Shown one piece after another: positions 1-64,000 of a DNA stretch of 64,000 nt (position 1 is its first letter; the number at the start of each line of letters is the position of its first letter). Source of the stretch: Mucilaginibacter agri (GTDB lineage: Bacteria; Bacteroidota; Bacteroidia; Sphingobacteriales; Sphingobacteriaceae); NCBI RefSeq assembly GCF_009928685.1, contig NZ_WWEO01000039.1:124001-188000 (forward strand). Reading direction: 5' to 3'. The translations under genes were made by a program, and so were the position numbers. The notes beneath the pieces were generated by a model. That model was not told where the DNA came from. It ran no database searches and saw nothing but the letters and a program-made list of their open reading frames with translations.

Positions 1-602
1 TTGACCAAAAGCTGCTGTTGGGCGATATCCTTAACCAGGCGCAAAATCAGAACCCTGCAATTATTGCTTCGGAAATCAATAAGCGTTTGGCCGAAATCAG
101 TTTAAAGCAAGTGCAATCAACCCGGTATCCACAGGTTGCTGTAAATGGTGGATACACAGTGAACAATAGCAATACCCCGGCAGGTTTTACCAAGATCCAA
201 AAATCAAACGGTTGGTCTTATGGCTTAACTGCAACCATCAATATTTTTGATGGCTTTAACCAATGGAGGCGCGAACGCAATGCCAAGCTGCAAATGAATA
301 GCGCCGGCATTTATAACGACCAAACTAAACTGGATGTTAACGCGCAGATCAATACGCTTTATGCCAGCTACCTAACCGGTTTAGATTTGATAAAATTAGG
401 GCAAAGCAATGTGGTAATTGCCAAGCGTAACCTCGATATATCTTTAGAAAAATATAAGATAGGTAACATTACACCGTTAGAGATAAGAGAAGCACAACGT
501 AACTATTTGGATGCTCAATCGAAGTTTTTTGCAGCTCAATACCAGTCGAAAATTGCAGAGATCACATTGAAACAAATCACTGCTACAATTAACATCGACT
601 AA
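1..602 (+). CDS. TolC-family outer membrane efflux protein, C-terminal part (5' end outside window)
   Basis: The reading frame is open to the left edge (D-Q-K-L-L-L-G-D precedes the first possible start), so this is the last ~199 residues of a longer gene. It matches the second half of TolC/OprM-like outer membrane factors: long amphipathic helices rich in Gln, Asn and Ala (about residues 85-195), a strand segment with Y-G-L-T-A-T-I-N-I-F-D-G-F near the middle, and the family ending in which helices return to the base of the channel. Such proteins form the outer membrane exit duct for RND or ABC exporters. The partner pump must lie upstream, outside the window. The call is firm for the family; the substrate is unknown. 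Confidence 0.85.
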   Translation, partial: DQKLLLGDILNQAQNQNPAIIASEINKRLAEISLKQVQSTRYPQVAVNGGYTVNNSNTPAGFTKIQKSNGWSYGLTATINIFDGFNQWRRERNAKLQMNSAGIYNDQTKLDVNAQINTLYASYLTGLDLIKLGQSNVVIAKRNLDISLEKYKIGNITPLEIREAQRNYLDAQSKFFAAQYQSKIAEITLKQITATINID

Positions 603-650
603 GTTTTTTTTATAAGGATTATTAATTCTAAATAACTATTTTTGAAGTTA

Positions 651-1034
651 ATGCCTGCGACCTATAAAAATTGTTTGTTAATTGACGATAACTATATCGA
701 CAACTTTGTTACGCGTCGAATTTTAGAAAGTAGCAATTTCGTCGAAGCTATAGCTGTGCGTCAATCTGCAACAGAGGCTATAGATGCATTAAGAGATGGT
801 TCGGTAAAACCAGACGTTATTTTTCTGGATTTGCGAATGCCTTTAATGAATGGGTTCGAATTTTTAAATGAGTTTGATAAGATAGATTTCGACGGAAAGG
901 AAGCTATCAAAATATTTATGCTTTCGTCATCGCTCGATCCTACAGACGTAAAACGTTCTACCGAAAACAAGTACGTAGTGCAATTTATCCACAAGCCATT
1001 AACCCATAAAATACTCGAAGAACTCGGTACATGA
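651..1034 (+). CDS. Single-domain response regulator (CheY-like receiver)
   Basis: A 127-residue stand-alone receiver domain with no output domain. Visible motifs are the acidic pair D12-D13, the phospho-acceptor D60 in FLDLRMP, the Ser in MLSSS and the Lys in FIHKPL, all in the standard order. It would be phosphorylated by a histidine kinase and act by protein contact. ATG at 651 is preferred over a TTG three codons upstream because the receiver fold begins right after it. The stop overlaps the next gene's start as ATGA, which suggests translational coupling to the sugar-kinase-like gene. No cognate kinase is adjacent in the window. Confidence 0.85.
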   Translation: MPATYKNCLLIDDNYIDNFVTRRILESSNFVEAIAVRQSATEAIDALRDGSVKPDVIFLDLRMPLMNGFEFLNEFDKIDFDGKEAIKIFMLSSSLDPTDVKRSTENKYVVQFIHKPLTHKILEELGT

Positions 1035-1882
1035 TCTTAGTTGCAGATAGCGGTTCGTCAAAAACAGATTGGTTGCTGCATATCCCTGATCAGGAACCAT
1101 TAGATTTCAGATCGAGCGGGCTAAACCCTTACTTTTTAACAGAAAAGCAGATCGTAAAAATATTGCAGGATCAGGTTCCCGGTCTTATTGCAAAATACGG
1201 TCAATCTATACAGGAAATTTACTTCTTCGGCGCAGGCTGTTCAAGTCCCGATAGGCACGAAATTGTATCTAATGCCCTCAGCCAGTTATTCACCAAAGCA
1301 TACATCAGCGTAGATAGCGATCTTTTAGGCTCTGCTTACGCCACCTGTGGCCACGAAAAAGGGCTTTGCTGTGTATTGGGCACCGGCTCCAATATTTCGT
1401 TTTTTGATGGCGAAGAAATCCATGCCGGTAAGCACGGACTCGGTTTTGTTTTGGGTGACGAAGGCTCTGGGACTTCGTTCGGTAAAAGACTGATCACCGA
1501 TTATCTGTACGGTAAAATGCCGGAGATTATAAGCGAGCAGTTTAAAGAAGAATACGATCTGGATAAGTCTACCATTATGACCAACGTATACCAGAAGCCT
1601 AATGCCAATACTTATTTAGCTTCTTTTACGCGTTTTTTAGGCCAGATACGCCATACTCAATACGCAAAAGAAATTATCTCGAAGAACTTGAACGAGTTTA
1701 TCGAAACCAATATCAAATCGTACAGCGAGTACCATAAATACAAAAGCCACTTTGTAGGATCTATCGCTGATGTATTTGGCGAGGAACTCCGCGCACTTTG
1801 CGAGGCTCAGCACATTAAAGTGGGCAAGATCATTAAACATCCTATTAATGATCTGATGCAGTTCATTTTGAGCCGCAACTAG
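1031..1882 (+). CDS. BadF/BadG/BcrA/BcrD-type ATPase, N-acetylglucosamine kinase-like
   Basis: A 283-residue protein of the ASKHA fold. The N-terminal phosphate-binding loop reads ADSGSSKTDW, the second phosphate loop is GTGSN near residue 118, and GLGFVLGDEGSG near residue 138 matches the family's sugar- and ATP-binding signature. Members phosphorylate N-acetylglucosamine or related amino sugars during recycling of cell wall or chitin sugars. The start overlaps the stop of the upstream receiver gene (ATGA), so the two are probably co-translated, and a strong inverted repeat follows. Substrate specificity cannot be read from sequence. The alternative is a 2-hydroxyacyl-CoA dehydratase activator, but the Cys pattern of that group is absent. 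Confidence 0.8.
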   Translation: MILVADSGSSKTDWLLHIPDQEPLDFRSSGLNPYFLTEKQIVKILQDQVPGLIAKYGQSIQEIYFFGAGCSSPDRHEIVSNALSQLFTKAYISVDSDLLGSAYATCGHEKGLCCVLGTGSNISFFDGEEIHAGKHGLGFVLGDEGSGTSFGKRLITDYLYGKMPEIISEQFKEEYDLDKSTIMTNVYQKPNANTYLASFTRFLGQIRHTQYAKEIISKNLNEFIETNIKSYSEYHKYKSHFVGSIADVFGEELRALCEAQHIKVGKIIKHPINDLMQFILSRN

Positions 1883-1899
1883 CCAATGATAAAAGGATA

Positions 1900-1955
1900 G
1901 AGTGAGTGAATGATAGAATAGGGCTTTAATATTCACTCATTCTATCATTCACGCC
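1900..1955. repeat. Inverted repeat built from a short word, between convergent genes
   Basis: Perfect 14-bp arms GTGAATGATAGAAT at 1906-1919 and ATTCTATCATTCAC at 1939-1952 surround a 19-nt spacer, and the word TGA(A/G)TGA is reiterated around the arms. It lies between the convergent kinase-like gene and lnt, so it may act as a bidirectional terminator, although it lacks a long T tract directly after the stem. It resembles in design, not in sequence, the word repeats at 4.3, 11.8 and 37.1 kb. Confidence 0.6.
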
Positions 1956-1960
1956 TTTAC

Positions 1961-3565
1961 TCATTTTTTATACCTCACCCTCACCAATATCCAGATCATT
2001 CCGAGCAGAGCTAAGAACATTCCAAGCTTGGCTAGGTAGTCGCCATGCTTTACGTAGAAAGTAAGGTCAGAGTTTAGATTGATATCTTGCTTAATGGCTG
2101 TGCGTACCCACCAGTTGGTATGTTTAACCACATCGCCACGCTGGTTAATAAATGCCGAAATACCAGTATTGGCCGATTGGCATACCCATCTGCGGGTTTC
2201 AATGGCACGTAATTTGGCATAATCCAAATGCTGGTCTTTGCCTGTTGAGTTTCCAAACCAACCGTCGTTAGTAATAATGGCGATAAATTGTGCGCCTTTT
2301 AATACTGCCTTGCCTACATAATCGCCCCAAATAGACTCGTAACAAATTACAGGATCGCTGCCAATACCACTTTGCGTGTAGAAAACAGCCGGCTCGAGCT
2401 GCCATCCATAGCTTCCGGTTGCACCACCCAAATGAGCAAAAACAGGTTTTAAAAACGATAGCGAACTGAACGGGATGCTTTCGACACCTGGTACTAGCTT
2501 TGACTTGTGATAAAACTGCACATTGTCGGAATTCTCGATGGTGACCGCCGCATTAAATTGATCGAAGTACTGGCCGCCTTCCATTGGGCTGGCGGTCTCT
2601 GTGGCATCATTGTTATATATTTTATAGGTCTCGGCACCAGTGATGATGTTGCCGTTTTTGTACTTATTCAAGAACTGGCGAGCCTGTTGGTAAGAGGCGT
2701 TTGCAAGGACTTTCTCCTCTACAAAAGGATCGGGTATTGCAGTTTCGGGCCATAAAAAGTACTCGGTGTTTTTTTGGCCAATGGAGTCAGAAAGGTGTGT
2801 TAATATACCCAATTGTTGATGAACGGGTATGCTGAACTCTTTTGCATAAGGATCAATATTGGGTTGAGCAATAACCACGTTAGATGGGTTCATCTGCTCC
2901 TGGTAAGAATAATACCTTACTAATGAAAAGCCGACTGGTAGTATTAATACCAGAAAGAATGCTATAATAATTTTTTTGCGGTAGGTTGTGGTTTGAGCTT
3001 CTCTTAAGCTGATATAGAATAGGAATATCAGTATGTTCATTAACCAAATCCAAACGGTGCCACCATATACGCCGGTATACTCGTACCATTGCACCCATTG
3101 GTGGCTTGTTGCAAAGCCGTTACCCAAAGTCATCCATGGGAAGGCTAGTGCCCACGTTTGGTGCAAGTATTCATAGGCGATCCAAAAACATACCAGCCCA
3201 ACCAAACCAACGGTTCGATTGGTTGCTACACGTAACCTAAAATATAACCAGCAAGCCGTTGCCATTAGCAATGGCCCCAACGAATAGGGAATTAACGTAA
3301 TCGGTATGGCAATAACAGCCCCAATTGTTTTAATAGAATTGTATACCCAGTATACAGATAAGGCATTCCACACGAAGCAACCCAGAAAGGTTGTGGCGAA
3401 AATCTGCTTCCCTTTTTTTGTTGATGTAGATTGGATAATGTTTTCCATTGCCAGTAGCATGGGCACCAAACCAACAAAAAGAAAAAAGGTAATGTACTGC
3501 GTAGGCGGCCAGGCCAACCAAAGTAAAAGACCGGAAAATATGGCGAGGAGGAGGTTCTTTTTCAT
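1961..3565 (-). CDS. lnt: Apolipoprotein N-acyltransferase
   Basis: This 534-residue integral membrane enzyme adds the N-acyl chain to the lipid-modified Cys of lipoproteins in the inner membrane. The N-terminal ~210 residues contain six or so membrane segments. From about residue 229 a nitrilase-type domain follows with the catalytic triad visible: E274 in LWPETAIP, K354 in YHKSKLVPG and C408 in VICYESIW. Length is close to the usual 510-540. It lies 9 bp downstream of rsmI on the same strand, so the two probably share a transcript. This fits the many lipoproteins in the window and lspA further on. Confidence 0.95.
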   Translation of the reverse strand: MKKNLLLAIFSGLLLWLAWPPTQYITFFLFVGLVPMLLAMENIIQSTSTKKGKQIFATTFLGCFVWNALSVYWVYNSIKTIGAVIAIPITLIPYSLGPLLMATACWLYFRLRVATNRTVGLVGLVCFWIAYEYLHQTWALAFPWMTLGNGFATSHQWVQWYEYTGVYGGTVWIWLMNILIFLFYISLREAQTTTYRKKIIIAFFLVLILPVGFSLVRYYSYQEQMNPSNVVIAQPNIDPYAKEFSIPVHQQLGILTHLSDSIGQKNTEYFLWPETAIPDPFVEEKVLANASYQQARQFLNKYKNGNIITGAETYKIYNNDATETASPMEGGQYFDQFNAAVTIENSDNVQFYHKSKLVPGVESIPFSSLSFLKPVFAHLGGATGSYGWQLEPAVFYTQSGIGSDPVICYESIWGDYVGKAVLKGAQFIAIITNDGWFGNSTGKDQHLDYAKLRAIETRRWVCQSANTGISAFINQRGDVVKHTNWWVRTAIKQDINLNSDLTFYVKHGDYLAKLGMFLALLGMIWILVRVRYKK

Positions 3566-3574
3566 GAAGTGGTA

Positions 3575-4258
3575 TTATTCTTTTCCCTTAACACAGATCA
3601 CAAATTCGCCTTTTGCAGGGTGGGTTTCAAAGTAGGCTTTTACTTCTGTTACAGTACCGCGAACTGTTTCTTCAAACATTTTGGTGAGCTCGCGCGAAAC
3701 GGAGATCTGGCGATCGGCACCCCAATAGGTAGCCATCTCGTCCATGGTTTTCATCAGGCGATGAGGCGATTCGTAAAATATAATGGTACGCTCTTCATCG
3801 GCCAAAACCTTGTATCGGGTTTGGCGGCCTTTTTTCAGGGGTAAAAATCCCTCGAAACAGAACTTGTCGGTCGGGAAACCTGAGTTAACCAGGGCAGGTA
3901 CAAAGGCGGTTGCTCCCGGCAGGCATTCTACAGGCAATTCGTTTTTTAACACTTCGCGAACCAGGTAAAATCCCGGATCGGATATAGCAGGAGTACCGGC
4001 ATCCGAAATCAGCGCAATCATTTTGCCTTCCTTCAAAAATTTAACAATCTCGCTTGATGCCTGGTGTTCGTTATGCTGATGGTGAGCAAAAACCTTTTTC
4101 TCTATACCAAAATGCTTTAGCAAAGGCGCCGAGGTGCGGGTATCTTCGGCCAAAATAATATCGGCCTCCTTTAATATGCGGATGGCACGAAGGGTAATAT
4201 CCTCCAGGTTGCCTATCGGGGTGGGTACTAAGTAAAGTTTACCAGTTTCTGGGTTCAT
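3575..4258 (-). CDS. rsmI: 16S rRNA 2'-O-ribose C1402 methyltransferase RsmI
   Basis: A 227-residue SAM-dependent methyltransferase of the tetrapyrrole-methylase fold. The signature YLVPTPIGNLEDITLRA at the N-terminus, AEDTRTSAPLLKHF near residue 37 and SDAGTPAISDPG near residue 84 identify RsmI, which modifies C1402 in the ribosomal P site. It is shorter than the ~286-residue E. coli protein because the C-terminal extension is absent, as is common in Bacteroidota. It is transcribed toward lnt. The upstream region holds the short-word repeat at 4.26-4.33 kb. Confidence 0.95.
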   Translation of the reverse strand: MNPETGKLYLVPTPIGNLEDITLRAIRILKEADIILAEDTRTSAPLLKHFGIEKKVFAHHQHNEHQASSEIVKFLKEGKMIALISDAGTPAISDPGFYLVREVLKNELPVECLPGATAFVPALVNSGFPTDKFCFEGFLPLKKGRQTRYKVLADEERTIIFYESPHRLMKTMDEMATYWGADRQISVSRELTKMFEETVRGTVTEVKAYFETHPAKGEFVICVKGKE

Positions 4259-4261
4259 AGA

Positions 4262-4334
4262 TGATAGCTAATAGATCATAGTATGTTATAGTTAGCATAG
4301 GAAAAGCCATGAACTATGAACTATAAACTATGAA
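4262..4334. repeat. Short-word repeat (ATGAACTATAAACT type) in divergent intergenic region
   Basis: Between the divergent rsmI and serS genes the sequence reiterates variants of ATGAACTAT and ATAGTTAG/ATAGATCATAG, which are partly inverted relative to each other. No gene is seen. The serS promoter box lies just after it. Confidence 0.5.
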
Positions 4335-4341
4335 CAAATTA

Positions 4342-4349
4342 TATCTTTG
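4342..4349 (+). promoter_or_regulatory. Bacteroidota -7 promoter box for serS
   Basis: TATCTTTG matches the Bacteroidota sigma-A consensus TAnnTTTG. It ends 19 nt before the ATG at 4369 and lies inside the longer reading frame that begins at 4330, which argues that translation starts at 4369. No good TTG at -33 is seen. Confidence 0.6.
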
Positions 4350-4368
4350 CTGTTCAAAAAATAAAATA

Positions 4369-5640
4369 ATGCTGCAAGTTAGTTATATCCGCGATAACAG
4401 GGAACAGGTTTTAGAACGTTTGGCTGTAAAAAATTTCAAGCAAACAGACCTGGTTGATGAAGTAATTAAACTGGACGACAGCCGTCGTCAGACTCAGAAC
4501 CGTTTAGACAATGTATCGGCAGAAGCTAACTCCGCAGCAAAACAAATAGGCGAGCTGATGCGCAACGGCAAAAAAGATGAGGCCGAAGCCATTAAGGGTA
4601 AAACCGGGGCCTGGAAAGAAGAGATTAAACAACTGGGCGATCAGTTAGCACAGATAGAAGCCGAGCTTCAGCAAAAATTGGTGTTGCTGCCTAACCTGCC
4701 GCACAGTTCTGTGCCTAAAGGCATTACACCCGAAGAAAACGAGGTTGTTTTAGAAAACGGCCAAAAGCCCGAATTGCCGGCCAATGCTTTACCGCACTGG
4801 GAGCTGGCAGCAAAATATAACCTGATTGATTTTGAACTGGGCGTTAAAATAACCGGTGCAGGTTTCCCGGTTTACAAAGGCAAAGGCGCAAAATTACAAC
4901 GTGCATTAATCGCTTTCTTTTTAGACGAAGCTGAAAAAGCAGGTTATGATGAGCGCATGCTGCCATTAATGGTTAACGAGGCATCTGGCTTCGGAACAGG
5001 GCAGCTACCCGACAAAGAAGGACAAATGTACTATGTAGGCGCAGACAACCTGTACCTGATTCCTACTGCAGAGGTGCCTATCACCAACTTATACCGCGAT
5101 GTAATTTTAAAAGCAGACGAGCTTCCAATTAAAAATACCGGATATACGCCATGTTTTCGTCGCGAGGCGGGTTCTTACGGAGCGCATGTGCGCGGACTGA
5201 ACCGTTTGCATCAGTTTGATAAGGTAGAAATTGTACAAGTAGTTAATCCCGAAACATCTTATGATGTGTTAGAACAAATGAGCGCTCACGTGCAAGGCTT
5301 GTTACAAAAATTGGGCTTACCTTATCGTGTATTGCGTTTATGCGGGGGCGACATGAGCTTCACTGCATCACTTACCTATGACATGGAAACCTGGAGCGCA
5401 GCACAGGGCCGTTGGTTAGAGGTATCATCTGTTTCAAACTTCGAAACCTTCCAGGCTAACCGTTTAAAACTTCGTTTCCGCAATGCCGAGGGTAAAACAC
5501 AACAGCCGCATACGTTAAACGGTAGCGCATTGGCTTTGCCGCGTATTGTAGCTACACTTTTAGAGAATAATCAAACTGCAGAGGGTATTAAAATACCGGA
5601 GGTATTGGTGCCGTACACTAAGTTTGAGTGGATCAATTAA
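4369..5640 (+). CDS. serS: Seryl-tRNA synthetase
   Basis: This 423-residue class II aminoacyl-tRNA synthetase charges tRNA-Ser. The N-terminal ~110 residues form the long antiparallel coiled-coil arm that grips the tRNA-Ser variable arm. The catalytic domain shows motif 2 (TPCFRREAGSYG, with the conserved Arg) and motif 3 near the C-terminus (LNGSALALPRIVATLLEN). The start is placed at ATG 4369 (MLQVSYIRDNRE) because homologues begin with this segment and the promoter box lies between this codon and the upstream ATG at 4330. A strong hairpin terminator follows the stop. Confidence 0.97.
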   Translation: MLQVSYIRDNREQVLERLAVKNFKQTDLVDEVIKLDDSRRQTQNRLDNVSAEANSAAKQIGELMRNGKKDEAEAIKGKTGAWKEEIKQLGDQLAQIEAELQQKLVLLPNLPHSSVPKGITPEENEVVLENGQKPELPANALPHWELAAKYNLIDFELGVKITGAGFPVYKGKGAKLQRALIAFFLDEAEKAGYDERMLPLMVNEASGFGTGQLPDKEGQMYYVGADNLYLIPTAEVPITNLYRDVILKADELPIKNTGYTPCFRREAGSYGAHVRGLNRLHQFDKVEIVQVVNPETSYDVLEQMSAHVQGLLQKLGLPYRVLRLCGGDMSFTASLTYDMETWSAAQGRWLEVSSVSNFETFQANRLKLRFRNAEGKTQQPHTLNGSALALPRIVATLLENNQTAEGIKIPEVLVPYTKFEWIN

Positions 5641-5659
5641 TCGTAATCCTGATAAAAAT

Positions 5660-5696
5660 AAAAAGGGGGACTTGCTATTGGCAAGTCCCCCTTTTT
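5660..5696. terminator. Bidirectional intrinsic terminator after serS
   Basis: Sixteen-base arms 5660-5675 and 5681-5696 pair perfectly around a 5-nt loop; the stem is GC-rich in the middle with A/T tracts at both ends. It serves serS on the plus strand and the convergent gene at 5715-6131 on the minus strand. Confidence 0.9.
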
Positions 5697-5714
5697 GTAT
5701 CATAACTAAGATGT

Positions 5715-6131
5715 TTATTGCAATTCGAGATTCAACACTGCCGATTTAAACAGCATGCTGATGCTCTCGGGTAAAGAATAGTTGCGCGTACAAGTATCTG
5801 TATAAGCCGGGGTAACGGTTTCGTGCAGAAAGTAGTTTACGCCCAGGGTTTGCAAAAGGCTGTCCGTTTTACGTTCGGCCTTGGGCTTGTAACAGCAAAT
5901 TTTTGTCTTATTATAGAAAGAGTTGGTGCGGATTCGTCTTAATATCCTTTCAAATTCCGGCCCGAGATGTTCGTAATCAAAAACGATAAGATCGGGGTTC
6001 ATATCATACATTACCGGAAAAATTTGGCTCACACTGGTTACATGTTTTACTTCATTTTTTTTACCTATTAGCGGCTCAGAAAAGACTTCTGGCGCAACCA
6101 ATAGTATTTTTTTGGCTTTAATACGGATCAT
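5715..6131 (-). CDS. Degenerate receiver-like protein of unknown role
   Basis: A 138-residue protein that looks like a worn response-regulator receiver. It starts with a hydrophobic strand (KKILLVAPEV), has a central LIVFDYEHLG segment where a phospho-acceptor Asp would sit, and ends in LGVNYFLHETVTP, like the last beta-alpha unit of a receiver, but the acidic pair and the conserved Lys are not clear. It has four Cys, including a Cys-Cys pair. It may be a phosphorylation-independent signalling domain. It is monocistronic, between the serS terminator and a 170-bp gap. The function is not recognised. Confidence 0.7.
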   Translation of the reverse strand: MIRIKAKKILLVAPEVFSEPLIGKKNEVKHVTSVSQIFPVMYDMNPDLIVFDYEHLGPEFERILRRIRTNSFYNKTKICCYKPKAERKTDSLLQTLGVNYFLHETVTPAYTDTCTRNYSLPESISMLFKSAVLNLELQ

Positions 6132-6300
6132 TACGTTTAAATCAATTAGGAGTAATAAATATAGGTTGTAAAAAGCAGTTTGTCAACTAATTAACATTAA
6201 TATAACAAACAGCACTCATTACGTAAAGTGATGGTAATAAGTTACATCCCGTTAATTGAACTTTTAATTAGGCTGTTGCCATATTGGCAATCATAAGCCC

Positions 6301-6501
6301 CTAAAGCTTGACCTTATCGCGACGGAGAGAATCGCTACCTAATTTTTTTGCCGTATTATTAAAAGAGACATCCAACCTGCTTTTTGGGGCCGTGCTGGTG
6401 TATTGGCTGCCGCCTAATGTAGCCGAACTGCGTTTGATATCGCATGCCGCTATGCTAAAACTGGGCACCGGTAAGGGTGCTTTGATTTTTAATTCGCTCA
6501 T
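6301..6501 (-). CDS. Small hypothetical protein
   Basis: A possible 66-residue polar, basic protein (N-terminus MSELKIKAPLPVPSFSI) with no signal peptide or membrane segment and no recognised motif. The amino-acid composition looks more natural than the reading frame on the opposite strand. No ribosome-binding site or promoter box was found, but both are weak throughout this genome. It sits alone between the receiver-like gene and the glycosyltransferase. It may be a real small gene or chance. Confidence 0.4.
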   Translation of the reverse strand: MSELKIKAPLPVPSFSIAACDIKRSSATLGGSQYTSTAPKSRLDVSFNNTAKKLGSDSLRRDKVKL

Positions 6502-6585
6502 AGTGTTTCGTCATTAGATAAATTATTAACGACGGCTTTCTGTTAATGTTTTGTTAAGGCCGATATTCAATACTGATTATTTGAT

Positions 6586-6593
6586 TAATTTTG
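6586..6593 (+). promoter_or_regulatory. -7 promoter box upstream of glycosyltransferase gene
   Basis: TAATTTTG fits TAnnTTTG and lies 48 nt before the ATG at 6642. A TTG at a proper -33 distance is not evident. Confidence 0.45.
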
Positions 6594-6641
6594 CGACTCA
6601 CACGGCTAACAGTATATTGCTGAGGCCGGTATATATCAAGC

Positions 6642-8333
6642 ATGATCCATCAAAAAATTAAGGTTCCCGTTTATTTCTGGTTGTTTGCGGCGCTGTTTGT
6701 AGCCTATGTGTTCGGTTTATTTGTTCCGCTAATGGACGAAGACGCCTCGCACCACGCCAACATTGCTCTGCACATGTTTCAGCATCACGATTATGTGAAT
6801 CTGGTAGATGACCTTGGTAAAGATTACCTCGATAAGCCGCACCTGCACTTTTGGCTGGCGGCATTATCATATAACATATTCGGAGTAACAGACATAGCGT
6901 ATAAACTGCCATCTTTTTTGATGACGATATTAGCCGTGTATTCTACTTTTCGTTTAGCCAGGTTGCTTTACAATCACGAAACCGGCCTTGTTGCAGCCCT
7001 GATCGTTGCCGCTGCTCAAGCCGAGTTTTTGGCCAATAACGATGTACGCATGGATGCACTGCTGATGAGCGGCATCATATTGGCAACTTGGCAATTGGTT
7101 GAAGCTATTTATTTAAACAAATGGTATAACTATGTACTCGCTGCCCTGGGGCTGGCCATTGGTTTTTGTACCAAGGGTATGATAGGCTTTGTAATGCCTT
7201 GCGTTGCCTTGTTCTTTTTGCTGTTATACCAACGCAACTGGAAGCGCATGTTCGACTGGCGGTGGATAGTCGTACTGCTGCTTTGGGGCGTATTTATATC
7301 GCCATGTGTGTACTGTTATTATCTGCAATACGACCTGCATCCCGAAAAGGTAGTGCGTGGAATGGACCATGTTTCGGGTGTTAAGTTTATCCTGTGGTCG
7401 CAAAATTTCGAGCGCCTGGAAGGCAAGCATTGGGGCAAAGGGCATAAAGATTATTTCTTCTTTTTCCACACCGCACTTTGGGCGTTTTTGCCTTGGTGTC
7501 TGTTAACGTACTACGCGTTTTTTGATCGGGTTAGTTTCTTTATCAAAAGTAAATTTGCCTACGTGAAGAAGATGGAACTGCTTACCGTAGGTACCATCAT
7601 CATCATATTTGCAATTATCTCTTCATCAGGTTATCAATTGCCACATTACTTAAATGTGCTGTTCCCAATTTTTGCGGTGCTTACCGCAGGCATGCTTACC
7701 CAAAAGGCCGACGAAAATAAAACCACTACCTTAAAATACAGCCTCTACACGCAATACTTTGTAGTTGGTGCAGTGATGTTTTTATTGATACTGCTTAACC
7801 TGTGGTGCTTCCCAGTACAATCGTGGCTGGTTGGTATTGTAGCAGTGGCCTTGCTGGGCTTAATGGTTTACGTAATTGCTAAAAAAACCGAAGTATTTGG
7901 AAAGATTGTAATTGTTTCAACGCTGTTGGCTTCGCTCACTAATGTGTTGCTTAACGGCAATGTGTATATGCAACTGCTTAACAAGTATCAGTCGGGTGTA
8001 ACGTTGGGAAGGATAGCCTACGATAAAAAGATCCCGGATGGAACGATTTATAACTACAATATCCATAGCTCATCGTTCAACTTCCACTCGCAACATCTTA
8101 CGCCAGCAATGAACGGCATTGATACGGTTAAGGCTTATGCAGATACCACCAAAAGGCAGTTCTGGATCTATACCACCGAACAAGGTAAAGATCAATTAGA
8201 GCAAGCCGGATTAACTACAACCACTGCCTTCGGCGCCGATGATTATGGTATCACCCGCCTAACTGGCAAATTCTTAAACCCGGCAACACGACAGCAGGTT
8301 TTAGAGAAGCATTATTTGCTGAAGATTAGGTAA
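6642..8333 (+). CDS. ArnT/PMT-like membrane glycosyltransferase (GT39 type)
   Basis: A 563-residue polytopic membrane protein. The first periplasmic loop holds the GT-C signature MDEDASHHANIALHM with an acidic pair, followed by DKPHLHFWLAA, which matches the dolichyl-phosphate-mannose-protein mannosyltransferase/ArnT group. About eleven to thirteen hydrophobic segments follow, then a soluble C-terminal ~120 residues. Such enzymes transfer a sugar from a polyprenyl-phosphate donor to lipid A, protein or another glycan on the outer face of the inner membrane. The acceptor cannot be inferred. The gene is monocistronic, with a promoter-like box upstream and a perfect hairpin terminator downstream. 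Confidence 0.85.
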   Translation: MIHQKIKVPVYFWLFAALFVAYVFGLFVPLMDEDASHHANIALHMFQHHDYVNLVDDLGKDYLDKPHLHFWLAALSYNIFGVTDIAYKLPSFLMTILAVYSTFRLARLLYNHETGLVAALIVAAAQAEFLANNDVRMDALLMSGIILATWQLVEAIYLNKWYNYVLAALGLAIGFCTKGMIGFVMPCVALFFLLLYQRNWKRMFDWRWIVVLLLWGVFISPCVYCYYLQYDLHPEKVVRGMDHVSGVKFILWSQNFERLEGKHWGKGHKDYFFFFHTALWAFLPWCLLTYYAFFDRVSFFIKSKFAYVKKMELLTVGTIIIIFAIISSSGYQLPHYLNVLFPIFAVLTAGMLTQKADENKTTTLKYSLYTQYFVVGAVMFLLILLNLWCFPVQSWLVGIVAVALLGLMVYVIAKKTEVFGKIVIVSTLLASLTNVLLNGNVYMQLLNKYQSGVTLGRIAYDKKIPDGTIYNYNIHSSSFNFHSQHLTPAMNGIDTVKAYADTTKRQFWIYTTEQGKDQLEQAGLTTTTAFGADDYGITRLTGKFLNPATRQQVLEKHYLLKIR

Positions 8334-8346
8334 GACAATATAGGAG

Positions 8347-8440
8347 TTTGTCATCCAGAGCGGCAGCGAAGGATCTTCTTCAATAGCAAAGTTCAATATA
8401 CATGGCGCAGAAGATTCTTCACTACGTTCTGAATGACAAC
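8347..8440. repeat. Dispersed inverted repeat, TGTCATCCTGAG-like family, copy 1
   Basis: The left half begins TTGTCATCCAGAG and the right half ends CTGAATGACAA. Read on opposite strands the two ~32-nt arms agree at most positions (TGTCAT, CAGA, CG, GAA, ATCTTCT), with about 30 nt between. A related element is at 61420-61496. I recall similar intergenic elements as common in Sphingobacteriaceae genomes. No coding content. Confidence 0.7.
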
Positions 8441-8450
8441 TCACTAACAC

Positions 8451-8483
8451 AACAAAGGCCGCCAATTATTGGCGGCCTTTGTT
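8451..8483. terminator. Bidirectional hairpin terminator
   Basis: AACAAAGGCCGCCAA (8451-8465) and its exact complement (8469-8483) flank a 3-nt loop. It serves the convergent glycosyltransferase and SIMPL genes. Confidence 0.85.
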
Positions 8484-8503
8484 AGTTTTATACCCTTATT
8501 TGT

Positions 8504-9199
8504 TTATTTCACAATCTCAAAAGTCACATTCATTTGGGAGCTTAATTTGATCTTCTTAACATCGATATCATCTGCCGGGGGAGCGGCGTCGGCGCTGGCT
8601 TTCATCATCATTACGTTAGCACGGTAAACAGGTTGAGGGTAAACATCATTCGATACTTCCTGAATATCCAATGCACTACCCAAATGATCGCCGATGGCGG
8701 TTAACAGGTAGCCTGCTTTTTCTTTAGCAGCCATCAGGGCTTTAATTTTTAAGTCCTTTTTAAGGGCTTCGATCTTGGAGTAATCGTAGCTATCGATATT
8801 GGTGCTTTGGATACCTTTGGCATCAACCTCGCTCAGGATCTGGTTATAGGCATTCAAATCGTGAAACTTGATGCGATATTGTTTGCTGGCCAGAAAATCT
8901 GGATTCTTTTTCTTTTGGGTGACATAGTTGTATGATGACAGGCTGTTGATCGTAAAATCTTCCTTAGCCACCCCCGCATCGGCAACTGCTTTTTGCAGCT
9001 GGCGTTCCAGCACATCAATAGTGGTTTTGTTTTTGCCGTCCACGTATTCTTTAAGCGAAATAGATACATAAATAATATCGGGCGTAACTTCTTGCTCAGC
9101 CGTACCGGTTACGGAAATTTTGCGGCGCATATCAACAGTTTGCGCAAATGCAGCGAATGTAAACGTAGTAAGGGCTGCTATTAAAAGTAATTTTTTCAT
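8504..9199 (-). CDS. SIMPL domain-containing protein (DUF541), secreted
   Basis: A 231-residue protein with a clear signal peptide (MKKLLLIAALTTFTFAAFAQ) followed by a SIMPL/DUF541 domain. Family marks are KISVTGTAEQEVTPDIIYVSISL near the N-terminus and the repeated pattern of regular residues around KALMAAKEKAGYLLTAIG. It is probably periplasmic. Characterised relatives include BP26 of Brucella and a kinase-interacting SIMPL protein, so no enzymatic role can be given. The start is supported by the signal peptide. The gene stands alone on its transcript. Confidence 0.85.
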   Translation of the reverse strand: MKKLLLIAALTTFTFAAFAQTVDMRRKISVTGTAEQEVTPDIIYVSISLKEYVDGKNKTTIDVLERQLQKAVADAGVAKEDFTINSLSSYNYVTQKKKNPDFLASKQYRIKFHDLNAYNQILSEVDAKGIQSTNIDSYDYSKIEALKKDLKIKALMAAKEKAGYLLTAIGDHLGSALDIQEVSNDVYPQPVYRANVMMMKASADAAPPADDIDVKKIKLSSQMNVTFEIVK

Positions 9200-9394
9200 T
9201 TGTAAAGTTTGTTTAAAGTTTAGACGAGCCGAACCTGTAAAGTGTAACTCATCAACATAAAATATAATGCTAATGTTTGGAAGTATGACTGCCGCCTTTA
9301 CGAAAGGATTAATCGAGGTAATTTATCAATTAGATAATTTGTCGATTTGTTAATAGCATTCTCTGCTAAGTAGATTCTGATGACGTCCGCCTGC

Positions 9395-9445
9395 AACAAT
9401 GCACCACTTTTATGACTTTAAAGTCCTAAAAAGTGGTGCATTGTT
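9395..9445. repeat. Long hairpin with TGCACCAC motifs, element 1
   Basis: Seventeen-base perfect arms (9395-9411 and 9429-9445) enclose a further palindrome, GACTTTAAAGTC, at 9414-9425. The arms carry TGCACCAC and GTGGTGCA. No gene is present between 9200 and 9618 other than these elements. Confidence 0.75.
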
Positions 9446-9536
9446 TTATTTGTGGGGTAATCTTTGTTTTTCAATTGTCTGTTATTCAGATAATTGAAAA
9501 TCATTTCAAACGAAAATGACTTTTAAGTAGGAACAC

Positions 9537-9573
9537 AGTGGTGCATGTGGTGCATTGCACCACATGCACCACT
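9537..9573. repeat. Near-perfect palindrome with four TGCACCAC/GTGGTGCA motifs, element 2
   Basis: Eighteen-base arms 9537-9554 and 9556-9573 pair around a single base. Each arm contains two copies of the GTGGTGCA octamer. It is 46 bp past the stop of the S9 peptidase, so it may terminate or stabilise that transcript or bind a protein. Confidence 0.75.
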
Positions 9574-9618
9574 ATAATGTGCTTCAAAATAAAAATAGCC
9601 GCGTTTGGGGAGCGTTTT

Positions 9619-11769
9619 TTAGTGCGTGATATACCGTTCAAAAAATTCATAAATGCGCAGCATCTGATCTATCCGCTGGCGTACATTGCCCGATCGGCTT
9701 AACTCGTGTGTGCCTCCCGGATGCTGTACATATTCTACCGGGCGGTTTAAAACTTTAAGTGCCTTATACATCATTTCGCCCTGTACAATACCCGTGCGCA
9801 AATCTGTTTCGCCATGTAGCATCAGGTATGGGGTGGTTATTTGGTTTACATAAGTAAACGGCGACTCGCGGGCCAGTATCGGTTTGATGTTTTCGTCCCA
9901 AGGGTAGCCGCCAAAGTAAGTGGGTACCAATCGCCATGCGTTACCTTCGCCAAAAAAGGTAGTAAGATCATACACCCCGCGTTGCGATGATATGGCTGCA
10001 AAGCGTTTAGTATGCCCCGCCAGCCATGCCGTTAAATAGCCCGCGTACGAGCCCCCGGTGGCTACGGTACGATCTTTATCGCCCCAGCCTTCGGCTAATG
10101 CGCCGTCGAGGGCAGCTAATACGTCTTCGGTTGGGCCGGTGCCCCAGTCCTGGTAATTGGCTTTGGTGTAATCGAGCCCGTAGCCTCCTGAGCCGCGCGG
10201 GTTAGAATAAACTACTCCATAGCCCTGTGCACAGAAGAATTGGTACTCGTGCCACATGCTGCTTTCTCCCGGCCCCCACATAGCGGTTGGCCCTCCGTGA
10301 ATCTGCAGCATTAGCGGATATTTCTTATTTTGGTCGAAATTGGTGGGTTTCATTACCCAGTATTCTACTTTTAATCCCTTGCTATTGGTGTAATATTTCT
10401 TCTCGGGGAAACTTAGTTTTTTATCCTTCAGCCATTCGTAATTGAAAGAGGTAATGCGTTTAGGGGCTTTGTTATTTAGGTCGGCAACATAAAGCTCAAA
10501 TGGGTTAGCTACTTCGGTTTTAACATAAGCCATCTGTGTTTTGCTGATGTCCAGTCCGCTTAAACCCTCGTCGAAACTGCTCAATTGCTCGGGCTTAAGC
10601 GTGGCCATGTTTACCTTGTATATTGGTATGCCTCCGTTTGATTGCGCGGTGAAGTATAAAAACTTGCTGTCCTTAGACCATGCAAACCCCGTAACTATTC
10701 TATCCACCGGTATTAGCAGTTTTTTACCGGGATTCTGGAAGTCGTAGATCGCCACTTGCGGAATGCTGATCTGTTTTTCGGTATCAAACTGGTAAACTAC
10801 ATACCTGCCCGAAGGTGAGATAGAACTATTGCTGACCGCCATATCGGGCATGTTAATCAACTGCTTTAAAGAACCGCCCGATGCAGGCATGGTATAAACT
10901 GTAGATGTGCGGCTGCGGTCGGGATTTAGAGTGGTATCGGCCATGCCGGTTAAAATAATGCTTTTACCATCGGGCGTAAAGGTTGCGCCGTTGTAGCTAT
11001 GGAAGCCAAAAGTCAACGGTTTTTCTTTGGCACCTGCTTTGGCGTCGATAACCATATAATGGTTAAAATTGAAATCGGGCTCTGTTGAGGCCTCTCCTTC
11101 AAAGTTTAACTTATTGAATACCTTTACTTTGCTATCAGCCTCATCCTGCGTTAAAAACGCACGGATCTCGTCGAGGTTGCCGTTAGCGTTCTTTTTAGTT
11201 TTTGATGGTGGAAGGTTGGTTTTAAACCCAGGTTTCTCCACAGTCCAGTAGGGGGCTTTGCGTTCGGGATTTAAGATAGAATCCTTTAGCATTTCGGGGT
11301 AGGAGAGGTTCACCGAATACAATATCTTGCTCCCATCCGGCGACCACTGTGGCATACTCGCCCCGTGGCTATCGTTGGTTAGTTGTATAGGCTCCCCACC
11401 GTTAAGCGCCATTATAAATACTTGTGTTTTACCTTTTACTACACGTGTGAAGGCCAGCTCACTATCATCCGGCGACCATGCAGGCTGCCCACTGCTTAGT
11501 GCAACTGTGGTAAGTGGGCGGGCAGGTGCGCTGCCATCTGCCGGTACCAGCCAAATTTGGTTACGATATGCATATTCAGCCTTATTGGTTTCATCTGGTA
11601 CGATAGAGGTAACCCTGAAAGCGATTTGTTTACCGCTATGCGAAAACGTAACACTGTTGATCTGCTTAATGCGCGTCATGTCGGTTACGGTAATGGCTTG
11701 GGTGCCTTGCTGAGCCTTGAGACTAAATAAGCTGCCGCTGAGTAGTAAAAGGAGTAAAGTCTTTTTCAT
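9619..11769 (-). CDS. S9 family serine peptidase (prolyl oligopeptidase / acylaminoacyl-peptidase type)
   Basis: A 716-residue secreted peptidase. It has a signal peptide (MKKTLLLLLLSGSLFSLKAQ), then about 420 residues of TolB/WD40-like propeller repeats with W-S-P-D-G and S-P-D-D motifs, then an alpha/beta hydrolase domain. The catalytic triad is visible: S574 in GGSYAG, D656 in GETDLRT and H688 in GGTHELS. Such enzymes cleave short peptides in the periplasm, often for peptide nutrition. The gene is monocistronic. The inverted repeats at 9.4-9.6 kb follow its stop. Confidence 0.92.
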   Translation of the reverse strand: MKKTLLLLLLSGSLFSLKAQQGTQAITVTDMTRIKQINSVTFSHSGKQIAFRVTSIVPDETNKAEYAYRNQIWLVPADGSAPARPLTTVALSSGQPAWSPDDSELAFTRVVKGKTQVFIMALNGGEPIQLTNDSHGASMPQWSPDGSKILYSVNLSYPEMLKDSILNPERKAPYWTVEKPGFKTNLPPSKTKKNANGNLDEIRAFLTQDEADSKVKVFNKLNFEGEASTEPDFNFNHYMVIDAKAGAKEKPLTFGFHSYNGATFTPDGKSIILTGMADTTLNPDRSRTSTVYTMPASGGSLKQLINMPDMAVSNSSISPSGRYVVYQFDTEKQISIPQVAIYDFQNPGKKLLIPVDRIVTGFAWSKDSKFLYFTAQSNGGIPIYKVNMATLKPEQLSSFDEGLSGLDISKTQMAYVKTEVANPFELYVADLNNKAPKRITSFNYEWLKDKKLSFPEKKYYTNSKGLKVEYWVMKPTNFDQNKKYPLMLQIHGGPTAMWGPGESSMWHEYQFFCAQGYGVVYSNPRGSGGYGLDYTKANYQDWGTGPTEDVLAALDGALAEGWGDKDRTVATGGSYAGYLTAWLAGHTKRFAAISSQRGVYDLTTFFGEGNAWRLVPTYFGGYPWDENIKPILARESPFTYVNQITTPYLMLHGETDLRTGIVQGEMMYKALKVLNRPVEYVQHPGGTHELSRSGNVRQRIDQMLRIYEFFERYITH

Positions 11770-11804
11770 GCTAAGGGATTAAGCTTAAAGATAACAGAAT
11801 GATT

Positions 11805-11890
11805 TGAAGATGTGCTGATTTGAAAATTTGAAAATGAGATGTCGATTTGAAGTTGATGGTGTGTTGATTCGAAGATTTAAAAGAAAATGG
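11805..11890. repeat. Short-word repeat (GATTTGAAAATTTGAA type)
   Basis: Between the S9 peptidase start and the lspA terminator the words GATTTGAAGAT, GATTTGAAAATTTGAAAATG and GATTCGAAGAT recur. Inverted counterparts (TCTTCAAATC, TTTTCAAATCC) lie at 11947-11985. It is an intergenic word repeat with no coding signal. Confidence 0.5.
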
Positions 11891-11906
11891 AATGTTGGAT
11901 CAAAAC

Positions 11907-11939
11907 AAAAGAGCCATACCACAAGGGTACGGCTCTTTT
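11907..11939 (-). terminator. Terminator of the ileS-dksA-lspA operon
   Basis: A stem of AAAAGAGCC-type arms around a short loop (11907-11939) with one G-T pair. On the minus strand it is followed by a T-rich tract. It lies about 50 bp after the lspA stop. Confidence 0.75.
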
Positions 11940-11988
11940 AAATTTATCTTCAAATCCGCAAATTATCGGATTTTCAAATCCACAAATA

Positions 11989-12594
11989 TTATTCTTCCAA
12001 CACTTCGCTGTGCGGGCTGCTGATCTCAATTTCCTGATGTTTGAAATAGCGTTTCTGGTAAAGCAGGATCATAATTACCCCCACTGAGATAGCCGAATCG
12101 GCAACGTTAAATATCGGGCGGAAAAACTCAAAATCCTGACCAGCCCATATAGGCACCCATGATGGGAACGTACCACGAATAATGGGGAAATAAAACATAT
12201 CAACCACGCGGCCCTGAAAAACAGGTGCGTAGCCATAGATCATACCGTAAACGGTAGAGTCGATAATATTACCCACTGCGCCGGCAAATATCAAAGCCAT
12301 GTTCATGATCAAACCACGATGATATTTGTGTTTGATAAGGTATACAAGGCCATAGCCAATACCTACAACAGCACCAATGCGGAACAGGGTAAGCGCTAAT
12401 TTGCCTAATTGGCCGCCCAGTTCCCAGCCAAAGGCCATTCCATTATTTTCGGTGTATAAAAGCATACCACGACTGCCTAAAAATTCTATACGCTCGCCGA
12501 GGTACATATGGGAGTGCACCCATATTTTAACAGCCTGGTCTACCAGAATTATAAGCAGTGCAGTGAAAAACGGTTTGGTATAAACAGCCCTCAT
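11989..12594 (-). CDS. lspA: Lipoprotein signal peptidase (signal peptidase II)
   Basis: This 201-residue inner-membrane aspartic protease cleaves signal peptides of prolipoproteins after lipidation. The conserved TENNGMAFG segment (48-56) and both catalytic aspartates, D112 in GNIIDSTVYG and D166 in FNVADSAISVG, are present, with four membrane helices. It is longer than the ~160-residue enterobacterial form because of loops around residues 118-160, as is usual in Bacteroidota. Its ATG directly abuts the TAA of the dksA-like gene, so it is the third gene of the ileS operon. Confidence 0.95.
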   Translation of the reverse strand: MRAVYTKPFFTALLIILVDQAVKIWVHSHMYLGERIEFLGSRGMLLYTENNGMAFGWELGGQLGKLALTLFRIGAVVGIGYGLVYLIKHKYHRGLIMNMALIFAGAVGNIIDSTVYGMIYGYAPVFQGRVVDMFYFPIIRGTFPSWVPIWAGQDFEFFRPIFNVADSAISVGVIMILLYQKRYFKHQEIEISSPHSEVLEE

Positions 12595-12984
12595 TTAGTA
12601 TTGCTTCAATTTTGCTTCCATACTTAAAGTAGTATGAGGCACAGCACGTAAACGCTCCTTTTGGATCAGTTTGCCGGTTTCGCGGCAAACACCATAGGTT
12701 TTATTTTCAATACGAACCAACGCAGCTTCTAATTGCTCAATAAATTTTTTCTGACGTGCTGCCAGTTGGTTTATCGACTCTTTTTCTAAAGTTGCAGATC
12801 CATCTTCTAAAGTTTTATAAGTACCGGCAGTATCGTCTGTACCGTTTAAGTTAGGGTTACTTAGTGATGATGCCAGGGCATTAAGCTCTTCGCGTGCACC
12901 ACGGATCTTGTCTAATATTAGTTCTTTAAATTCCTGTAATTCTGAATCAGAATATCTGGTTTTTTCTGGTTGTTCTGGTTTCAT
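12595..12984 (-). CDS. TraR/DksA family protein lacking most zinc ligands
   Basis: A 129-residue protein with the DksA layout: N-terminal helix, a coiled-coil central part (residues 15-95) and a C-terminal YGVCRETGKLIQKERLRAVPHTTLSMEAK segment that aligns with the DksA zinc finger. Only the first Cys (C100) of the usual four is kept; the other three positions are Thr, Ser and Glu/Ala. DksA binds the RNA polymerase secondary channel and acts with ppGpp. It is unclear whether this member does so. It shares one base with the ileS stop (TAATG) and abuts lspA, so it is tightly co-translated with both. Confidence 0.85.
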   Translation of the reverse strand: MKPEQPEKTRYSDSELQEFKELILDKIRGAREELNALASSLSNPNLNGTDDTAGTYKTLEDGSATLEKESINQLAARQKKFIEQLEAALVRIENKTYGVCRETGKLIQKERLRAVPHTTLSMEAKLKQY

Positions 12985-15900
12985 TATATTTTCGTTATAG
13001 CAATCAATAATTCAACATCGTCGATAACCACGGTTTCGGCATCGGTTAAATCGCTGTCGAACTGAATGTTATCGGCTAAAATTTCGGCGCAAATATATGA
13101 CAAATTGTTTTTTACCGCTCCGCTGATCAACGGATGCTCACTGAGGCGGACACTTATCTTGTCTGTAACTTCAAAATCTTTGCTCTTACGCAGGTTCTGG
13201 ATACGATTTATCAGTTCCCTGGAGATTCCTTCCTGCTTAAGCTCTTCGGTAATGGTAACATCTAAAGCAACAGTTAGTTTTCCTAAAGTTGCAACTTGCC
13301 ATCCCGGTACGTCTTCGGCCGAAATCTCTACTTCTGATAGCAATATAGTATATTTTCCGTCAAGTACTGCAATCTCACCCTCATTTTCTAGTCCTGAAAT
13401 CTCCGCATCGCCAAAGGCGTTAATGGCGTCGGTAACGGGCTTCATATCCTTGCCTACTTTTTTACCCAGGGCTTTAAAGTTAGGTTTGATCTTCTTTTTA
13501 ACAAAGCCGGCGGTATCGGTAATAAATTCTATATCCTTAATGTTGGTTTCGGTAAGGATCAAATCTTTAACGCCATCTACCTGGTGCTGAAATGATGCAT
13601 CTAATACCGGCAATAAAATTTTGCTCAATGGCTGGCGTACGTTAATACCCACCTTTTTGCGAAGCGATAACACCAGCGATGAGATATCCTGTGCCAGCTG
13701 CATACGCTGCTCTAACTCAACATCAACTAATTCCTCGTTGTAAACAGGGAAGTTAGCCAGGTGTACCGACTCGAAGTTTTCTTTACCGGTGGTGCTGTTT
13801 AAATCGCCATATAAACGCTCTGCGAAGAACGGTGCGATGGGCGACATCAGCTTAGAAATAGTTACCAAACAAGTATATAAAGTTTGGTAAGCCGATAGCT
13901 TATCGTTAGAGTTGTCTGATTTCCAGAAACGACGACGGCTTAAACGTACGTACCAGTTACTCAAATGCTCGTCAACAAACTCCTGTATAGCACGGGCTGC
14001 TTTGGTTGGTTCGAAATCGGCATAAAAACCATCAACCTCCTGGGTTAAGGTGTTTAATAACGAAATGATCCAGCGGTCAATTTCCGGGCGGTCTGCCAGG
14101 GCAATTTCGGCCTCGCTGTAGTTAAACTTATCGATATTGGCATAAAGCGCAAAAAACGAGTAGGTGTTATAAAGCGTACCAAAGAATTTACGGCGAACCT
14201 CGTCTATACCCTCAATGTTAAATTTAAGGTTATCCCAAGGCGATGCATTGCTGATCATGTACCAACGCGCAGCATCTGCGCCGTATTGCTCAATAGTTTC
14301 GAACGGATCGGTAGCGTTACCTAAACGCTTAGACATTTTGTTGCCGTTTTTATCCAGCACTAAACCGTTTGATACCACGTTTTTAAACGCTACACCCGGG
14401 TTTCCAACTAATTGGTTAACTGCCTTTACTTCGTCGCTGGCTTCGCTAAGCATTACTGCTATCGCATGCAGAGTAAAGAACCAGCCGCGGGTTTGGTCAA
14501 CACCTTCGGCGATGAAATCTGCCGGGTAGGCATTTTCAAATTGCTCTTTGTTCTCAAACGGGAAGTGCCACTGTGCGTAAGGCATAGCGCCAGAGTCGAA
14601 CCAAACGTCGATCAGGTCTGGCTCACGGAACATTTTGTTGCCGTTTGATGAAGTAAGGATCACATCATCCACAAACGGACGGTGCATATCGTCGAGTTTA
14701 AAGCCCGCCGGCATAAAGCCTGCCGCGATAGACTTTTCGATCTCCTCGTTCATTTCGGCAATAGAACCGATACATTTTTCTTCCGAACCATTTTCCTCGC
14801 GCCAGATCGGCAGTGGGGTACCCCAATAGCGCGAACGCGACAGGTTCCAGTCTACCAGGTTTTCCAGCCAGTTACCAAAACGGCCGGTACCGGTAGCTTC
14901 GGGTTTCCAGTTAATGCTTTTGTTAAGTTCAATCAGTTTATCCTTAACGGCAGTGGTTTTAATAAACCAGCTATCCAGCGGATAGTATAAGATAGGCTCA
15001 TCTGTACGCCATGAGTGCGGGTAGCTGTGCTCGTATTTCTTAACGTCGAACGCCTTGTTATCTTCTTTTAGTTTGATAGAGATCAATACGTCAGTTGGCT
15101 TAAAGCCTTCTACTGCACGTTCTTCGGCGCTATAATATTCTTCTTTAACGTAACGGCCTGCAAAATCAGTAACCTCGTCAACAAAACGACCTTGTTTGTT
15201 CACCAGTGGAACTTCCTTGCCATTTTCGTCGAGCACCATTACAGATGGTACGTTATTTTCTTTACAAGCTCTAAAGTCATCCGCACCAAAAACAGATGCA
15301 GTATGTACGATACCGGTACCATCCTCAGTGGTCACAAAGTCGGCCGGGATAACGCGGAAAGCGTTTTGCTCCAGGTCGGCATTTGTAACATAGTTCATTA
15401 ACTGATGGTAGTGTAAGCCAACCAGGTCGCTGCCCTTAAATTCGGCCTTAACAACCCACGGGATTACTTTATCGCCGCCTTTATAATCTTCGAAAGACGC
15501 GTTTTCGCCTTCTGCTTTAAAATATTTGCTAACCAGTACTTTGGCCAATACAACGCTTACCGGTTGGTAGGTGTATGGGTTAAAGGTGCTGATCTTTACA
15601 TAGTCGATTTTCTCGCCAATGGCAAGGGCGCAGTTTGATGGCAAGGTCCACGGGGTGGTGGTCCATGCTAAAATTACGGTATCTTCGTCAGGGCTTTCAA
15701 ATAGGGTAGGGATTAAAGGGTGCTGCTCATCACTTTTTAAGTGAAACTGGGCAACAATAGAAGTATCCTTCACCATTTTGTATGTACCCGGCTGGTTCAG
15801 CTCGTGCGAGCTTAAACCGGTACCCGATTTCGGCGAATAAGGCTGCACGGTATAACCTTTATACAACCATCCTTTTTTGTAGATCTCTTTCAAGATCCAC

Positions 15901-16376
15901 CAAAGCGACTCGATGTATTCGTTTTTGTACGTGATGTACGGATCATCAAGGTCAACCCAATAGCCCATCTTTTCGGTAAGGTCGTTCCACACGTCGGTAA
16001 ATTTCATTACCTCTTTGCGGCAGGCCTCGTTATAATCTTCGATAGAGATCTTTTTGCCGATATCATCTTTGGTAATACCTAAAGTTTTTTCAACGCCAAG
16101 CTCAATCGGCAAACCGTGGGTATCCCAACCGCCTTTACGTTTAACCTGGTATCCTTTAAGCGTTTTATAACGACAGAAAATATCTTTGATAGAGCGCGCC
16201 ATAGCATGGTGAATGCCCGGCATGCCGTTGGCACTTGGTGGACCTTCGTAAAAAGTATAAGGGTTATCTGCCGGACGGCTGCTTACACTTTTTTCAAATA
16301 TGTTGTGCTGTTTCCAGAACTCCAGTACATCCTTGCCTATCTGGGGTAAATTAAGTTGCTTATATTCCTTGTACAT
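12984..16376 (-). CDS. ileS: Isoleucyl-tRNA synthetase
   Basis: A class I synthetase of 1130 residues, long as in Bacteroidota and in the eukaryote-like IleRS group (E. coli has 938). The HIGH-type motif is in GPPSANGMPGIHH near residue 45 and the KMSKS-type motif is KMSKRLGN in the C-terminal part of the catalytic core, with the large CP1 editing domain between. The start is ATG at 16376 (MYKEYKQLNLPQ); the TTG one codon before is not needed. It heads the ileS-dksA-like-lspA operon, from a promoter box at 16406-16413. Confidence 0.96.
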   Translation of the reverse strand: MYKEYKQLNLPQIGKDVLEFWKQHNIFEKSVSSRPADNPYTFYEGPPSANGMPGIHHAMARSIKDIFCRYKTLKGYQVKRKGGWDTHGLPIELGVEKTLGITKDDIGKKISIEDYNEACRKEVMKFTDVWNDLTEKMGYWVDLDDPYITYKNEYIESLWWILKEIYKKGWLYKGYTVQPYSPKSGTGLSSHELNQPGTYKMVKDTSIVAQFHLKSDEQHPLIPTLFESPDEDTVILAWTTTPWTLPSNCALAIGEKIDYVKISTFNPYTYQPVSVVLAKVLVSKYFKAEGENASFEDYKGGDKVIPWVVKAEFKGSDLVGLHYHQLMNYVTNADLEQNAFRVIPADFVTTEDGTGIVHTASVFGADDFRACKENNVPSVMVLDENGKEVPLVNKQGRFVDEVTDFAGRYVKEEYYSAEERAVEGFKPTDVLISIKLKEDNKAFDVKKYEHSYPHSWRTDEPILYYPLDSWFIKTTAVKDKLIELNKSINWKPEATGTGRFGNWLENLVDWNLSRSRYWGTPLPIWREENGSEEKCIGSIAEMNEEIEKSIAAGFMPAGFKLDDMHRPFVDDVILTSSNGNKMFREPDLIDVWFDSGAMPYAQWHFPFENKEQFENAYPADFIAEGVDQTRGWFFTLHAIAVMLSEASDEVKAVNQLVGNPGVAFKNVVSNGLVLDKNGNKMSKRLGNATDPFETIEQYGADAARWYMISNASPWDNLKFNIEGIDEVRRKFFGTLYNTYSFFALYANIDKFNYSEAEIALADRPEIDRWIISLLNTLTQEVDGFYADFEPTKAARAIQEFVDEHLSNWYVRLSRRRFWKSDNSNDKLSAYQTLYTCLVTISKLMSPIAPFFAERLYGDLNSTTGKENFESVHLANFPVYNEELVDVELEQRMQLAQDISSLVLSLRKKVGINVRQPLSKILLPVLDASFQHQVDGVKDLILTETNIKDIEFITDTAGFVKKKIKPNFKALGKKVGKDMKPVTDAINAFGDAEISGLENEGEIAVLDGKYTILLSEVEISAEDVPGWQVATLGKLTVALDVTITEELKQEGISRELINRIQNLRKSKDFEVTDKISVRLSEHPLISGAVKNNLSYICAEILADNIQFDSDLTDAETVVIDDVELLIAITKI

Positions 16377-16405
16377 CAATGTGTTCGCCTCAATTTTAAG
16401 AGGTG

Positions 16406-16413
16406 CAAAATTA
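16406..16413 (-). promoter_or_regulatory. -7 promoter box for the ileS operon
   Basis: On the minus strand TAATTTTG fits TAnnTTTG. It ends 29 nt before the ileS ATG, leaving a short 5' leader of about 20 nt. Confidence 0.55.
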
Positions 16414-16500
16414 CGGAAATTATATCTTAAAAAGGAATTGCCCTGCCTAATTCCCTATAAAGCAAAGGCATCCTGTAAATGAAGGATAACAGACTACAAA

Positions 16501-16529
16501 AAAAGCCCCCCGGTTTTCGGAGGGCTTTT
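16501..16529 (-). terminator. Intrinsic terminator, minus strand
   Basis: AAAAGCCCCCCG and CGGAGGGCTTTT pair with one mismatch around a 5-nt loop. On the minus strand it is followed by seven T. It is suited to transcripts from the SDR gene at 16839-17615. Confidence 0.75.
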
Positions 16530-16619
16530 CTATATCGTTGATCTATATAGTTATATCACCCTCCATTTGTTGCAAATGGCAGTAATAATAATTATAATGA
16601 TGTTATGGCGCTGTAGTGT

Positions 16620-16838
16620 CATTTTTACAATATGCAAGGTAGGGATTAGCGTGAGTTTCTGCAAATAATAAATTTCAAACCTTTAATTGCTGTCGCAAGG
16701 TTAGCATAGCGTAACTTGTGATACGACAGTTGAAAGCTTTCAGCTTCCGTAAGGTGGAACCTTAACCAAGTGCTACCACACCGATGGCAATCGGGGTCGT
16801 AGTGTATGTGCTCCCCTTTTAGGGGGCTGGGGGGCGTC
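16620..16838. other. Unexplained intergenic segment with C/G-rich inverted repeat
   Basis: This 219-bp stretch between the SDR stop and the terminator has no convincing gene. It ends with CTCCCCTTTTAGGGGGCTGG (a CCCCTTTTAGGGG palindrome at about 16812-16826) and contains TTGAAAGCTTTCAGCTT at about 16729-16745. The CCCC...GGGG part resembles the C-rich hairpins at 63.7 kb. It is possibly the remains of a dispersed repeat. Confidence 0.4.
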
Positions 16839-17615
16839 TTAATATATTGCCCTGCTTGCACCGCCATCAACCTGCAAAGTTGTACCGGTAATATAAGATG
16901 CTTGCTCGGAAGCCAAAAAGGCCACGGCTGCTGCAAATTCTTCAGGTTTGCCGATGCGACCCAGTGGGATGCTGGCGGCTTTTTGCTTAATGGCCTCGTC
17001 CGGGTCCTGATCTTTGGGAATGGTATGCTTGATGCGATCAGTTAAAATTAAACCCGGCGCCACGTTGTTTACCGTGATATTATAAGGGCCAAATTCATCG
17101 GCCATCATTTTGGCCATGCCTACAACGCCCATTCGCATGGCGGTTGAAAGAACGGAATTAGTTAAGACTGATTTAATAGAACCGCTAACCACATTAATGA
17201 TACGGCCGGAATCTGACTTTTTAAGATAGGGCAGTGCTAACCGGCTGTTGCGCGCAAAGGCCAATAAAATATCATCGAAAGCTTTTTTCCAGGCCTCGTC
17301 GTCAAAGTTCTCAAACTTATCAAAGGGCGGGCCCCCGGTGTTGTTGATCAGGATGTCGATGGCTCCAAATCGCTCAACTGTTTGCTCAATCAGCGACTTG
17401 ATATCCGCTGGATTAGAAACATCGGCAGCAATGGCTGTTACGCTTCGGCGGGTTTCTTCTTTAATCTCAGCGGCGGTGGCATCCAGTTGTTCCTGGTTGC
17501 GCGAACTAATGATCACGGTTGCACCTTCGTCGGCCAGGGTGGTAGCAATAGCTCTGCCCAGGCCTTTGCTGGCAGCTAGTACAATGGCTATTTTATTGCT
17601 TAGTTTTAAATCCAT
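16839..17615 (-). CDS. Short-chain dehydrogenase/reductase family protein with atypical active site
   Basis: A 258-residue Rossmann-fold protein with an SDR layout: cofactor loop VLAASKGLGRAIA (14-25), SSRN at 37-40 (NADP preference likely), DVSN at 65, NNTGG at 91 and VVSGS at 142-146. The catalytic Tyr-x3-Lys is replaced: the expected positions carry S157 and R161 (LSTAMR). A subgroup of SDR proteins with L-S-x-A-x-R at this site is known to me from annotation, but its reaction is not. The GxxxGxG start Thr-Gly is also changed to Ala-Ala. It is transcribed alone. An oxidoreductase function should not be assumed. Confidence 0.85.
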   Translation of the reverse strand: MDLKLSNKIAIVLAASKGLGRAIATTLADEGATVIISSRNQEQLDATAAEIKEETRRSVTAIAADVSNPADIKSLIEQTVERFGAIDILINNTGGPPFDKFENFDDEAWKKAFDDILLAFARNSRLALPYLKKSDSGRIINVVSGSIKSVLTNSVLSTAMRMGVVGMAKMMADEFGPYNITVNNVAPGLILTDRIKHTIPKDQDPDEAIKQKAASIPLGRIGKPEEFAAAVAFLASEQASYITGTTLQVDGGASRAIY

Positions 17616-17667
17616 AAGTTGATTTAATAGGGACTATAGCAATAACAATAATCAGCGTAGCTTGTTC

Positions 17668-20019
17668 TTATAAAGCGGGTGCTTCCATTTCTGCAAGCGG
17701 CTCTGCAATGGCTTCTGTTTTCTTATTGCGTTTCTCTAAGCTAAGTAAAAAAGCAGGAAGTAGCGTAAGGTTAGTGATCATTGCAATTAACAAAGTGATC
17801 GACAATAAAATACCCAATGCTACTGTGCCTCCAAAGGTAGAAGCCGCAAAAATACCAAAGCCAAAGAACAACACCGTTGCAATATAGATCATACTTACAC
17901 CCGTTTCGCGAATGGTATCTGAAACCACCTGCGAAATGCTCTTTTTACCATTGTGCAACTCCTGACGGTAGCGGGTTAGGAAATAGATAGTTTGATCGGA
18001 AGAGATCCCCATTGCAATGCTGAAGATCAATATCGTCGACGGCTTCAACGGGATGCCAAAGAAGCCCATAATGCCGGCAGTAATAATCAATGGGATTAAG
18101 TTAGGCAATAACGAGATCAACACCATTTTCAGCCCGCGGAACAGAATCCACATAATAATACCGATCAGGAAAATGGCCAGGGCCAAACTTTCGTATAAGT
18201 TTTTAATCAGGTAGTTGTTGCCCTTTACAAATATGACACTGCTACCCGTAAGCTCTACATGGAAGTTTTTTGGGTTGAAGATAGAATCAATGCGTGGTTG
18301 CAGTTCGGTAAAAAGACTATTCAGTTTTTTAGAGCCGGCATCAACCATCTGGAAACTAATGCGGGTGGTTTGTTTGGTGCTGTCCAAATAGTTCTTCAGC
18401 ATATTGGTGCCTTTACCCGAGTTGGCTGCGTAGCTTAAAATAAAGTTTTGCTCTAAGCCATCAGGTAAACGGTAAAACTCTTGTTTGCCGCCATAAAATG
18501 CCTGGGTGCTGAATTTAAGTACTTGTATTAATGATAACGACTTACTAAACTCTGGGTACGACGAGATCAGGTCTTCCAGTTTTTCTACCTTGCGCATTAC
18601 AGCAAGATTGGTTAAGCCATTTTTATGTTTCGACTCCACGCTAACCTCAAGAGGTAATACTCCTTTAAAGCTGCTTTCGAAGAAACGAAGATCGCTTAAT
18701 ATGGAGCTGTTTTTAGGTAAATCGTCAACTATATAGCCGTTTACATTAATGCGGCTCATGCCATAAAAGCATATCATAACTAATATGGTAGTGCCTATAT
18801 AAATAGCTGGACGGGCGTTTTGCACCAAATAGTCTATCTTCTGCAAAAAGAAGCTGATAAACTTTCGGTCTTTAATACCGCTTTGACGTTGCTTTGGCGC
18901 TGGCAAGTAACTGAATATAACTGGTATCAACACCAAACTTAAAGCAAATGTTGCCATAATGCTTAGCGAGGCAACCAGGCCAAATTCCATCAAGATCTGG
19001 CTGTTGGTAAAGCATAACACGCCAAAGCCGATAGCCGTAGTAACATTGGCAATAAAAGTAGTAATGCCCACTTTCTCTATCACAATGTACAGCGACTTCA
19101 TTTTGTCGCCCGTTAAGGCAAACTCGTGATAATATTTATTAAGGATAAAAACACAGTTAGGGATACCAATAACCACTACCAATGGAGGGATAATGCCAGT
19201 AAGCAACGTGATGTTAAAATGATTAAGCACTAACAAGCCCAGGCTCCATATTACACCCAACACAACCACAAAAACCGGGAAAATAACTGCGTAGGCCGTA
19301 CGAAAGAACAGCAGCAGAATAATAGCAGTAATCAGCAACGATAAACCTAAGAATAAAGCAAACTCGTGCGATACCAGATCGCTTACAACAGTGCGGATTA
19401 ACGGTAGGCCAGAGGCGTGTACCTGTATGTGGTGTTTTTGCTCAAAAAGTTTACCCTGGCGCATAATCTCGTTAATAACCGGGATTCGGGCAGGGGAGTT
19501 AACTACCTTGTTATCAAAAGTAATGGCCATTAAGGTCGACTTGTGGTCTTCACTCAACACTAGACCGTCATAAAACGGCAGTCCTAAGATTTGGTTACGA
19601 ACGCTATCTAATTCCTGATCCGAAGTTAATTTATGGGTGATCAGCGGTTTTAAAACAAATCTGTGCTGAACGGTATCTTTGGTAAGGTTGTAAATATTAG
19701 CCAGCGAAACCACAGCCTTAATGCCGTTAAGGTGTTGTACGTTTAGGCCTAACTGATACCAGTCGTTAAAAAGATCTTTTTGAAAAAGGTTGTCGGACTT
19801 GATGCCTAAAACCAGTGCTGTACCATCCTGCCCAAATTTTTTCTGAAATTTGGTGAACCTGATATAGGCAGAATCTGTTACCGGCAATACTTTGCCTGCA
19901 TTGTAAGTAAGCTTTACCTGGCTGGCCTTGAAGCCCATAAATGCACTAAGCAGAGTAACTATGATGATAACCGCTAAACGGTTTTTGAGGATGAGGTCAG
20001 CAATCTTTTTCCAGATCAT
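17668..20019 (-). CDS. MMPL/RND-family transporter permease
   Basis: A 783-residue membrane protein with two-fold internal repeat: one membrane helix, a ~180-residue periplasmic domain, five to six helices (residues ~220-390), a second helix and periplasmic domain (~400-620), then another helix bundle ending near residue 765. The motifs VVVIGIPNCVFILNKYYHE and SIAMGISSDQTIYFLTRYRQE are the paired helix-4 signatures of MMPL/SSD exporters, with the second Asp typical of proton coupling. Members export lipids or hopanoids to the outer membrane. The substrate is unknown. The last ~20 residues are a polar tail (EAIAEPLAEMEAPAL). Confidence 0.88.
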   Translation of the reverse strand: MIWKKIADLILKNRLAVIIIVTLLSAFMGFKASQVKLTYNAGKVLPVTDSAYIRFTKFQKKFGQDGTALVLGIKSDNLFQKDLFNDWYQLGLNVQHLNGIKAVVSLANIYNLTKDTVQHRFVLKPLITHKLTSDQELDSVRNQILGLPFYDGLVLSEDHKSTLMAITFDNKVVNSPARIPVINEIMRQGKLFEQKHHIQVHASGLPLIRTVVSDLVSHEFALFLGLSLLITAIILLLFFRTAYAVIFPVFVVVLGVIWSLGLLVLNHFNITLLTGIIPPLVVVIGIPNCVFILNKYYHEFALTGDKMKSLYIVIEKVGITTFIANVTTAIGFGVLCFTNSQILMEFGLVASLSIMATFALSLVLIPVIFSYLPAPKQRQSGIKDRKFISFFLQKIDYLVQNARPAIYIGTTILVMICFYGMSRINVNGYIVDDLPKNSSILSDLRFFESSFKGVLPLEVSVESKHKNGLTNLAVMRKVEKLEDLISSYPEFSKSLSLIQVLKFSTQAFYGGKQEFYRLPDGLEQNFILSYAANSGKGTNMLKNYLDSTKQTTRISFQMVDAGSKKLNSLFTELQPRIDSIFNPKNFHVELTGSSVIFVKGNNYLIKNLYESLALAIFLIGIIMWILFRGLKMVLISLLPNLIPLIITAGIMGFFGIPLKPSTILIFSIAMGISSDQTIYFLTRYRQELHNGKKSISQVVSDTIRETGVSMIYIATVLFFGFGIFAASTFGGTVALGILLSITLLIAMITNLTLLPAFLLSLEKRNKKTEAIAEPLAEMEAPAL

Positions 20020-20052
20020 GCTTTATTAAATAGTAATGAACAAATAAGGCGG

Positions 20053-20060
20053 CAAAACTA
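20053..20060 (-). promoter_or_regulatory. -7 promoter box upstream of the MMPL gene
   Basis: The minus strand reads TAGTTTTG, which fits TAnnTTTG, 33 nt before the ATG at 20019. A -33 TTG is not evident. Confidence 0.4.
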
Positions 20061-20161
20061 CAAAAATATTCAAATGAGGCGTTTGGCTAATGAGAATGTG
20101 ACAATGCGTTGGCATTGGGTTGTCTGTTGCCGGTTATCTGTTGTCTGTAAATAAGAATATG

Positions 20162-20169
20162 TATTTTTG
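20162..20169 (+). promoter_or_regulatory. -7 promoter box very close to the dgkA start
   Basis: TATTTTTG fits TAnnTTTG and ends only 5 nt before the ATG at 20175, so transcription from it would begin at or near the start codon. Confidence 0.45.
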
Positions 20170-20174
20170 GATTG

Positions 20175-20519
20175 ATGAAGAAACTGATCCGGGGATTTGG
20201 TTATGCCTTTAAGGGTTTGGCATATGCTGCGCAAACCCAGTTAAATTTCAGGATACACCTGGGCGCTATGCTTATTGCGCTGGCATTGGGTTTCTATCTT
20301 CATATTTCTACCGCCGAGTGGTGCTGGATAGTGGCCTGCATTGCTGCCGTATTGATAACTGAATTGCTGAATACGGCAATAGAGATTTTGGTAGACCTGG
20401 TTTCGCCCGAATACAATGCAAAGGCCGGGCATATTAAAGATGTATCTGCTGCTGCAGTTTTAATAACAGCGATATTCGCCGCTATCGTGGGTGCCATAAT
20501 TTTTATCCCGAAATTTTAA
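20175..20519 (+). CDS. Diacylglycerol/undecaprenol kinase (DgkA family)
   Basis: A 114-residue, three-helix membrane kinase. The family signature ELLNTAIEILVDLVSPEYNAKAGHIKDVSAAAVL (residues ~56-90) carries the catalytic Glu and the Asp of the K-D-x-A-A-A-A-V type segment. In Gram-negative relatives it phosphorylates diacylglycerol, and in Gram-positive ones undecaprenol. Which lipid is used here is not decided by sequence. ATG at 20175 is preferred over the TTG just before it. recO follows after 2 bp, so the two form an operon. Confidence 0.9.
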   Translation: MKKLIRGFGYAFKGLAYAAQTQLNFRIHLGAMLIALALGFYLHISTAEWCWIVACIAAVLITELLNTAIEILVDLVSPEYNAKAGHIKDVSAAAVLITAIFAAIVGAIIFIPKF

Positions 20520-20521
20520 TC

Positions 20522-21247
20522 ATGCTGCACAAAACCCTCGGAATAGTTTTTAAGGTAACCGATTACCAGGAGAGTAGTGTAATTGTACAGGTGTTTACCG
20601 AGAAATTCGGGATGCAATCTTACATCATTAACGGCGTGAAGAAACCGAAAGCCAAAATATCACGTAATATTTTGCAACCCTTGCATTTGCTGGATATGGT
20701 GGTTTACCATAAAGGTTACGACACCGTGCAGCGGATAAAAGAACTTAAAAGCGCAGTAGTTTTGCAAACCATTCCTTACGATGTGGTGAAAAGCAGCATT
20801 GTGATATTCCTAAACGAGGTGCTTTACAAGTCGGTAAAAATGCAGTCGCCCGACGAGCAATTGTTCGAGTATATTTTTCATTCTATCGAATGGCTGGATA
20901 ACCGCCAGGGCAACCTGGTTAACTTTCATCTGGTGTTTTTGGTAGGTTTAACGCGCTATCTTGGTTTTTACCCGGATGATAGCAATACCGCAGGGTGCGA
21001 TTATTTTGATATGAAAGATGGTGTGTTTACCCGTTATAAGCCTGATGGTGTACAATATCTGTCGCCGCCACATACTCAAAACTTTAATGCGCTTTTAAAA
21101 TTTAACTACGATGATATGCATCAGCTTAAATTAAATAACGATGAGCGACGTTACCTGATTGGTAAGCTAATGGATTATTACGCGCTGCATATAGAGGGTT
21201 TTGGCAACATCCGCTCTAACGAGATATTGGAAGAAGTATTAAGCTAA
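20522..21247 (+). CDS. recO: DNA repair protein RecO
   Basis: A 241-residue recombination mediator that loads RecA onto SSB-coated single strands with RecR. The N-terminal OB-fold begins LHKTLGIVFKVTDYQESSVIVQVFTEKFG, the standard RecO opening, followed by INGVKKPKAK. The C-terminal domain is helical, with a single Cys in GCDYFDMKDG where zinc-type members have more. It lies 2 bp after the DgkA-family kinase gene and is followed by a hairpin terminator. Confidence 0.93.
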   Translation: MLHKTLGIVFKVTDYQESSVIVQVFTEKFGMQSYIINGVKKPKAKISRNILQPLHLLDMVVYHKGYDTVQRIKELKSAVVLQTIPYDVVKSSIVIFLNEVLYKSVKMQSPDEQLFEYIFHSIEWLDNRQGNLVNFHLVFLVGLTRYLGFYPDDSNTAGCDYFDMKDGVFTRYKPDGVQYLSPPHTQNFNALLKFNYDDMHQLKLNNDERRYLIGKLMDYYALHIEGFGNIRSNEILEEVLS

Positions 21248-21278
21248 AAAAGCCGGCAAAATTTGCTTGCCGGCTTTT
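21248..21278. terminator. Terminator after recO (bidirectional)
   Basis: AAAAGCCGGCAA at 21248-21259 pairs exactly with TTGCCGGCTTTT at 21267-21278 around a 7-nt loop. It also suits the convergent gene at 21285-21557. Confidence 0.88.
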
Positions 21279-21284
21279 AAAATA

Positions 21285-21557
21285 TTATTTGCCCGGTTCT
21301 GCAACCACGCTGCCCTGGGCATCTTGCCCAAGCACGGTTTTGCGTATAAAATCAATATTAGATGGCGGTAGCTCTGGGCCGGAAGTTTGTATTAACGAGC
21401 CATCTGGTTGTATTTCCAGGTCTGCATTGATGTTGTTGTCTATATGCAGATGTAAAATGTTGCCTTCTTTATCTACTGTGCATTCCAATTCGCGATCAGA
21501 ATAACTCATGCTGAACTTTTTTTTGCCATCAGGAGTGTTATTTGTGTTGTCGGTCAT
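21285..21557 (-). CDS. Small hypothetical protein (90 residues)
   Basis: An acidic, polar cytosolic protein without signal or membrane segment. The middle has a beta-hairpin-like pattern (SYSDRELECTVDKEGNILHLHIDNNINADLEIQPDGSLIQ), which suggests a small beta domain. No family is recognised. A convergent terminator separates it from recO, and a 165-bp AT-rich gap separates it from the tRNA-Val promoter. Composition and length favour a real gene. Confidence 0.6.
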   Translation of the reverse strand: MTDNTNNTPDGKKKFSMSYSDRELECTVDKEGNILHLHIDNNINADLEIQPDGSLIQTSGPELPPSNIDFIRKTVLGQDAQGSVVAEPGK

Positions 21558-21681
21558 AGCGTTGGTGTTTATTTTTATAACAGCTTTGGTCTGCCGATGT
21601 TTTGTCTTTAGTTTGTTGATTAGATTTAAATCGCAGTAAATGAGTTGATTAAAATGTGATATGGATTTTTTGAAAATTTAT

Positions 21682-21712
21682 TTTGAATAATAAATCAAGG
21701 TTTCTATATTTG
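21682..21712 (+). promoter_or_regulatory. Bacteroidota promoter for tRNA-Val copy 1
   Basis: TTTG at 21682-21685, a 19-nt spacer and TATATTTG at 21705-21712 match the TTTG/TAnnTTTG consensus. The tRNA begins 12 nt after the box. The same design precedes the second tRNA-Val at 23285-23314. Confidence 0.8.
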
Positions 21713-21723
21713 CATTCCCAAAA

Positions 21724-21798
21724 GGGAGCATAGCTCAGCTGGTTCAGAGCATCTGCCTTACAAGCAGAGGGTCACAGGTTCGAATCCTGTTGCTCCCA
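21724..21798 (+). tRNA. tRNA-Val (anticodon UAC), copy 1
   Basis: A 75-nt cloverleaf: acceptor GGGAGCA/TGCTCCC with discriminator A, D stem GCTC/GAGC, anticodon stem TCTGC/GCAGA with loop CTTACAA (TAC at 34-36), T stem ACAGG/CCTGT with loop TTCGAAT. All stems pair. The CCA is not encoded. A hairpin terminator follows, then a GIY-YIG gene and a remodelled copy of the tRNA. Confidence 0.97.
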
Positions 21799-21842
21799 CA
21801 TCAAAAGCCTAACAGAAATGTTAGGCTTTTTTGTTGACCTAA
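21770..21842 (+). repeat. 73-bp direct repeat, left copy (tRNA-Val 3' end plus terminator)
   Basis: It runs from the variable loop of tRNA-Val through the T arm, acceptor, terminator and the first bases beyond (ending GACCTAA). It matches 22136-22208 at 71 of 73 positions by direct reading. The two copies bracket the GIY-YIG gene. Confidence 0.9.
21803..21832 (+). terminator. Terminator of tRNA-Val copy 1
   Basis: AAAAGCCTAACA and TGTTAGGCTTTT pair around a 4-nt loop, followed by TT. The same hairpin recurs after the tRNA-like copies at 22169 and 23635 and after the second tRNA at 23516. Confidence 0.85.
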
Positions 21843-21847
21843 TCTTT

Positions 21848-22096
21848 ATGTATCACATTTATATTCTTCACTCTGCAATACTCGATCGCTATTATATTGG
21901 CTCTACACAGAACGTAGCAGAGCGGTTGCGCCGTCATTTGAGCAATCACAAAGGTTTTACAGCCCGTGCATCTGATTGGGAGTTGGTTTATCAGGAAAAC
22001 TTACCAAATTGGGAATCGGCCCTGATGAGGGAAAAGCAAATAAAAGGTTGGAAAAGCAAGCTAATGATTCAAAAACTAGTTAGCCAGAGAGCATAG
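21848..22096 (+). CDS. GIY-YIG nuclease (UvrC-N/URI type), tRNA-associated
   Basis: An 82-residue single-domain endonuclease. The opening HIYILHS and RYYIGST are the GIY and YIG strands (Y5, Y16); R26/R28 in ERLRRH and E62 in MREKQIKGW complete the catalytic set. The start is ATG at 21848; an ATG at 21818 lies inside the tRNA terminator. The last codons run into a tRNA-Val-like sequence, and the TAG stop (22094-22096) lies in its acceptor/position-8 region. The 73-bp direct repeats on both sides make a compact cassette. It may be a homing-type nuclease or a domesticated relative. The real substrate is unknown. Confidence 0.88.
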   Translation: MYHIYILHSAILDRYYIGSTQNVAERLRRHLSNHKGFTARASDWELVYQENLPNWESALMREKQIKGWKSKLMIQKLVSQRA

Positions 22097-22164
22097 CTTA
22101 GCTGGTTTAGTGCATCCCGATTTTACATCGGGAGTGGTCACAGGTTCGAATCCTGTTGCTCCCA
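22087..22164 (+). pseudogene. tRNA-Val-like copy with remodelled anticodon arm
   Basis: The 5' half is a worn tRNA-Val copy (GAGAGCA TA GCTT AGCTGGTTTA, one acceptor mismatch and a broken D stem). The anticodon arm is replaced by CCCGATTTTACATCGGG, and the 3' half (T arm ACAGG/CCTGT, acceptor TGCTCCC) is identical to the intact upstream tRNA. The first 10 nt overlap the end of the GIY-YIG gene. It is unlikely to be a working tRNA. Confidence 0.8.
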
Positions 22165-22208
22165 CATCAAAAGCCTAACAGAACTGTTAGGCTTTTTTGT
22201 TAACCTAA
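22136..22208 (+). repeat. 73-bp direct repeat, right copy
   Basis: The second copy of the tRNA 3' end plus terminator. It differs from 21770-21842 at two positions (A to C in the hairpin loop, G to A after the T tract). Confidence 0.9.
22169..22197 (+). terminator. Terminator of the tRNA-like copy
   Basis: AAAAGCCTAACAG pairs with CTGTTAGGCTTTT, followed by TT. Between it and the lipoprotein gene at 22474 lies AT-rich sequence in which I see no gene or clear promoter. Confidence 0.8.
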
Positions 22209-22473
22209 CTTATCACAAGTTTATAGGTTGTTTAGTTTGACAATAGAGATGTTCTATCCGCTCTGGTTTTAAACTCAAGCTTCTGTGCTTGCTGTTTTGT
22301 TCTTTTCTGCTAACTATGAGAAGATTAGCCCTAATAGATTTGTAAATAAATCCCATGTTAAATGCGAACAGCGCAGCCTCCTACTTGCTAACCAAATCAT
22401 AACACACTTATTACAATATAATGAAGCACAAAATGTAGGTACTAAGGTATATTAGTATATAAACTTAAAACCT

Positions 22474-23199
22474 ATGAAAAAGCTACTTATCATTTCTTTA
22501 TCCGCTATGGCTATGTTCTCAGCCTGCAGTACTTATCAGATGAACACTGTTAGCAGTACTAATACCCAACACGACGATAAGACCGGGGAATTTAAATTCG
22601 AGAACGATTCCATACGAATTGTTTATTCTTTTGCCGGCGAAAATGCTCCAATACACATGAATATTTATAATAAGCTTAACGAGCCGGTTTATGTAGACTG
22701 GGAACGCTCTGCATTAATTACCGGCGAACGCAGTTACAGCTATGCCGACGAAACGGTACAGATAAGCGGCGATGCTACCAGTACCTCTATCGGAAGAGGG
22801 CTTACATTTTCAAATTCAAGCATTAACGCCCAGGCAACGTTGCCTAAAAATGTTGCCTTTATTCCGCCGCATACCCAGATTAGTAAAACGGCCTCTAAAA
22901 TTAACGGCCATTTCTTTCAATATATTTCCGATAGCGCTTTCGTGAAAACCAAATTGGTATCCAGTTTCGGCGCTACTGGCTTAAATGCAAAAGTGGCGCA
23001 GTTCGATAAAGCTAATACACCGCTGTTCTTCAAAAATTATTTAACAGTGTACACGCTAAATGGAAACACGCCAAAGCTTGCAACTTATCAAAATGATTTT
23101 TATGTGTCGAAAGTGGTTCGGTCGTCGCAAAGTCCGGAGAATTTTGAATTTTATCAGGGCGGAAGAGGCGATTTTTTTACCAATAGTGGAGGTAATTAA
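22474..23199 (+). CDS. Hypothetical lipoprotein
   Basis: A 241-residue protein with a lipoprotein signal peptide (MKKLLIISLSAMAMFSACS, lipidated Cys at residue 18). The mature part is beta-rich: about residues 40-80 read like a domain comparing ligand interactions (FKFENDSIRIVYSFAGENAPIHMNIYNKLNEPVYVDWERSAL), a pattern seen in Bacteroidota lipoproteins of unknown role. It is probably periplasmic or outer-membrane attached. It stands alone between the GIY-YIG cassette and the second tRNA-Val, with a terminator after the stop. No function is assigned. Confidence 0.8.
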   Translation: MKKLLIISLSAMAMFSACSTYQMNTVSSTNTQHDDKTGEFKFENDSIRIVYSFAGENAPIHMNIYNKLNEPVYVDWERSALITGERSYSYADETVQISGDATSTSIGRGLTFSNSSINAQATLPKNVAFIPPHTQISKTASKINGHFFQYISDSAFVKTKLVSSFGATGLNAKVAQFDKANTPLFFKNYLTVYTLNGNTPKLATYQNDFYVSKVVRSSQSPENFEFYQGGRGDFFTNSGGN

Positions 23200-23221
23200 G
23201 CATATATTCATTATAAAAACA

Positions 23222-23251
23222 AAACCCTTTGAGCTTATTATCAAGGGGTTT
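23222..23251 (+). terminator. Terminator after the lipoprotein gene
   Basis: AAACCCTTTGA pairs with TCAAGGGGTTT (one G-T pair) around an 8-nt loop. Confidence 0.7.
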
Positions 23252-23284
23252 ATTGTTGTGTTAGCTTTTTTTATAAGTATAGGC

Positions 23285-23314
23285 TTGTAATATAAATTAT
23301 AGCGTTTATATTTG
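23285..23314 (+). promoter_or_regulatory. Bacteroidota promoter upstream of tRNA-Val copy 2 and its leader
   Basis: TTG at 23285-23287, a 19-nt spacer and TATATTTG at 23307-23314. The tRNA starts 122 nt further on, unlike copy 1 (12 nt), so an extended transcribed leader is implied. Confidence 0.75.
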
Positions 23315-23436
23315 CAGTCCCCAAACAGCTGGGGAACGATGCTGCACCGGCAGAGCTACCCGTCGATTAATCGGGTCTGCTAGGAAGGCATTCAACATAT
23401 ATCGTAAGTGTTTCCTCTGGGAAATGTTTACGAAAC
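23315..23436 (+). other. Candidate structured leader RNA before tRNA-Val copy 2
   Basis: A 122-nt stretch with successive hairpins: CCCC/GGGG (about 23319-23334), TGC/GCA (about 23341-23353), CCCG-type stem with TCGGG (about 23359-23375) and TTTCC/GGAAA (about 23411-23423). It is much less AT-rich than nearby spacers. It could be a small RNA, or the remains of another tRNA or structured RNA. No family was recognised. Confidence 0.35.
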
Positions 23437-23511
23437 GGGAGCTTAGCTCAGCTGGTTCAGAGCATCTGCCTTACAAGCAGAGGGTCACTGGTTCGAATCC
23501 AGTAGTTCCCA
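23437..23511 (+). tRNA. tRNA-Val (anticodon UAC), copy 2
   Basis: A 75-nt cloverleaf with acceptor GGGAGCT/AGTTCCC (one G-T pair), D stem GCTC/GAGC, anticodon stem TCTGC/GCAGA with loop CTTACAA and T stem ACTGG/CCAGT. It differs from copy 1 in acceptor position 7 and the T stem. It is followed by its terminator and two tRNA-like relics. Confidence 0.96.
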
Positions 23512-23515
23512 CTAG

Positions 23516-23543
23516 AAGCCTAACAGAAATGTTAGGCTTTTTT
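23516..23543 (+). terminator. Terminator of tRNA-Val copy 2
   Basis: GCCTAACA and TGTTAGGC pair around a 4-nt loop, followed by T6. Confidence 0.85.
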
Positions 23544-23547
23544 GTTG

Positions 23548-23630
23548 AAGATACTTTGCTGCGGTTCGGCGGTCAGGGCATCCCGATTTTACATCGGGAG
23601 CGGTCACTGGTTCGAATCCAGTAGTTCCCA
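23548..23630 (+). pseudogene. tRNA-Val-like relic A with remodelled anticodon arm
   Basis: The 3' half (T arm ACTGG/CCAGT, acceptor AGTTCCC, A) is identical to tRNA-Val copy 2. The anticodon region is CATCCCGATTTTACATCGGG, as in the 22.1-kb copy. The 5' half has lost any acceptor complement. No nuclease gene remains between it and the tRNA. Confidence 0.8.
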
Positions 23631-23634
23631 CTAG

Positions 23635-23662
23635 AAGCCTAACAGAGATGTTAGGCTTTTTT
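23635..23662 (+). terminator. Terminator of relic A
   Basis: GCCTAACAGAGATGTTAGGC followed by T6; one loop base differs from the copy at 23516. Confidence 0.8.
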
Positions 23663-23666
23663 GTTG

Positions 23667-23749
23667 AAAATACTTTGCCGCGGTTTGGCGATTAGGGCAT
23701 CCCGATTTTACATCGGGAGAGGTCACTGGTTCGAGCCCAGTAGTTCCCA
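23667..23749 (+). pseudogene. tRNA-Val-like relic B with remodelled anticodon arm
   Basis: It is organised like relic A; the T loop reads TTCGAGC and the 5' half has further changes. No terminator hairpin follows (ACTGGAAGATTAGG instead). From here to 24002 I see no gene or repeat. Confidence 0.78.
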
Positions 23750-24002
23750 CTGGAAGATTAGGAGTGTAATTACTTCAGCCACTTGATATTGATTTTTATT
23801 TTTAATTGTTATCTACTATCTTTATAAATATCATCAAGACTACTCCGCAGTTTTAGAGCCTACTTTTTAATTTAAACAGTTGGCGTCTCCGCGATCTTCT
23901 TTGCAACTAACCACAATTTAAGAATCAGTAAATCCATAACCGGCAAGAAAATACCTTCTTAGCAGTTCCTCCATCACTCGCTTAACCTCAACTTTAGTTA
24001 CT

Positions 24003-25379
24003 GTGATCGAAAACTTCCATATCTTTCATCAAAGGAGATTTGTTTCTCTATCAGATACAAGAAATGATCAATCGATTTTTTTGGAAAATTACTGTGAATC
24101 AAAAAAAAACTTTCCATTTTTTCCTTTTGTAATTTTCTGCGATCATACCCCTGAAAGGCAGGAACTGGAAAGCTTGTTAAGCAACTGCGATACTTATCCA
24201 ACGAATTTAAAATCTATTATCCTTATCCTAAATAAGCGACTTACCAGTGATCTTGCTAATCATCTTCAACTGTTATCAACAGGTATTGATGACATTATTG
24301 AGTGGACAAATGAAAAAGAAATTGTCTGTTATCTTGAATCAAAGTTTAAACGAATTAAACTTATAGACGAAGCACTGAAATCACCGGAAGTAAAAAATTG
24401 TCTTATTGGCGACAGTATGATATGGAAAAACTTCCTTCACGAAATAGCAGAAACTACGATATTTTCCAATGCTTCTGTTTTATTGATCGGCGAATCCGGA
24501 ACGGGTAAAGAATTAATTTCAAAGATGATTCATGCACTGGACAATCGCCCGGATAAGAAAAAATTGATTATTGTGGACTGCACCACCATTGTTCCGGAGT
24601 TATCGGGCAGCGAGCTATTCGGGCATGAACGCGGTTCTTATACAAACGCTATACAATCAAGAGAAGGCGCATTTGCGCTGGCAAACGGAGGCTCACTTTT
24701 CTTAGATGAAATTGGAGAACTACCTATAATGCTGCAGGCGGAATTATTACGTGTATTACAAGAAGGCACCTATAAAAGAGTTGGCAGCAACAACTGGCAA
24801 AAAACCAGCTTCCGGCTGATATGTGCTACCAACAGAGATTTAAAAGTATTGGTTGAGGAAGGAAAATTTCGAAAAGACCTATTTTTCAGAATCTCTGATT
24901 GCCAATTCCATGTTCCCTCGCTGGAAGAAAGGCGGGATGACATACCGGTATTGGTAAATCATTTTTTATCTCAATTTTTCGATAAAGAAAAATGCCCCGA
25001 TGCAGATAAGCCAGTGATGGAATATCTTTTAAAAAGAAAATATCCAGGCAATGTGCGCGAACTTAAACAACTGGTACAACGCCTATCTTTAAAACACATC
25101 GAGCATAAAAAGATAACCATAGGCGAAGTCCCTCCCGAAGATAGGGGCGCGTTATGCATAGATACTAACCAAGTCGAAAAAAACAGCATAAATGTGTTTA
25201 TCCGTAAAGCGTTGTTAAGTGGCGAAAACTGGTGGAACCTCAAAAATAAGATATCAGAAACTGCCATACAGGTGGCACTGGAGTTGGAAATTAACAACAA
25301 GCAAAAAGCCGCAGAGCGGCTTGGTGTAGATGTAAGAACGGTACAACAATATGTTAAGAAGAAGGGCATTTCGACTTAA
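24003..25379 (+). CDS. Sigma-54-type AAA+ transcriptional activator with altered GAFTGA loop
   Basis: A 458-residue protein that starts with GTG at 24003. Residues ~40-120 resemble a degenerate receiver (its last part, STGIDDIIEWTNEKE, is receiver-like) without a clear phospho-Asp. The AAA+ domain has Walker A GESGTGKE (163-170), Walker B LFLDEIG (232-238) and the FRKDLFFRI arginine-finger region (289-297). The sigma-54 contact loop, normally GAFTGA, reads GSYTNA (211-216). A Fis-like HTH closes the protein (KAAERLGVDVRTVQQYVKKKG). It is convergent with the five-gene operon 25415-31183 and may control it. A/T-rich codons suggest transfer. Confidence 0.9.
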   Translation: MIENFHIFHQRRFVSLSDTRNDQSIFLENYCESKKNFPFFPFVIFCDHTPERQELESLLSNCDTYPTNLKSIILILNKRLTSDLANHLQLLSTGIDDIIEWTNEKEIVCYLESKFKRIKLIDEALKSPEVKNCLIGDSMIWKNFLHEIAETTIFSNASVLLIGESGTGKELISKMIHALDNRPDKKKLIIVDCTTIVPELSGSELFGHERGSYTNAIQSREGAFALANGGSLFLDEIGELPIMLQAELLRVLQEGTYKRVGSNNWQKTSFRLICATNRDLKVLVEEGKFRKDLFFRISDCQFHVPSLEERRDDIPVLVNHFLSQFFDKEKCPDADKPVMEYLLKRKYPGNVRELKQLVQRLSLKHIEHKKITIGEVPPEDRGALCIDTNQVEKNSINVFIRKALLSGENWWNLKNKISETAIQVALELEINNKQKAAERLGVDVRTVQQYVKKKGIST

Positions 25380-25414
25380 AGCAGTTTGTTACCCCGATAA
25401 CTAGCTAACTTTTA

Positions 25415-26149
25415 TTATTGAGTCCACTTTCCGGATTGATCAAATTGTCCGTTTCCGTAAAGTTTTAATTCAAGTATATAAATATCATCGTTAAAGATAG
25501 GCTTGCTAAAACGGTAAACAAAGGTTACAGAAACGGCGGCAATTGGTTGTACTCCATTAATTATATAACTGGCTGCGTCTGGCATTATTTCCCCCGTAAC
25601 ACTCAGCCCCCAGCCTAAGGCATCATTGGTGTTTGTGTTTACCATAGAAATACTACCGATGGAATAGCCATTGGTCCAGTATCGCACTTCAAACCGGGCT
25701 GAAATTTTTTCCATACCAAAAACATTCAGCCTGCTTTGTTTAACAGCTATAGTACGTTGCACCCATTGCCCGGCATTTTGATAACGCGCCTGATCAAATG
25801 GCGATTTTATACCATCGAGTTTTTGTAAGTTCCAGCTGATATCTCCCTGGTTGCTAAAAATATCTTTGAGTATCGTATATCCAAGAGAAGCGGCCGCAAT
25901 TGCCGGGCCCACAACGGGTATGGGAGGCGCAACCTCGCCCTGAAGGCCCCTTGGCGCCTGGATCCGAATGGCACCAATCCGGATTTTTTTGTGAACGGGG
26001 CCCCGTATAATCCGATTGTTTGAAGAGGAACTTCCTCTTTGTGGGGGATAACCCGATTGATTTGGCATCTCAAATTCGGGAGACAATTCGTATCCTAACT
26101 CCTGGTTATAATTTTCATACTCAGGGTTAAACTCATATTGTTGTTGCAT
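25415..26149 (-). CDS. Unknown protein with Tyr/Glu/Asn/Phe-rich leader (operon gene 5)
   Basis: A 244-residue protein that I do not recognise. Residues 1-30 are low-complexity and acidic-aromatic (MQQQYEFNPEYENYNQELG then YELSPEFEMPN), much like the 425-residue protein that heads the operon. Residues 35-60 are polar/basic, 70-95 contain a hydrophobic Gly/Ala/Pro stretch (VAPPIPVVGPAIAAASLGYTIL), and 105-244 look beta-rich with many Val, Tyr and Phe. There is no signal peptide. It overlaps the upstream amidohydrolase gene by 17 bp and is the last gene of the operon. Confidence 0.8.
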   Translation of the reverse strand: MQQQYEFNPEYENYNQELGYELSPEFEMPNQSGYPPQRGSSSSNNRIIRGPVHKKIRIGAIRIQAPRGLQGEVAPPIPVVGPAIAAASLGYTILKDIFSNQGDISWNLQKLDGIKSPFDQARYQNAGQWVQRTIAVKQSRLNVFGMEKISARFEVRYWTNGYSIGSISMVNTNTNDALGWGLSVTGEIMPDAASYIINGVQPIAAVSVTFVYRFSKPIFNDDIYILELKLYGNGQFDQSGKWTQ

Positions 26150-26909
26150 GGTTATGGTTTTTAGTGTAAAGTGATCTGTTTACGTTCGATTTAATTAACC
26201 TTAAAAAATTCCTTCCTAATATCATATCTTCCGCTTCGCCTGATAAATGAAGTGCATAGATCTTGGTAAGTTCTACACCCGGGTGAATCCAGGGGCCATC
26301 ACTGCCAAACAAAATCTTTTCCGGCCCAGCTCGTTGCAAAGCTTCCTGCAGTACATCAAACCTCCTCACGGCAGAAGTATCCGTGTAAATATTTTTATAC
26401 CTTTCTAAAATACTGATAAAGCCAACCTGTGCCTTCCAGTCGTCGGCAAAACTGCTTAAGTGCGGGATTATAAAGTTTACTTCCGGATATTCGTTCGCAA
26501 TTAGTTCGACCGGACCTAATTCGCCCATGGGGTCGTATAAAACCGGTATCTTAAACTTCTTAGCTGCTTCGCATATCTCCCGGGAAATCCTTGCATCATA
26601 ACGGTGCACCTTCAGCCCGCAGAAATTGTAATTTAAGACTGCAGTTTTTACCATTTCGTAAACCTTGCCAGCATCCCTAACTGCGTGAATAAAAGCAAAA
26701 CCGTAAAAGCGGTCGGGACTTTGATTAACTATTTGTGAGACCCCATAATTCGCTCGGGAATAATTGGAATGGAACGCAGCGAAAAGATTGGTTTTAGTGA
26801 TACCATATTCGTCGGCCCACATTAAATAATCTTTTAATGATGCACTGGTATCCCATGGTCCAGTTAGCCCATCTCCTTTTCCCGCGTGGCAATGACAGTC
26901 AATAATCAT
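26133..26909 (-). CDS. Amidohydrolase-2-type metal-dependent hydrolase (operon gene 4)
   Basis: A 258-residue TIM-barrel hydrolase. H6 and H8 in IIDCHCHAG form the first metal motif; GLKVHRYD (about 134), IIPHLSSFADD (about 166) and LFGSDGPW (about 219) match the remaining barrel strands of the amidohydrolase-2 (PF04909) group, with the late Asp. Members are decarboxylases or C-C/C-N hydrolases. The substrate is unknown. It is followed by the overlapping 244-residue gene and preceded, after 31 bp, by the 559-residue unknown. An enzyme among otherwise structural-looking proteins is the oddity of this operon. Confidence 0.85.
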   Translation of the reverse strand: MIIDCHCHAGKGDGLTGPWDTSASLKDYLMWADEYGITKTNLFAAFHSNYSRANYGVSQIVNQSPDRFYGFAFIHAVRDAGKVYEMVKTAVLNYNFCGLKVHRYDARISREICEAAKKFKIPVLYDPMGELGPVELIANEYPEVNFIIPHLSSFADDWKAQVGFISILERYKNIYTDTSAVRRFDVLQEALQRAGPEKILFGSDGPWIHPGVELTKIYALHLSGEAEDMILGRNFLRLIKSNVNRSLYTKNHNHATTI

Positions 26910-26940
26910 GGCGTTTCCAAAAACTGTTAACGAAAAATGA

Positions 26941-28620
26941 TTAATACTTTCTCAAAAATTGCCTTTGCTTAATATGCTTCTGGTGTATCAGCATGCCGGG
27001 CAAAAGATATTTGTCTGCCGGGTTGATGTTTATATTCGGAGCAGCCAGATCAATGCCCGTTACGGTATAATAACTGTGAATATATCGCTGAATAGCATCC
27101 CTGAAAGCATCAGCCCAATTAGTGGCATGGTCTCTACGGCTCTTGTTTGTCCAGTCGCCCAGGCGTATACCTAGAGTGATCTTTTCTCCGTAAACGGCCA
27201 GGTCTCTGTAAAAACTTATGCTGGTATTATCCCAGCCCTGCAGGCTTTTCATGCTATCTACCCTATCCATCCACGGTTCTTCATACGGCACCATGATCCT
27301 GCCGCCTAAAAATTCCCTCACTTCTGGCCTGGCAAGTATCCACTGTTCCATTAACGCCTCTACCCTGGCAACGGTTGGCAAGTCGCCATACTGATTATGG
27401 GCACCTTCGGCCAGCACGCGGTGTGTATCTCTCAGCGCGTTTAATAATTTAAAGCCGTCGGGCCTTATAGTTGTGTTATCCGATTGTACAAAATATTCTG
27501 TGGCTTCAAATAATAGTTGGTTAAACGACAGCAAAAAATTAGATCTCCTGTCGGCGGGGTTAAAGCCGGGTTTCATATTGCTCAGCACGCACAAGTCATA
27601 CTCACTGGCATATTCATAATTTCGGCGGGTAGATGTTAAACGATGCTGTGCATCCTGAATGAAGCCCCATAAAATATTATTAAGCGGGCGCAAAGGATCT
27701 AAAGCGAAGTTGAGCAGAGGGTCTTTGAAACCATTTTTTATATTTTGAAACCTTCTTGCTATGGCAGCCATCGATTGATTAACCTTCCCCTCTTCGTACC
27801 AGTAATTCCAAATCAATTCGATAAGCGTTGCGTCAGCATCGGCCTGTAAAAAACCTGTTTCCTGCGCGCGCGGATCGGTTACAAAATATTCTTTGAGCTT
27901 TGATTTTATCAGATCATAGTAGGGTATAATTTTATCCCTGCCAAGGTAATCGCCGATATCATATTTTTCATAGTCGCTATCGTGCAAATGGTTTTTTATT
28001 TTATAAACCCTTTCAACGTATCGCTCGGTAGCAAATTTCAGCAAACTATAGGCTTCCGTCCGGTTAAATGGCAATCGCCTGGAGTCTACTCTTCTTTCCG
28101 GCGCTGGATATTCATGTACAGTTCCTTTCGATAGGTCGGCGCTAAGAATATCATCAATAAAATTGCGGTAATGATTGAAATCAAACTTGTAATTATTGAT
28201 CAAATCCCAAAAAGCCTGGTCTTTCGTAGGTCCCCCGGTCGACGGAGTTAATCTAATTTCCAGAGGCCCTTTAAAATCAATCGACTTCACATTGACATCC
28301 ACATCGTTTTCGATGATGTTGGATACAACATTTGAATTTTCTCCGTCGGGCGACTGCACATTCAGCGTTATTTCTTCCGGAACAGTTTTACCTATGGTGA
28401 TGTAATTACCCTTTTCATTGATGGTCTGAGTAATTCCTTTATATTCCACCCCGATCATATCGTCAGACCACACTTCCGTATCAACACTAAAGTTTCTCTC
28501 TAGCGTAAACTTCTTATAAAATTTGTACGCGCCGTCTTTATTTCTTCTCGCGACAGAAATTTCAAAATCTGAAGGATCATAAATCCGTTCTGATTGCGGT
28601 ATTATAATAATTCTTGTCAT
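26941..28620 (-). CDS. Unknown 559-residue protein (operon gene 3)
   Basis: Not recognised. The N-terminal ~125 residues look beta-rich (MTRIIIIPQSERIYDPSDFE onward), including an IGKTVPEEITLNVQSPDGE segment. Residues ~135-559 are mostly alpha-helical with many Trp, Tyr, Asp and Arg. There is no signal peptide, membrane segment or known catalytic motif. The size and split architecture suggest a structural or scaffolding role, but that is speculation. It lies 21 bp after the gluzincin-like gene and 31 bp before the amidohydrolase gene, so it is clearly co-transcribed. Confidence 0.82.
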   Translation of the reverse strand: MTRIIIIPQSERIYDPSDFEISVARRNKDGAYKFYKKFTLERNFSVDTEVWSDDMIGVEYKGITQTINEKGNYITIGKTVPEEITLNVQSPDGENSNVVSNIIENDVDVNVKSIDFKGPLEIRLTPSTGGPTKDQAFWDLINNYKFDFNHYRNFIDDILSADLSKGTVHEYPAPERRVDSRRLPFNRTEAYSLLKFATERYVERVYKIKNHLHDSDYEKYDIGDYLGRDKIIPYYDLIKSKLKEYFVTDPRAQETGFLQADADATLIELIWNYWYEEGKVNQSMAAIARRFQNIKNGFKDPLLNFALDPLRPLNNILWGFIQDAQHRLTSTRRNYEYASEYDLCVLSNMKPGFNPADRRSNFLLSFNQLLFEATEYFVQSDNTTIRPDGFKLLNALRDTHRVLAEGAHNQYGDLPTVARVEALMEQWILARPEVREFLGGRIMVPYEEPWMDRVDSMKSLQGWDNTSISFYRDLAVYGEKITLGIRLGDWTNKSRRDHATNWADAFRDAIQRYIHSYYTVTGIDLAAPNININPADKYLLPGMLIHQKHIKQRQFLRKY

Positions 28621-28641
28621 GTGTTTATTTTTTAGTGGTTG

Positions 28642-29883
28642 TTAATTTCTCGCAAAAGCCCAATGTCGCAACTGGCGTGTGAGCACGGAGCTTTCGGCAC
28701 TGGCGTCTATCTCCAGCTCTGCCTTAGCCTGGCCCATCACGGCAAATACAAGTGTTGGGGGCATAGCGCTCAAGCTTATTTTTTTTTTGTTCCATAATTG
28801 ATAGAGTTGTTTTAATTTATCCGGTTGCCTTTCTGCAATTGGAAAAAGTTCCATGAGCTTCTTTCCTCTCATTTCCTTTGTTGAGTGATGTATTAAAATT
28901 TCAATAAAAGCATCCAGTTCCAACTCAATAGCATTCATGATCCGCAAAGATTCTTTATCTAATCCTTCTCTTGGATAAAATGAATTCCACATCAGCCAAA
29001 GTTTATCCCATTGAGGATGAGGGTAAAATCTCTTTCCAAACCAGCAGCTGATTTGAACTCTGAGGTAAGGTGCAGGGTGAGGATCATTCATATCCAACCT
29101 GAATTGGAAATATCTCGGAAGTGTAACTACCCCCATTAATCCCATAGTAGCAGATACCCCCAAATGCCCTAAGGCCCATACATCGCTTATAATTTCTGAT
29201 ATACACCTGTTGAAATATTGCCATGCACCAGCATTGCGGCCCTCATCTACTTTTCTGGCCAGCACTGCCGATAGCGATGGTACCAAATTAAGCAGGGAGG
29301 CAACCTGATGGCCCACTTCATGAATTAATGAGGAAGCAATACCACTGCCAACCAATCTTTCACGAGGCACCTGAATTATTGCAACCGGGTTTTCATCTCC
29401 GCCTGGCAACCGGGTTCGGGCCCTTCTTATAGCGGCACCATGCCCGCGATCAAGATATACCATCAAGGCTGGTATATCTGCGAGAAGTTTTATTGCTTCC
29501 ATGCCGTCTTCGGCTAAAACGTCAAGGCCGGCAAGCCACACACCTGTATCGTTTTCCCCCCGTTGAGATAAGACATCTGCAAAAATGTCCAGTTGATCCA
29601 ATATATCATTAAAGCGAAGTTTTAATACCGCAAAGGCTGCCTGTAATTGCTTTTCATCAGCTTTTGCCTTTTGCTGCCTTTTTACCTGCTTAATAAACCT
29701 GTAAATATTTTTCCTAAGTGCTGCCTTTTCATTTTCCAATAACTCAATAATTTCCTTAAAGGCTTTGGCTGATACTGAAGCGCCCTTCACCATAGGCATT
29801 GTCATCGAAAAGGGCTGTACCTGATTTAGCCTTGTAAGTAATGAGCAGGCTTCATTATTAAGATATTCGAATGAATATTGCAT
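28642..29883 (-). CDS. Gluzincin-like putative metallopeptidase (operon gene 2)
   Basis: A 413-residue protein starting at ATG 29883 (MQYSFEYLNNE). The zinc site HEVGH is at 188-192 in ASSLIHEVGHQVASLL, and SEIISDVWALGHLG about 38 residues later supplies E230 with a Glu-x3-Asp pattern as in gluzincins. A helical N-terminal region (about 40-110, many Lys/Gln/Glu) precedes it and a helical C-terminal half follows. There is no signal peptide, so it is cytosolic or exported by another route. The short N-terminal SFEYLNNE faintly resembles the leaders of the other operon proteins. The family is not named; a peptidase role is inferred from the motif only. Confidence 0.8.
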   Translation of the reverse strand: MQYSFEYLNNEACSLLTRLNQVQPFSMTMPMVKGASVSAKAFKEIIELLENEKAALRKNIYRFIKQVKRQQKAKADEKQLQAAFAVLKLRFNDILDQLDIFADVLSQRGENDTGVWLAGLDVLAEDGMEAIKLLADIPALMVYLDRGHGAAIRRARTRLPGGDENPVAIIQVPRERLVGSGIASSLIHEVGHQVASLLNLVPSLSAVLARKVDEGRNAGAWQYFNRCISEIISDVWALGHLGVSATMGLMGVVTLPRYFQFRLDMNDPHPAPYLRVQISCWFGKRFYPHPQWDKLWLMWNSFYPREGLDKESLRIMNAIELELDAFIEILIHHSTKEMRGKKLMELFPIAERQPDKLKQLYQLWNKKKISLSAMPPTLVFAVMGQAKAELEIDASAESSVLTRQLRHWAFARN

Positions 29884-29905
29884 GATCAAATTTCTCTTAC
29901 ATCAG

Positions 29906-31183
29906 TTAAAATGCGTTTTCGATAATGATCTTGTTCCCTCTGCGGTGCCAATGGCCATGCGGGCCATTACTACCCTGATAATGCTTCTTTACCAAAAGGC
30001 CGGGCGCGTTACGTATTGCCGATCGTATTAAGGCGTTTTTTGCGTCTTCATCGGGATTACCTGTATTGTTTCCTTCTGCGAGTTCCCTGGCTGCATCCAT
30101 TGCGAGCCGAACAACCGATCTGGCAATTTCAAACTCCTGATCTTCGTTGCTTAACCCTTCTAATTCGAGTTCAAACATCCCAGAGGCGGCGCTTCCTATT
30201 TTCTGACCAACCATTCCTCCCAATGGGCCACCAAAAAATGAGCCCGCAGCCGCGCCCGCAATCGGCAGGGCCTTTTTTACAATTCCTTTCAAAAGGCTGC
30301 CCAGTCCGCTGCCCGCTCCTCCTAAAAGGCCTCCCAGAAAATGATCTAATTCCATTTCATTATTAGTTTCTAACAATTCTGCGGCGAGTTCCATCTCGTT
30401 TATTTCATTGCCTCCACTATAATTCATCATTTCATCTTCCATTTCGTATTCATAGTTTTCCATTTCGTGATCGGCAGGTGGCTGCTGATTAATCGGGCCT
30501 ACATTTGCACCAGGCGCGCCGGCTTGTGGGCTGCCCCCTTGGGGTTGAGGGTTATTACCCTGGTTGGGGCCATTAGACAGGGACTGCTGCAGGGCTTCTA
30601 CGTTTGCGTTGGTAGAAGCAACCTGTTGCGAAAGATTTTTAATGGTGTCGAAAATATAACCAGGGATATTACTGCCTGAGCTTACCGAAGTTGAAGCTCC
30701 CGGATCAGCAGGGATGTCTTGTTGACTGGTGCCGTACATGTCCGGATATTGATTGTATCTCATGCCGTAATAATTGTTCCATCCCTGGCGATATCGATTA
30801 TACCATGGATAATTACCACGCCTGTAATAATTGTTACCTCTATAATTGTAATATGGATACCGTTGAGATCTGGCAGAAAAATTCGGATGCGACGAGCCCC
30901 TATATGTTGGGACATTAACTGTGCGGGCAGACCTTGATAGATTATACCCGCGCCCCGAACCTGGGTTATAACCGCTTCTGTGATCGCGAACTACATATCT
31001 GTTCTGCCTTGCAAATTCATCTTCGAATTCATTTGCATCTTCGTAATTCTGCTCCAGTTCCGGGTTAAACTCATATTCATTATTAAACTCATAATTTTCC
31101 ATCTCAAAGCCCGCTTCTTGTTGAGGATTGAATTCATAATTTGATTCGTAACCGGGCTGAGAATACTCGTTATCGTTGTACAT
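29906..31183 (-). CDS. Unknown protein with repeated Y/E/F/N leader, Arg/Tyr-rich middle and Gly-zipper C-terminus (operon gene 1)
   Basis: A 425-residue protein. Residues 1-60 repeat acidic-aromatic motifs (YEFNPQQE, YEFNNEYEFNPELE). Residues 60-145 are rich in Tyr, Arg, Asn and Gly (NYRGNNYYRRGNYPWYNRY). A Pro/Gln/Gly linker follows, then another acidic patch (EMENYEYEMEDEMM). Residues ~280-345 are a glycine-zipper stretch (FLGGLLGGAGSGLGSLL ... SFFGGPLGGMVG), and the helical end finishes with HWHRRGNKIIIENAF. I recall unnamed soil-bacterial proteins with such acidic-aromatic leaders and Gly-rich tails of this form. It heads the operon behind a possible -24/-12 promoter. Confidence 0.82.
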   Translation of the reverse strand: MYNDNEYSQPGYESNYEFNPQQEAGFEMENYEFNNEYEFNPELEQNYEDANEFEDEFARQNRYVVRDHRSGYNPGSGRGYNLSRSARTVNVPTYRGSSHPNFSARSQRYPYYNYRGNNYYRRGNYPWYNRYRQGWNNYYGMRYNQYPDMYGTSQQDIPADPGASTSVSSGSNIPGYIFDTIKNLSQQVASTNANVEALQQSLSNGPNQGNNPQPQGGSPQAGAPGANVGPINQQPPADHEMENYEYEMEDEMMNYSGGNEINEMELAAELLETNNEMELDHFLGGLLGGAGSGLGSLLKGIVKKALPIAGAAAGSFFGGPLGGMVGQKIGSAASGMFELELEGLSNEDQEFEIARSVVRLAMDAARELAEGNNTGNPDEDAKNALIRSAIRNAPGLLVKKHYQGSNGPHGHWHRRGNKIIIENAF

Positions 31184-31228
31184 AAGCTTTCATTTTTAAT
31201 TTAAGGGACTTAATCACATACCAAGGCA

Positions 31229-31244
31229 TTCCAAAGCCGTGCCA
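31229..31244 (-). promoter_or_regulatory. Possible sigma-54-type (-24/-12) promoter of the five-gene operon
   Basis: The minus strand reads TGGCACGGCTTTGGAA. TGGCACG is a perfect -24 element; the -12 part (TTGGA) departs from TTGCA/T and its spacing is off by one. It lies about 46 bp upstream of the ATG at 31183, and a sigma-54-type activator is encoded at the other end of the region. Confidence 0.4.
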
Positions 31245-31606
31245 TGTATTAAATACTTGATCTGCAATTAATTATGAAAACTAGCAGTGAAAAATAATTC
31301 GTAATAAGGTAGGCTAAATTGTGATGGCGAAAAAAAAATCGCCTGAAAATTGCGAATGATAAGGGAAAAGGTTCATGCAAATGTGGTCTGCAATAAATAA
31401 AAAAAACTGAGTAATCTATTTGAATCTGATTTGTCATCAGTTAACTATTTCCACCCATTCTGTCTCAGCAGTAAGTGCAGCTAATTTCTAATGCTTAAAT
31501 AGCGCCAGGTGATCCCGATTGATCTTGTCCCTGCTCAAAACTGAATAATTCGATGGTGAGGTCCTGCCTGTCGTAAATTGAGATAAACTATCAGTACCAG
31601 GCATTG
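31245..31606. other. AT-rich intergenic stretch, no gene seen
   Basis: This spacer contains short reading frames on both strands that have no protein-like composition. No promoter box of the TAnnTTTG type stands out. It separates the operon start from the decayed tRNA relic. Confidence 0.5.
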
Positions 31607-31670
31607 GCGTTAGACAGGGGGGCGAACCCGGTAGTTCTTAATAGAAGCGAAATGTGGGGCGTTTTGTTGA
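31607..31670 (+). pseudogene. Decayed tRNA-Val 3' end plus terminator (relic C)
   Basis: The segment reading CGAACCCGGTAGTTCTTA, then ATAGAAG, GAAATGT, GGGGC and GTTTTGTTGA aligns in order with the T loop, acceptor, trailer and terminator of tRNA-Val copy 2. About 20 of 27 bases match over the T-arm/acceptor/ATAGAAG part, and most of the terminator follows with a short deletion. Stems no longer pair. It is the same orientation as the copies at 23.4-23.7 kb. Confidence 0.6.
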
Positions 31671-31685
31671 CCTTGTCTTATCCTT

Positions 31686-32306
31686 TTATGACTTGTTTAG
31701 ATACCAGGCAATCAATTCTGATTTTGAATTGATTTTCAGTTTTTTATAAATATTCTTGAGGTGCTGGTTTATCGTAAAATAAGTAACATTTAAACGATGT
31801 GCCGCTGTTTTATTAGCCAGGCCTTCGCTCAATAATTTAATTAATTCTAACTCTCTTTTTGTAAGTCCGGCTGTATCGGGTTCGGTGAGTGTTGGAGCGC
31901 CACCCTGCATCAAATGGCTTATGGTGACTGGCGAAAAAGGTATTCCCCCTTCGTCCAATTTCAATAACGACTCGGTGATATAAGCCAGGCTGCTCGATTT
32001 TAAAAGGTAGCCAACCGCGCCATTTTCTAGGGCAAGCCGAGTTAGCTTGGCATCTTCGAGGCTGGACAGTATAACAATACTACTTTTCGGAAAATGTTGA
32101 GCAAGTGCCTTTATCCCGTCAATACCAGAGCCCGACCGGAGATTGATGTCCAGTAAGATTATATGCGGATCGGCGATGGCTAAATTTAAGGCATCAGAAA
32201 CATCGGGAACAGAAAATGCAATATTGAAAGTCTTAGTAATTTTAAAATACTTAGAATAAGCATTTACTAAAACACTATCGTCTTCTATTAAGCCAATATT
32301 TTTCAT
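31686..32306 (-). CDS. NarL/LuxR-type response regulator
   Basis: A 206-residue regulator. The receiver domain shows the acidic pair D9/D10 (IEDD), phospho-acceptor D53 in ILLDINLRSGSG, the VILSS strand and the Lys in YLLKSSS. The C-terminal LuxR helix-turn-helix (about 140-200) begins LTKRELELIKLLSEGLANKTAAHRL and ends with the recognition helix around TINQHLKNIYKKL. It is divergent from a TPR histidine kinase, the likely partner, with a 27-bp dyad between them. Its stop is 16 bp from the decayed tRNA relic. Confidence 0.92.
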   Translation of the reverse strand: MKNIGLIEDDSVLVNAYSKYFKITKTFNIAFSVPDVSDALNLAIADPHIILLDINLRSGSGIDGIKALAQHFPKSSIVILSSLEDAKLTRLALENGAVGYLLKSSSLAYITESLLKLDEGGIPFSPVTISHLMQGGAPTLTEPDTAGLTKRELELIKLLSEGLANKTAAHRLNVTYFTINQHLKNIYKKLKINSKSELIAWYLNKS

Positions 32307-32355
32307 TTAACCTAAGGGGGGTGGAGCGTAGTTAAAGTTAAATAAAATTCAACCG

Positions 32356-32382
32356 CGTTCTTGTTATTTAATAATAAGAACG
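32356..32382. promoter_or_regulatory. 27-bp dyad between divergent two-component genes
   Basis: CGTTCTT (32356-32362) and AAGAACG (32376-32382) flank an inner TTATT/AATAA pair. It lies 50 bp from the regulator start and 120 bp from the kinase start, a possible operator for autoregulation. Confidence 0.4.
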
Positions 32383-32502
32383 GCTGCAAAGATGTTTAAT
32401 TAAGTATAAATTGCCTATTACTTAAACAAGTAACCATAGCTGCGTTGTTACTTTGTACCATAGGAGTGTATTTTTTAACAAAAATGGACGTTATGGTATA
32501 AA

Positions 32503-34575
32503 ATGCATAGCTTTAGTAGCCTTATCATTATGCTTAACTCAGGGTTCAATTTTCGGTTTATCACACTCTTGTTCGCTTTGCTATTTGCGGCGTGCCATGA
32601 GAAAGTAGAACCCCAAATAACCTATCATAAAAAAGCCCTTGACGCTATTAATAAAATGACCAATGCTGGCTTGAACCACAGCGAGGCGAGGGCGCATTAT
32701 ATTGATTCTGTATATGCCGACATGGAGCAGGTAGGCGCCGGCGATCTGTGGAAGAGATATAACCTATTAGCCATGTGCAGTAAGCACGATCTGGACTTTT
32801 ACTACGCCCTAACTTATGCAGATAGTGCCATATGGGTAATAAGAAATTATACCCACGACCCTCAATATAAATTACTATACGCCCAGGCCAATATAATTAA
32901 GGGGGGGATATTGCTTCGAATTAACAGATATAGTGAAGCCTCGCGGACATTTTACCTGGCACGCTCCCTAATGACAGAAAGTTCGAATACATGCGAGCAT
33001 CGTCATATTTTATCGCTTATTAATAGTAACATAGCCAGTGTAAGTTATAAGCAGCAGCATTATAAAGATGCTGTTCAGCTTTATAAGCAAACTGTGACCA
33101 GCTTAGTAGGGTGTGATAATAGCACGGAGGGTTTTGCTTCTATGCAGAACAACCTGGATAACATTGGGCTAAGTTTTATGGGTAATAATGAGCCCGATAG
33201 CGCTATTAAATATTATAATAAAGCTCTGGCTTTTATTGATCATAACAGAGCTCTTCACCCGGATAAGAAGAGATTTATAGAAAGTGCAATAGGGGTTATT
33301 TATGGCAACCGAGCTAAGGCTTTTGAATATAAAAAACAGTATTCCGCAGCCGAAGGCGACTATAAGCAAAGCATTAAGATTAATACGCAGGATGGTTATG
33401 AAAATGCCGATGCCAATTATGCAAACATTGGCTTGGCAGGTTTATATTTAAAAATTGCCAGACCAGACAGCGCCAACCTGATGTTGAGGGTTATTGAAGC
33501 AAACACCCGGTTAGATACGGTTGCGTTACTTAGGTATTTGAAATTAAAAGCCGACTATTTTAAAGCAACCGGAAATTTTAAATCGGCGACGGGAACATTA
33601 GAAAAATATCTGAATGTTAAAAAACAGGATGAGATAAACAGCAATAATTTATATCAGGCCGACCCGAACAAAGACTTCGAATTGCTCGACCAGCGATATA
33701 AGTTTGCTACCCTTGAGAAAGACAATCAGCTAAAAACCACCTACCTGATCAACGCAATTGTTTTTTGCATTATGTGCAGCATTATCATTGTATTTTTTAT
33801 AAAGACCCGAAGTAGGGCATGGGCTAAGATGGATAATGTTGATACTTACAACAAGCAGCTAAAGCTTGCGGTTAGCGCTTTGGAACAACGAAATAAAGAT
33901 TTTGGGCAGCTGTTAAATGTTTTGGGCCACGATTTGAAGAACCCGATGACGGCTATTGGCAACATGGCCGAAATATTACAACTGGAAGAAGATAGACCAG
34001 AGGAAGAGATTGAACTGCTTGACCTGATTAGGATAGCCAGCCGCGACATGATCATCATAACAAATGATTTGCTGGAGATTAATACAAATCCTGACCTGAG
34101 TGAGGCAGACCATGAGATAATTGAGGTTGAAGAGCTGCTCTTTAACAGCGTGGCGTTGATGAAGCACCGGGCCATGGAGAAAGATCAGCAGATTTATTTA
34201 GGCACACCGGGGGAGACTTATGTAAAGATTAACCGCGAGAAATTGTGGCGCGTAATTAATAACTTAATTGTAAATGCCATAAAGTTTAGCCGCAGCCATT
34301 CGTCTATTTATGTTAACATGCAGCATAAAGATAATATGGTAGAAATAAGTGTAAAAGATAATGGCATTGGCATCCCCGAACATTTGAAAACAAGCTTGTT
34401 TGATTTATTTACCGACGCTAAGCGCAGGGGTACTGCAGGCGAGAAATCATACGGCTTAGGATTACATACCTCTAAACGTATAGTCGAATCTTTTAACGGG
34501 AAAATATGGTTTGAAAGTGCAGAGCACGAAGGATCAACATTCTATCTCTCTTTTCCTATTCAAAAAATATTTTAG
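32503..34575 (+). CDS. TPR-containing sensor histidine kinase
   Basis: A 690-residue kinase. An N-terminal hydrophobic segment ends in LLFAACHEK, a lipobox-like or signal sequence; a start at ATG 32530 would give a more typical signal peptide. Residues ~60-390 are helical TPR-type repeats, a membrane helix is at ~410-430, then a coiled coil. The kinase core has the phospho-His H476 in LGHDLKNPMTAIG, the N-box NNLIVNAIKFSR, DNGIGIPEH and GLGLHTSKRIV. It has no receiver domain. It is divergent from the LuxR-type regulator, its probable partner. TPR kinases of this kind sense periplasmic signals. Confidence 0.9.
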   Translation: MHSFSSLIIMLNSGFNFRFITLLFALLFAACHEKVEPQITYHKKALDAINKMTNAGLNHSEARAHYIDSVYADMEQVGAGDLWKRYNLLAMCSKHDLDFYYALTYADSAIWVIRNYTHDPQYKLLYAQANIIKGGILLRINRYSEASRTFYLARSLMTESSNTCEHRHILSLINSNIASVSYKQQHYKDAVQLYKQTVTSLVGCDNSTEGFASMQNNLDNIGLSFMGNNEPDSAIKYYNKALAFIDHNRALHPDKKRFIESAIGVIYGNRAKAFEYKKQYSAAEGDYKQSIKINTQDGYENADANYANIGLAGLYLKIARPDSANLMLRVIEANTRLDTVALLRYLKLKADYFKATGNFKSATGTLEKYLNVKKQDEINSNNLYQADPNKDFELLDQRYKFATLEKDNQLKTTYLINAIVFCIMCSIIIVFFIKTRSRAWAKMDNVDTYNKQLKLAVSALEQRNKDFGQLLNVLGHDLKNPMTAIGNMAEILQLEEDRPEEEIELLDLIRIASRDMIIITNDLLEINTNPDLSEADHEIIEVEELLFNSVALMKHRAMEKDQQIYLGTPGETYVKINREKLWRVINNLIVNAIKFSRSHSSIYVNMQHKDNMVEISVKDNGIGIPEHLKTSLFDLFTDAKRRGTAGEKSYGLGLHTSKRIVESFNGKIWFESAEHEGSTFYLSFPIQKIF

Positions 34576-34585
34576 GCGCCTTCGA

Positions 34586-35443
34586 TCACTCGGCGCTGTA
34601 AGTAATTTTTATCTCATTGGCGCGGTCTATCATATCCAAAATTTCTTTATCAACGTCCACGTTAAAATGGCCGGCAAAAATGCTGTCTGAAAATATGATT
34701 TTATTGAAGTCCTTTACGGTAAGGGTTTTTCTTTCGGCGGTACACGTGCTGCAATCAGAATAATGATAGTTGTTATTTATTGCTTCATCCCGGTAAGGAG
34801 AGCTCATAATAATAGACTGAAAGATAAATTTGTCGCTGTCATGTACAAATTTTAAGCTACTGTACAGGCGGTTTCGTTGAATATAAGCCAGAATATATTG
34901 CGCACAATTTAAGGTAATGGTCCAGTATGCTGATTTACCTACTACGTTAAGATTTTTAGGTAAAGGAGTTTTATTCAAAAACGAATTTAAGAATCGCTCG
35001 AGAAAAGCCTTGCAAGGTATATTGTAATCTGTAAGAAAATACTTATTTGTCTTATCTTCAATATCTTTGCTCCATTCTTCATCGTAAGCAATAAACTGAT
35101 TGCCTTTATGGGCGTTCAAAAACTCACATATTTCATCGGCTCGCTTGGTAGGGTAATCGCTGCCGTTAAGCAGGGTAACGGAGTGATATTTGATTCCGGA
35201 TTTGATGATTTGGGTAAGGCCGGTCATGTTGGTCTTTAAAGCACTATAACCTCCGGGTTTAACATTTACCCGCTTCTTAATAAAAAAAACGTTATGTAAT
35301 TGCTTGAGCTCCTGGTAAGGTTTAATGTCGGTGTTTTTATCAATATGCAAATAAAAGTCAAAGTAATCGTTGTTTAACCTCTCGATTAATCTGCGAGTTT
35401 GCTTCGGCGAAACATGATTAATAATTAAAATAGCATATCTCAT
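34586..35443 (-). CDS. GT14-type beta-1,6-N-acetylglucosaminyltransferase-like protein
   Basis: A 285-residue protein of the core-2/I-branching enzyme fold. AILIINHVSPKQTRRLIERL, FYLHIDKNTDI and TLLNGSDYPTKRADEICEFL (about residue 92) match the bacterial branch of GT14, which uses UDP-sugars to extend surface glycans. There is no membrane segment. The gene is alone and convergent with the histidine kinase. The acceptor is unknown. Confidence 0.85.
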   Translation of the reverse strand: MRYAILIINHVSPKQTRRLIERLNNDYFDFYLHIDKNTDIKPYQELKQLHNVFFIKKRVNVKPGGYSALKTNMTGLTQIIKSGIKYHSVTLLNGSDYPTKRADEICEFLNAHKGNQFIAYDEEWSKDIEDKTNKYFLTDYNIPCKAFLERFLNSFLNKTPLPKNLNVVGKSAYWTITLNCAQYILAYIQRNRLYSSLKFVHDSDKFIFQSIIMSSPYRDEAINNNYHYSDCSTCTAERKTLTVKDFNKIIFSDSIFAGHFNVDVDKEILDMIDRANEIKITYSAE

Positions 35444-35647
35444 AAACTCTACCTGGAGTTAACATCACAACCCTGCGCTATACATTCAAAATACATACGG
35501 ATGTATTACCCGTATGGATTTAGTTAGTATTAATGAAGTTTCTTTAAAAGAAAAAAAAAGAAATGCGGGGTCGCAATCTGCTAATTTGGTGTTTAAACCG
35601 ATAATAATCAATTACTTATTTAAGTAATGAGGTGGTTCTGCGCCCGT

Positions 35648-36565
35648 TTACATAAACGATAACGCGCTGCCAGATGGTATATGCGTAACAGTTATGGCAG
35701 GATATTTATCTTTTATCCATTTTAACATAAACTCGGCCCCCGGCTCTTCGCTCGCACTGTGGCCCAATACAATAAGACATAGCGATTTTCCTTTAGCCCG
35801 TGCGTCGCGTACATATTCGGCGGTTTCCCATTCAGATATTTCGCCACACATCATTACGTCGGGTTTTGTTTTAATTATAGCGGTAATCTGGCGGGTGCCT
35901 CCGGCCGCGCCAGGGAATAATAATACCTTTTTACAAACTTGCTCCGGGTTACCAATGTAGCGTACTTCGGCTATATTTAGCCTGGCTTTAGCGTGGGCAA
36001 TCAAAGCTTTTAAGGTAAGCGCAGGGGCGAGGTTATAAATATCCCGTTCATCAATATCAGCAAACTTTTGCCAGCCCAATTGCTCCGAAAGTGCTTTCTT
36101 AACGCCATCTGTTTTGAGGCTATGTATATAGTCGTGGTTGCGCCATACGGCAATGTTGTGTTGTTTAAGTAAATCGACTTTGTAATGATAAACATCATCA
36201 GCTTCTAGCCAATTAGTTTCGTCGCGGTGGTTGTAGAAGGTTGGTTCATGGGCTATAATAAAGTTAGCGTTCAACGCTATGGCCTTGCGAATAACATCTA
36301 TAGTGGCAAACATTGTTGTTACTATACCGGTAACAACAATATCCCGGCTGCCCGATTTTAACGTATCTACAGTGCCTTCAAATGGCGCTCCCGGAACTTC
36401 GCCAATAAACAGATCCATAATTTGGCCAACGGTAACCTTATTGTCCACTGGCAAATAAGAGTGCGCCTCACTGAGTAAAGGGGTCGCGAGTAATAGGGCA
36501 GACCCGGCAACGGCTTTACTGATAAAATATCGGCGACTGAGCGATGGGATAGGTTTTGCTTTCAT
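35648..36565 (-). CDS. Nif3-like dinuclear metal protein with Tat signal
   Basis: A 305-residue protein starting at ATG 36565 (MKAKPIPSLSRRYFISK). The SRRYFISK motif followed by a hydrophobic Ala/Leu stretch is a twin-arginine signal peptide. The mature part matches NIF3/DUF34: VTVGQIMDLFIG, FIIAHEPTFYNHRDE with metal ligands, VWRNHDYIH and a late GHSASEEPG segment. Most NIF3 proteins are cytosolic; this one appears to be exported folded. Homologues are annotated as Nif3-like hexameric proteins; one is a GTP cyclohydrolase-like enzyme. The role here is unknown. A longer start upstream adds an unlikely leader. Confidence 0.85.
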   Translation of the reverse strand: MKAKPIPSLSRRYFISKAVAGSALLLATPLLSEAHSYLPVDNKVTVGQIMDLFIGEVPGAPFEGTVDTLKSGSRDIVVTGIVTTMFATIDVIRKAIALNANFIIAHEPTFYNHRDETNWLEADDVYHYKVDLLKQHNIAVWRNHDYIHSLKTDGVKKALSEQLGWQKFADIDERDIYNLAPALTLKALIAHAKARLNIAEVRYIGNPEQVCKKVLLFPGAAGGTRQITAIIKTKPDVMMCGEISEWETAEYVRDARAKGKSLCLIVLGHSASEEPGAEFMLKWIKDKYPAITVTHIPSGSALSFM

Positions 36566-36965
36566 TAACGTGGAGGTATAGATGTTTAAACAACATATAA
36601 CGATTGTTGAGTCTGATTGTTGTAGAATGTTTACAAAGCGATTAGCTCGGGCAATAAAATTTTTTTGAATAAATATTTTGAGTTTCAATATTAATCATCA
36701 TATTTGTATACTTAATCTATGGATTTAGTAGATATTATGATAAATCAATTAACACCAAATAACAGACCAGCCGCAAAATCATTTCCCGATTTTGCATGGT
36801 CGGCGATAGCTTCAAACCAAGCTCAGCTTTTGCCTGGTGGGTGTTGTTGTTGTTAAGACAAGCTTCAGTTTCTGATCGCGTTATTCCCCAATTATTATAG
36901 ATACTCAAGTTTGCTGCAATTATGGGTTTTTGCGGCACTTCACCGGTTTGATATTTACAAGCCGG
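36566..36965. other. Intergenic region, no confident gene
   Basis: AT-rich DNA between the Nif3-like gene start and tRNA-Cys. A 67-codon frame on the minus strand (36735-36938) has no supporting feature. A run of GTT/TTG repeats lies near 36836-36856. Confidence 0.5.
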
Positions 36966-36996
36966 AACGGGCCTGCTGTGAGGGCACGGGCCCGTT
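36966..36996. repeat. Hairpin just upstream of tRNA-Cys
   Basis: AACGGGCC (36966-36973) and GGCCCGTT (36989-36996) pair around a 15-nt loop, followed by TAAA, 8 bp before the tRNA. It may be a terminator of an upstream transcript or part of the tRNA precursor. Confidence 0.5.
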
Positions 36997-37004
36997 TAAA
37001 ACAA

Positions 37005-37076
37005 GGTAGGGTGGCCGAGTGGTTAGGTAGGGGTCTGCAAAACCTTTAACGGCGGTTCGAATCCGCCCCCATACCT
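37005..37076 (+). tRNA. tRNA-Cys (anticodon GCA) with irregular acceptor stem
   Basis: The cloverleaf shows D arm GCC...GGT, anticodon loop CTGCAAA, T stem GGCGG/CCGCC with loop TTCGAAT and discriminator T as expected for Cys. The acceptor 5' strand GGTAGGG faces CCCATACC, so pairing needs one bulged A or a mismatch. No CCA is encoded. Confidence 0.9.
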
Positions 37077-37089
37077 CGGGAGGTTGTTT

Positions 37090-37232
37090 TAGTAGGACGT
37101 TAGACGTGGGACGTTTTACGTGGGAAGTTAAGCGTTGGACGGTCAACGTAAAACGGCCAACGTAAAACATACAAAGCACCGGGACATCAACAGCAACGTC
37201 CAACGTATTACGTAAAACGCCCAACGTCTAAT
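37090..37232. repeat. ACGT-rich word repeat forming a large inverted repeat
   Basis: About ten ACGT cores occur in 143 bp within words such as GGACGTTTTACGT and CAACGTAAAACG. The outer arms TTAGACGTGGGACGTTTTAC (from 37100) and its near complement ending ACGTCTAA (37210-37231) pair with few mismatches. It is non-coding, between tRNA-Cys and the HAD gene stop. Confidence 0.7.
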
Positions 37233-37304
37233 TAATTAACTGATGTAAAGAGCGGTACTCTGAAGTTCCATAGCGTTGGCTATGGAAACTTTGGATGCCG
37301 AATG

Positions 37305-38156
37305 CTACAATACTGCTTTTTCGCAAATAAATGTTGGCACAATGCCCGATGAATTAATGCGTGTTTGCGCATCAATGGGTAGGGTATTACCTGTGAGTAC
37401 CAGCATGGTATCCAGTCCAAATTTATTGCCACCCAATATGTCTGTTTGCAGGGTATCTCCAATCATTAAAATATCTTTCTTGGTAATATCGGGCTGGCTG
37501 TTTCGCACCAGATCATAAGCAAACGTAAACATCAGCGAATCGGGCTTTCCAAAATTAATGAATCGTTTACCTACAATCTGATGGATCATACTGGCAATAC
37601 CGCCAATGGCTATAGATACATCGTGCATATTAAGCGGGTAAGCGTAATCGGTATTGGCCACAATGGTAGGTATGTTGCGGTACCTTAATAAGTTCACCGT
37701 TTTATTGAGATCGCGAAACCAGTCGAAACCCTCATCATCTAAAAATACCAGGGCGTTTACCTGATCGATATTGCTTTCATCTATGGCACTAACAGGCAGC
37801 GTATGCAGGCCTGAATTGTCAATATAATGGGCAGAGTTACTGGTGCCCAGGTAAGCTACAATGCCATCATTTACCTTAAGATCCAGATACTCTTTGGCCA
37901 GCATGCCCGAGGAAATGATACGGTCGGGGGTGATACTTTCCAGCCCCAGGCTATTAAATGAGGCCGACAGCTGCATTGGGCTGCGCGATGCATCATTAGT
38001 TACTATGTAGTATTCTTTACCCTCGCTTTGCAGATAATCAAACGTTTTATGGATATCCGGCACCAGTCCTCCGTATGTTTTAATAACGCCAAAGGCATCA
38101 AAAAAAATAACCTTGTACTGATCGATAATGCTTTTAAAATCTGCTGTAGGTATCAT
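37305..38156 (-). CDS. HAD-IIA family phosphatase-like protein
   Basis: A 283-residue HAD protein of the NagD-like IIA class. Motif I is FFDAFGVI with nucleophile D20, but the second Asp (general acid/base) is replaced by F22. Motif II is VTNDASRSP and motif IV is MIGDTLQTDILGG. The IIA cap lies between. Some IIA subgroups carry Trp or Tyr at the second position, so this may be a natural variant, possibly with altered chemistry. It is the last gene of an operon with a kinase-fold protein and a glutamine-synthetase-like ligase, which suggests that it dephosphorylates a product of that pathway. Confidence 0.85.
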   Translation of the reverse strand: MIPTADFKSIIDQYKVIFFDAFGVIKTYGGLVPDIHKTFDYLQSEGKEYYIVTNDASRSPMQLSASFNSLGLESITPDRIISSGMLAKEYLDLKVNDGIVAYLGTSNSAHYIDNSGLHTLPVSAIDESNIDQVNALVFLDDEGFDWFRDLNKTVNLLRYRNIPTIVANTDYAYPLNMHDVSIAIGGIASMIHQIVGKRFINFGKPDSLMFTFAYDLVRNSQPDITKKDILMIGDTLQTDILGGNKFGLDTMLVLTGNTLPIDAQTRINSSGIVPTFICEKAVL

Positions 38157-38180
38157 ATCGGAGGGAGCTGCAAATAATTG

Positions 38181-39230
38181 TTAGTATTTAATTTTTAAGG
38201 CATCGAGTATTACGCGGGCGTCAAAATCACGATCTACCGAGGGCAGATAAATATCATACGCTTCCTGCTGTAGCTTTTGGGCGTACTGCTCGTGAAAAAA
38301 ATGCTTGCCATCTTTAATTACATAATTGAGGATAAAGAAACGATAAGCTTCTTTCATAAACCCAACCTCGTTAAGGGTAAGCGGATTTAGTTTATGATAC
38401 TCCTGCAAAAAGATGATAAAACGATCTTCCATCAGCGTAGTGATATAGTAACTGAAAACCGTGCGGTCGCCCACGTTGGATGCTACACGGCTGAAGAAGT
38501 AGAAGTCCATAATGCGGTTACTCATCCTAAACCAGTCGTAATCCCACCGCGAGTAAAACTCCATTTTGTTGTTTACGGAGAAGTTACCAATATTCCAGTC
38601 CAGAAACACCGGAATGGTTTCGAAAGTATTGGCAGCATATTTGGCGCGGCCTTTCAGGTAAAGATCACAGTGATAACGCAATTGGTCTACTTGGGTGCGG
38701 GTACCAAAACTACTTTCGTCTCGGTTGATCTGGTCTAACAAGGCATTAATATCCGTACGCATGGTCTTAGACGATTTTGGTAACACCTTACTCGCCCGCG
38801 AACACGCCTTATGAAATTTAGCTGCCTGCTGTGCCAGCTTGCGGATATGGCCCTCGTCTAACCGGCGTGGCATACGCTCTAGAATGCGCGTTGGGTTATA
38901 AAACACTACCCATGCATCTGTGCGGCCCTGGCGGTAACGGTAAATATAAACGCGGTTGTTTTTAAGTAAAGACCTCGCCAAAAAGTTCTCGAATGGATAT
39001 AAAAGATTGTTCGATAAACTCTGTATAATTCGATGGTCTTCTTTAAAATGATCGTACTTGCCAAAACTGGATAGCTTGGCTATAATAATGTCATCATCTT
39101 CAAACGTAATGCGAAAAACCTGGTTGGTTGATACATTAGCACTAATGTCTTCGATGCTCCGTATGGTGCGCGATGCATCATATCCTTCCCACGCTTTTGT
39201 AATAATAAGCGTACTTAATTCGTGTTCCAT
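38181..39230 (-). CDS. Aminoglycoside/choline-kinase-fold phosphotransferase
   Basis: A 349-residue protein with kinase-like layout: Lys in DDIIIAKLSSFG (K52) as the ATP-binding Lys, FLDWNIGNFSVNN (D211, N213, N216) as a variant of the HGDxxxxN catalytic loop, and RWDYDWF (D230/D232) as the metal-binding Asp. His of the catalytic loop is replaced by Leu. It is the middle gene of three on the same strand: ligase, this kinase, HAD phosphatase, with gaps of 23-24 bp. The substrate may be a product of the ligase. Named function is not possible. Confidence 0.75.
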   Translation of the reverse strand: MEHELSTLIITKAWEGYDASRTIRSIEDISANVSTNQVFRITFEDDDIIIAKLSSFGKYDHFKEDHRIIQSLSNNLLYPFENFLARSLLKNNRVYIYRYRQGRTDAWVVFYNPTRILERMPRRLDEGHIRKLAQQAAKFHKACSRASKVLPKSSKTMRTDINALLDQINRDESSFGTRTQVDQLRYHCDLYLKGRAKYAANTFETIPVFLDWNIGNFSVNNKMEFYSRWDYDWFRMSNRIMDFYFFSRVASNVGDRTVFSYYITTLMEDRFIIFLQEYHKLNPLTLNEVGFMKEAYRFFILNYVIKDGKHFFHEQYAQKLQQEAYDIYLPSVDRDFDARVILDALKIKY

Positions 39231-39253
39231 AATTGGTATTTAACCCAGGATGG

Positions 39254-40609
39254 TTAAATTATTTCAAAATATCTCTTTAGTTCCCAGTCGCTTACATGTT
39301 TGCTAAACTGGCGCCACTCCCATATGCGGGTGCGGCTAAAATGTTCTGTAAAGATATCACCAAATAGTTCTTTTGCAACAGGCGATGTTGCCATGGTTGT
39401 GGCGGCATCCAATAGGTTACCCGCAATGCTGCCATTCCCTTTTTCGGCATAACCATTACCGATTGTTGGCTGTATAGTAAGCGGCAATTTATGTTTTATA
39501 CCATACAAGCCCGAGGCCAGCGCAGCAGCAAGCGCCAGATATGGGTTGGTGTCTGAACCAGGTATGCGGGTTTCTAAACGGGTATAGGCATGCGAAGGAT
39601 TAATAACCCTGAATGCTGTGGTGCGGTTTTCTATACCCCATGTTATGGTGGTAGGCGCCCAGGCGCCTTCTACCAAACGTTTGTAACTGTTAATGGTAGG
39701 CGCATACATAGGCACAATATGCGGCAGACAGTATAGTTGGCCGGCCAGATAATGCTTCATCAGGTCGCTCATTTTATTTTCGGCGGCCGCATCATAAAAC
39801 AAATTGGTTGTTTTATCCGGGCTCCACAAGCTTTGATGTACATGGCCGCTGCAGCCTGGTAACTTATCGGTCCATTTAGCCATAAATGAGGCTACAATGC
39901 CATGTTTACTGGCAATTTCTTTTACCGCGTTTTTAAACAACACGGCCTTGTCTGCTGCTGCCATCACATGGTCGTGTATAATGGCCGCCTCGTAAACGCC
40001 GGGGCCGGTTTCGGTATGGAGGCCTTCCAGCGGGATACCAAATTGCTCGAGAAGGTTAAGTAGGTCGAAATAGAAATCGCTTTGCTGCGACGGGCGCAGA
40101 ATAGAGTACCCAAACATACCAGGGGTGAGCGGCTCTATGTGGTTAAAGGATTTGTCGTGTAATGATTCTGGTGTTTCGCGGAAATTGAACCACTCAAACT
40201 CTTGCGCAAACTCAGGGTAAAAGCCCAGATCTTCGCACTCTTTAGTAATCGTTTTAAGCAGTGTGCGTGGGCAAGGTACACTCTCGTTACCCTCGCCGCT
40301 AAAATCACCCAGGAAAAAAGGAATATTATCTTGCCAAGGAATAGTGCGGAAAGTCGAAAGATCGATATGGCAGTACTTATCCGGGTAGCCACTATGCCAG
40401 CCCGTAACATCTACATTATCGTAGCAGGTATCGTTAGCATCCCAGCCGAAAACAACATCGCAAAAACCATAGCCCTGGCCCAGCCCGTCGGTGAATTTTT
40501 TTGTATGGATAACCTTGCCCCGTAAAATGCCGTCTATATCTGCAAAAGCAAATTTGATGTGCTTAATATCGTGTTGCTGTAAGTATTCGAGTATCTGTTG
40601 TTTATCCAT
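39254..40609 (-). CDS. Glutamine synthetase family ligase (GlnA/PuuA-like)
   Basis: A 451-residue GS-fold ligase. The N-terminal beta-grasp domain has HIKFAFADIDGILRGKVIHTKKF. The catalytic domain shows QEFEWFNF (metal Glu), LEGLHTETGPGVYEAAI, FMAKWTDKLPGCSGHVHQSL (the GSG-H-H metal/ATP site), INSYKRLVEGAWAPTTITWG and R-residues of the NRTTAFRVI segment. The variable N-terminal loops differ from true GlnA, so a gamma-glutamyl-amine or related ligase is likely. It is first in the operon with a kinase-fold protein and a HAD phosphatase. A 21-bp dyad lies just upstream. Confidence 0.85.
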   Translation of the reverse strand: MDKQQILEYLQQHDIKHIKFAFADIDGILRGKVIHTKKFTDGLGQGYGFCDVVFGWDANDTCYDNVDVTGWHSGYPDKYCHIDLSTFRTIPWQDNIPFFLGDFSGEGNESVPCPRTLLKTITKECEDLGFYPEFAQEFEWFNFRETPESLHDKSFNHIEPLTPGMFGYSILRPSQQSDFYFDLLNLLEQFGIPLEGLHTETGPGVYEAAIIHDHVMAAADKAVLFKNAVKEIASKHGIVASFMAKWTDKLPGCSGHVHQSLWSPDKTTNLFYDAAAENKMSDLMKHYLAGQLYCLPHIVPMYAPTINSYKRLVEGAWAPTTITWGIENRTTAFRVINPSHAYTRLETRIPGSDTNPYLALAAALASGLYGIKHKLPLTIQPTIGNGYAEKGNGSIAGNLLDAATTMATSPVAKELFGDIFTEHFSRTRIWEWRQFSKHVSDWELKRYFEII

Positions 40610-40625
40610 AATTGGCTGGTAAATG

Positions 40626-40646
40626 AATAACTACAAGTTAGTTATT
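40626..40646. promoter_or_regulatory. 21-bp dyad upstream of the ligase operon
   Basis: AATAACTA (40626-40633) and TAGTTATT (40639-40646) with a 5-nt spacer, 17 bp before the start of the ligase gene. It may be an operator. The rest of the 335-bp divergent region to 40944 is AT-rich with no gene seen. Confidence 0.4.
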
Positions 40647-40944
40647 AGCACCGAATATCGGTAAAAAAAGGCAGCAATACAGTATTGTAACCTTTAGCAA
40701 TTGCCCTGCGTTTACAATGTTATATAAACCAGGCTTCGTGAAATAATAGCCATTACCAAGTTATACTAAATCGCTCGTCATTTTATTCATTTATTCTACT
40801 AGGGGTGTTGATTATCAAATGAATAAAATGTTTGGCGGCATTGTAATTGTATTTTGCAAAATTTACAAAAAAGGCGTTAACGGTTGTGCTATGTGAGGCC
40901 GTTTTTATTGTCAGATGCTTAACTCATTCAACCGGGGGGCTTTA

Positions 40945-41541
40945 ATGAAGAAACTATTACTTATCGCATGGCTTGTAATATTAGCCACAACTGTAGTTGT
41001 GTTATTTTGGTACAACCAGTATCGATACAGCTTGCCCACACCTGTACCCGAGGGTTACGTTTCTGTGAAAAGGGGTACAACCATCCATCTTGTAAAACAA
41101 CTAAACTTCCATAATAACAAACCTGTTTTCCTGCACTTCTTTAACCCTGATTGCCCATGCTCGCGGTTTAATATGGCACATTTTAAATCGCTTGTTAACC
41201 AGTATGGCAACAAGGTTAATTTTGTAATGGTGCTTATGACCAATAAGCCCTACGCCGCGGCCGAAATTCAGCAGCGGTTCGATATTAATATCCCGGTTTT
41301 ACCACGGGGCCATATCGCCGAAATGTGCGGGGTTTACTCTACCCCCCAAGCGGTTATCATCAACGCAAAGCAGCAGTTATACTACCGCGGTAATTATAAT
41401 AGAAGCAGGTATTGCGAAGACAAGAAGACCGAATACGCCCGTATGGCCTTGCAGGATATGCTGCAACAACAACCATTAAAAAATATTGATTTATTAGCAT
41501 GGCAAGCGTATGGTTGCCAGCTGCCAGATTGTACCCGATAA
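40945..41541 (+). CDS. Membrane-anchored thioredoxin-like protein with CPC motif
   Basis: A 198-residue protein starting at ATG 40945 (MKKLLLIAWLV). One N-terminal membrane helix anchors a thioredoxin-fold domain in the periplasm. KPVFLHFFNPDCPCSRFNM holds the redox site as Cys-Pro-Cys rather than Cys-x2-Cys, and YSTPQAVIIN carries the cis-Pro before the last strands. Extra Cys occur in EMCGVY, RYCED and near the C-terminus (YGCQLPDC). I think it belongs to a thioredoxin-like group annotated as DUF6436. It lies 2 bp before a hybrid histidine kinase and is probably co-transcribed, so it may affect that sensor. Confidence 0.8.
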   Translation: MKKLLLIAWLVILATTVVVLFWYNQYRYSLPTPVPEGYVSVKRGTTIHLVKQLNFHNNKPVFLHFFNPDCPCSRFNMAHFKSLVNQYGNKVNFVMVLMTNKPYAAAEIQQRFDINIPVLPRGHIAEMCGVYSTPQAVIINAKQQLYYRGNYNRSRYCEDKKTEYARMALQDMLQQQPLKNIDLLAWQAYGCQLPDCTR

Positions 41542-41543
41542 CT

Positions 41544-43832
41544 ATGCACATTGCCTACACAGATATGGAGTTTCTGGCACAGCGTGAAGTGCTGAATGCC
41601 GAAACGAAGAAGCGGTCTGACCGTTGGATGGATTTTTTGTTAGCCTTCTATTTCGTTATCGGGCTGTTATTGTCGGGCTATTACGGCACCTGGAATATTG
41701 CCCTAATGGTGGGTTGCATTTCGATAGTGGCCTACTATTCGGCAAAATTTGTGTTGCCCGAGTCGGATATTTACCAATATGTACTAAGCGCTGTGCTAGG
41801 CATATTTATGGCCCAGTTCATCTATCAGATGCATGGCATGGCCGAAATGCATTTTTTTGCTTTTATAGGCAGCGCATTGCTTATCACTTACCAAAAATGG
41901 AAGTTGCAGATACCTATTTTTCTTGTAGTGCTATTGCACCATGCCACATTTGGTTATCTACAAAATATCGGGGTTAAACAAGTTTATTTTCGGAACGATC
42001 TGTTCGACCTGCAGGTCTTTGCCATTCACATTTTTTTAACGGTATTTATATTTTTTGTATGCGGGCTGTGGGCATATCAATTAAAACGTAATGCCGAAAA
42101 CCAGATCATACAGCATATTCAGTTGATGCGTTTGCAGAAATTTTCGGTTATTAACGAAGAACGCCAACGTGCGCAGGATGCACTTAAAAGATATAATAAG
42201 CATCTTATCCATTCTAATCAGGCGCTCAAGTTTTCGCGCGAGGCGGCGCAGAAGGCCAAATACGAAGCGGAACAGGCAAATAAAGCTAAAAGCATTTTTT
42301 TAGCAACCATAAGTCACGAGATCCGCACACCTTTAAATGGGATGATCGGCATAGCCTACTTATTGGCCGAAACACCCTTAATAGAGCAGCAACGCCTGTT
42401 TGTTAACAGCATCACCAATTGCAGCGAGAGCTTGCTATCGGTTATCAACGACATTATCGACCTTTCAAAAATAGAAGCCGGGAGCATTGAGATAGAGCAA
42501 AAGGAATTTAATATGCATAACTGCATAGAAGAGGTGGTTGATATGTTTAGCGCAAAAGCCGCCCAAAAAGGGATTGAGCTTACTTACGACATCGATAACG
42601 ACATGCCGAACCAGGTTATTGGTGATAAAGGGCATTTACAGCAAGTGCTTATTAACTTAACCGGCAACGCCCTTAAATTTACCCCGCAGGGCGAAGTGTG
42701 TATTAAAGCTGATGTGTTAATGCATAATATCCACGGTAACCTGGAGCTGAAGTTTGCGGTTTACGACACGGGTATTGGTATCCCGGCAGATAAGGTGAGG
42801 TGTTTATTCAAAGCATTTTCGCAGGTAGACTCAGCGCACAATCGTAAATATGCAGGTGCGGGTCTCGGTCTGGCTATCTGCGAAAGATTGGTGAAATTGA
42901 TGAACGGTAACATCCGGGTAAAAAGTGAGCCTGAAGTTGGTTCGGTTTTTACCTTTACCATACTGGCCGAAGCTGGTGCCAATAAAGTAGAAAAGCAAAA
43001 GGAGAACAACATGTTTGAGCATGTTGGCAAACAAGTGCTTATTGTTGATGATAACCAAACTAATCGAATTATTTTAAAAGCACAGATCGAAAACTGGGGT
43101 TTAGAACCAATAATTGCTGCATCTGGTGAAGATGCATTGATGCGGCTGGCTGACGATCCGCTGCCCGATATGATCATTACAGATGCGCAGATGCCAGGTA
43201 TGAGCGGCATCCAGTTTGCCACAGTAGTTAAAGAACAATATCCCAATATCCCCATAATGCTGTTAAGCTCCATCGGCGACGAGTATGGCCCCGAAAACAT
43301 CGGGCTCTTTACCAGCATATTATCTAAACCGGTTAAACAGTACCAATTAGGTAAGCATCTGCTCAATGCACTGGAGAATGCATCGAGGCCTGCAACCTCC
43401 GAAAATAAAGTGAGATCGCTACTTTTGCCCTCATTTGCTAAAAGACATCCAATGGAAATATTGGTGGCAGATGATAACAAGATCAATGTACTGCTTGTAG
43501 TGCAACTGCTGCGTAAACTGGGATACGAACCTGCGGTAGCCGAAAATGGCAGACAAGCGGTTGATTATACTGCCAAAAAGCATTTTGATGTAGTGTTAAT
43601 GGATATCCAAATGCCCGAAATGGATGGTTTAGAAGCTACCAAAATTATACGTAAAAGAAACGGCACCCAGCCTATAGTTATAGCCCTAACCGCAAACGCA
43701 CTGCATGATTGCGAAGAGTATATAGCCGACTTTATGGACGACTACATGCAAAAACCTCTACAAATTGAGATATTGATTGGCTTACTAGAAAAATGGTCGC
43801 CGGTTAACAGGCCTAAGCGGACCGTTGTATAA
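41544..43832 (+). CDS. Hybrid sensor histidine kinase with two receiver domains
   Basis: A 762-residue protein starting at ATG 41544 (MHIAYTDMEF). About six membrane helices (residues 25-185) without a large periplasmic domain are followed by a coiled coil, then HisKA with H258 in ATISHEIRTPLNGM and HATPase (LINLTGNALKFTP, DTGIGIPAD, GAGLGLAICERL). Two receivers follow: the first with D547 in IITDAQMP, the second with D687 in VLMDIQMPEMDG. There is no Hpt domain or DNA-binding output, so phosphotransfer to another protein is expected. The sensed signal may be linked to the CPC thioredoxin-like protein encoded 2 bp upstream. Confidence 0.92.
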   Translation: MHIAYTDMEFLAQREVLNAETKKRSDRWMDFLLAFYFVIGLLLSGYYGTWNIALMVGCISIVAYYSAKFVLPESDIYQYVLSAVLGIFMAQFIYQMHGMAEMHFFAFIGSALLITYQKWKLQIPIFLVVLLHHATFGYLQNIGVKQVYFRNDLFDLQVFAIHIFLTVFIFFVCGLWAYQLKRNAENQIIQHIQLMRLQKFSVINEERQRAQDALKRYNKHLIHSNQALKFSREAAQKAKYEAEQANKAKSIFLATISHEIRTPLNGMIGIAYLLAETPLIEQQRLFVNSITNCSESLLSVINDIIDLSKIEAGSIEIEQKEFNMHNCIEEVVDMFSAKAAQKGIELTYDIDNDMPNQVIGDKGHLQQVLINLTGNALKFTPQGEVCIKADVLMHNIHGNLELKFAVYDTGIGIPADKVRCLFKAFSQVDSAHNRKYAGAGLGLAICERLVKLMNGNIRVKSEPEVGSVFTFTILAEAGANKVEKQKENNMFEHVGKQVLIVDDNQTNRIILKAQIENWGLEPIIAASGEDALMRLADDPLPDMIITDAQMPGMSGIQFATVVKEQYPNIPIMLLSSIGDEYGPENIGLFTSILSKPVKQYQLGKHLLNALENASRPATSENKVRSLLLPSFAKRHPMEILVADDNKINVLLVVQLLRKLGYEPAVAENGRQAVDYTAKKHFDVVLMDIQMPEMDGLEATKIIRKRNGTQPIVIALTANALHDCEEYIADFMDDYMQKPLQIEILIGLLEKWSPVNRPKRTVV

Positions 43833-43846
43833 AAGGCATAAAAAAA

Positions 43847-43870
43847 GCATGTGTTATTGCTAACACATGC
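43847..43870 (-). terminator. Terminator of the STAND-type gene
   Basis: GCATGTGTTA pairs exactly with TAACACATGC around a 4-nt loop. The run AAAAAA before it gives a T tract on the minus strand. Confidence 0.8.
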
Positions 43871-43910
43871 CGCGGAGCGTTTTTGGCTGACAAGAGTCAG
43901 TTAAAAACGT

Positions 43911-46526
43911 TTATCGAAGTATCGGCAAGGTAATATTGTTGTCTTGTGGACTTAAGCTTTCGTAGTAATGTACGAAACTTTTAGGATTAAAGCCATTAGA
44001 GCGCATTAATTTAATGAGCCTGAAGTAAAGCGTTTTGTGTGCTGGCGATTTCTGATCGGCTTTATCGGCGGTCAGATAGTAAACCAGTGTGTTTATCTGT
44101 TGAACTTTGTATGGCGATGTTTCCATATGGCTGGCCAATCGTTCTACCGCGTTGGTTATCTGTTGCGGTTTATTGATATACGAACTTAAATGAGCGGCAA
44201 GGTTTTCCAGGCAAACACGCATGTATGGGGTAAATTTGCTTTCATCATCGCGAAAATCCATCATTAAAAGGTCGTAGATACTCGCACCCTCATCTACCTT
44301 GCCAAGATCTACATAGATATGTGCTTTGTTGATTAGTAAGAAGAAGTGATATTCGGGCACAAAATGATCGTTTTGATGATGAATGTTGTGCAATACCTTT
44401 ATAAAGCGTAGTACTTTATTTGGACTGCCTGCAACAGAAAGCGTGTGTAATGCCAGCAGATTTAATACATAATTTGATCCTAATTGATAAAGCTGCTTGC
44501 GCCCATAAGGCGGGTTAAACATAAAGTGGGTTATTTCGGCAAGTGCTTCTTTTTTAACCACGTTGTATTTTAAGTAGTAGTAAAGTGTCTCCAGACAGTT
44601 TAAGGGATTAATGTTAAAGGTTGAAAATGCTTCGGTCGGGAATCTTTTTAGAGAGGCGATACTGTTTTCGAGCCCCTCGCTGTTTAGGCCAATTACGTGA
44701 CTAATGCCGATGCTGGTATGAATCCATATTTTGCTGGTGTCCTGCAGGTTTAGTTTTAGTAAGCTTTGTAAGGCATCCGTATATTCGGGCGAAATAAGCT
44801 CGAGTCCCAAAAAGTAATCAAATAAATGCGGACGGGTGATATCGAACGGCAAAACATCCATATCATCTTCAGCTTTGTTAAAGAAACCTTGCTCAATTAC
44901 TTTACTCAAGAATTTAATAAGTCTTGCTTTTTCCAGGGCAACCAGCTCAATTCGAGGTAAGGCGTCAAAAATGCCGTACTCTTTGTTTTTAAGCGCGATA
45001 TAGATACACCATTTTAGAATCCACAGACGGAATTTGCAGTTGAGCTTAACGCTGATAGCATCAATTAACTTTTCATCAAAAACTTCGTTGTTGTCGTAAA
45101 TCAGTTTTGCCGCAATACAGTAGGTTAATATACGGTCGTGCACAAATTCAATACATTCGGTATAACCACTTTCGTCGCTAAAGTTTACTTCGCGTACAAT
45201 ACCTATGCTAATCAGATCTTGATAAGCTGCACTGTAATTTTTTAATTCTTCGTAAACTTTAAGCTTATCTATGCAGAACTTGTTCTTTCTGAATTTCCCG
45301 TTGTTTACAAATAGGTGTATTAGCAATACCTTTTCTGTACAGTAGCGGCCTGTGTATATTTTATCTAAGATATAATTATAGATTACTTCATAGGTGCTAA
45401 AGATATCCAGCTCATTGAGTGCAAAGTTTTTAGGATGTTTTTGGTAGTAGTATTGAAAAAACAGGGGATAGCCGAATAGTGATACCAGTTCGGAGTCCAT
45501 GTGGGCTAATTTTATTCCCGGTTTTATTTTGTTGCTGATGAGTTGAATTTCGTGACCATTAAAGGGGCTAACGTTGCTCTCTTCGTTCTGATCGGCCATA
45601 AAGCCTAAAAAGCAATCATCCAATTTGTTTTGCATTTGCAGCTCCCGTTTAAGGTTAAGCCACGATGCAGATCGCATTGTGAGGATGATTTTAAAGTTGG
45701 GGTTGCCCTGGTAAATAGAAATTACATCAGAAAGCATGCTAAATAAAGTGTCCAGTTGTTCCTGATTAAAGGAGTTAGCATCAAAACTATCTATGATCAG
45801 ATAAAACTTGTGCTGTTTTATCTGTTGTTGAAAGTTTTCGGCAAGGGTGATATTGCCCATTGGGATGCCCAGTAAGGCCAATAGCCAATGGTGCAGGTCT
45901 TCCTGATTGCTGATGCGGTTTAATACTTTGCCGCTCAGAAAAACAATCATATTGCCGTTGGCTTCTTTGCGATTAAAATTTAATTGTTCTTCAACCCAAT
46001 GGCATAAGCCAATGGTTTTACCGTAGCCAGCCGAAGCCGTAAGTATAGTAAGGGGGTATTCGGTATGTAAGAAAATCTCAAGGTGTTCGTCTAAAAAATC
46101 GCGGGGGATAGTTAATGAGAACGGAATGCCCGATTTATTTTTTAGGGCCTGTAATGTATGTTGCGAAATTTCCGACGCCTTATAAATTACATCACTTTCG
46201 GTAGGTAGCTCGGTGGCTTTACCTGCCGCATGTTCTTTTTGTTTATTTTTTGAGCAGAACTCGTTCCAGCTTACAAAGCCGCAGAATTCGGCGAGTACGT
46301 TCAATGTATATAACGACGGTTGAAACGTATAAGCAGCAAAGCCGAAAATGCGTTTTAGGGTAGAATCGCTTACTTGTTTTTTAGTTGATTTGTAGATCTG
46401 TAAAGACAGGTCTCTAAAAATAGAAGGCGTAACCGAGGTTATGCCGGCGGTGTCTAAAAGACATTGCTTTAGGTTTTCCAGATCATGTTGCAATACTATT
46501 TTCATCTTTCTATTGGATTTGGTCAT
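43911..46526 (-). CDS. STAND/NACHT-like signalling ATPase
   Basis: An 871-residue protein. Residues ~10-95 form a small helical domain containing SDSTLKRIFGFAAYTFQPSLYTLNVLAEFCGFVSW, which looks like a helix-turn-helix-type or adaptor domain seen in Bacteroidota regulators. An NTPase follows with Walker A ASAGYGKT (164-171), Walker B FYLIIDSF (241-248) and a sensor-type IILTMRSASW (about 285). The C-terminal ~450 residues are helical repeats of TPR-like kind. This is STAND architecture, used in transcription control, cell death or phage defence. A small membrane protein gene lies just upstream. ATG 46505 is an alternative start. Confidence 0.8.
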   Translation of the reverse strand: MTKSNRKMKIVLQHDLENLKQCLLDTAGITSVTPSIFRDLSLQIYKSTKKQVSDSTLKRIFGFAAYTFQPSLYTLNVLAEFCGFVSWNEFCSKNKQKEHAAGKATELPTESDVIYKASEISQHTLQALKNKSGIPFSLTIPRDFLDEHLEIFLHTEYPLTILTASAGYGKTIGLCHWVEEQLNFNRKEANGNMIVFLSGKVLNRISNQEDLHHWLLALLGIPMGNITLAENFQQQIKQHKFYLIIDSFDANSFNQEQLDTLFSMLSDVISIYQGNPNFKIILTMRSASWLNLKRELQMQNKLDDCFLGFMADQNEESNVSPFNGHEIQLISNKIKPGIKLAHMDSELVSLFGYPLFFQYYYQKHPKNFALNELDIFSTYEVIYNYILDKIYTGRYCTEKVLLIHLFVNNGKFRKNKFCIDKLKVYEELKNYSAAYQDLISIGIVREVNFSDESGYTECIEFVHDRILTYCIAAKLIYDNNEVFDEKLIDAISVKLNCKFRLWILKWCIYIALKNKEYGIFDALPRIELVALEKARLIKFLSKVIEQGFFNKAEDDMDVLPFDITRPHLFDYFLGLELISPEYTDALQSLLKLNLQDTSKIWIHTSIGISHVIGLNSEGLENSIASLKRFPTEAFSTFNINPLNCLETLYYYLKYNVVKKEALAEITHFMFNPPYGRKQLYQLGSNYVLNLLALHTLSVAGSPNKVLRFIKVLHNIHHQNDHFVPEYHFFLLINKAHIYVDLGKVDEGASIYDLLMMDFRDDESKFTPYMRVCLENLAAHLSSYINKPQQITNAVERLASHMETSPYKVQQINTLVYYLTADKADQKSPAHKTLYFRLIKLMRSNGFNPKSFVHYYESLSPQDNNITLPILR

Positions 46527-46640
46527 GGAACACTTTTAGCCGGTATTGGAGGGCGCAATTAGCTTAGTTAGTATCCAGGAAGGTTAGGTTAATCGATTGC
46601 TTTTTTTGCTAAAATTTCAGATAGTTTTTATTTAATAGAA

Positions 46641-47009
46641 CTAGTTAGTCCAATGCTTTTGTGTAAAAAAGAACTTAATAAACAGCGCGATAAATTCTAA
46701 TGCCGACCACATAAACTTCAATACGGCAAATACAAAATATAAAGTGCTTTTGGTTAAGTCCCATATACGCAACAATACGCGCTTCATCATCCTAAACGTG
46801 GTGGTCAGGAGGCTGAGTCTCATAATGCTATACACGCTTGTTGCGCTGTCGTTGTTTTCAACCCCATCTTTTTTTCCGTTATTAATGTAGGCATAGGGTT
46901 GGTAATGTAAATCTGTTTTGTTCAGCTGGTTGGGATAGTTATCAACCAATCTGAAGGAACGCCCGTCATTACTAATGGAAGGCGTTTGCACAATCTGTTT
47001 AACTCTCAT
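46641..47009 (-). CDS. Small membrane protein upstream of the STAND gene
   Basis: A 122-residue hypothetical protein, starting at ATG 47009 (MRVKQIVQTPS). The first ~60 residues are polar. The C-terminal ~50 are strongly hydrophobic and aromatic (TLYFVFAVLKFMWSALEFIALFIKFFF), giving one or two membrane helices, ending in a charged tail (TQKHWTN). No family is recognised. It is on the same strand as the STAND-type gene, 114 bp upstream. A membrane effector partner is possible but unproven. Confidence 0.6.
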   Translation of the reverse strand: MRVKQIVQTPSISNDGRSFRLVDNYPNQLNKTDLHYQPYAYINNGKKDGVENNDSATSVYSIMRLSLLTTTFRMMKRVLLRIWDLTKSTLYFVFAVLKFMWSALEFIALFIKFFFTQKHWTN

Positions 47010-47345
47010 ATCAATTACTAATTGGGTTCGTGTATCTATCTGTGTAACTTTGTGTATCTGTGTAGGTAAATGTAACGCGCTCACAATAAAAAGGATTCAA
47101 ACACTTTGTTCACGTATTGTTCATTTTAGCCAAATTGTACAAGTAGAACTTTTTAAAAACCATTACCTTTTTTTTTTCGTAGGTATGCGGGATTTTTGCA
47201 AATTAACACGCATATTGTGCTTTAAAGGCCATTTCTTCAATTCTTGGTTTCTTATAATCCGTTGGTTTTACATCAATTTTTCAATAAAACGGCGTAAGGC
47301 GGAAATTTATCACTTAATATGATCAAATATCGTCGGAGCCGAATA

Positions 47346-47441
47346 ATGACTAAAATGAATATACTTTGGTGGTTAAAATTAAAAGGCTTAGTGTATTTAG
47401 TACGTTGTGAGTTGCCTGCGCTTTTATTTAAAAAATATTAA
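47346..47441 (+). CDS. Possible 31-residue peptide
   Basis: An open frame MTKMNILWWLKLKGLVYLV... with Trp, Leu, Lys and Val predominating, ending KKY. It lies in the 512-bp gap upstream of a LuxR regulator. Its amphipathic or membrane-seeking composition is peptide-like, but no promoter or ribosome-binding site supports it, so it may be chance. The rest of the 47010-47521 gap is AT-rich with a T11 run and TGTATCTGTGTA repeats near 47030-47066. Confidence 0.25.
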   Translation: MTKMNILWWLKLKGLVYLVRCELPALLFKKY

Positions 47442-47521
47442 TCCGGCATCGTTTTATCTGCTAAAAAAATTATATTATATTCAATTTGTTTCGAACCTGT
47501 TAAGTATTTGTATAATTGTTT

Positions 47522-48172
47522 ATGGAAAAGATAGCGGTCGCCATAGTTGACGATCAAAACATCTTCAGGCAAATGTTGAGCAGAAGCATTGCTTTATCCG
47601 GCGAATTTGCAGTAACCGGCACTTACGAGAACGGCGTGGAGTTTATAAAGTCGCTTACCGAAGGCCACCCTGCACCTCACATTGCAACTATAGATATCGA
47701 TATGCCCGAAATGAATGGCATGGAGTTAAACGCCAAAATACAGGCAGATTACCCGCATATAAAAACTATTATACTTTCGCAACACACCGAAGAGCGCATT
47801 ATTGCCAACATGATACACGCCGGTGCTGCCGCTTATTTAGATAAAGGCTGCAAGCAGGAAGAGCTTTTTTTAGCCATAAAAACAGTTTATCAAACTGGCT
47901 ACTACATGAACGCGGACACTCTTAGAAGTTTAACCCGAAAATTTACGCATACGGATTTTGAACCTCAGCTGCCCGAGGCACTTAGCAGCAGGGAAGTGGA
48001 AGTGCTAAAAATGATTTGTGAAGAGTATACTAATGTAGAAATTGCAGAGCGGATGCATATAAGTGCAAAAACGGTTGATTTTCATCGTGCTAATCTTTTA
48101 AAGAAAACTAATAGCCGCAACGTAGTAGGGCTGATAAAATATGCCCTGAAAAATAAATTTACTTCGCTTTAA
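47522..48172 (+). CDS. NarL/LuxR-type response regulator
   Basis: A 216-residue regulator starting at ATG 47522 (MEKIAVAIVDDQN). The receiver has acidic D10/D11, phospho-acceptor D58 in TIDIDMPEMNG, TIILSQHT and the Lys in YLDKGCKQ. The LuxR DNA-binding domain begins LSSREVEVLKMICEEYTNVEIAERMHISAKTVDFHR. No kinase is adjacent, so it is an orphan that could be served by the hybrid kinase at 41.5 kb or a distant one. A perfect hairpin terminator follows. Confidence 0.92.
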   Translation: MEKIAVAIVDDQNIFRQMLSRSIALSGEFAVTGTYENGVEFIKSLTEGHPAPHIATIDIDMPEMNGMELNAKIQADYPHIKTIILSQHTEERIIANMIHAGAAAYLDKGCKQEELFLAIKTVYQTGYYMNADTLRSLTRKFTHTDFEPQLPEALSSREVEVLKMICEEYTNVEIAERMHISAKTVDFHRANLLKKTNSRNVVGLIKYALKNKFTSL

Positions 48173-48230
48173 GCTTATGAAGTGGGTTAAAACAACATAT
48201 ATCTAACTAGTAAAAATACTAGCTTATGGT

Positions 48231-48262
48231 AAAAGCCCCGGTTTTAACAAACCGGGGCTTTT
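48231..48262 (+). terminator. Terminator after the LuxR-type regulator
   Basis: AAAAGCCCCGGTT and AACCGGGGCTTTT pair exactly around a short TTAACA-type loop, followed by T. Confidence 0.88.
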
Positions 48263-48357
48263 GCGTATAACATTTTTAGATGCCTTTAAATAAACTTGTA
48301 ATAACTATTGAATGCTTACTTAAGGTGCATTGGCGCCTAACTTATCGCTCCTTTATT

Positions 48358-48741
48358 ATGATGATTGCAGCCGCTCCAAACACGTATCGTCAAAACCCCG
48401 AAGAGCTCCTGATACAGGATCTGGAGCAGTATATGACCCAACATAAAGCCTTTAAAAGTAAGCGATTGTCTATAAATGATGTGGCAATTGAAACGCGCAT
48501 ACCTGCCAAAAAGCTTTCAGGCATTATTAACAACCATTATCATCAGCGCTTTACCGATTGGATAAATACTTACCGGGTAAACCACGTTATTGGATTATTA
48601 CAAACTGATATCTGGACGCGTTTCACCCTCGAAGGTATTGCTACCGAGGCCGGCTTTGCATCGCGCAGCGCTTTTTTTGCTTCGTTCAAAAAAATAACCG
48701 GGCGCACTGCTACCGAATATTTGAAACGTAGCGCTAACTAA
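48358..48741 (+). CDS. AraC-type HTH protein, DNA-binding domain only
   Basis: A 127-residue protein that is little more than the AraC/XylS double helix-turn-helix: SINDVAIETRIPAKKLSGIINNHYHQRFTDWINTYRVNHVIGLL, then the second HTH TLEGIATEAGFASRSAFFASFKKITGRTATEYL. There is no cupin or membrane sensor domain. The start is set at ATG 48358; an in-frame ATG at 48280 would add 26 residues and lies close to the preceding terminator. Such short AraC proteins are often fused to sensors in Bacteroidota, so this could be a derived stand-alone regulator. Confidence 0.82.
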   Translation: MMIAAAPNTYRQNPEELLIQDLEQYMTQHKAFKSKRLSINDVAIETRIPAKKLSGIINNHYHQRFTDWINTYRVNHVIGLLQTDIWTRFTLEGIATEAGFASRSAFFASFKKITGRTATEYLKRSAN

Positions 48742-48766
48742 TCAGGCCTGCATAAAATTGGGTTTA

Positions 48767-48961
48767 TCATCTGATAACATGACCTTCTAGCTGCCAATAA
48801 ATTAGCTCCACGTAAAGCTTGTTATTTGCCACGAGTTCCGCTCGTTTTTTCTCTAACTTTTTTTGAAGTTCCTGATAGGGAAGATCTGTAGGTACCGATA
48901 GGTAGCAGATCGCATTTCCAGTTTGCGAATTAATAAATTCGAAATGATTTTGCTGTTCCAT
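48767..48961 (-). CDS. Small hypothetical protein (64 residues)
   Basis: MEQQNHFEFINSQTGNAICY... followed by a helical, charged middle (YQELQKKLEKKRAELVANNKLY) and LIYWQLEGHVIR. It has no signal peptide or membrane segment. It looks like a genuine small cytosolic protein by composition. It is followed 27 bp upstream on the same strand by the start-side neighbour at 48989-49408, so the two may be co-transcribed. Not recognised. Confidence 0.6.
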   Translation of the reverse strand: MEQQNHFEFINSQTGNAICYLSVPTDLPYQELQKKLEKKRAELVANNKLYVELIYWQLEGHVIR

Positions 48962-48988
48962 AGCAATATGAATTACATCATAGAGCCG

Positions 48989-49408
48989 TTATTCCATAGT
49001 CTCAATAGCGGATGTGATAGCCTTTAATAATTTAACGTCAATGTTGCCTAATAAAGTATTCCAACCCTGGGGAGTTTGTTGCAGCCAGCACATTTTTGCA
49101 TCGCTACTTAATCTGCTGTTTAGCGCCACCTTATATAGATAAGATGGTTTGCGGTAGCCAGAGCCAACTCTTAACACCTTCGTTCGGTGCAATTGTTGCG
49201 CGTAACTAAACGTTATGGAGAACTGCTCTGATACCGGTTGTTCATCTACAACCTGTAATGTGGGTGCATGCTTGATGGGCACTGGAGATTTTGTAGTTTC
49301 TGTTTGTGAAACCACCGCATGCATATAATCAGGCGCACCCATTGATTTCTTATGATTTAAAACCGTTAATGAGGTTATAATTGGTTTTTTAAAAGCTGAC
49401 ACTAACAT
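48989..49408 (-). CDS. Hypothetical protein (139 residues)
   Basis: The start is taken at ATG 49408 (MLVSAFKKPIITSL). The N-terminal half is polar and Pro/Thr-rich (about residues 30-60). The second half (FSITFSYAQQLHRTKVLRVGSGYRKPSYLYKVALNSRLSSDAKMCWLQQ) looks like a small beta-alpha domain. No motif is recognised. It probably forms a two-gene unit with the 64-residue protein downstream. It stands after the PUL terminator and is transcribed in the same direction as the PUL. Confidence 0.6.
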   Translation of the reverse strand: MLVSAFKKPIITSLTVLNHKKSMGAPDYMHAVVSQTETTKSPVPIKHAPTLQVVDEQPVSEQFSITFSYAQQLHRTKVLRVGSGYRKPSYLYKVALNSRLSSDAKMCWLQQTPQGWNTLLGNIDVKLLKAITSAIETME

Positions 49409-49559
49409 ATTTTTATATTGAAAGATTAAGTAGCCAGCGCTGTATCTTTTAGGGGCATTATAGAGCGTGGTATAAATTATAAACCAATAAGTAGCCACAT
49501 TGGTTTCGTATCGTACTAATTAATTTTCTTAATTTTTGTGAATGTGATGCCAGGGAATG

Positions 49560-49595
49560 CAAAACCCCTATCGACGGCCGTCAACAGGGGTTTTG
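49560..49595 (-). terminator. Terminator of the polysaccharide utilisation locus
   Basis: CAAAACCCCT (49560-49569) and AGGGGTTTTG (49586-49595) pair exactly. It lies 20 bp after the GH97 stop. Confidence 0.8.
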
Positions 49596-49614
49596 TCTCG
49601 ATTGCAGGTTACTA

Positions 49615-51723
49615 CTACAATGCTTTAATGCTGATTGCTGCACCACCACCGGCAGCGAGTTTCAGGTTTAATTTACTGCTACTGGTTACGGTTACCTTCT
49701 TTATCTGATAAGCCTCCGGGTTGTTTTTCCAATCGGAGTTTGCAGCATCGGCATAGATTGTTGCTTCGTATTTTTTGCCTTTATCTAAAAAGGTTAGGGG
49801 CAGTACTGTATTGCGGCTATTCTCGTCGGTTATAGCGCCTATAAACCAGTTATCAGTACCTTTCGCTTTGCGGGCGGTGGTCAGGTAATCCCCTGGTTCT
49901 GCTTCCAGAATTTTTGTGTCGTCCCAATCGGTAGGTACATCTTTAATAAACTGAAAGGCATCCATGTGGCCTTCGTAATTTTCGAGCAGATCGGCAGCCA
50001 TTTGTAATGGGCTATATAAAGTTACATATAGCGCCAACTGTTTAGCAAGGGTTGTATGTACCTGGCGGGTTGGCTCTGCGGTTGAATAGCCTTTTAGCTT
50101 GAAAATTCCTGGTGTATAATCCATCGGGCCACCCATAAGGCGGGTAAATGGCATAATGGTTTCGTGCTCGGGCGGGTTGCCGGTGCTAAATGCGTTATAC
50201 TCATTACCGCGGCCCGCTTCGCAGGCCATCCAATTCGGATAAGTGCGTTGCAAACCTGTAGGGCGCATAGGCTCGTGTGCGTCTAACATTACGTGGTGTT
50301 CTGCCGCTTTTTGCGCAACGCGTACATAGTGCTGCACCATCCATTGGCCATCATGATGTTCGCCACGGGGGATAATCCTACCTACATAACCTGTTTTTAC
50401 CGATGGATAGCCATACTTATTCATAAAGCGGTAGGCGGTATCCATCTGGCGTTCGTAGTTGGTGGCCGAACCCGATGTTTCGTTATGCATAATCATACTC
50501 ACGCCTTTTGATTTAGCGTAGCTGGTAATTTCGGCTACATCAAAATCGGGGTAAGGCGTTACAAAGTCAAAAACGTTCTCTTTCCAGTTGCCAAACCAGT
50601 CTTCCCAACCCACGTTCCAGCCTTCAACCAAAACGCCCTGGATGCCATTTTTGGCAGCGAAATCTATATAGCGTTTTACATTGGCCGTATTAGCCCCGTG
50701 TATGCCACTTGGTTTTAGTTTTCCGTTAGCATCAACATCGTCCATGCTTTTGGCATAGCTCCATGTACTTTTGCCAATTTGCATTTCCCACCAAACGCCA
50801 ACAAATTTCATGGGCTTAATCCATGAGGTATTTTCCAGTGCAGAAGGATCGTTAAGGTTCAAGATCAGTTTCGACTCTAAAATATCTGTAGCCTTATTGC
50901 TCACAATAACGGTACGCCAAGGTGTATGATCTGGCGCGTGCAGGTAGGCTTTATTACCCACTGCATCTGGAACCAGGGCGGCAGTAAGCTTGTAGGTACT
51001 ATTATCTACATGCAGCTGCATGGCAGAATAATTTATCAACCCGGCTTCGTGGATATTGATGTACATCCCATCGGGGCTCTTAAGCATCAATGGGGTCTGT
51101 ACGGCTTTACGGTCCGGCGCTACGCGCACGGCAATATCGGTGGCTTCGGCAACTATCTTTTGGTTGTCTATTTCACTTATTTTCGTAGTGCTGTATTTGT
51201 ACTCGTTACTATCATAATCACCCGGGATCCAAAATGCCTTATCATCTGCAGCTAATGCAAATTCAGTCACTTCGTTAGTGATAATAAAATAGTTAAGATC
51301 GGGCTGTTTAGGAAACTCATACCGGAAACCAACGCCATCTTCAAACACGCGGAAAACAATATCTAATGAGCGTTTCATCCCCGAAGTTTGCTGCAGGTGG
51401 GCGGTTATTTGCTTGTAATGGTTGCGTATTTTATTTACTTCACCCCAAACCGGTGTCCAGGTTTCGTCAACTTGTTTCTCATCGCTGCCTAGTAGTTTAA
51501 AGCCTTTGTAAAAAGTGCTGTCATCAGCCAGTGTAAAACCAAGGTGCGATGTTTTAATGGCAGTTTTTCCATCGTAACCAACAGAATAGGTCGGTCGGCC
51601 TTGATCGTCGAGCATAAACTCAAGCTTTACTTTGTTCATGCTTGCACTGATGCTTTTATTCTGCTGGGCAAATGCATGATTAAAAATGACCATGCCGAAT
51701 AAATAGACAAATACTTTTTTCAT
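49615..51723 (-). CDS. Glycoside hydrolase family 97 (alpha-glucosidase/SusB-like)
   Basis: A 702-residue secreted enzyme starting at ATG 51723, with signal peptide MKKVFVYLFGMVIFNHAFAQ. The N-terminal ~280 residues are the GH97 beta-sandwich, the middle is a TIM barrel (WWEMQIGKSTWSYAKSM, GVLVEGWNVGWEDWFGNW, MIMHNETSGSATNYE, VMLDAHEPMRPTG), and the last ~100 residues form a beta domain. Retaining GH97 enzymes have an Asp in a V-K-x-D-F/Y segment. Here VKTGYVG lacks it, while Glu residues in HNET and AHEP are kept, which points to the Ca-dependent inverting, SusB-like group. It is the last gene of the PUL. Confidence 0.9.
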   Translation of the reverse strand: MKKVFVYLFGMVIFNHAFAQQNKSISASMNKVKLEFMLDDQGRPTYSVGYDGKTAIKTSHLGFTLADDSTFYKGFKLLGSDEKQVDETWTPVWGEVNKIRNHYKQITAHLQQTSGMKRSLDIVFRVFEDGVGFRYEFPKQPDLNYFIITNEVTEFALAADDKAFWIPGDYDSNEYKYSTTKISEIDNQKIVAEATDIAVRVAPDRKAVQTPLMLKSPDGMYINIHEAGLINYSAMQLHVDNSTYKLTAALVPDAVGNKAYLHAPDHTPWRTVIVSNKATDILESKLILNLNDPSALENTSWIKPMKFVGVWWEMQIGKSTWSYAKSMDDVDANGKLKPSGIHGANTANVKRYIDFAAKNGIQGVLVEGWNVGWEDWFGNWKENVFDFVTPYPDFDVAEITSYAKSKGVSMIMHNETSGSATNYERQMDTAYRFMNKYGYPSVKTGYVGRIIPRGEHHDGQWMVQHYVRVAQKAAEHHVMLDAHEPMRPTGLQRTYPNWMACEAGRGNEYNAFSTGNPPEHETIMPFTRLMGGPMDYTPGIFKLKGYSTAEPTRQVHTTLAKQLALYVTLYSPLQMAADLLENYEGHMDAFQFIKDVPTDWDDTKILEAEPGDYLTTARKAKGTDNWFIGAITDENSRNTVLPLTFLDKGKKYEATIYADAANSDWKNNPEAYQIKKVTVTSSSKLNLKLAAGGGAAISIKAL

Positions 51724-51818
51724 TAGAGTTATTTTGTTTTTAGTTGTTATGAGGCGCGCCGGTACCGTTCCCGTCACGATTTCATTAACGTTTAGTTTCT
51801 GTTGTTGGGTTAGCTATG

Positions 51819-53429
51819 TTATCGGCCCGCAAAATGCGGGTTATATTCGTGCGAGTACTGAGGCTTAAAGCCGGGGTACAGGTCTCGGTAAAAGTTGTCA
51901 AACTCGCTGCTGAAGGTATAAGTGATCCGATCGGCGCGGTAAGGCTTGCCGGTAATACCTTCGGGCGTTTTAAAATGTATTGTTGCGCTATTGTTTCGGG
52001 ATACAGATACATCTACTGGTCCGTTTTGCATTATAAATTTATGAACTGAGAAACCCGCAGCAGCATTGGCCACATGGCCGTTTACTTTTACCTGCCCCGG
52101 GGTTTTGAGCAGGCTTACCACTTCAATAGAGTCTTCCCATGATGCAGGGATGGTCTCTTTTTGAAACGGAACTACAGGAATATTATAAGGTGATGGTTTA
52201 ACATCGTGCTTGTATTTCTTAAAAAATACTATGGCTACATCTTTATTGGCGTAGGGTGAAGATAAGCCTTTCCACTGACTTTTGTAATAGTTTAATAAGA
52301 TAGAAAAACTTTCGTTATGGTTGATCTCCGGTGCCAGGTGATGCCCCTCGGGATAATCGTTCCAAGTGATCACGTTGGTAATGGGTACATTATGTTCGAT
52401 GTTGAATTCCCACAGTTTGCGGAAATTGTAAGAAAGGCCACAGGTGATGTATTTACGGTCCATTTTATCTATACCGGCGGCTACTGCTTCGCTTACACTG
52501 CGATACATATCCCAGGTGCCTTTGTGCTGGGTTTTGGAGGTGTAAAAATCGTTAAACACGGAGCCTGTAAATGTGCGATGTCTTTTCGCGCACTCTTCGG
52601 CAACCATATTGCCAAGGTAATCTTTGCCGTAAGGCAATGTCCAGATCCATGTTGCAGGGAAGTAATCCAGAAACTCATTTAGCTTTTCTTTACTGATCTC
52701 TTCATTAATAGTAAACAGGCAGGCAAAGCGTTCGTGCACGGCATCGGCCAAACGTTTATAGGCACGCGCTACGTAATAGGCATTTGGCAACCCTTTTTTA
52801 TCGGCGGGAATATCTGCCAGTGGTTCGCCAAGCCATTGATAAACAATAAGGCGACCATCGGGGGTACGCAGCCAGTGGTCGTTGTTATGGCCAACTTCGT
52901 CCATAATGCCGTTAATGCGGCGGGCAAATTCAGCTACCTTTTCGGCCTCGGCACGGCCGTTAGGATGCGATATACAAAATGTGAATTTAAAATTGAGATG
53001 TTTTTTATCCGCTACGCGGAAGTAAGCTTTAATAATATCGTCCCAACTGGTTGCGCCTAAAACGTAGTAAAACTGAAAGCCATCAATGCCCGAGCGCATG
53101 GCTGCACGCATTTCAAACTCAACTGTTTCGTCGAGCGTGGCATTGGCCAGTAGGCTGTCTTCCATCGGTTTTACCTGGTTCATACCGCCGATAGGGGCAG
53201 AGATATTGCCCGTTGGCGGGTAATATTCAGGATTGCAAACATCCTCAAAAGGGTGGCCTTTAAAGCGGATAATATTAGTCATGCAGTGGGCGATAACTAA
53301 TTTTTGATTGCTTATCGGTAAGCTGTACTCCGGAAGATTTTTTAAAGAATCCTGGGCATGGCTTGCCTGGCAAAACATCAGAAATACGCTTAGTAAAGAA
53401 GTAGTTACCCTGAAGAATTTGAACGGCAT
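51819..53429 (-). CDS. GH71-like glycoside hydrolase (possible alpha-1,3-glucanase)
   Basis: A 536-residue secreted protein with signal peptide MPFKFFRVTTSLLSVFLMFCQASHAQ. The barrel shows LVIAHCMTNI at the first strand, EMRAAMRSGIDGFQFYY, FKFTFCIS, ITNVITWNDYPEGHHLAPE and a C-terminal beta domain. The WNDYxExHH-type and HxM starts match GH71, whose known members are alpha-1,3-glucanases (mutanases) of fungi, with bacterial relatives. It lies between susD and the GH97 gene on the same strand. The substrate prediction is family-based. Confidence 0.78.
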   Translation of the reverse strand: MPFKFFRVTTSLLSVFLMFCQASHAQDSLKNLPEYSLPISNQKLVIAHCMTNIIRFKGHPFEDVCNPEYYPPTGNISAPIGGMNQVKPMEDSLLANATLDETVEFEMRAAMRSGIDGFQFYYVLGATSWDDIIKAYFRVADKKHLNFKFTFCISHPNGRAEAEKVAEFARRINGIMDEVGHNNDHWLRTPDGRLIVYQWLGEPLADIPADKKGLPNAYYVARAYKRLADAVHERFACLFTINEEISKEKLNEFLDYFPATWIWTLPYGKDYLGNMVAEECAKRHRTFTGSVFNDFYTSKTQHKGTWDMYRSVSEAVAAGIDKMDRKYITCGLSYNFRKLWEFNIEHNVPITNVITWNDYPEGHHLAPEINHNESFSILLNYYKSQWKGLSSPYANKDVAIVFFKKYKHDVKPSPYNIPVVPFQKETIPASWEDSIEVVSLLKTPGQVKVNGHVANAAAGFSVHKFIMQNGPVDVSVSRNNSATIHFKTPEGITGKPYRADRITYTFSSEFDNFYRDLYPGFKPQYSHEYNPHFAGR

Positions 53430-53509
53430 TTAGAAAGCTTGTTTGGGTGAGCGAAAAGTAAGTGCGGGGCTCTCACTACCCCACACTTATTTTAATCAAC
53501 TATTATTTA

Positions 53510-55321
53510 TTAATAACCCGGGTTCTGTTTAATCTTACTGTTGCTGTTGATCTCAGTAAGCGGGATTGGCCATACGTATGATTTGGCATCGTCCCATGCA
53601 GGGGCTGCGCCGTGCAGGTTTATTGCCGTACCATAGTAAGTGGCTTCAGATTTACCTATTCTCCAGCGGCAAACGTCAAACCACCAGTGGCCTTCGTTAA
53701 ATAACTCGGCAAAACGCTCATAGTACAACGGGTTGTTGCCCAGTACGGGATCGTTGATGGCCGAAGTTTGTGCGGTTAACGAGGTATAGTCAACTGCAGA
53801 TGCACCGTTGATAGGCAGATTGTAAGCACGGCGTTTAACTTTGTTAATATATTCTAAAGCGTTAGCGTTATCACCAGAGTTTTTGCAAGCTTCTGCATAT
53901 AATAAATATACATCGGCTAGGCGTAACAGGTATAAATTCCAGGCATCGGCAGGGCCGTTGTTGTTAATATTAAAATTAACAGGCGAATATTTGCGGAAGC
54001 TGAAACCATAAGTATTTACCTGGCCGGCGAAGAAGTTTGGTTTTGAAGCCGGGTAAGCGGTTACGCCATCTGGTTTAACCACATCTATCCAGGGCTGTAC
54101 GGTGTTTACAAATAAACGCGGATCGGCAGTTTTATTAGCACGTACAGCTAAAGCCTGCGCTTTATAAGCCGGGTCCATTATCTGTTTAGGATTGGTAAAG
54201 CTTGCCGGTTTCGACGAATCGAAATTAGGGTTAGCCACCAGGTTATAATAACCGATGTTATAACCAAAGCGGGTAATGTTTTTATCGTGTACCACTTCGT
54301 TGCCATAACCCAATGCAGATGCGGCAGCTTCTGTACCATCGCCCCCTAACGCCCAGGCCGGCCATATTAAACCATTAATGGTAGTAGAGTTGGCTGCTTT
54401 GCCGCCATAGATACCATAATCGTTACCTTTTGCGTCGGCATCAACGTTAAGCTCAAACAGCGATTCTTCGTTAAACTCATTTGCGCTGTTACCATCAAAC
54501 GCATCGGCGTATTTGGCAAACGGCATTAGGGTTTTACCGCTGTTATTAATTACGTCTATTAATGTGGTTTTAGCGTTGGTCCAGTCTTGTGTAAACACGT
54601 AGGCTTTGCCTAATAAACCTTTGGCAGCCCACTCGGTAATACGGCCAACATCATTGCCGGTCCAGTTTTTGCCTTTTAGCAGGGTTGCAGATTGTTTGAG
54701 GTCGCTTTCTATCAAAGCCCAGACATCTTTTACCGATGAGCGCGCCACCTGGGTGCTTGCCAAATCGGTAGGTACGCTGCTGTAAATAGGTACACCCATT
54801 TTATCGCCACCGCCAGATGATGTAATGTAGCTTTCGCCATATAAACACTCTAACCAGAAGTAGTAGTAAGCACGTAAAAAGTAAGCCTGACCGCGGATGT
54901 AATCGACAGAAGCTTTATCATTTGCAGATAAGGCGGTTGCCGATAGTTTATCTGCAGCAGCTAGGGTTACGTTACAGTTTTTAACACCCGTATACAATGA
55001 AGTATAAGCTTCTGTTGAATACTGGTTAGTGATACTTAGGTTGGTATTGGTCATCTCGTTCCAAGCCGCATCGCCATCGTAAGCAGAGTTTGCGGTATGG
55101 GTTGCGTTTGCCAATGCTTTGGGCATCAGGTGGAAGCCAAACAGGTTTTGATCGCGCAGGTTAGAGTAGCAGGATGCTAGCACACTTTGCAGATCGCTTA
55201 CCGAAGCAGGATAGCTGTTGGCAGAGTATTGCGCCGGATCGCTGGTGGTAAGCGGCGACTTTTTACAACCGGCAAATATCGAGACCGCCAGTAGTGCTGA
55301 TATATATAATTTCTTTGTCAT
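53510..55321 (-). CDS. SusD/RagB-family glycan-binding lipoprotein
   Basis: A 603-residue outer-membrane lipoprotein. The signal MTKKLYISALLAVSIFAGCKKS has its lipobox Cys at residue 19. The SusD fold follows with TPR-like helices (SVDYIRGQAYFLRAYYYFWLECLYG; WAAKGLLGKAYVFTQDW) and the C-terminal RagB part NLYLLRLADVYLLYAEACKNSGD, ERFAELFNEGHWWFDVCRWR and YVWPIPLTEINSNSKIKQNPGY. It caps the SusC channel and binds oligosaccharide at the surface. It lies 11 bp after susC and precedes the GH71-like gene. Confidence 0.96.
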   Translation of the reverse strand: MTKKLYISALLAVSIFAGCKKSPLTTSDPAQYSANSYPASVSDLQSVLASCYSNLRDQNLFGFHLMPKALANATHTANSAYDGDAAWNEMTNTNLSITNQYSTEAYTSLYTGVKNCNVTLAAADKLSATALSANDKASVDYIRGQAYFLRAYYYFWLECLYGESYITSSGGGDKMGVPIYSSVPTDLASTQVARSSVKDVWALIESDLKQSATLLKGKNWTGNDVGRITEWAAKGLLGKAYVFTQDWTNAKTTLIDVINNSGKTLMPFAKYADAFDGNSANEFNEESLFELNVDADAKGNDYGIYGGKAANSTTINGLIWPAWALGGDGTEAAASALGYGNEVVHDKNITRFGYNIGYYNLVANPNFDSSKPASFTNPKQIMDPAYKAQALAVRANKTADPRLFVNTVQPWIDVVKPDGVTAYPASKPNFFAGQVNTYGFSFRKYSPVNFNINNNGPADAWNLYLLRLADVYLLYAEACKNSGDNANALEYINKVKRRAYNLPINGASAVDYTSLTAQTSAINDPVLGNNPLYYERFAELFNEGHWWFDVCRWRIGKSEATYYGTAINLHGAAPAWDDAKSYVWPIPLTEINSNSKIKQNPGY

Positions 55322-55332
55322 TGTTTTATCGA

Positions 55333-58300
55333 TTAAAAGTTAACGTCAAGGCCTATAGAGTAAATTCTGGTTTGAGGGTATTGCGATACCGCGTCAACAC
55401 CACGGGTTGTAGCACCAGAATATCCGGCTGCCGAAGCTGCCGCTCCTAATTCTGGGTCGAGACCTTTATAACTGGTAATGGTAAACAGGTTATTACCCAT
55501 CACAAATACCCTTGCACTTCTGATCTTAATTTTTTGTAACAGCGCTGCAGAGAAGGTGTAGCCTAACTGGGCATTCTTTAATTTCAAGTAATTACCGCTT
55601 TCAACAAAGTAGCTGCTTACGGTTTGGTAGTTTTTATTAGGATCAATGGTGAAGCTGCCATCGGCATTTTTAACGCCTAAGCGAGGTTGATCTGTTAAAC
55701 CATTTGAGCCTAAGAAAGAATCTTTAAACACCTGGCTGGTGGTGTTACCATCGGCAAATGGGAATTGCTCATAAGCTTTAACGCCGTTAAATAGATCGAC
55801 ACCTGCAACACCGTTGAATAATAAAGCAAGATCCACCCCTTTGTAATTCATTTTGGCGCTGATACCGTAAACCAGTTTAGGGTTAGGGTTGCCAATCACT
55901 TGTCTGTCGGCATCGGTTATTTTACCGTCGTTGTTTAAGTCCTGGAAGCGGACATCGCCTGCGTGTGCATTTTTCTGCGGACTAGCAGCAGCCTCTGCGT
56001 CAGTTTGGAACAAGCCTAATGCTTTGTAACCATAGAATGAACCGAATGGTAAACCTGCTTTAGTAATGGTTAAGGTTTGGTTTGGCATCATGTTAAAGCC
56101 GGTGTCGCCAAAGCTGTAGAAGTTGTAACCATCATAAATAGCATCTGTTGCCAGGCCGCTTAAACTGATCACGTTGTTTTTGTTGAAGCCTCCGTTAACG
56201 CTAATATCATAGCTGAAATCTTTACCAGTATGGCGATAGCCTAATAAAATATCGAAACCTTTGTTGCTTACCTTACCAACGTTAGCCAAGAAAGGCGCAG
56301 TAAAGCCCGAACTCAATGGAAGGGCTATGTTGTAAAGCATGCCATCGGTTTTTTTATTGTAGTACTCGACGGTGTAATAGATGCTGCCGTGCATAGCTTC
56401 ACCATCAATACCGAAACTCGATTCTTTAACAGTTTCCCAATGGAGATCGGGGTTGGCAATACCATTGGCTGATGTTGCAATAATAAGCGGACCGCCCGGT
56501 GAAAAATTCTGAGCACCAGATGCAATACCATTGGTGGCCATAAATTGGGCGTAAGTAAGGTTGTACAGGTATGGGGCAATGGTACTGTTACCTAACTCGC
56601 CATAGCTGCCACGGAATTTTAAGCTATTAATAACAGGCAATAATGGTTTGAAGAATTCTTCTTCGCTGATGTTCCAACCGGCAGAACCTGAAGCGAATGT
56701 TCCTTTTTGTTTATCGGGACCGAATACAGTGTAGTTAGCATCCTGACGTACCGAACCTGATAAGTAGTAACGGCTGTTGAAGTTGTAGTTTAACCTTGCA
56801 AATTTTGATTTGATTAAGCCATTAGCATCGTTTTTACCCTGGATAGAAAGGTTTGATGCGGAGGTTTGAATAAACGAATAGCCTGGTAACCCGATTGAAG
56901 TTTCGGCCGCCACAACGTTGTTGTATTTGTTTTGAATTTCTTCGTAACCGGCAATAGCGCTCAGGTTATGTTTGCCATAGCTATGGTTCCAACTTAATAC
57001 CTCGTTGGTTAAAAATTGGGTGCTTTGGATAAAGGTTTTAGTCAGCGAGTTTGTTGCCGAGCTGGTTTGGCCGATAACGAAAGCATTTTGGTAAAAGTCC
57101 TGGTTTTCCTGATAGTAGTTGTAACTAACATTGGTGCGCAGATCAAAACCATAAGGTAAAATGATATCCGCGTAAACGTTTGACTGGAAGTTGTTTTTGT
57201 AGTTCAGTGCGTTAGCATTCTCAGCGCTACCTATTGGGTTAGGGCCGCCGAATAGCGATACGCTACCATAACCTTGTGGTACAGTGCCATAGTTACCAAA
57301 TCTGTCGGTAACCGGAATGATAGGTAATGTACGGAACGGTGCATTGTGCAGCTGTGCCTCTGTACCTACCGGCGGCGCAGTTTTGCGTTGCGAAACTGCT
57401 AATTGCTCACCAAATTTAAGCCACTTGGCTAGCTTGTAGTCGGTGTTGACACGTGCACCACCAATGTTTGAGTAGTTGTTAATGTAGATACCTTTTTGGC
57501 GGTTATAAAAACCAGATACCAGATAGTTTACAGATGGGGTAGAGCCCGAAACTGATGCATTATAGTTTTGCTCGTATGCATTGCTGTAAAGTGCTTTAAC
57601 CCAGTCGGTATTGGCTAATGTATCTAAACCTGCCTTAGGTACGCCCGGCGAAGTTTGGAACGCAGTTGGGTTTACGATGTTCTCCAGTGCAATGAAATCG
57701 GTTTTATTAAGCAGTTGAACCAGTTTAGGTTTGGTAATACCATAACGGGCGCTGATGCTAACTTTTGGCTCGCTGCCAGATCCTTTTTTTGTAGTAATAA
57801 CGATAACACCACCTGCTGCTGCAGCACCATAGATGGCGGCCGAACTTGCGTCTTTCAATACATCGATTGTGGCGATATCCTGTACGTTGATGTTGTTACC
57901 ATCTGGTACACGCACACCATCCACAATGTAAAGTGGGTTAGGTTGGTTTAATGACGATACTCCGCGGATAATTATTGAAGGCGTTGCATCGGGCGCGCCA
58001 GAGTTTTTAACTACGTTAACACCGGCAATACGCCCTTGCAAAGCTTCAGTTGGGTTGGTAATTGGTTGATCTTTAAATGCTTCGCCTTTTACAGAGCCTA
58101 CAGAGCCTGTTAAGTCTTTTCGTCTTTGCGTGCCGTAACCTACCACAACAACTTCGTTTAATGACTGTTGCTCGGCGTTCATTTGCACGTTGATTACTTT
58201 ACGCTCGCCAACGGTCTCTTCTATGCGGCTATAGCCTATCATGCTAAAAACCAATACGTCTTTAGGTGATGCTGTTAAGGAGAAACTTCCGTTTGTGCCT

Positions 58301-58473
58301 GCATTGGTACCTCGGGCGGTGCCTTTTATGGCAATGGTTACGCCCGGCAGAGGCAGCCCTTTTTCATCGGTAACTTTACCGGTGACTGCCGTACCTTGAG
58401 CCATAGCTGCACAGCAGAGCAGCACAAGCAAATGGCATAAGAGTAATTTTTTAAGTAATAGTTTTTTATACAT
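55333..58473 (-). CDS. SusC/RagA-family TonB-linked outer membrane transporter
   Basis: A 1046-residue outer membrane receptor, start at ATG 58473 (MYKKLLLKKLLL, with signal peptide ending AMAQ). A carboxypeptidase-regulatory-like domain (VTGKVTDEKGLPLPGVTIAIKGTARGT) precedes the TonB-type box EVVVVGYGTQRRKDLTGSV, the plug (ITNPTEALQGRIAGVNV, IIIRGVSSLNQPNPLYIVDGVR) and the 22-strand barrel ending YSIGLDVNF. It takes up oligosaccharide with SusD and TonB energy. It is the first gene of the SusC-SusD-GH71-GH97 operon. A longer frame upstream adds no family-like sequence. Confidence 0.96.
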   Translation of the reverse strand: MYKKLLLKKLLLCHLLVLLCCAAMAQGTAVTGKVTDEKGLPLPGVTIAIKGTARGTNAGTNGSFSLTASPKDVLVFSMIGYSRIEETVGERKVINVQMNAEQQSLNEVVVVGYGTQRRKDLTGSVGSVKGEAFKDQPITNPTEALQGRIAGVNVVKNSGAPDATPSIIIRGVSSLNQPNPLYIVDGVRVPDGNNINVQDIATIDVLKDASSAAIYGAAAAGGVIVITTKKGSGSEPKVSISARYGITKPKLVQLLNKTDFIALENIVNPTAFQTSPGVPKAGLDTLANTDWVKALYSNAYEQNYNASVSGSTPSVNYLVSGFYNRQKGIYINNYSNIGGARVNTDYKLAKWLKFGEQLAVSQRKTAPPVGTEAQLHNAPFRTLPIIPVTDRFGNYGTVPQGYGSVSLFGGPNPIGSAENANALNYKNNFQSNVYADIILPYGFDLRTNVSYNYYQENQDFYQNAFVIGQTSSATNSLTKTFIQSTQFLTNEVLSWNHSYGKHNLSAIAGYEEIQNKYNNVVAAETSIGLPGYSFIQTSASNLSIQGKNDANGLIKSKFARLNYNFNSRYYLSGSVRQDANYTVFGPDKQKGTFASGSAGWNISEEEFFKPLLPVINSLKFRGSYGELGNSTIAPYLYNLTYAQFMATNGIASGAQNFSPGGPLIIATSANGIANPDLHWETVKESSFGIDGEAMHGSIYYTVEYYNKKTDGMLYNIALPLSSGFTAPFLANVGKVSNKGFDILLGYRHTGKDFSYDISVNGGFNKNNVISLSGLATDAIYDGYNFYSFGDTGFNMMPNQTLTITKAGLPFGSFYGYKALGLFQTDAEAAASPQKNAHAGDVRFQDLNNDGKITDADRQVIGNPNPKLVYGISAKMNYKGVDLALLFNGVAGVDLFNGVKAYEQFPFADGNTTSQVFKDSFLGSNGLTDQPRLGVKNADGSFTIDPNKNYQTVSSYFVESGNYLKLKNAQLGYTFSAALLQKIKIRSARVFVMGNNLFTITSYKGLDPELGAAASAAGYSGATTRGVDAVSQYPQTRIYSIGLDVNF

Positions 58474-58898
58474 AATTCTTGGTTTTTGGGTTCTTTGTTT
58501 AGAATTGGATTGGGTGTTTTCTGAGTTGGAGAAGCCGTAAACTATGCCGACGATAAATAACCTTTTACCGTTACCCGGGTTGGGAACATAGAAAGTTGGG
58601 GCGGCAAAATTTGATACGCAGGCCTGCATAACAGGGGCTGTGTGCCTTTAAAAATGCTCATGAATAAATTAGTTTTAAATTGGTTTATAACGGCGATAAG
58701 CAATGGACAAAGCGTTCGGTCGGTTATCGCTATTCAAAGAGAAAAGTTTATTGGCGGCGAAGCAAGGGCTGCAAACCGAATATAAATGATTTTAAGCTAA
58801 ATATAAATTTAACTAATTGATAGTCAGTGCCATTTGGTATTGCTGAAACGCGTAAAATATAAACCCAATACAAGATTTATACAGCGAAAAAGAGTAAA
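58474..58898. other. susC upstream region with dyad GCGATAA/TTATCGC
   Basis: This 425-bp gap holds the PUL promoter region. GCGATAA (58693-58699) and TTATCGC (58724-58730) form an inverted repeat with a 24-nt spacer, about 220 bp upstream of susC. It is a candidate site for the SusR-like regulator or a leader hairpin. No gene and no clean TAnnTTTG box was found. Confidence 0.4.
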
Positions 58899-60503
58899 TT
58901 AAATGGCTTTGATACCCATAATTGCCGCCTCGAAACCATCCGGATCGTTGGATTTGTTTTTAATGCGGGTGCGGTAGTTATAAATAGTACTTAGGGAGTA
59001 TTCTAAAATGCGGGCAACTTTATCAGTATCGCTGATGCCTAAACGGATCAACGCGAAAATCCGCAGGTCGGTATTGAGGAGTTGATTGGGCAAAAGTTTA
59101 ATCTGATGTTCTGCCGGAAACAGCGCATTAAACTCGTGTACAAAGTTGGGGAACAGCTTCAAAAAAGCCTTGTCGAAATTTATAAAAAGCTCCTCACGCT
59201 CTTTCTTTAAATTGATATTGCCAACCAGTATTTTAATATCATCAAAGCGTTTGGTGGTCAATCGTTGCTCTATAGAACATTTAAATTTCTCGAGCTTGTT
59301 CATGTAATCGGATATGATATTAAGGTAGTATCCGATATACTCTTCTTTGATCTTTTCGGCTTCGTTAAGTTTATCTATAGTGTGTAATAGATTTGTATTG
59401 GCTTCAACCACCAATTTGTCTGCTGCTTTAATGCGTTTAAGCTGTTTGTAAATAATAATTGCAAATACAATAATGGTAACAGAAAGCAGTGTTAACAACG
59501 ACGAATAGAATATCAATGCCCGTTTCTGCTCTTGCTCGTATAAGATCCGCGCACCCGCCACAACCGGTAAAATTGCGCTCACCTGTACTTTACGCTGGCG
59601 CGCGCCATAGTACATGGCATCGTCCATAGCATGTTTAATAAAAATATAGGCGTCTTGCGTGTTGCCTTTTTTATCTAGCAGCTGTGCCAGGTTTAGCATA
59701 GCTGCTGCTTCTTTGGTAGACGATTTAATGTCGGCCATTGACGCTTTGATGAGCAAGGTTACTGCGCTGTCCGGGTTGTTATGCTGTATGTAGATATCGC
59801 TCAGGGTTGAAGCGGTAATGGCATACTGATGGTAGGATAATTGCTGATGATTGATGAGATACTGAAGCTTGGCGATAGCGCTTTTCAAATCACCGGCTTT
59901 AAGTTGCTTTAGTCCGGCGTAATAGGTGTACTCAAAAGATTTCGGGTCGCATAAACGCACCGCTGAGTCTACATAAGCCCCTGCCCGTTTATTATAAAGG
60001 CGCGCGTAATAGTCATCCTTATCAAAATCGGCCAGGTCGTAATAGGTACGGGCCGTTAAAAAGTAGTATTCTTTCTTAACCGAATCGGGGAGTAGCTTTA
60101 CCTTAACCGAGTTAAGTGTATCAAAGGTCTCCTTAAACATGCCCGACGATAGTAAGATAAATCCCAGCTTTATTTTACCATAGGCAATTTTGGCGGGGTC
60201 TTTCATTTGTTCGCCCACGCGCTGTAGCTGGTGTGCGTAGTAGAAAGCCCTTTCGTATTTAAACGACTTGTATTCGTTATACAGATCGAGGTAAAGGCTG
60301 TATTGTTGCGGAAGGCTCAGTTGCACATCTTTCTCCAATTGTGCCTTCAGGGCTTCAACAGTTTTAATTTTCTGAGCGTCGTAATTGGCCTTATTGTTTA
60401 ATACCGACTTTAATTCTGCAATTTCCTGCTCATGTGGCTGGGTAGCAGCAAATGAAAAGTAACCGATAAATAATAGCGACAAATTAAGTATCAGGTATTT
60501 CAT
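58899..60503 (-). CDS. SusR-like membrane regulator (TPR, DUF6377 type)
   Basis: A 534-residue protein with signal peptide or anchor MKYLILNLSLLFIGYFSFAA, a periplasmic TPR-like helical region (about 25-320), a membrane helix LIFYSSLLTLLSVTIIVFAIIIY (about 327-350), then a coiled coil and a C-terminal helix-turn-helix-like end (LRIFALIRLGISDTDKVARILEYSLSTIYNYRTRIKNKS). This is the layout of SusR-type regulators, which bind an oligosaccharide in the periplasm and activate a PUL. Its position just upstream of susC and same strand fits that role. I believe the domain is called DUF6377 in Pfam. Confidence 0.88.
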   Translation of the reverse strand: MKYLILNLSLLFIGYFSFAATQPHEQEIAELKSVLNNKANYDAQKIKTVEALKAQLEKDVQLSLPQQYSLYLDLYNEYKSFKYERAFYYAHQLQRVGEQMKDPAKIAYGKIKLGFILLSSGMFKETFDTLNSVKVKLLPDSVKKEYYFLTARTYYDLADFDKDDYYARLYNKRAGAYVDSAVRLCDPKSFEYTYYAGLKQLKAGDLKSAIAKLQYLINHQQLSYHQYAITASTLSDIYIQHNNPDSAVTLLIKASMADIKSSTKEAAAMLNLAQLLDKKGNTQDAYIFIKHAMDDAMYYGARQRKVQVSAILPVVAGARILYEQEQKRALIFYSSLLTLLSVTIIVFAIIIYKQLKRIKAADKLVVEANTNLLHTIDKLNEAEKIKEEYIGYYLNIISDYMNKLEKFKCSIEQRLTTKRFDDIKILVGNINLKKEREELFINFDKAFLKLFPNFVHEFNALFPAEHQIKLLPNQLLNTDLRIFALIRLGISDTDKVARILEYSLSTIYNYRTRIKNKSNDPDGFEAAIMGIKAI

Positions 60504-60591
60504 ACCGCTTTAAGTAGAATTAAATTTTAGGTAATACAATTGGTTAGCATCCGGTGTGCCTCTCAACCGGAATAAAGGGCTAATATAACTA

Positions 60592-60626
60592 AATCCTCAA
60601 ATTGCCTTAAAGGAAATTTGAGGATT
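60592..60626. promoter_or_regulatory. 35-bp palindrome in the divergent regulator/NIPSNAP spacer
   Basis: AATCCTCAAATT (60592-60603) and AATTTGAGGATT (60615-60626) are exact complements, and the 11-nt spacer contains its own palindrome CCTTAAAGG. It is 45 bp before the NIPSNAP ATG and about 90 bp from the SusR-like start. Confidence 0.55.
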
Positions 60627-60670
60627 ATAATCACGGCGAATGATTATCTTGTAGTCCAATTACAACCGCA

Positions 60671-61405
60671 ATGAAAACCCCTGTTATCACATTTGCGCTC
60701 GCCCTTTTTATGGTAAGCATCGCTTCGGCACAAAATAGTAATAAGTCTTTTGGCGATTACTACCAGATCAGTATTTATCACACAGACAGCCAGGCGCAGA
60801 CAGACTCACTTAGTCACTATTTCGAATCGAGCTATATTCCCGCTTTGCATAAAGCAGGTTTCGACAAAGTAGGTGTATTTATGCCCCTTACTAATGATAC
60901 CAGTGCCGATAAGCGGATTGTGGTTTGGATCCCGATGAAGAGCCTGAATAATCTGCAGAAGATAGGCCTGTTTAATGACTGCCCGAAATACAAGCGCCTC
61001 GAAAATATTATCCTTACCGCTTTTGAGCAGGCGCCGCATTATAAAGTGCCTTCTTTAAATGGTAACCCCGCCGATCATATCTACGAACTGCGCAGTTACG
61101 AAGGCCCAACCGAAGAGCGTTACCTGCAAAAAGTAAAAATGTTTAATGCGGGCGACGAAGTTGGCTTATTTGCCCGATTAGGTTTTAATGCAGTTTTCTA
61201 CGCACAAGTGTTGGCCGGTTCGCGCATGCCTAACCTTATGTATATGATCAGTTTCGAGAATAAAGCCTCCCATGATGCCCATTGGAAATCCTTTGGTGAT
61301 GATGCTTACTGGAAAAAGCTATCAGCCCTGACCGAATATCAAAATACCGTTTCAAAGATTGACGCTGTTTTTATGCGCCCTGCGGGGTATTCGGACTTAA
61401 AGTAA
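60671..61405 (+). CDS. NIPSNAP family protein, secreted
   Basis: A 244-residue protein with signal peptide MKTPVITFALALFMVSIASAQ. Two ferredoxin-like halves follow; the C-terminal one is a NIPSNAP domain (IYELRSYEGPTEERYLQKVKMFNAGDEVGLFARLGFN, then MPNLMYMISFENKASHDAHWKSF). NIPSNAP proteins have no well-established bacterial enzyme activity; relatives of the dimeric alpha-beta barrel type bind or modify small molecules. The gene is divergent from the SusR-like regulator with a 35-bp palindrome between. Confidence 0.85.
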   Translation: MKTPVITFALALFMVSIASAQNSNKSFGDYYQISIYHTDSQAQTDSLSHYFESSYIPALHKAGFDKVGVFMPLTNDTSADKRIVVWIPMKSLNNLQKIGLFNDCPKYKRLENIILTAFEQAPHYKVPSLNGNPADHIYELRSYEGPTEERYLQKVKMFNAGDEVGLFARLGFNAVFYAQVLAGSRMPNLMYMISFENKASHDAHWKSFGDDAYWKKLSALTEYQNTVSKIDAVFMRPAGYSDLK

Positions 61406-61419
61406 GCTGCTGGGGTTTT

Positions 61420-61496
61420 GGGTGTCATCCTGAGGCTCTCGAAGGATGGTGCAGAGGGCCTCGCCCGCTTGTTTCGAGTGCCTCAACATGACACCC
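61420..61496. repeat. Dispersed inverted repeat, TGTCATCCTGAG-like family, copy 2
   Basis: The left end GGGTGTCATCCTGAGGCTCTCGAA and right end (TTCGAGTGCCTCAACATGACACCC) pair at most positions. The middle contains GGCCTCGCCC. It is related to the element at 8347-8440 by TGTCAT-x-C-x-GAG. Confidence 0.7.
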
Positions 61497-61531
61497 ATAA
61501 ATTCTTTATCTCATTCAGAATAAATCAGATA

Positions 61532-61633
61532 TTTGTCGTCGCAGGGTCTCTCGCAGAGGACCCTGCGATTTAGGACAGGTTTGCGGTGCATCTGCAGCTT
61601 AGGGTCCTCTGAGAGAGACCCTAAGAAGACAAA
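61532..61633. repeat. Cruciform-type repeat with two internal hairpins
   Basis: Outer arms TTTGTC (61532) and GACAAA (to 61633) enclose two palindromes, GCAGGGTC...GACCCTGC and CTTAGGGTC...GACCCTAAG, which are also similar to each other inverted. Together they can form a four-way junction. Between it and 61793 I see no gene. Confidence 0.65.
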
Positions 61634-61793
61634 AAATCCACTTCAAAAAATATTTTTCAAAATTCCTGTAACAAGCAATAACCGCTATGCTCTAATGTAA
61701 CGTTAATAGCTAAGGTACTACAAAAGCTATTCGATTTTGTGAGGAGTCCGCACCTTAAGGGCCCCGTTTAAGCAAAGAATTCAATCTAAAAAA

Positions 61794-63677
61794 ATGGCTG
61801 ATTTAATTTTTAAACTCTGGTGGGTGCTGCCTGTTGTTGCAGCTCTCCTAATGTACAAGTCTGTACTTCGTGTATTTTTTGGTATGATCATCGTTCCGGA
61901 CGACCGTATTGGTTTGGTGGTCAAAAAATTCGCCCTCTATGGTAACGATATGCGCCTACCCGATGGCCGCATCATAGCCACCCGTGGCGAAGCCGGTATG
62001 CAGGCCAAACCGTTAGCGCCTGGCTTGTACTGGCGCATGTGGCCGTGGCAATATGCTATTACCATGGCTCCCTTTACCATTATTGAGCAAGGTAGCCTCG
62101 GGCTGGTAAAGGCCAAAGATGGTGCTGCGTTAGATACCGGCCGTGTATTGGGTAAACCGGTAGAATGCGATAAGTTTCAGGACGCACAAGCTTTCCTGGA
62201 AAATAATGGTCAGAAAGGTCCTCAGGCTGCTTTTTTAACACCGGGTAACTATCGTATCAATACCTTTTTGTTTGAAATTGAAAAGGTGCCGATTACACAG
62301 GTGCATGAAAACAAGGTGGGTATTGTTACCACTTTGGACGGTGAACCACTGGAGAAAGGCGACATTGCCGGCGGTTCGGTAATTGGCCACCGTAACTACC
62401 AGGACCCTATTGCATTTATTAATGCTGGCGGAAAAAAAGGCTTGCAGGAAGATGTGATCCTGGCGGGTACTTATTACATGAACCCCTGGTTTGTGCTGGT
62501 GGAACAGGTAGATATGATGCACATCCCTATTGGTTATGTGGGTGTGGTTAACTCGTTCGTTGGCCCCGAAGGTAAAGATACCAGCGGCGATAACTTTAAA
62601 CACGGTAACATTGTGCACAAGGGCCAAAAAGGTGTTTGGGACGAACCGCTTGACCCTGGTAAACACCCGGTAAACATTTATACCCATGGGGTAGAGGTGG
62701 TGCCAACAACCAACATTGTACTAAACTGGGCTAACAGCCGCAGCGAAGCGCATGAGCTGGATAAAAATCTGAATACGATAAGCGTACGCTCTTTCGACGG
62801 TTTTACATTTAACCTCGATGTATCACAGATTATCCACATACCTCGTAACGAAGCGCCAAAGGTAATTGCGCGTTTCGGTAAAATGCGAAACCTGGTATCG
62901 CAGGTGCTTGAGCCTACCATCGCCAACTACTTTCGCAACGCGGCGCAAAAAAGTGATGTAATTGGTTTCTTAACCAACCGTTCGCAAAGGCAGGACGATG
63001 CTAAAGGGCATATCAGTCAGGTACTGGCAGATTACAATGTGGTTGGTGTAGACACGCTGATTGGTGATATTATTCCGCCGGAAGCATTGATGAAAACCAT
63101 GACCGACCGTAAGTTGGCCGAAGAAGAGCGCCATACTTACGAGATCCAGAAAAGTGCGCAAATTGAGCGTAAGGAATTTGAAAGTGCAAAAGCAGGTGCG
63201 GATATGCAACCGGAAATTGTGAAATCAACCCGTCAGGTAGAGATCAATACGCAAATGGCCGCAGCCAAAGTCGCCGCTGCCAAGGGTGATGCCGAATCGA
63301 GGGTGATTAACGCTAAAGCCGATGCCGAAAACCGAACTATTAATGCGAAGGCAGATGCAGAAGCTAAAACCATTATTGCCAAAGCAGACGCTAACGCCAC
63401 CGAGGTAAATGGTGGTGCCGAAGCAGGTAAAATTAAAGCCATTGGTTTGGCCGAGGCCGAGGTAACCAAACAAAAAACGGAGGCCATGGGTACCGAACAA
63501 TACGCTATAGTTCGTGTAGCCGAAGCCTTAGCCAGCAATGGTATCAAATTGGTACCAGAAATATTGGTTAACGGTAAAGACGGCGGCAGCGCCGGAATGG
63601 TTGATGCCTTAATTGGTTCCGAGCTGTTTAAAAAACTGCAAAAGGATAATAGTAAAGAAGACAAAACGGAAGCTTAA
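61794..63677 (+). CDS. SPFH/flotillin-like membrane protein
   Basis: A 627-residue protein. An N-terminal membrane helix (LWWVLPVVAALLMYKSVLRVFFGMIIV) is followed by a large region with repeated beta segments of the type HENKVGIVTTLDGEPL, MHIPIGYVGVV and PDDRIGLVVKKF, then the SPFH/Band-7 domain (about 320-460, VSQIIHIPRNEAPKVIARFG). A long coiled coil of Ala/Lys/Glu repeats (AKADAENRTINAKADAEAKT) follows, and then GTEQYAIVRVAEALASNGIKLVPEIL, the flotillin-like end. It should assemble into membrane rings or cages. The double N-terminal repeat is larger than in ordinary flotillins. Confidence 0.88.
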   Translation: MADLIFKLWWVLPVVAALLMYKSVLRVFFGMIIVPDDRIGLVVKKFALYGNDMRLPDGRIIATRGEAGMQAKPLAPGLYWRMWPWQYAITMAPFTIIEQGSLGLVKAKDGAALDTGRVLGKPVECDKFQDAQAFLENNGQKGPQAAFLTPGNYRINTFLFEIEKVPITQVHENKVGIVTTLDGEPLEKGDIAGGSVIGHRNYQDPIAFINAGGKKGLQEDVILAGTYYMNPWFVLVEQVDMMHIPIGYVGVVNSFVGPEGKDTSGDNFKHGNIVHKGQKGVWDEPLDPGKHPVNIYTHGVEVVPTTNIVLNWANSRSEAHELDKNLNTISVRSFDGFTFNLDVSQIIHIPRNEAPKVIARFGKMRNLVSQVLEPTIANYFRNAAQKSDVIGFLTNRSQRQDDAKGHISQVLADYNVVGVDTLIGDIIPPEALMKTMTDRKLAEEERHTYEIQKSAQIERKEFESAKAGADMQPEIVKSTRQVEINTQMAAAKVAAAKGDAESRVINAKADAENRTINAKADAEAKTIIAKADANATEVNGGAEAGKIKAIGLAEAEVTKQKTEAMGTEQYAIVRVAEALASNGIKLVPEILVNGKDGGSAGMVDALIGSELFKKLQKDNSKEDKTEA

Positions 63678-63736
63678 TTTTTGTAATGTTTTGATGAGAA
63701 AAAGGGCGCCCGAGAGGGGGCTCTTTTTTTGTTCCT

Positions 63737-63836
63737 TTCCCTCCTCGGGGAGGGGGTGTAATGGGTTGAGCATGGCAGGGAGGGGTTTCTCCAAACGCTT
63801 TTAGAAAACCCCTCCCTAGCCCTCCCGGGGGAGGGA
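63737..63836. repeat. Compound C/G-rich inverted repeat
   Basis: Three stems: CCCTCC/GGAGGG (63739-63755), GGGAGGGGTTT/AAACCCCTCCC (63778-63788 with 63806-63816) and CCCTCC/GGGAGG (63820-63835). A cruciform-like intergenic element between the SPFH gene and the partial gene at the window end; it may belong with the C-rich hairpin at 16.8 kb. Confidence 0.65.
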
Positions 63837-63848
63837 ATTTTTAATAAA

Positions 63849-63882
63849 CAATAAAGGCATCCCAACCGGAATGCCTTTATTG
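63849..63882. terminator. Bidirectional terminator near window end
   Basis: CAATAAAGGCAT (63849-63860) and ATGCCTTTATTG (63871-63882) pair exactly around a 10-nt loop. It suits both the SPFH gene and the minus-strand gene at the edge. Confidence 0.75.
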
Positions 63883-63898
63883 TTTTAATATCTATTAT

Positions 63899-64000
63899 TT
63901 AGCGACTTTTCAATTGTCGCATTTCTATTTTCATTTCGTCTAGTTGCTTTTGCGCCTGGCGGTTTTCGAGGTAGAAATATATCGCGAAGCCTAAAAATAT
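63899..64000 (-). CDS. C-terminal end of a small membrane protein (start outside window)
   Basis: An open minus-strand frame runs in from the right edge and stops at 63899. The last 33 residues read IFLGFAIYFYLENRQAQKQL then a charged helix ending RQLKSR. A membrane segment followed by a coiled coil is typical of small Bacteroidota membrane proteins of unknown role. It is supported by the terminator hairpin just after the stop. Too short to name. Confidence 0.65.
   Translation of the reverse strand: MFLGFAIYFYLENRQAQKQLDEMKIEMRQLKSR

Follow-up and report, generated by a model that had tools for sequence, protein, structure and literature searches.

At positions 21,724 to 22,208 of the window, the 64-kb stretch of a 5.6-Mb genome that was analysed here, an intact tRNA-Val gene is followed by a terminator-like hairpin, an 82-codon gene for a GIY-YIG nuclease, a tRNA-Val-like copy and a second terminator-like hairpin. 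All of these parts, which an earlier note had named from the DNA sequence, were found in their places by ARAGORN, Rfam, Pfam and a repeat search. The same note had counted a 73-bp repeat identical at 71 of 73 positions, and our count agrees; a direct repeat of this length is far beyond chance. It had further placed the stop codon of the nuclease gene inside the tRNA-like copy, and the TAG at 22094-22096 indeed falls within the first bases of the copy at 22087-22165. It had seen no integrase, and none of the seven nearby proteins matches an integrase family. The features are as follows.

21724..21799, + strand: intact tRNA-Val(TAC), host gene of the putative element (ARAGORN; Rfam RF00005, 76.2 bits)
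21770..21842, + strand: direct repeat D1, copy 1, 73 bp, tRNA 3' part plus terminator
21800..22165, + strand: putative element unit, 366 bp (direct-repeat spacing 366), running between the 3' ends of the intact tRNA and of the tRNA-like copy, its borders set by analogy with the comparison of filled and empty sites in Flavobacterium
21803..21830, + strand: terminator-like hairpin directly 3' of the intact tRNA, on the element side (inverted repeat I9)
21848..22096, + strand: ORF of a single-domain GIY-YIG nuclease, 82 aa, ATG at 21848, TAG at 22094-22096 (ORF list, Pfam)
22087..22165, + strand: broken tRNA-Val-like copy (ARAGORN 'tRNA-Stop (tta)'; Rfam 39.9 bits)
22115..22133, + strand: hairpin T-CCCGAT-TTTAC-ATCGGG-A, 19 nt, instead of the anticodon arm (pattern search)
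22136..22208, + strand: direct repeat D1, copy 2, 97% identical to copy 1
22169..22196, + strand: terminator-like hairpin 3' of the tRNA-like copy (inverted repeat I6)
23437..23512, + strand: second intact tRNA-Val(TAC) (ARAGORN; Rfam 72.1 bits)
23513..23631, + strand: ORF-less unit 1, 119 bp, with terminator, spacer, hairpin at 23582-23598 and tRNA 3' part (sequence; hairpin search)
23632..23750, + strand: ORF-less unit 2, 119 bp, a tandem copy of unit 1 with its hairpin at 23701-23717 (sequence; hairpin search)

The ORF list gives one ORF in the 366-bp unit. Two features absent from the earlier note are the hairpin in place of the anticodon arm of the tRNA-like copy and the second tRNA-Val with its two 119-bp ORF-less hairpin units. 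We read the ORF-less unit as a deletion derivative, by which the window would have a whole element at the first tRNA-Val and, at the second, only the remnant of two ORF-less units. The pattern CCCGATN1-8ATCGGG occurs three times in the window, against 0.01 expected, and these CCCGAT hairpins are confined to the three tRNA-like copies. CCCGATAGCTATCGGG, with up to two mismatches allowed, has no occurrence in the 64 kb.

The nuclease and the broken tRNA copy

The open frame at 21818-22093 (92 codons) matches the Pfam GIY-YIG family (PF01541) over residues 11-81 with 60.8 bits, the cut-off being 22.6. The catalytic residues of GIY-YIG enzymes lie in two motifs together with an Arg and a Glu; among the 22 sequences of alignment A1, Y5, Y16, G18, H30 and E62 are invariant and R26 is nearly so. 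A predicted model of the 82-aa protein (pLDDT 86) contains no domain besides the catalytic one, and no separate DNA-binding region was found by Pfam or in the model. In the homing GIY-YIG enzymes that have been studied, the DNA-binding part is separate from the catalytic domain. Given a protein that is the catalytic domain only, structure-guided cutting would fit no less well than recognition of a long sequence. The nearest solved folds in a structure search with the model are UPF0213 BH0048 (1zg2) and Slx1 (6seh), followed by the catalytic domain of I-TevI; a sequence search with the 82-aa protein returned no solved structure at E 0.01. The GIY-YIG ORFs are under purifying selection, with dN/dS of 0.05-0.21 in 17 of 47 ORF pairs that are not independent of one another, the other pairs being saturated.

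According to the ORF list and the locus survey, the nuclease is free-standing and adjoins tRNA genes. We rejected a defence system, for which the best PADLOC match was weak and partial (17.4 bits). As regards a phage or plasmid vehicle, 50,697 phage records and 72,556 plasmids gave no relative by tblastn at E 1e-5, and of the 52 stretches that fitted a pattern in IMG/VR, none was confirmed as a relative. An Rfam scan of the window at gathering scores found tRNA only, and no group I intron.

In relatives, the ORF likewise runs into a partial copy of the same tRNA, and its stop codon is often tRNA-derived. The 3' remainder of the copy is often identical to the intact local tRNA, even where the tRNAs differ among genomes or between the two window loci. 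By loose criteria, under which 3' match scores of at least 4 are weak and some listed hairpins are ordinary T-arm stems, 9 of 105 loci with an upstream tRNA have no 3' copy and 9 of the other 96 have no hairpin.

In the window copy, the anticodon arm is replaced by TCCCGATTTTACATCGGGA, which forms a 7-bp stem and a 5-nt loop. Across the family, CCCGA-N2-10-TCGGG stands just 3' of the ORF at 42 of 80 loci; among 2059 other windows of these loci it occurs in 1, and among 1600 shuffles in 1. When Val, Ala and Arg copies were selected blind to the hairpin, by taking the sequence before the 3' block (18 of the 55 loci were dropped because no such block was found), a stem of 7-8 bp was present in 36 of 37, and shuffles reached at least 6 bp in 54 of 1850. 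Paired substitutions keep the stem in these copies, giving pairs such as CCCGA/TCGGG, CCCGC/GCGGG, CCCGG/CCGGG and TTCCG/CGGAA. The hairpin ends at tRNA position 44-45 in most of them, replacing the anticodon arm, and elsewhere in other tRNAs: at 58-59 in six of nine Asp rows, at 26-29 in three of four Pro rows, and at 17 or 72 in the four Leu rows with a copy. In Leu and Val copies, about 3 nt are replaced by an 18-nt palindrome. A copy with a hairpin for its anticodon arm should not decode. The call 'tRNA-Stop tta' raised the possibility of an ochre-suppressor tRNA, which we rejected: the stem has 7 bp and the loop 5 nt, and the loop, and often the 5' half, differ in relatives.

A family of cassettes with filled and empty sites

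A protein search of 120 genomes of the genus gave matches in 107, and many of the best matches begin about 35-75 bp 3' of a Val, Ala, Leu, Met or Asp tRNA gene on the same strand. The set of named genomes comprises 80 of at least 513 relatives, and the genus loci partly repeat its genomes (for example L012/L059, L014/L058, L016/L060, L018/L063 and L023/L084). A same-strand tRNA call ends within 80 bp upstream of the ORF at 45 of the 80 named loci (four of the 45 calls being hairpin-bearing copies) and within 700 bp at 61 (five of the 61 being such copies); none of the 80 has an opposite-strand tRNA within 700 bp. Seven of the 19 loci with no upstream call within 700 bp are mirrored or start near a contig end, and most of the others have no tRNA. 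In the window genome, a tRNA lies nearby at one of six GIY-YIG loci.

At least 11 tRNA types have broken copies: Val, Ala, Asn, Met, Thr, Pro, Asp, Leu, Arg, Ser and Glu. Ile was rejected as a host type, the 'Ile' calls of L071 and L072, and by eye also those of L024, carrying the hairpin; Lys (L066) and Gly (L118) were excluded as well. The hosts are mostly Bacteroidota. Broken-copy loci are also present on contigs labelled Acidobacteria, Chloroflexi, Ignavibacteriae, Zixibacteria and candidate phyla; these non-Bacteroidota loci are mostly from MAGs, as are many of the named loci, and their taxonomy may be wrong. On a tree of 76 proteins, which has only 80 columns and is poorly resolved, host tRNA type changes 15 times over the 53 rows with a checked type, compared with a mean of 28.2 and a lowest value of 25 in 200 shuffles; relatedness contributes to this agreement. 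Taken together, the sequences point to a large family of GIY-YIG cassettes beside tRNA genes that would be overlooked miniature mobile elements.

Units measure about 320-400 bp across the family, and tandem arrays, built of units of about 315-370 bp, are frequent among the matches. Two single-contig records illustrate them, G410 with five 315-bp units at tRNA-Asp and G288 with five 365-bp units at tRNA-Met. In G410, cassettes adjoin Asp, Ser, Asn and Ala tRNAs, and at Ser and Ala, as at Ser in G250, the order is mirrored: a hairpin-bearing 5' fragment precedes the ORF, which precedes the intact tRNA. The mirrored order recurs in L094, L095, L097, L100, L102 and L105, the intact tRNA of L105 being cut by the contig end. 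ORF-less hairpin-bearing 5' fragments lie upstream of intact tRNAs in L011, L013, L015, L029 and L031.

Two loci from candidate phyla have the ORF inside the hairpin. In L107, TCCCGAT and ATCGGGA flank the ORF within the anticodon loop of a broken tRNA-Ala, and the insert carries a complete tRNA-Ala(TGC) as well. In L091, a TCCCGAT...ATCGGGA segment with the ORF interrupts an apparent tpiA start (MPKKFIVAN) after about the first ten codons. The broken start overlaps the stop codon of the preceding gene, and a complete triosephosphate isomerase gene beginning MDKKYIVANWKMN follows (Pfam TIM, 228.8 bits). At both loci the hairpin arms look like element ends, and the gene rebuilt in L091 is a protein gene. 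Two further loci of the 80, L119 and L122, lie among dispersed GTCATTCYGA repeats, a setting seen in none of 409 control windows.

Element-less alleles exist. Beside mtgA in Flavobacterium, where tRNA-Ala(GGC) is present at 4 of 30 mtgA loci, G260 and G418 carry the element at this tRNA and G335 does not; a further empty tRNA-Ala, in G457, lies about 1 kb away from mtgA. The tRNA of G335 is succeeded by a terminator that, in G260 and G418, stands after the broken copy, and the intact tRNA-Ala of these two is followed by a different, element-borne terminator. The T-stem of the empty sites is kept by the broken copy of G260 but not by its intact tRNA, which would be expected had the intact tRNA obtained its 3' part with the element. 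This is suggestive only, since G418, with nearly the same cassette, has the empty-site T-stem in its intact tRNA.

In Mucilaginibacter, 12 of the 13 genomes that lack a match to the protein were covered. They have 13 tRNA-Val sites, one of which runs to a contig end and the other 12 of which look clean. The tRNA-Val is present in 4 of 30 recO loci. Three of the clean sites (G002, G083 and G063) have recO upstream of the tRNA on the same strand, as the window does, at distances of about 490, 910 and 690 bp; G002 and G083 also share the small gene between the two. We take these sites as empty states of the window's own recO-linked site. Some terminator types of empty sites recur 3' of the broken copy in the filled loci L017, L019, L023 and L027. 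Of the two nearest relatives, G087 has a truncated ORF and G060 an ORF-less hairpin copy that lies in an inverted segment. G002 also contains an orphan tRNA-Val 3' fragment with a native anticodon arm and no hairpin, indicating that the hairpin is not general to tRNA fragments. Part of the empty sites could stem from loss of the element when the repeats recombined.

G260 and G418 are the only mtgA loci with a filled site, and their cassettes are more alike than the nearby gene: the ORF is identical at 240 of 246 positions and the unit at 347 of 356, compared with 639 of 744 for mtgA, and the 50 nt of non-coding sequence at the left do not differ at all. Counting third codon positions, 79 of 82 agree in the ORF against 170 of 248 in mtgA (Fisher p=3e-8). 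This one pair fits recent horizontal movement of the cassette alone between two species.

The earlier note had pictured a compact element that enters at tRNA genes and restores the tRNA, a picture strengthened by the many tRNA types, the filled and empty sites and the one shared cassette. Duplication of the tRNA is the rule in relatives, and the duplicated 3' end that the note described needs the amendment that the 5' part can be duplicated instead, the ORF then preceding the intact tRNA. Likewise, tRNA genes are mostly, not always, the entry site, at least one relative (L091) being inside a protein gene. The note had proposed a search of relatives for a tRNA followed by a GIY-YIG frame and a tRNA-like end, and the same arrangement does recur in homologous loci. 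It had proposed a comparison of empty and filled sites, and both states exist, for example at the Flavobacterium tRNA-Ala and the recO-linked tRNA-Val of Mucilaginibacter. What it had named as speaking against it, a gene at a fixed position with no tRNA duplication or a lack of empty sites, was not what relatives gave.

Homing as the proposed explanation, and its rivals

That the arrangement is widely recurrent is confirmed, and from the comparison of sequences the elements are very probably mobile. On balance, we lean towards the locus being a member of a family of minimal homing-type mobile elements that sit mostly inside tRNA genes. A unit would comprise a terminator, a GIY-YIG nuclease of about 80 aa and a partial tRNA with a hairpin in place of the anticodon arm or the D or T loop. 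The nuclease would cut a tRNA gene without the element, repair from an element-bearing copy would install the unit, and the tRNA part borne by the element would complete the host part, keeping one tRNA intact. In the displaced part, the hairpin would mark the insertion point and would leave a copy unable to decode and perhaps one that cannot be cut again. Arrays and ORF-less units would stem from recombination between repeats. Cleavage and repair of this kind would account for empty sites, restoration, arrays and spread between species. Homing appears to be a likelier mechanism than its rivals, and we infer that the tRNA gene is the target of the nuclease.

Several points count against homing. 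The intact tRNA adjoining the ORF should still be a target; the protein is a bare catalytic domain, unlike the studied homing GIY-YIG enzymes; 19 of the 80 named loci have no tRNA call within 700 bp upstream; and some loci with an upstream tRNA lack the 3' copy or the hairpin. The possible loss of elements at empty sites and the single pair behind the transfer test weigh on the same side. The tpiA gene of L091 and the dispersed repeats around L119 and L122 mean that tRNA is not the only home, and they are a better fit to a REP-like alternative, which overlaps with homing and which we regard as rather unlikely. Here TCCCGA/TCGGGA would be recognised ends, the hairpin would be the ORF-less form, and the GIY-YIG protein would move both, entry into tRNA loops being one consequence of end recognition. 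REPs are thought to be moved by RAYT.

Several observations favour such recognised ends. The ORF lies between the hairpin arms in L107 and L091, and the roughly 3 nt exchanged for an 18-nt palindrome in Leu and Val copies suit this alternative, as do the GTCATTCYGA surroundings of L119 and L122. The palindrome TCCCGATN3-5ATCGGGA is present in 100 of 296 Bacteroidota genomes, its reversed control in three. Hairpin density correlates with nuclease count per Mb (rho 0.43, 120 genomes), and in a 73-genome subset the palindrome is present in 42 of 55 genomes with the nuclease and 6 of 18 without it; these correlations are weak and uncorrected for descent, and some of the counted palindromes belong to the cassettes themselves. 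They are, moreover, about equalled by those for Y1 transposases (rho 0.37 against 0.34). In a search reaching up to 1.5 kb to either side of 20 Y1-transposase loci, 19 were free of a CCCGA/TCGGG palindrome, which also counts in favour of this alternative. For RAYT as the source of the hairpin (PF01797, 296 genomes), position was negative and the correlation about as strong as for the nuclease. Against recognised ends, the palindrome is present in some genomes without a nuclease match at E 1e-10 (19 in G401, 11 in G320 and 11 in G256), and the ORF lies outside the hairpin in most of the Bacteroidota loci that were read. The window genome has 28 CCCGATN1-8ATCGGG sites, some of them possibly terminators. 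We rejected the hairpin as a plain REP of this genome, given these 28 sites genome-wide and the restriction of window hairpins to tRNA-like copies; with so few palindromes in window and genome, the dispersed palindrome is not prominent here.

In classic integration at tRNA genes, the tRNA is restored, and element sequence follows the intact tRNA and native sequence the broken copy. The restored tRNA and the order of element and native flanks match this picture, and the hairpin-free orphan fragment of G002 is what an integrase site could leave. A tyrosine integrase encoded elsewhere might act in trans, using the tRNA 3' part as attachment core and carrying the GIY-YIG gene along as a passenger. 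We consider this improbable: the seven nearby proteins include no integrase family, the unit has room for a single gene, the supposed passenger is under purifying selection, the mirrored form duplicates the 5' part, and the hairpin position varies by isoacceptor.

Very improbable in our view is a role at the RNA level, in which the nuclease would act on tRNA, or the copy would be an RNA decoy or the 3' end of the nuclease mRNA. The strict same-strand orientation (0 of 80 loci with an opposite-strand tRNA), the frequent tRNA-derived stop codons and the paired substitutions that keep the hairpin would suit it. Many broken copies, however, have no 5' half, so that no tRNA fold is possible; the nearest folds besides UPF0213 are those of the DNA nucleases Slx1 and I-TevI; and the defence library gave no strong match. 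Ordinary local tandem duplication of a tRNA gene beside an immobile, resident nuclease gene is scarcely credible, for although arrays of identical units show that local duplication occurs, the same arrangement at at least 11 tRNA types and on contigs of several phyla, the native terminators at empty sites and a cassette that two species share more closely than the nearby gene already contradict it, through the filled and empty comparison and the G260/G418 transfer test.

A reading that goes beyond homing at tRNA genes is possible, on the short side of probable. Under it, the cassettes would form a distinct class of minimal elements in several phyla, with a structure-selective GIY-YIG nuclease of about 80 aa and TCCCGA/TCGGGA hairpin ends, inserting in tRNA genes and at least one essential protein gene and always rebuilding one intact copy; the dispersed hairpins would be their ORF-less offspring. 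Such elements would be among the smallest self-mobile protein-coding elements and would amount to a natural drive resembling 'home and rescue', neither a sequence-specific homing endonuclease nor an integrase system.

Comparison with known systems

In automatic tRNA finding, the broken copies surface as odd tRNAs ('tRNA-Stop', 'tRNA-Ile (tat)'). If the cassettes are mobile elements, they would account for duplicated tRNAs and such odd calls both in Bacteroidota and outside them, and would offer a very small system in which to study how a nuclease may parasitise an essential gene without host death. No prior description of the arrangement was found in the titles and abstract openings of open-access papers, subscription journals and preprints being outside the scope of that search. 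A 2006 survey of GIY-YIG proteins (PMC1564403) contains three mentions of tRNA, none of them on gene neighbourhood.

Like tRNA-integrating islands, the insertion rebuilds the tRNA and leaves a partial copy. It differs from them in that no integrase was found among the nearby proteins, the unit is about 350 bp, the partial copy carries a hairpin, and a mirrored 5' form exists. With REP/RAYT systems, it shares the pairing of a nuclease gene with a short palindrome, one that many genomes also contain in dispersed form; the enzyme, however, is GIY-YIG and not Y1 HUH, and the palindrome lies in tRNA copies. The single-domain GIY-YIG architecture, with nearest folds 1zg2 and 6seh, resembles UPF0213/Slx1. 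Slx1 works with Slx4 on branched DNA, and to our knowledge proteins of the UPF0213/Slx1 type have no known link to tRNA genes.

The closest published system is SegB, a free-standing GIY-YIG homing endonuclease of T-even phages and a precedent for homing at tRNA genes (PMC13096335). SegB is reported to cut in tRNA genes, with RAWTSGAAC as its preferred motif, to co-localise with tRNAs in phages and to cause nuclease-dependent tandem amplification of a tRNA plus nuclease unit (PMC13096335). The present family likewise has a GIY-YIG nuclease near tRNA genes of many isotypes and tandem units of tRNA plus nuclease, and in both systems the 3' end of the nuclease gene shows microhomology to the 5' part of the tRNA (PMC13096335). 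The reverse complement of the SegB motif, GTTCSAWTY, is present in the tRNA T-arms of both window copies (motif from PMC13096335), so the hairpin does not protect here through loss of that motif. Unlike SegB, whose virus homologs were analysed (PMC13096335), the present protein has 82 aa and is chromosomal, with no relative found in the phage and plasmid records searched; and unlike the SegB unit as described there, the present unit holds a hairpin-bearing broken tRNA copy. The family may provide a chromosomal counterpart to the recently described amplification of tRNA genes by SegB, and a candidate enzyme for a family of dispersed palindromes.

GIY-YIG relatives possibly away from tRNA genes, and dispersed palindromes

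At three loci (L092, L104 and L168), a hairpin-bearing tRNA-Ala 3' fragment accompanies the GIY-YIG ORF and an upstream tRNA call is absent; the cassette may be located here apart from any tRNA gene. Around the GIY-YIG relatives at two other loci (L119 and L122), copies of a dispersed GTCATTCYGA...AATCTC repeat lie no more than 300 nt from the ORF, and a search for a nearby tRNA around these relatives found none. The nuclease family may be linked to another repeat family. Palindromes of the form TCCCGATN3-5ATCGGGA are dispersed in Bacteroidota genomes, for example, G144, G312 and G343, and a single genome can hold as many as 45 of them; as a control, the pattern in reversed form is present in 3 of 296 Bacteroidota genomes.

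A cassette in tpiA and tandem tRNA-Lys calls

One cassette breaks into a protein-coding gene:

L091, 2950-3345: cassette with TCCCGAT/ATCGGGA ends, breaking into the start of tpiA

Downstream of it lies a complete tpiA, spelled differently from the broken start, as if the tpiA start had been supplied by the element as a rescue copy. In Pedobacter jejuensis (L066), four tandem tRNA-Lys calls with a period of about 115 bp precede a broken GIY-YIG frame, and at least the last of the four carries the hairpin.

tRNA-Val sites in the window and its relatives

In G060, a near relative of the window genome, the segment that separates recO from the next gene (L154, reverse complement, about 1440-2250) contains tRNA-Val and the broken copy and has the opposite orientation to that in the window; both ends of the inverted segment bear similar terminator hairpins. 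Two further features concern tRNA-Val:

Window, 23358-23376: ACCCGTCGATTAATCGGGT, upstream of the second tRNA-Val
L257 (G002:C1:1693099-1693145): orphan tRNA-Val 3' fragment with the native anticodon arm and without the hairpin

The stretch surrounding the former is weakly similar to the 5' part of tRNA-Val and is possibly a decayed mirrored fragment. The orphan fragment in G002, a Mucilaginibacter genome without a match to the protein, resembles the scar of a classic integration.
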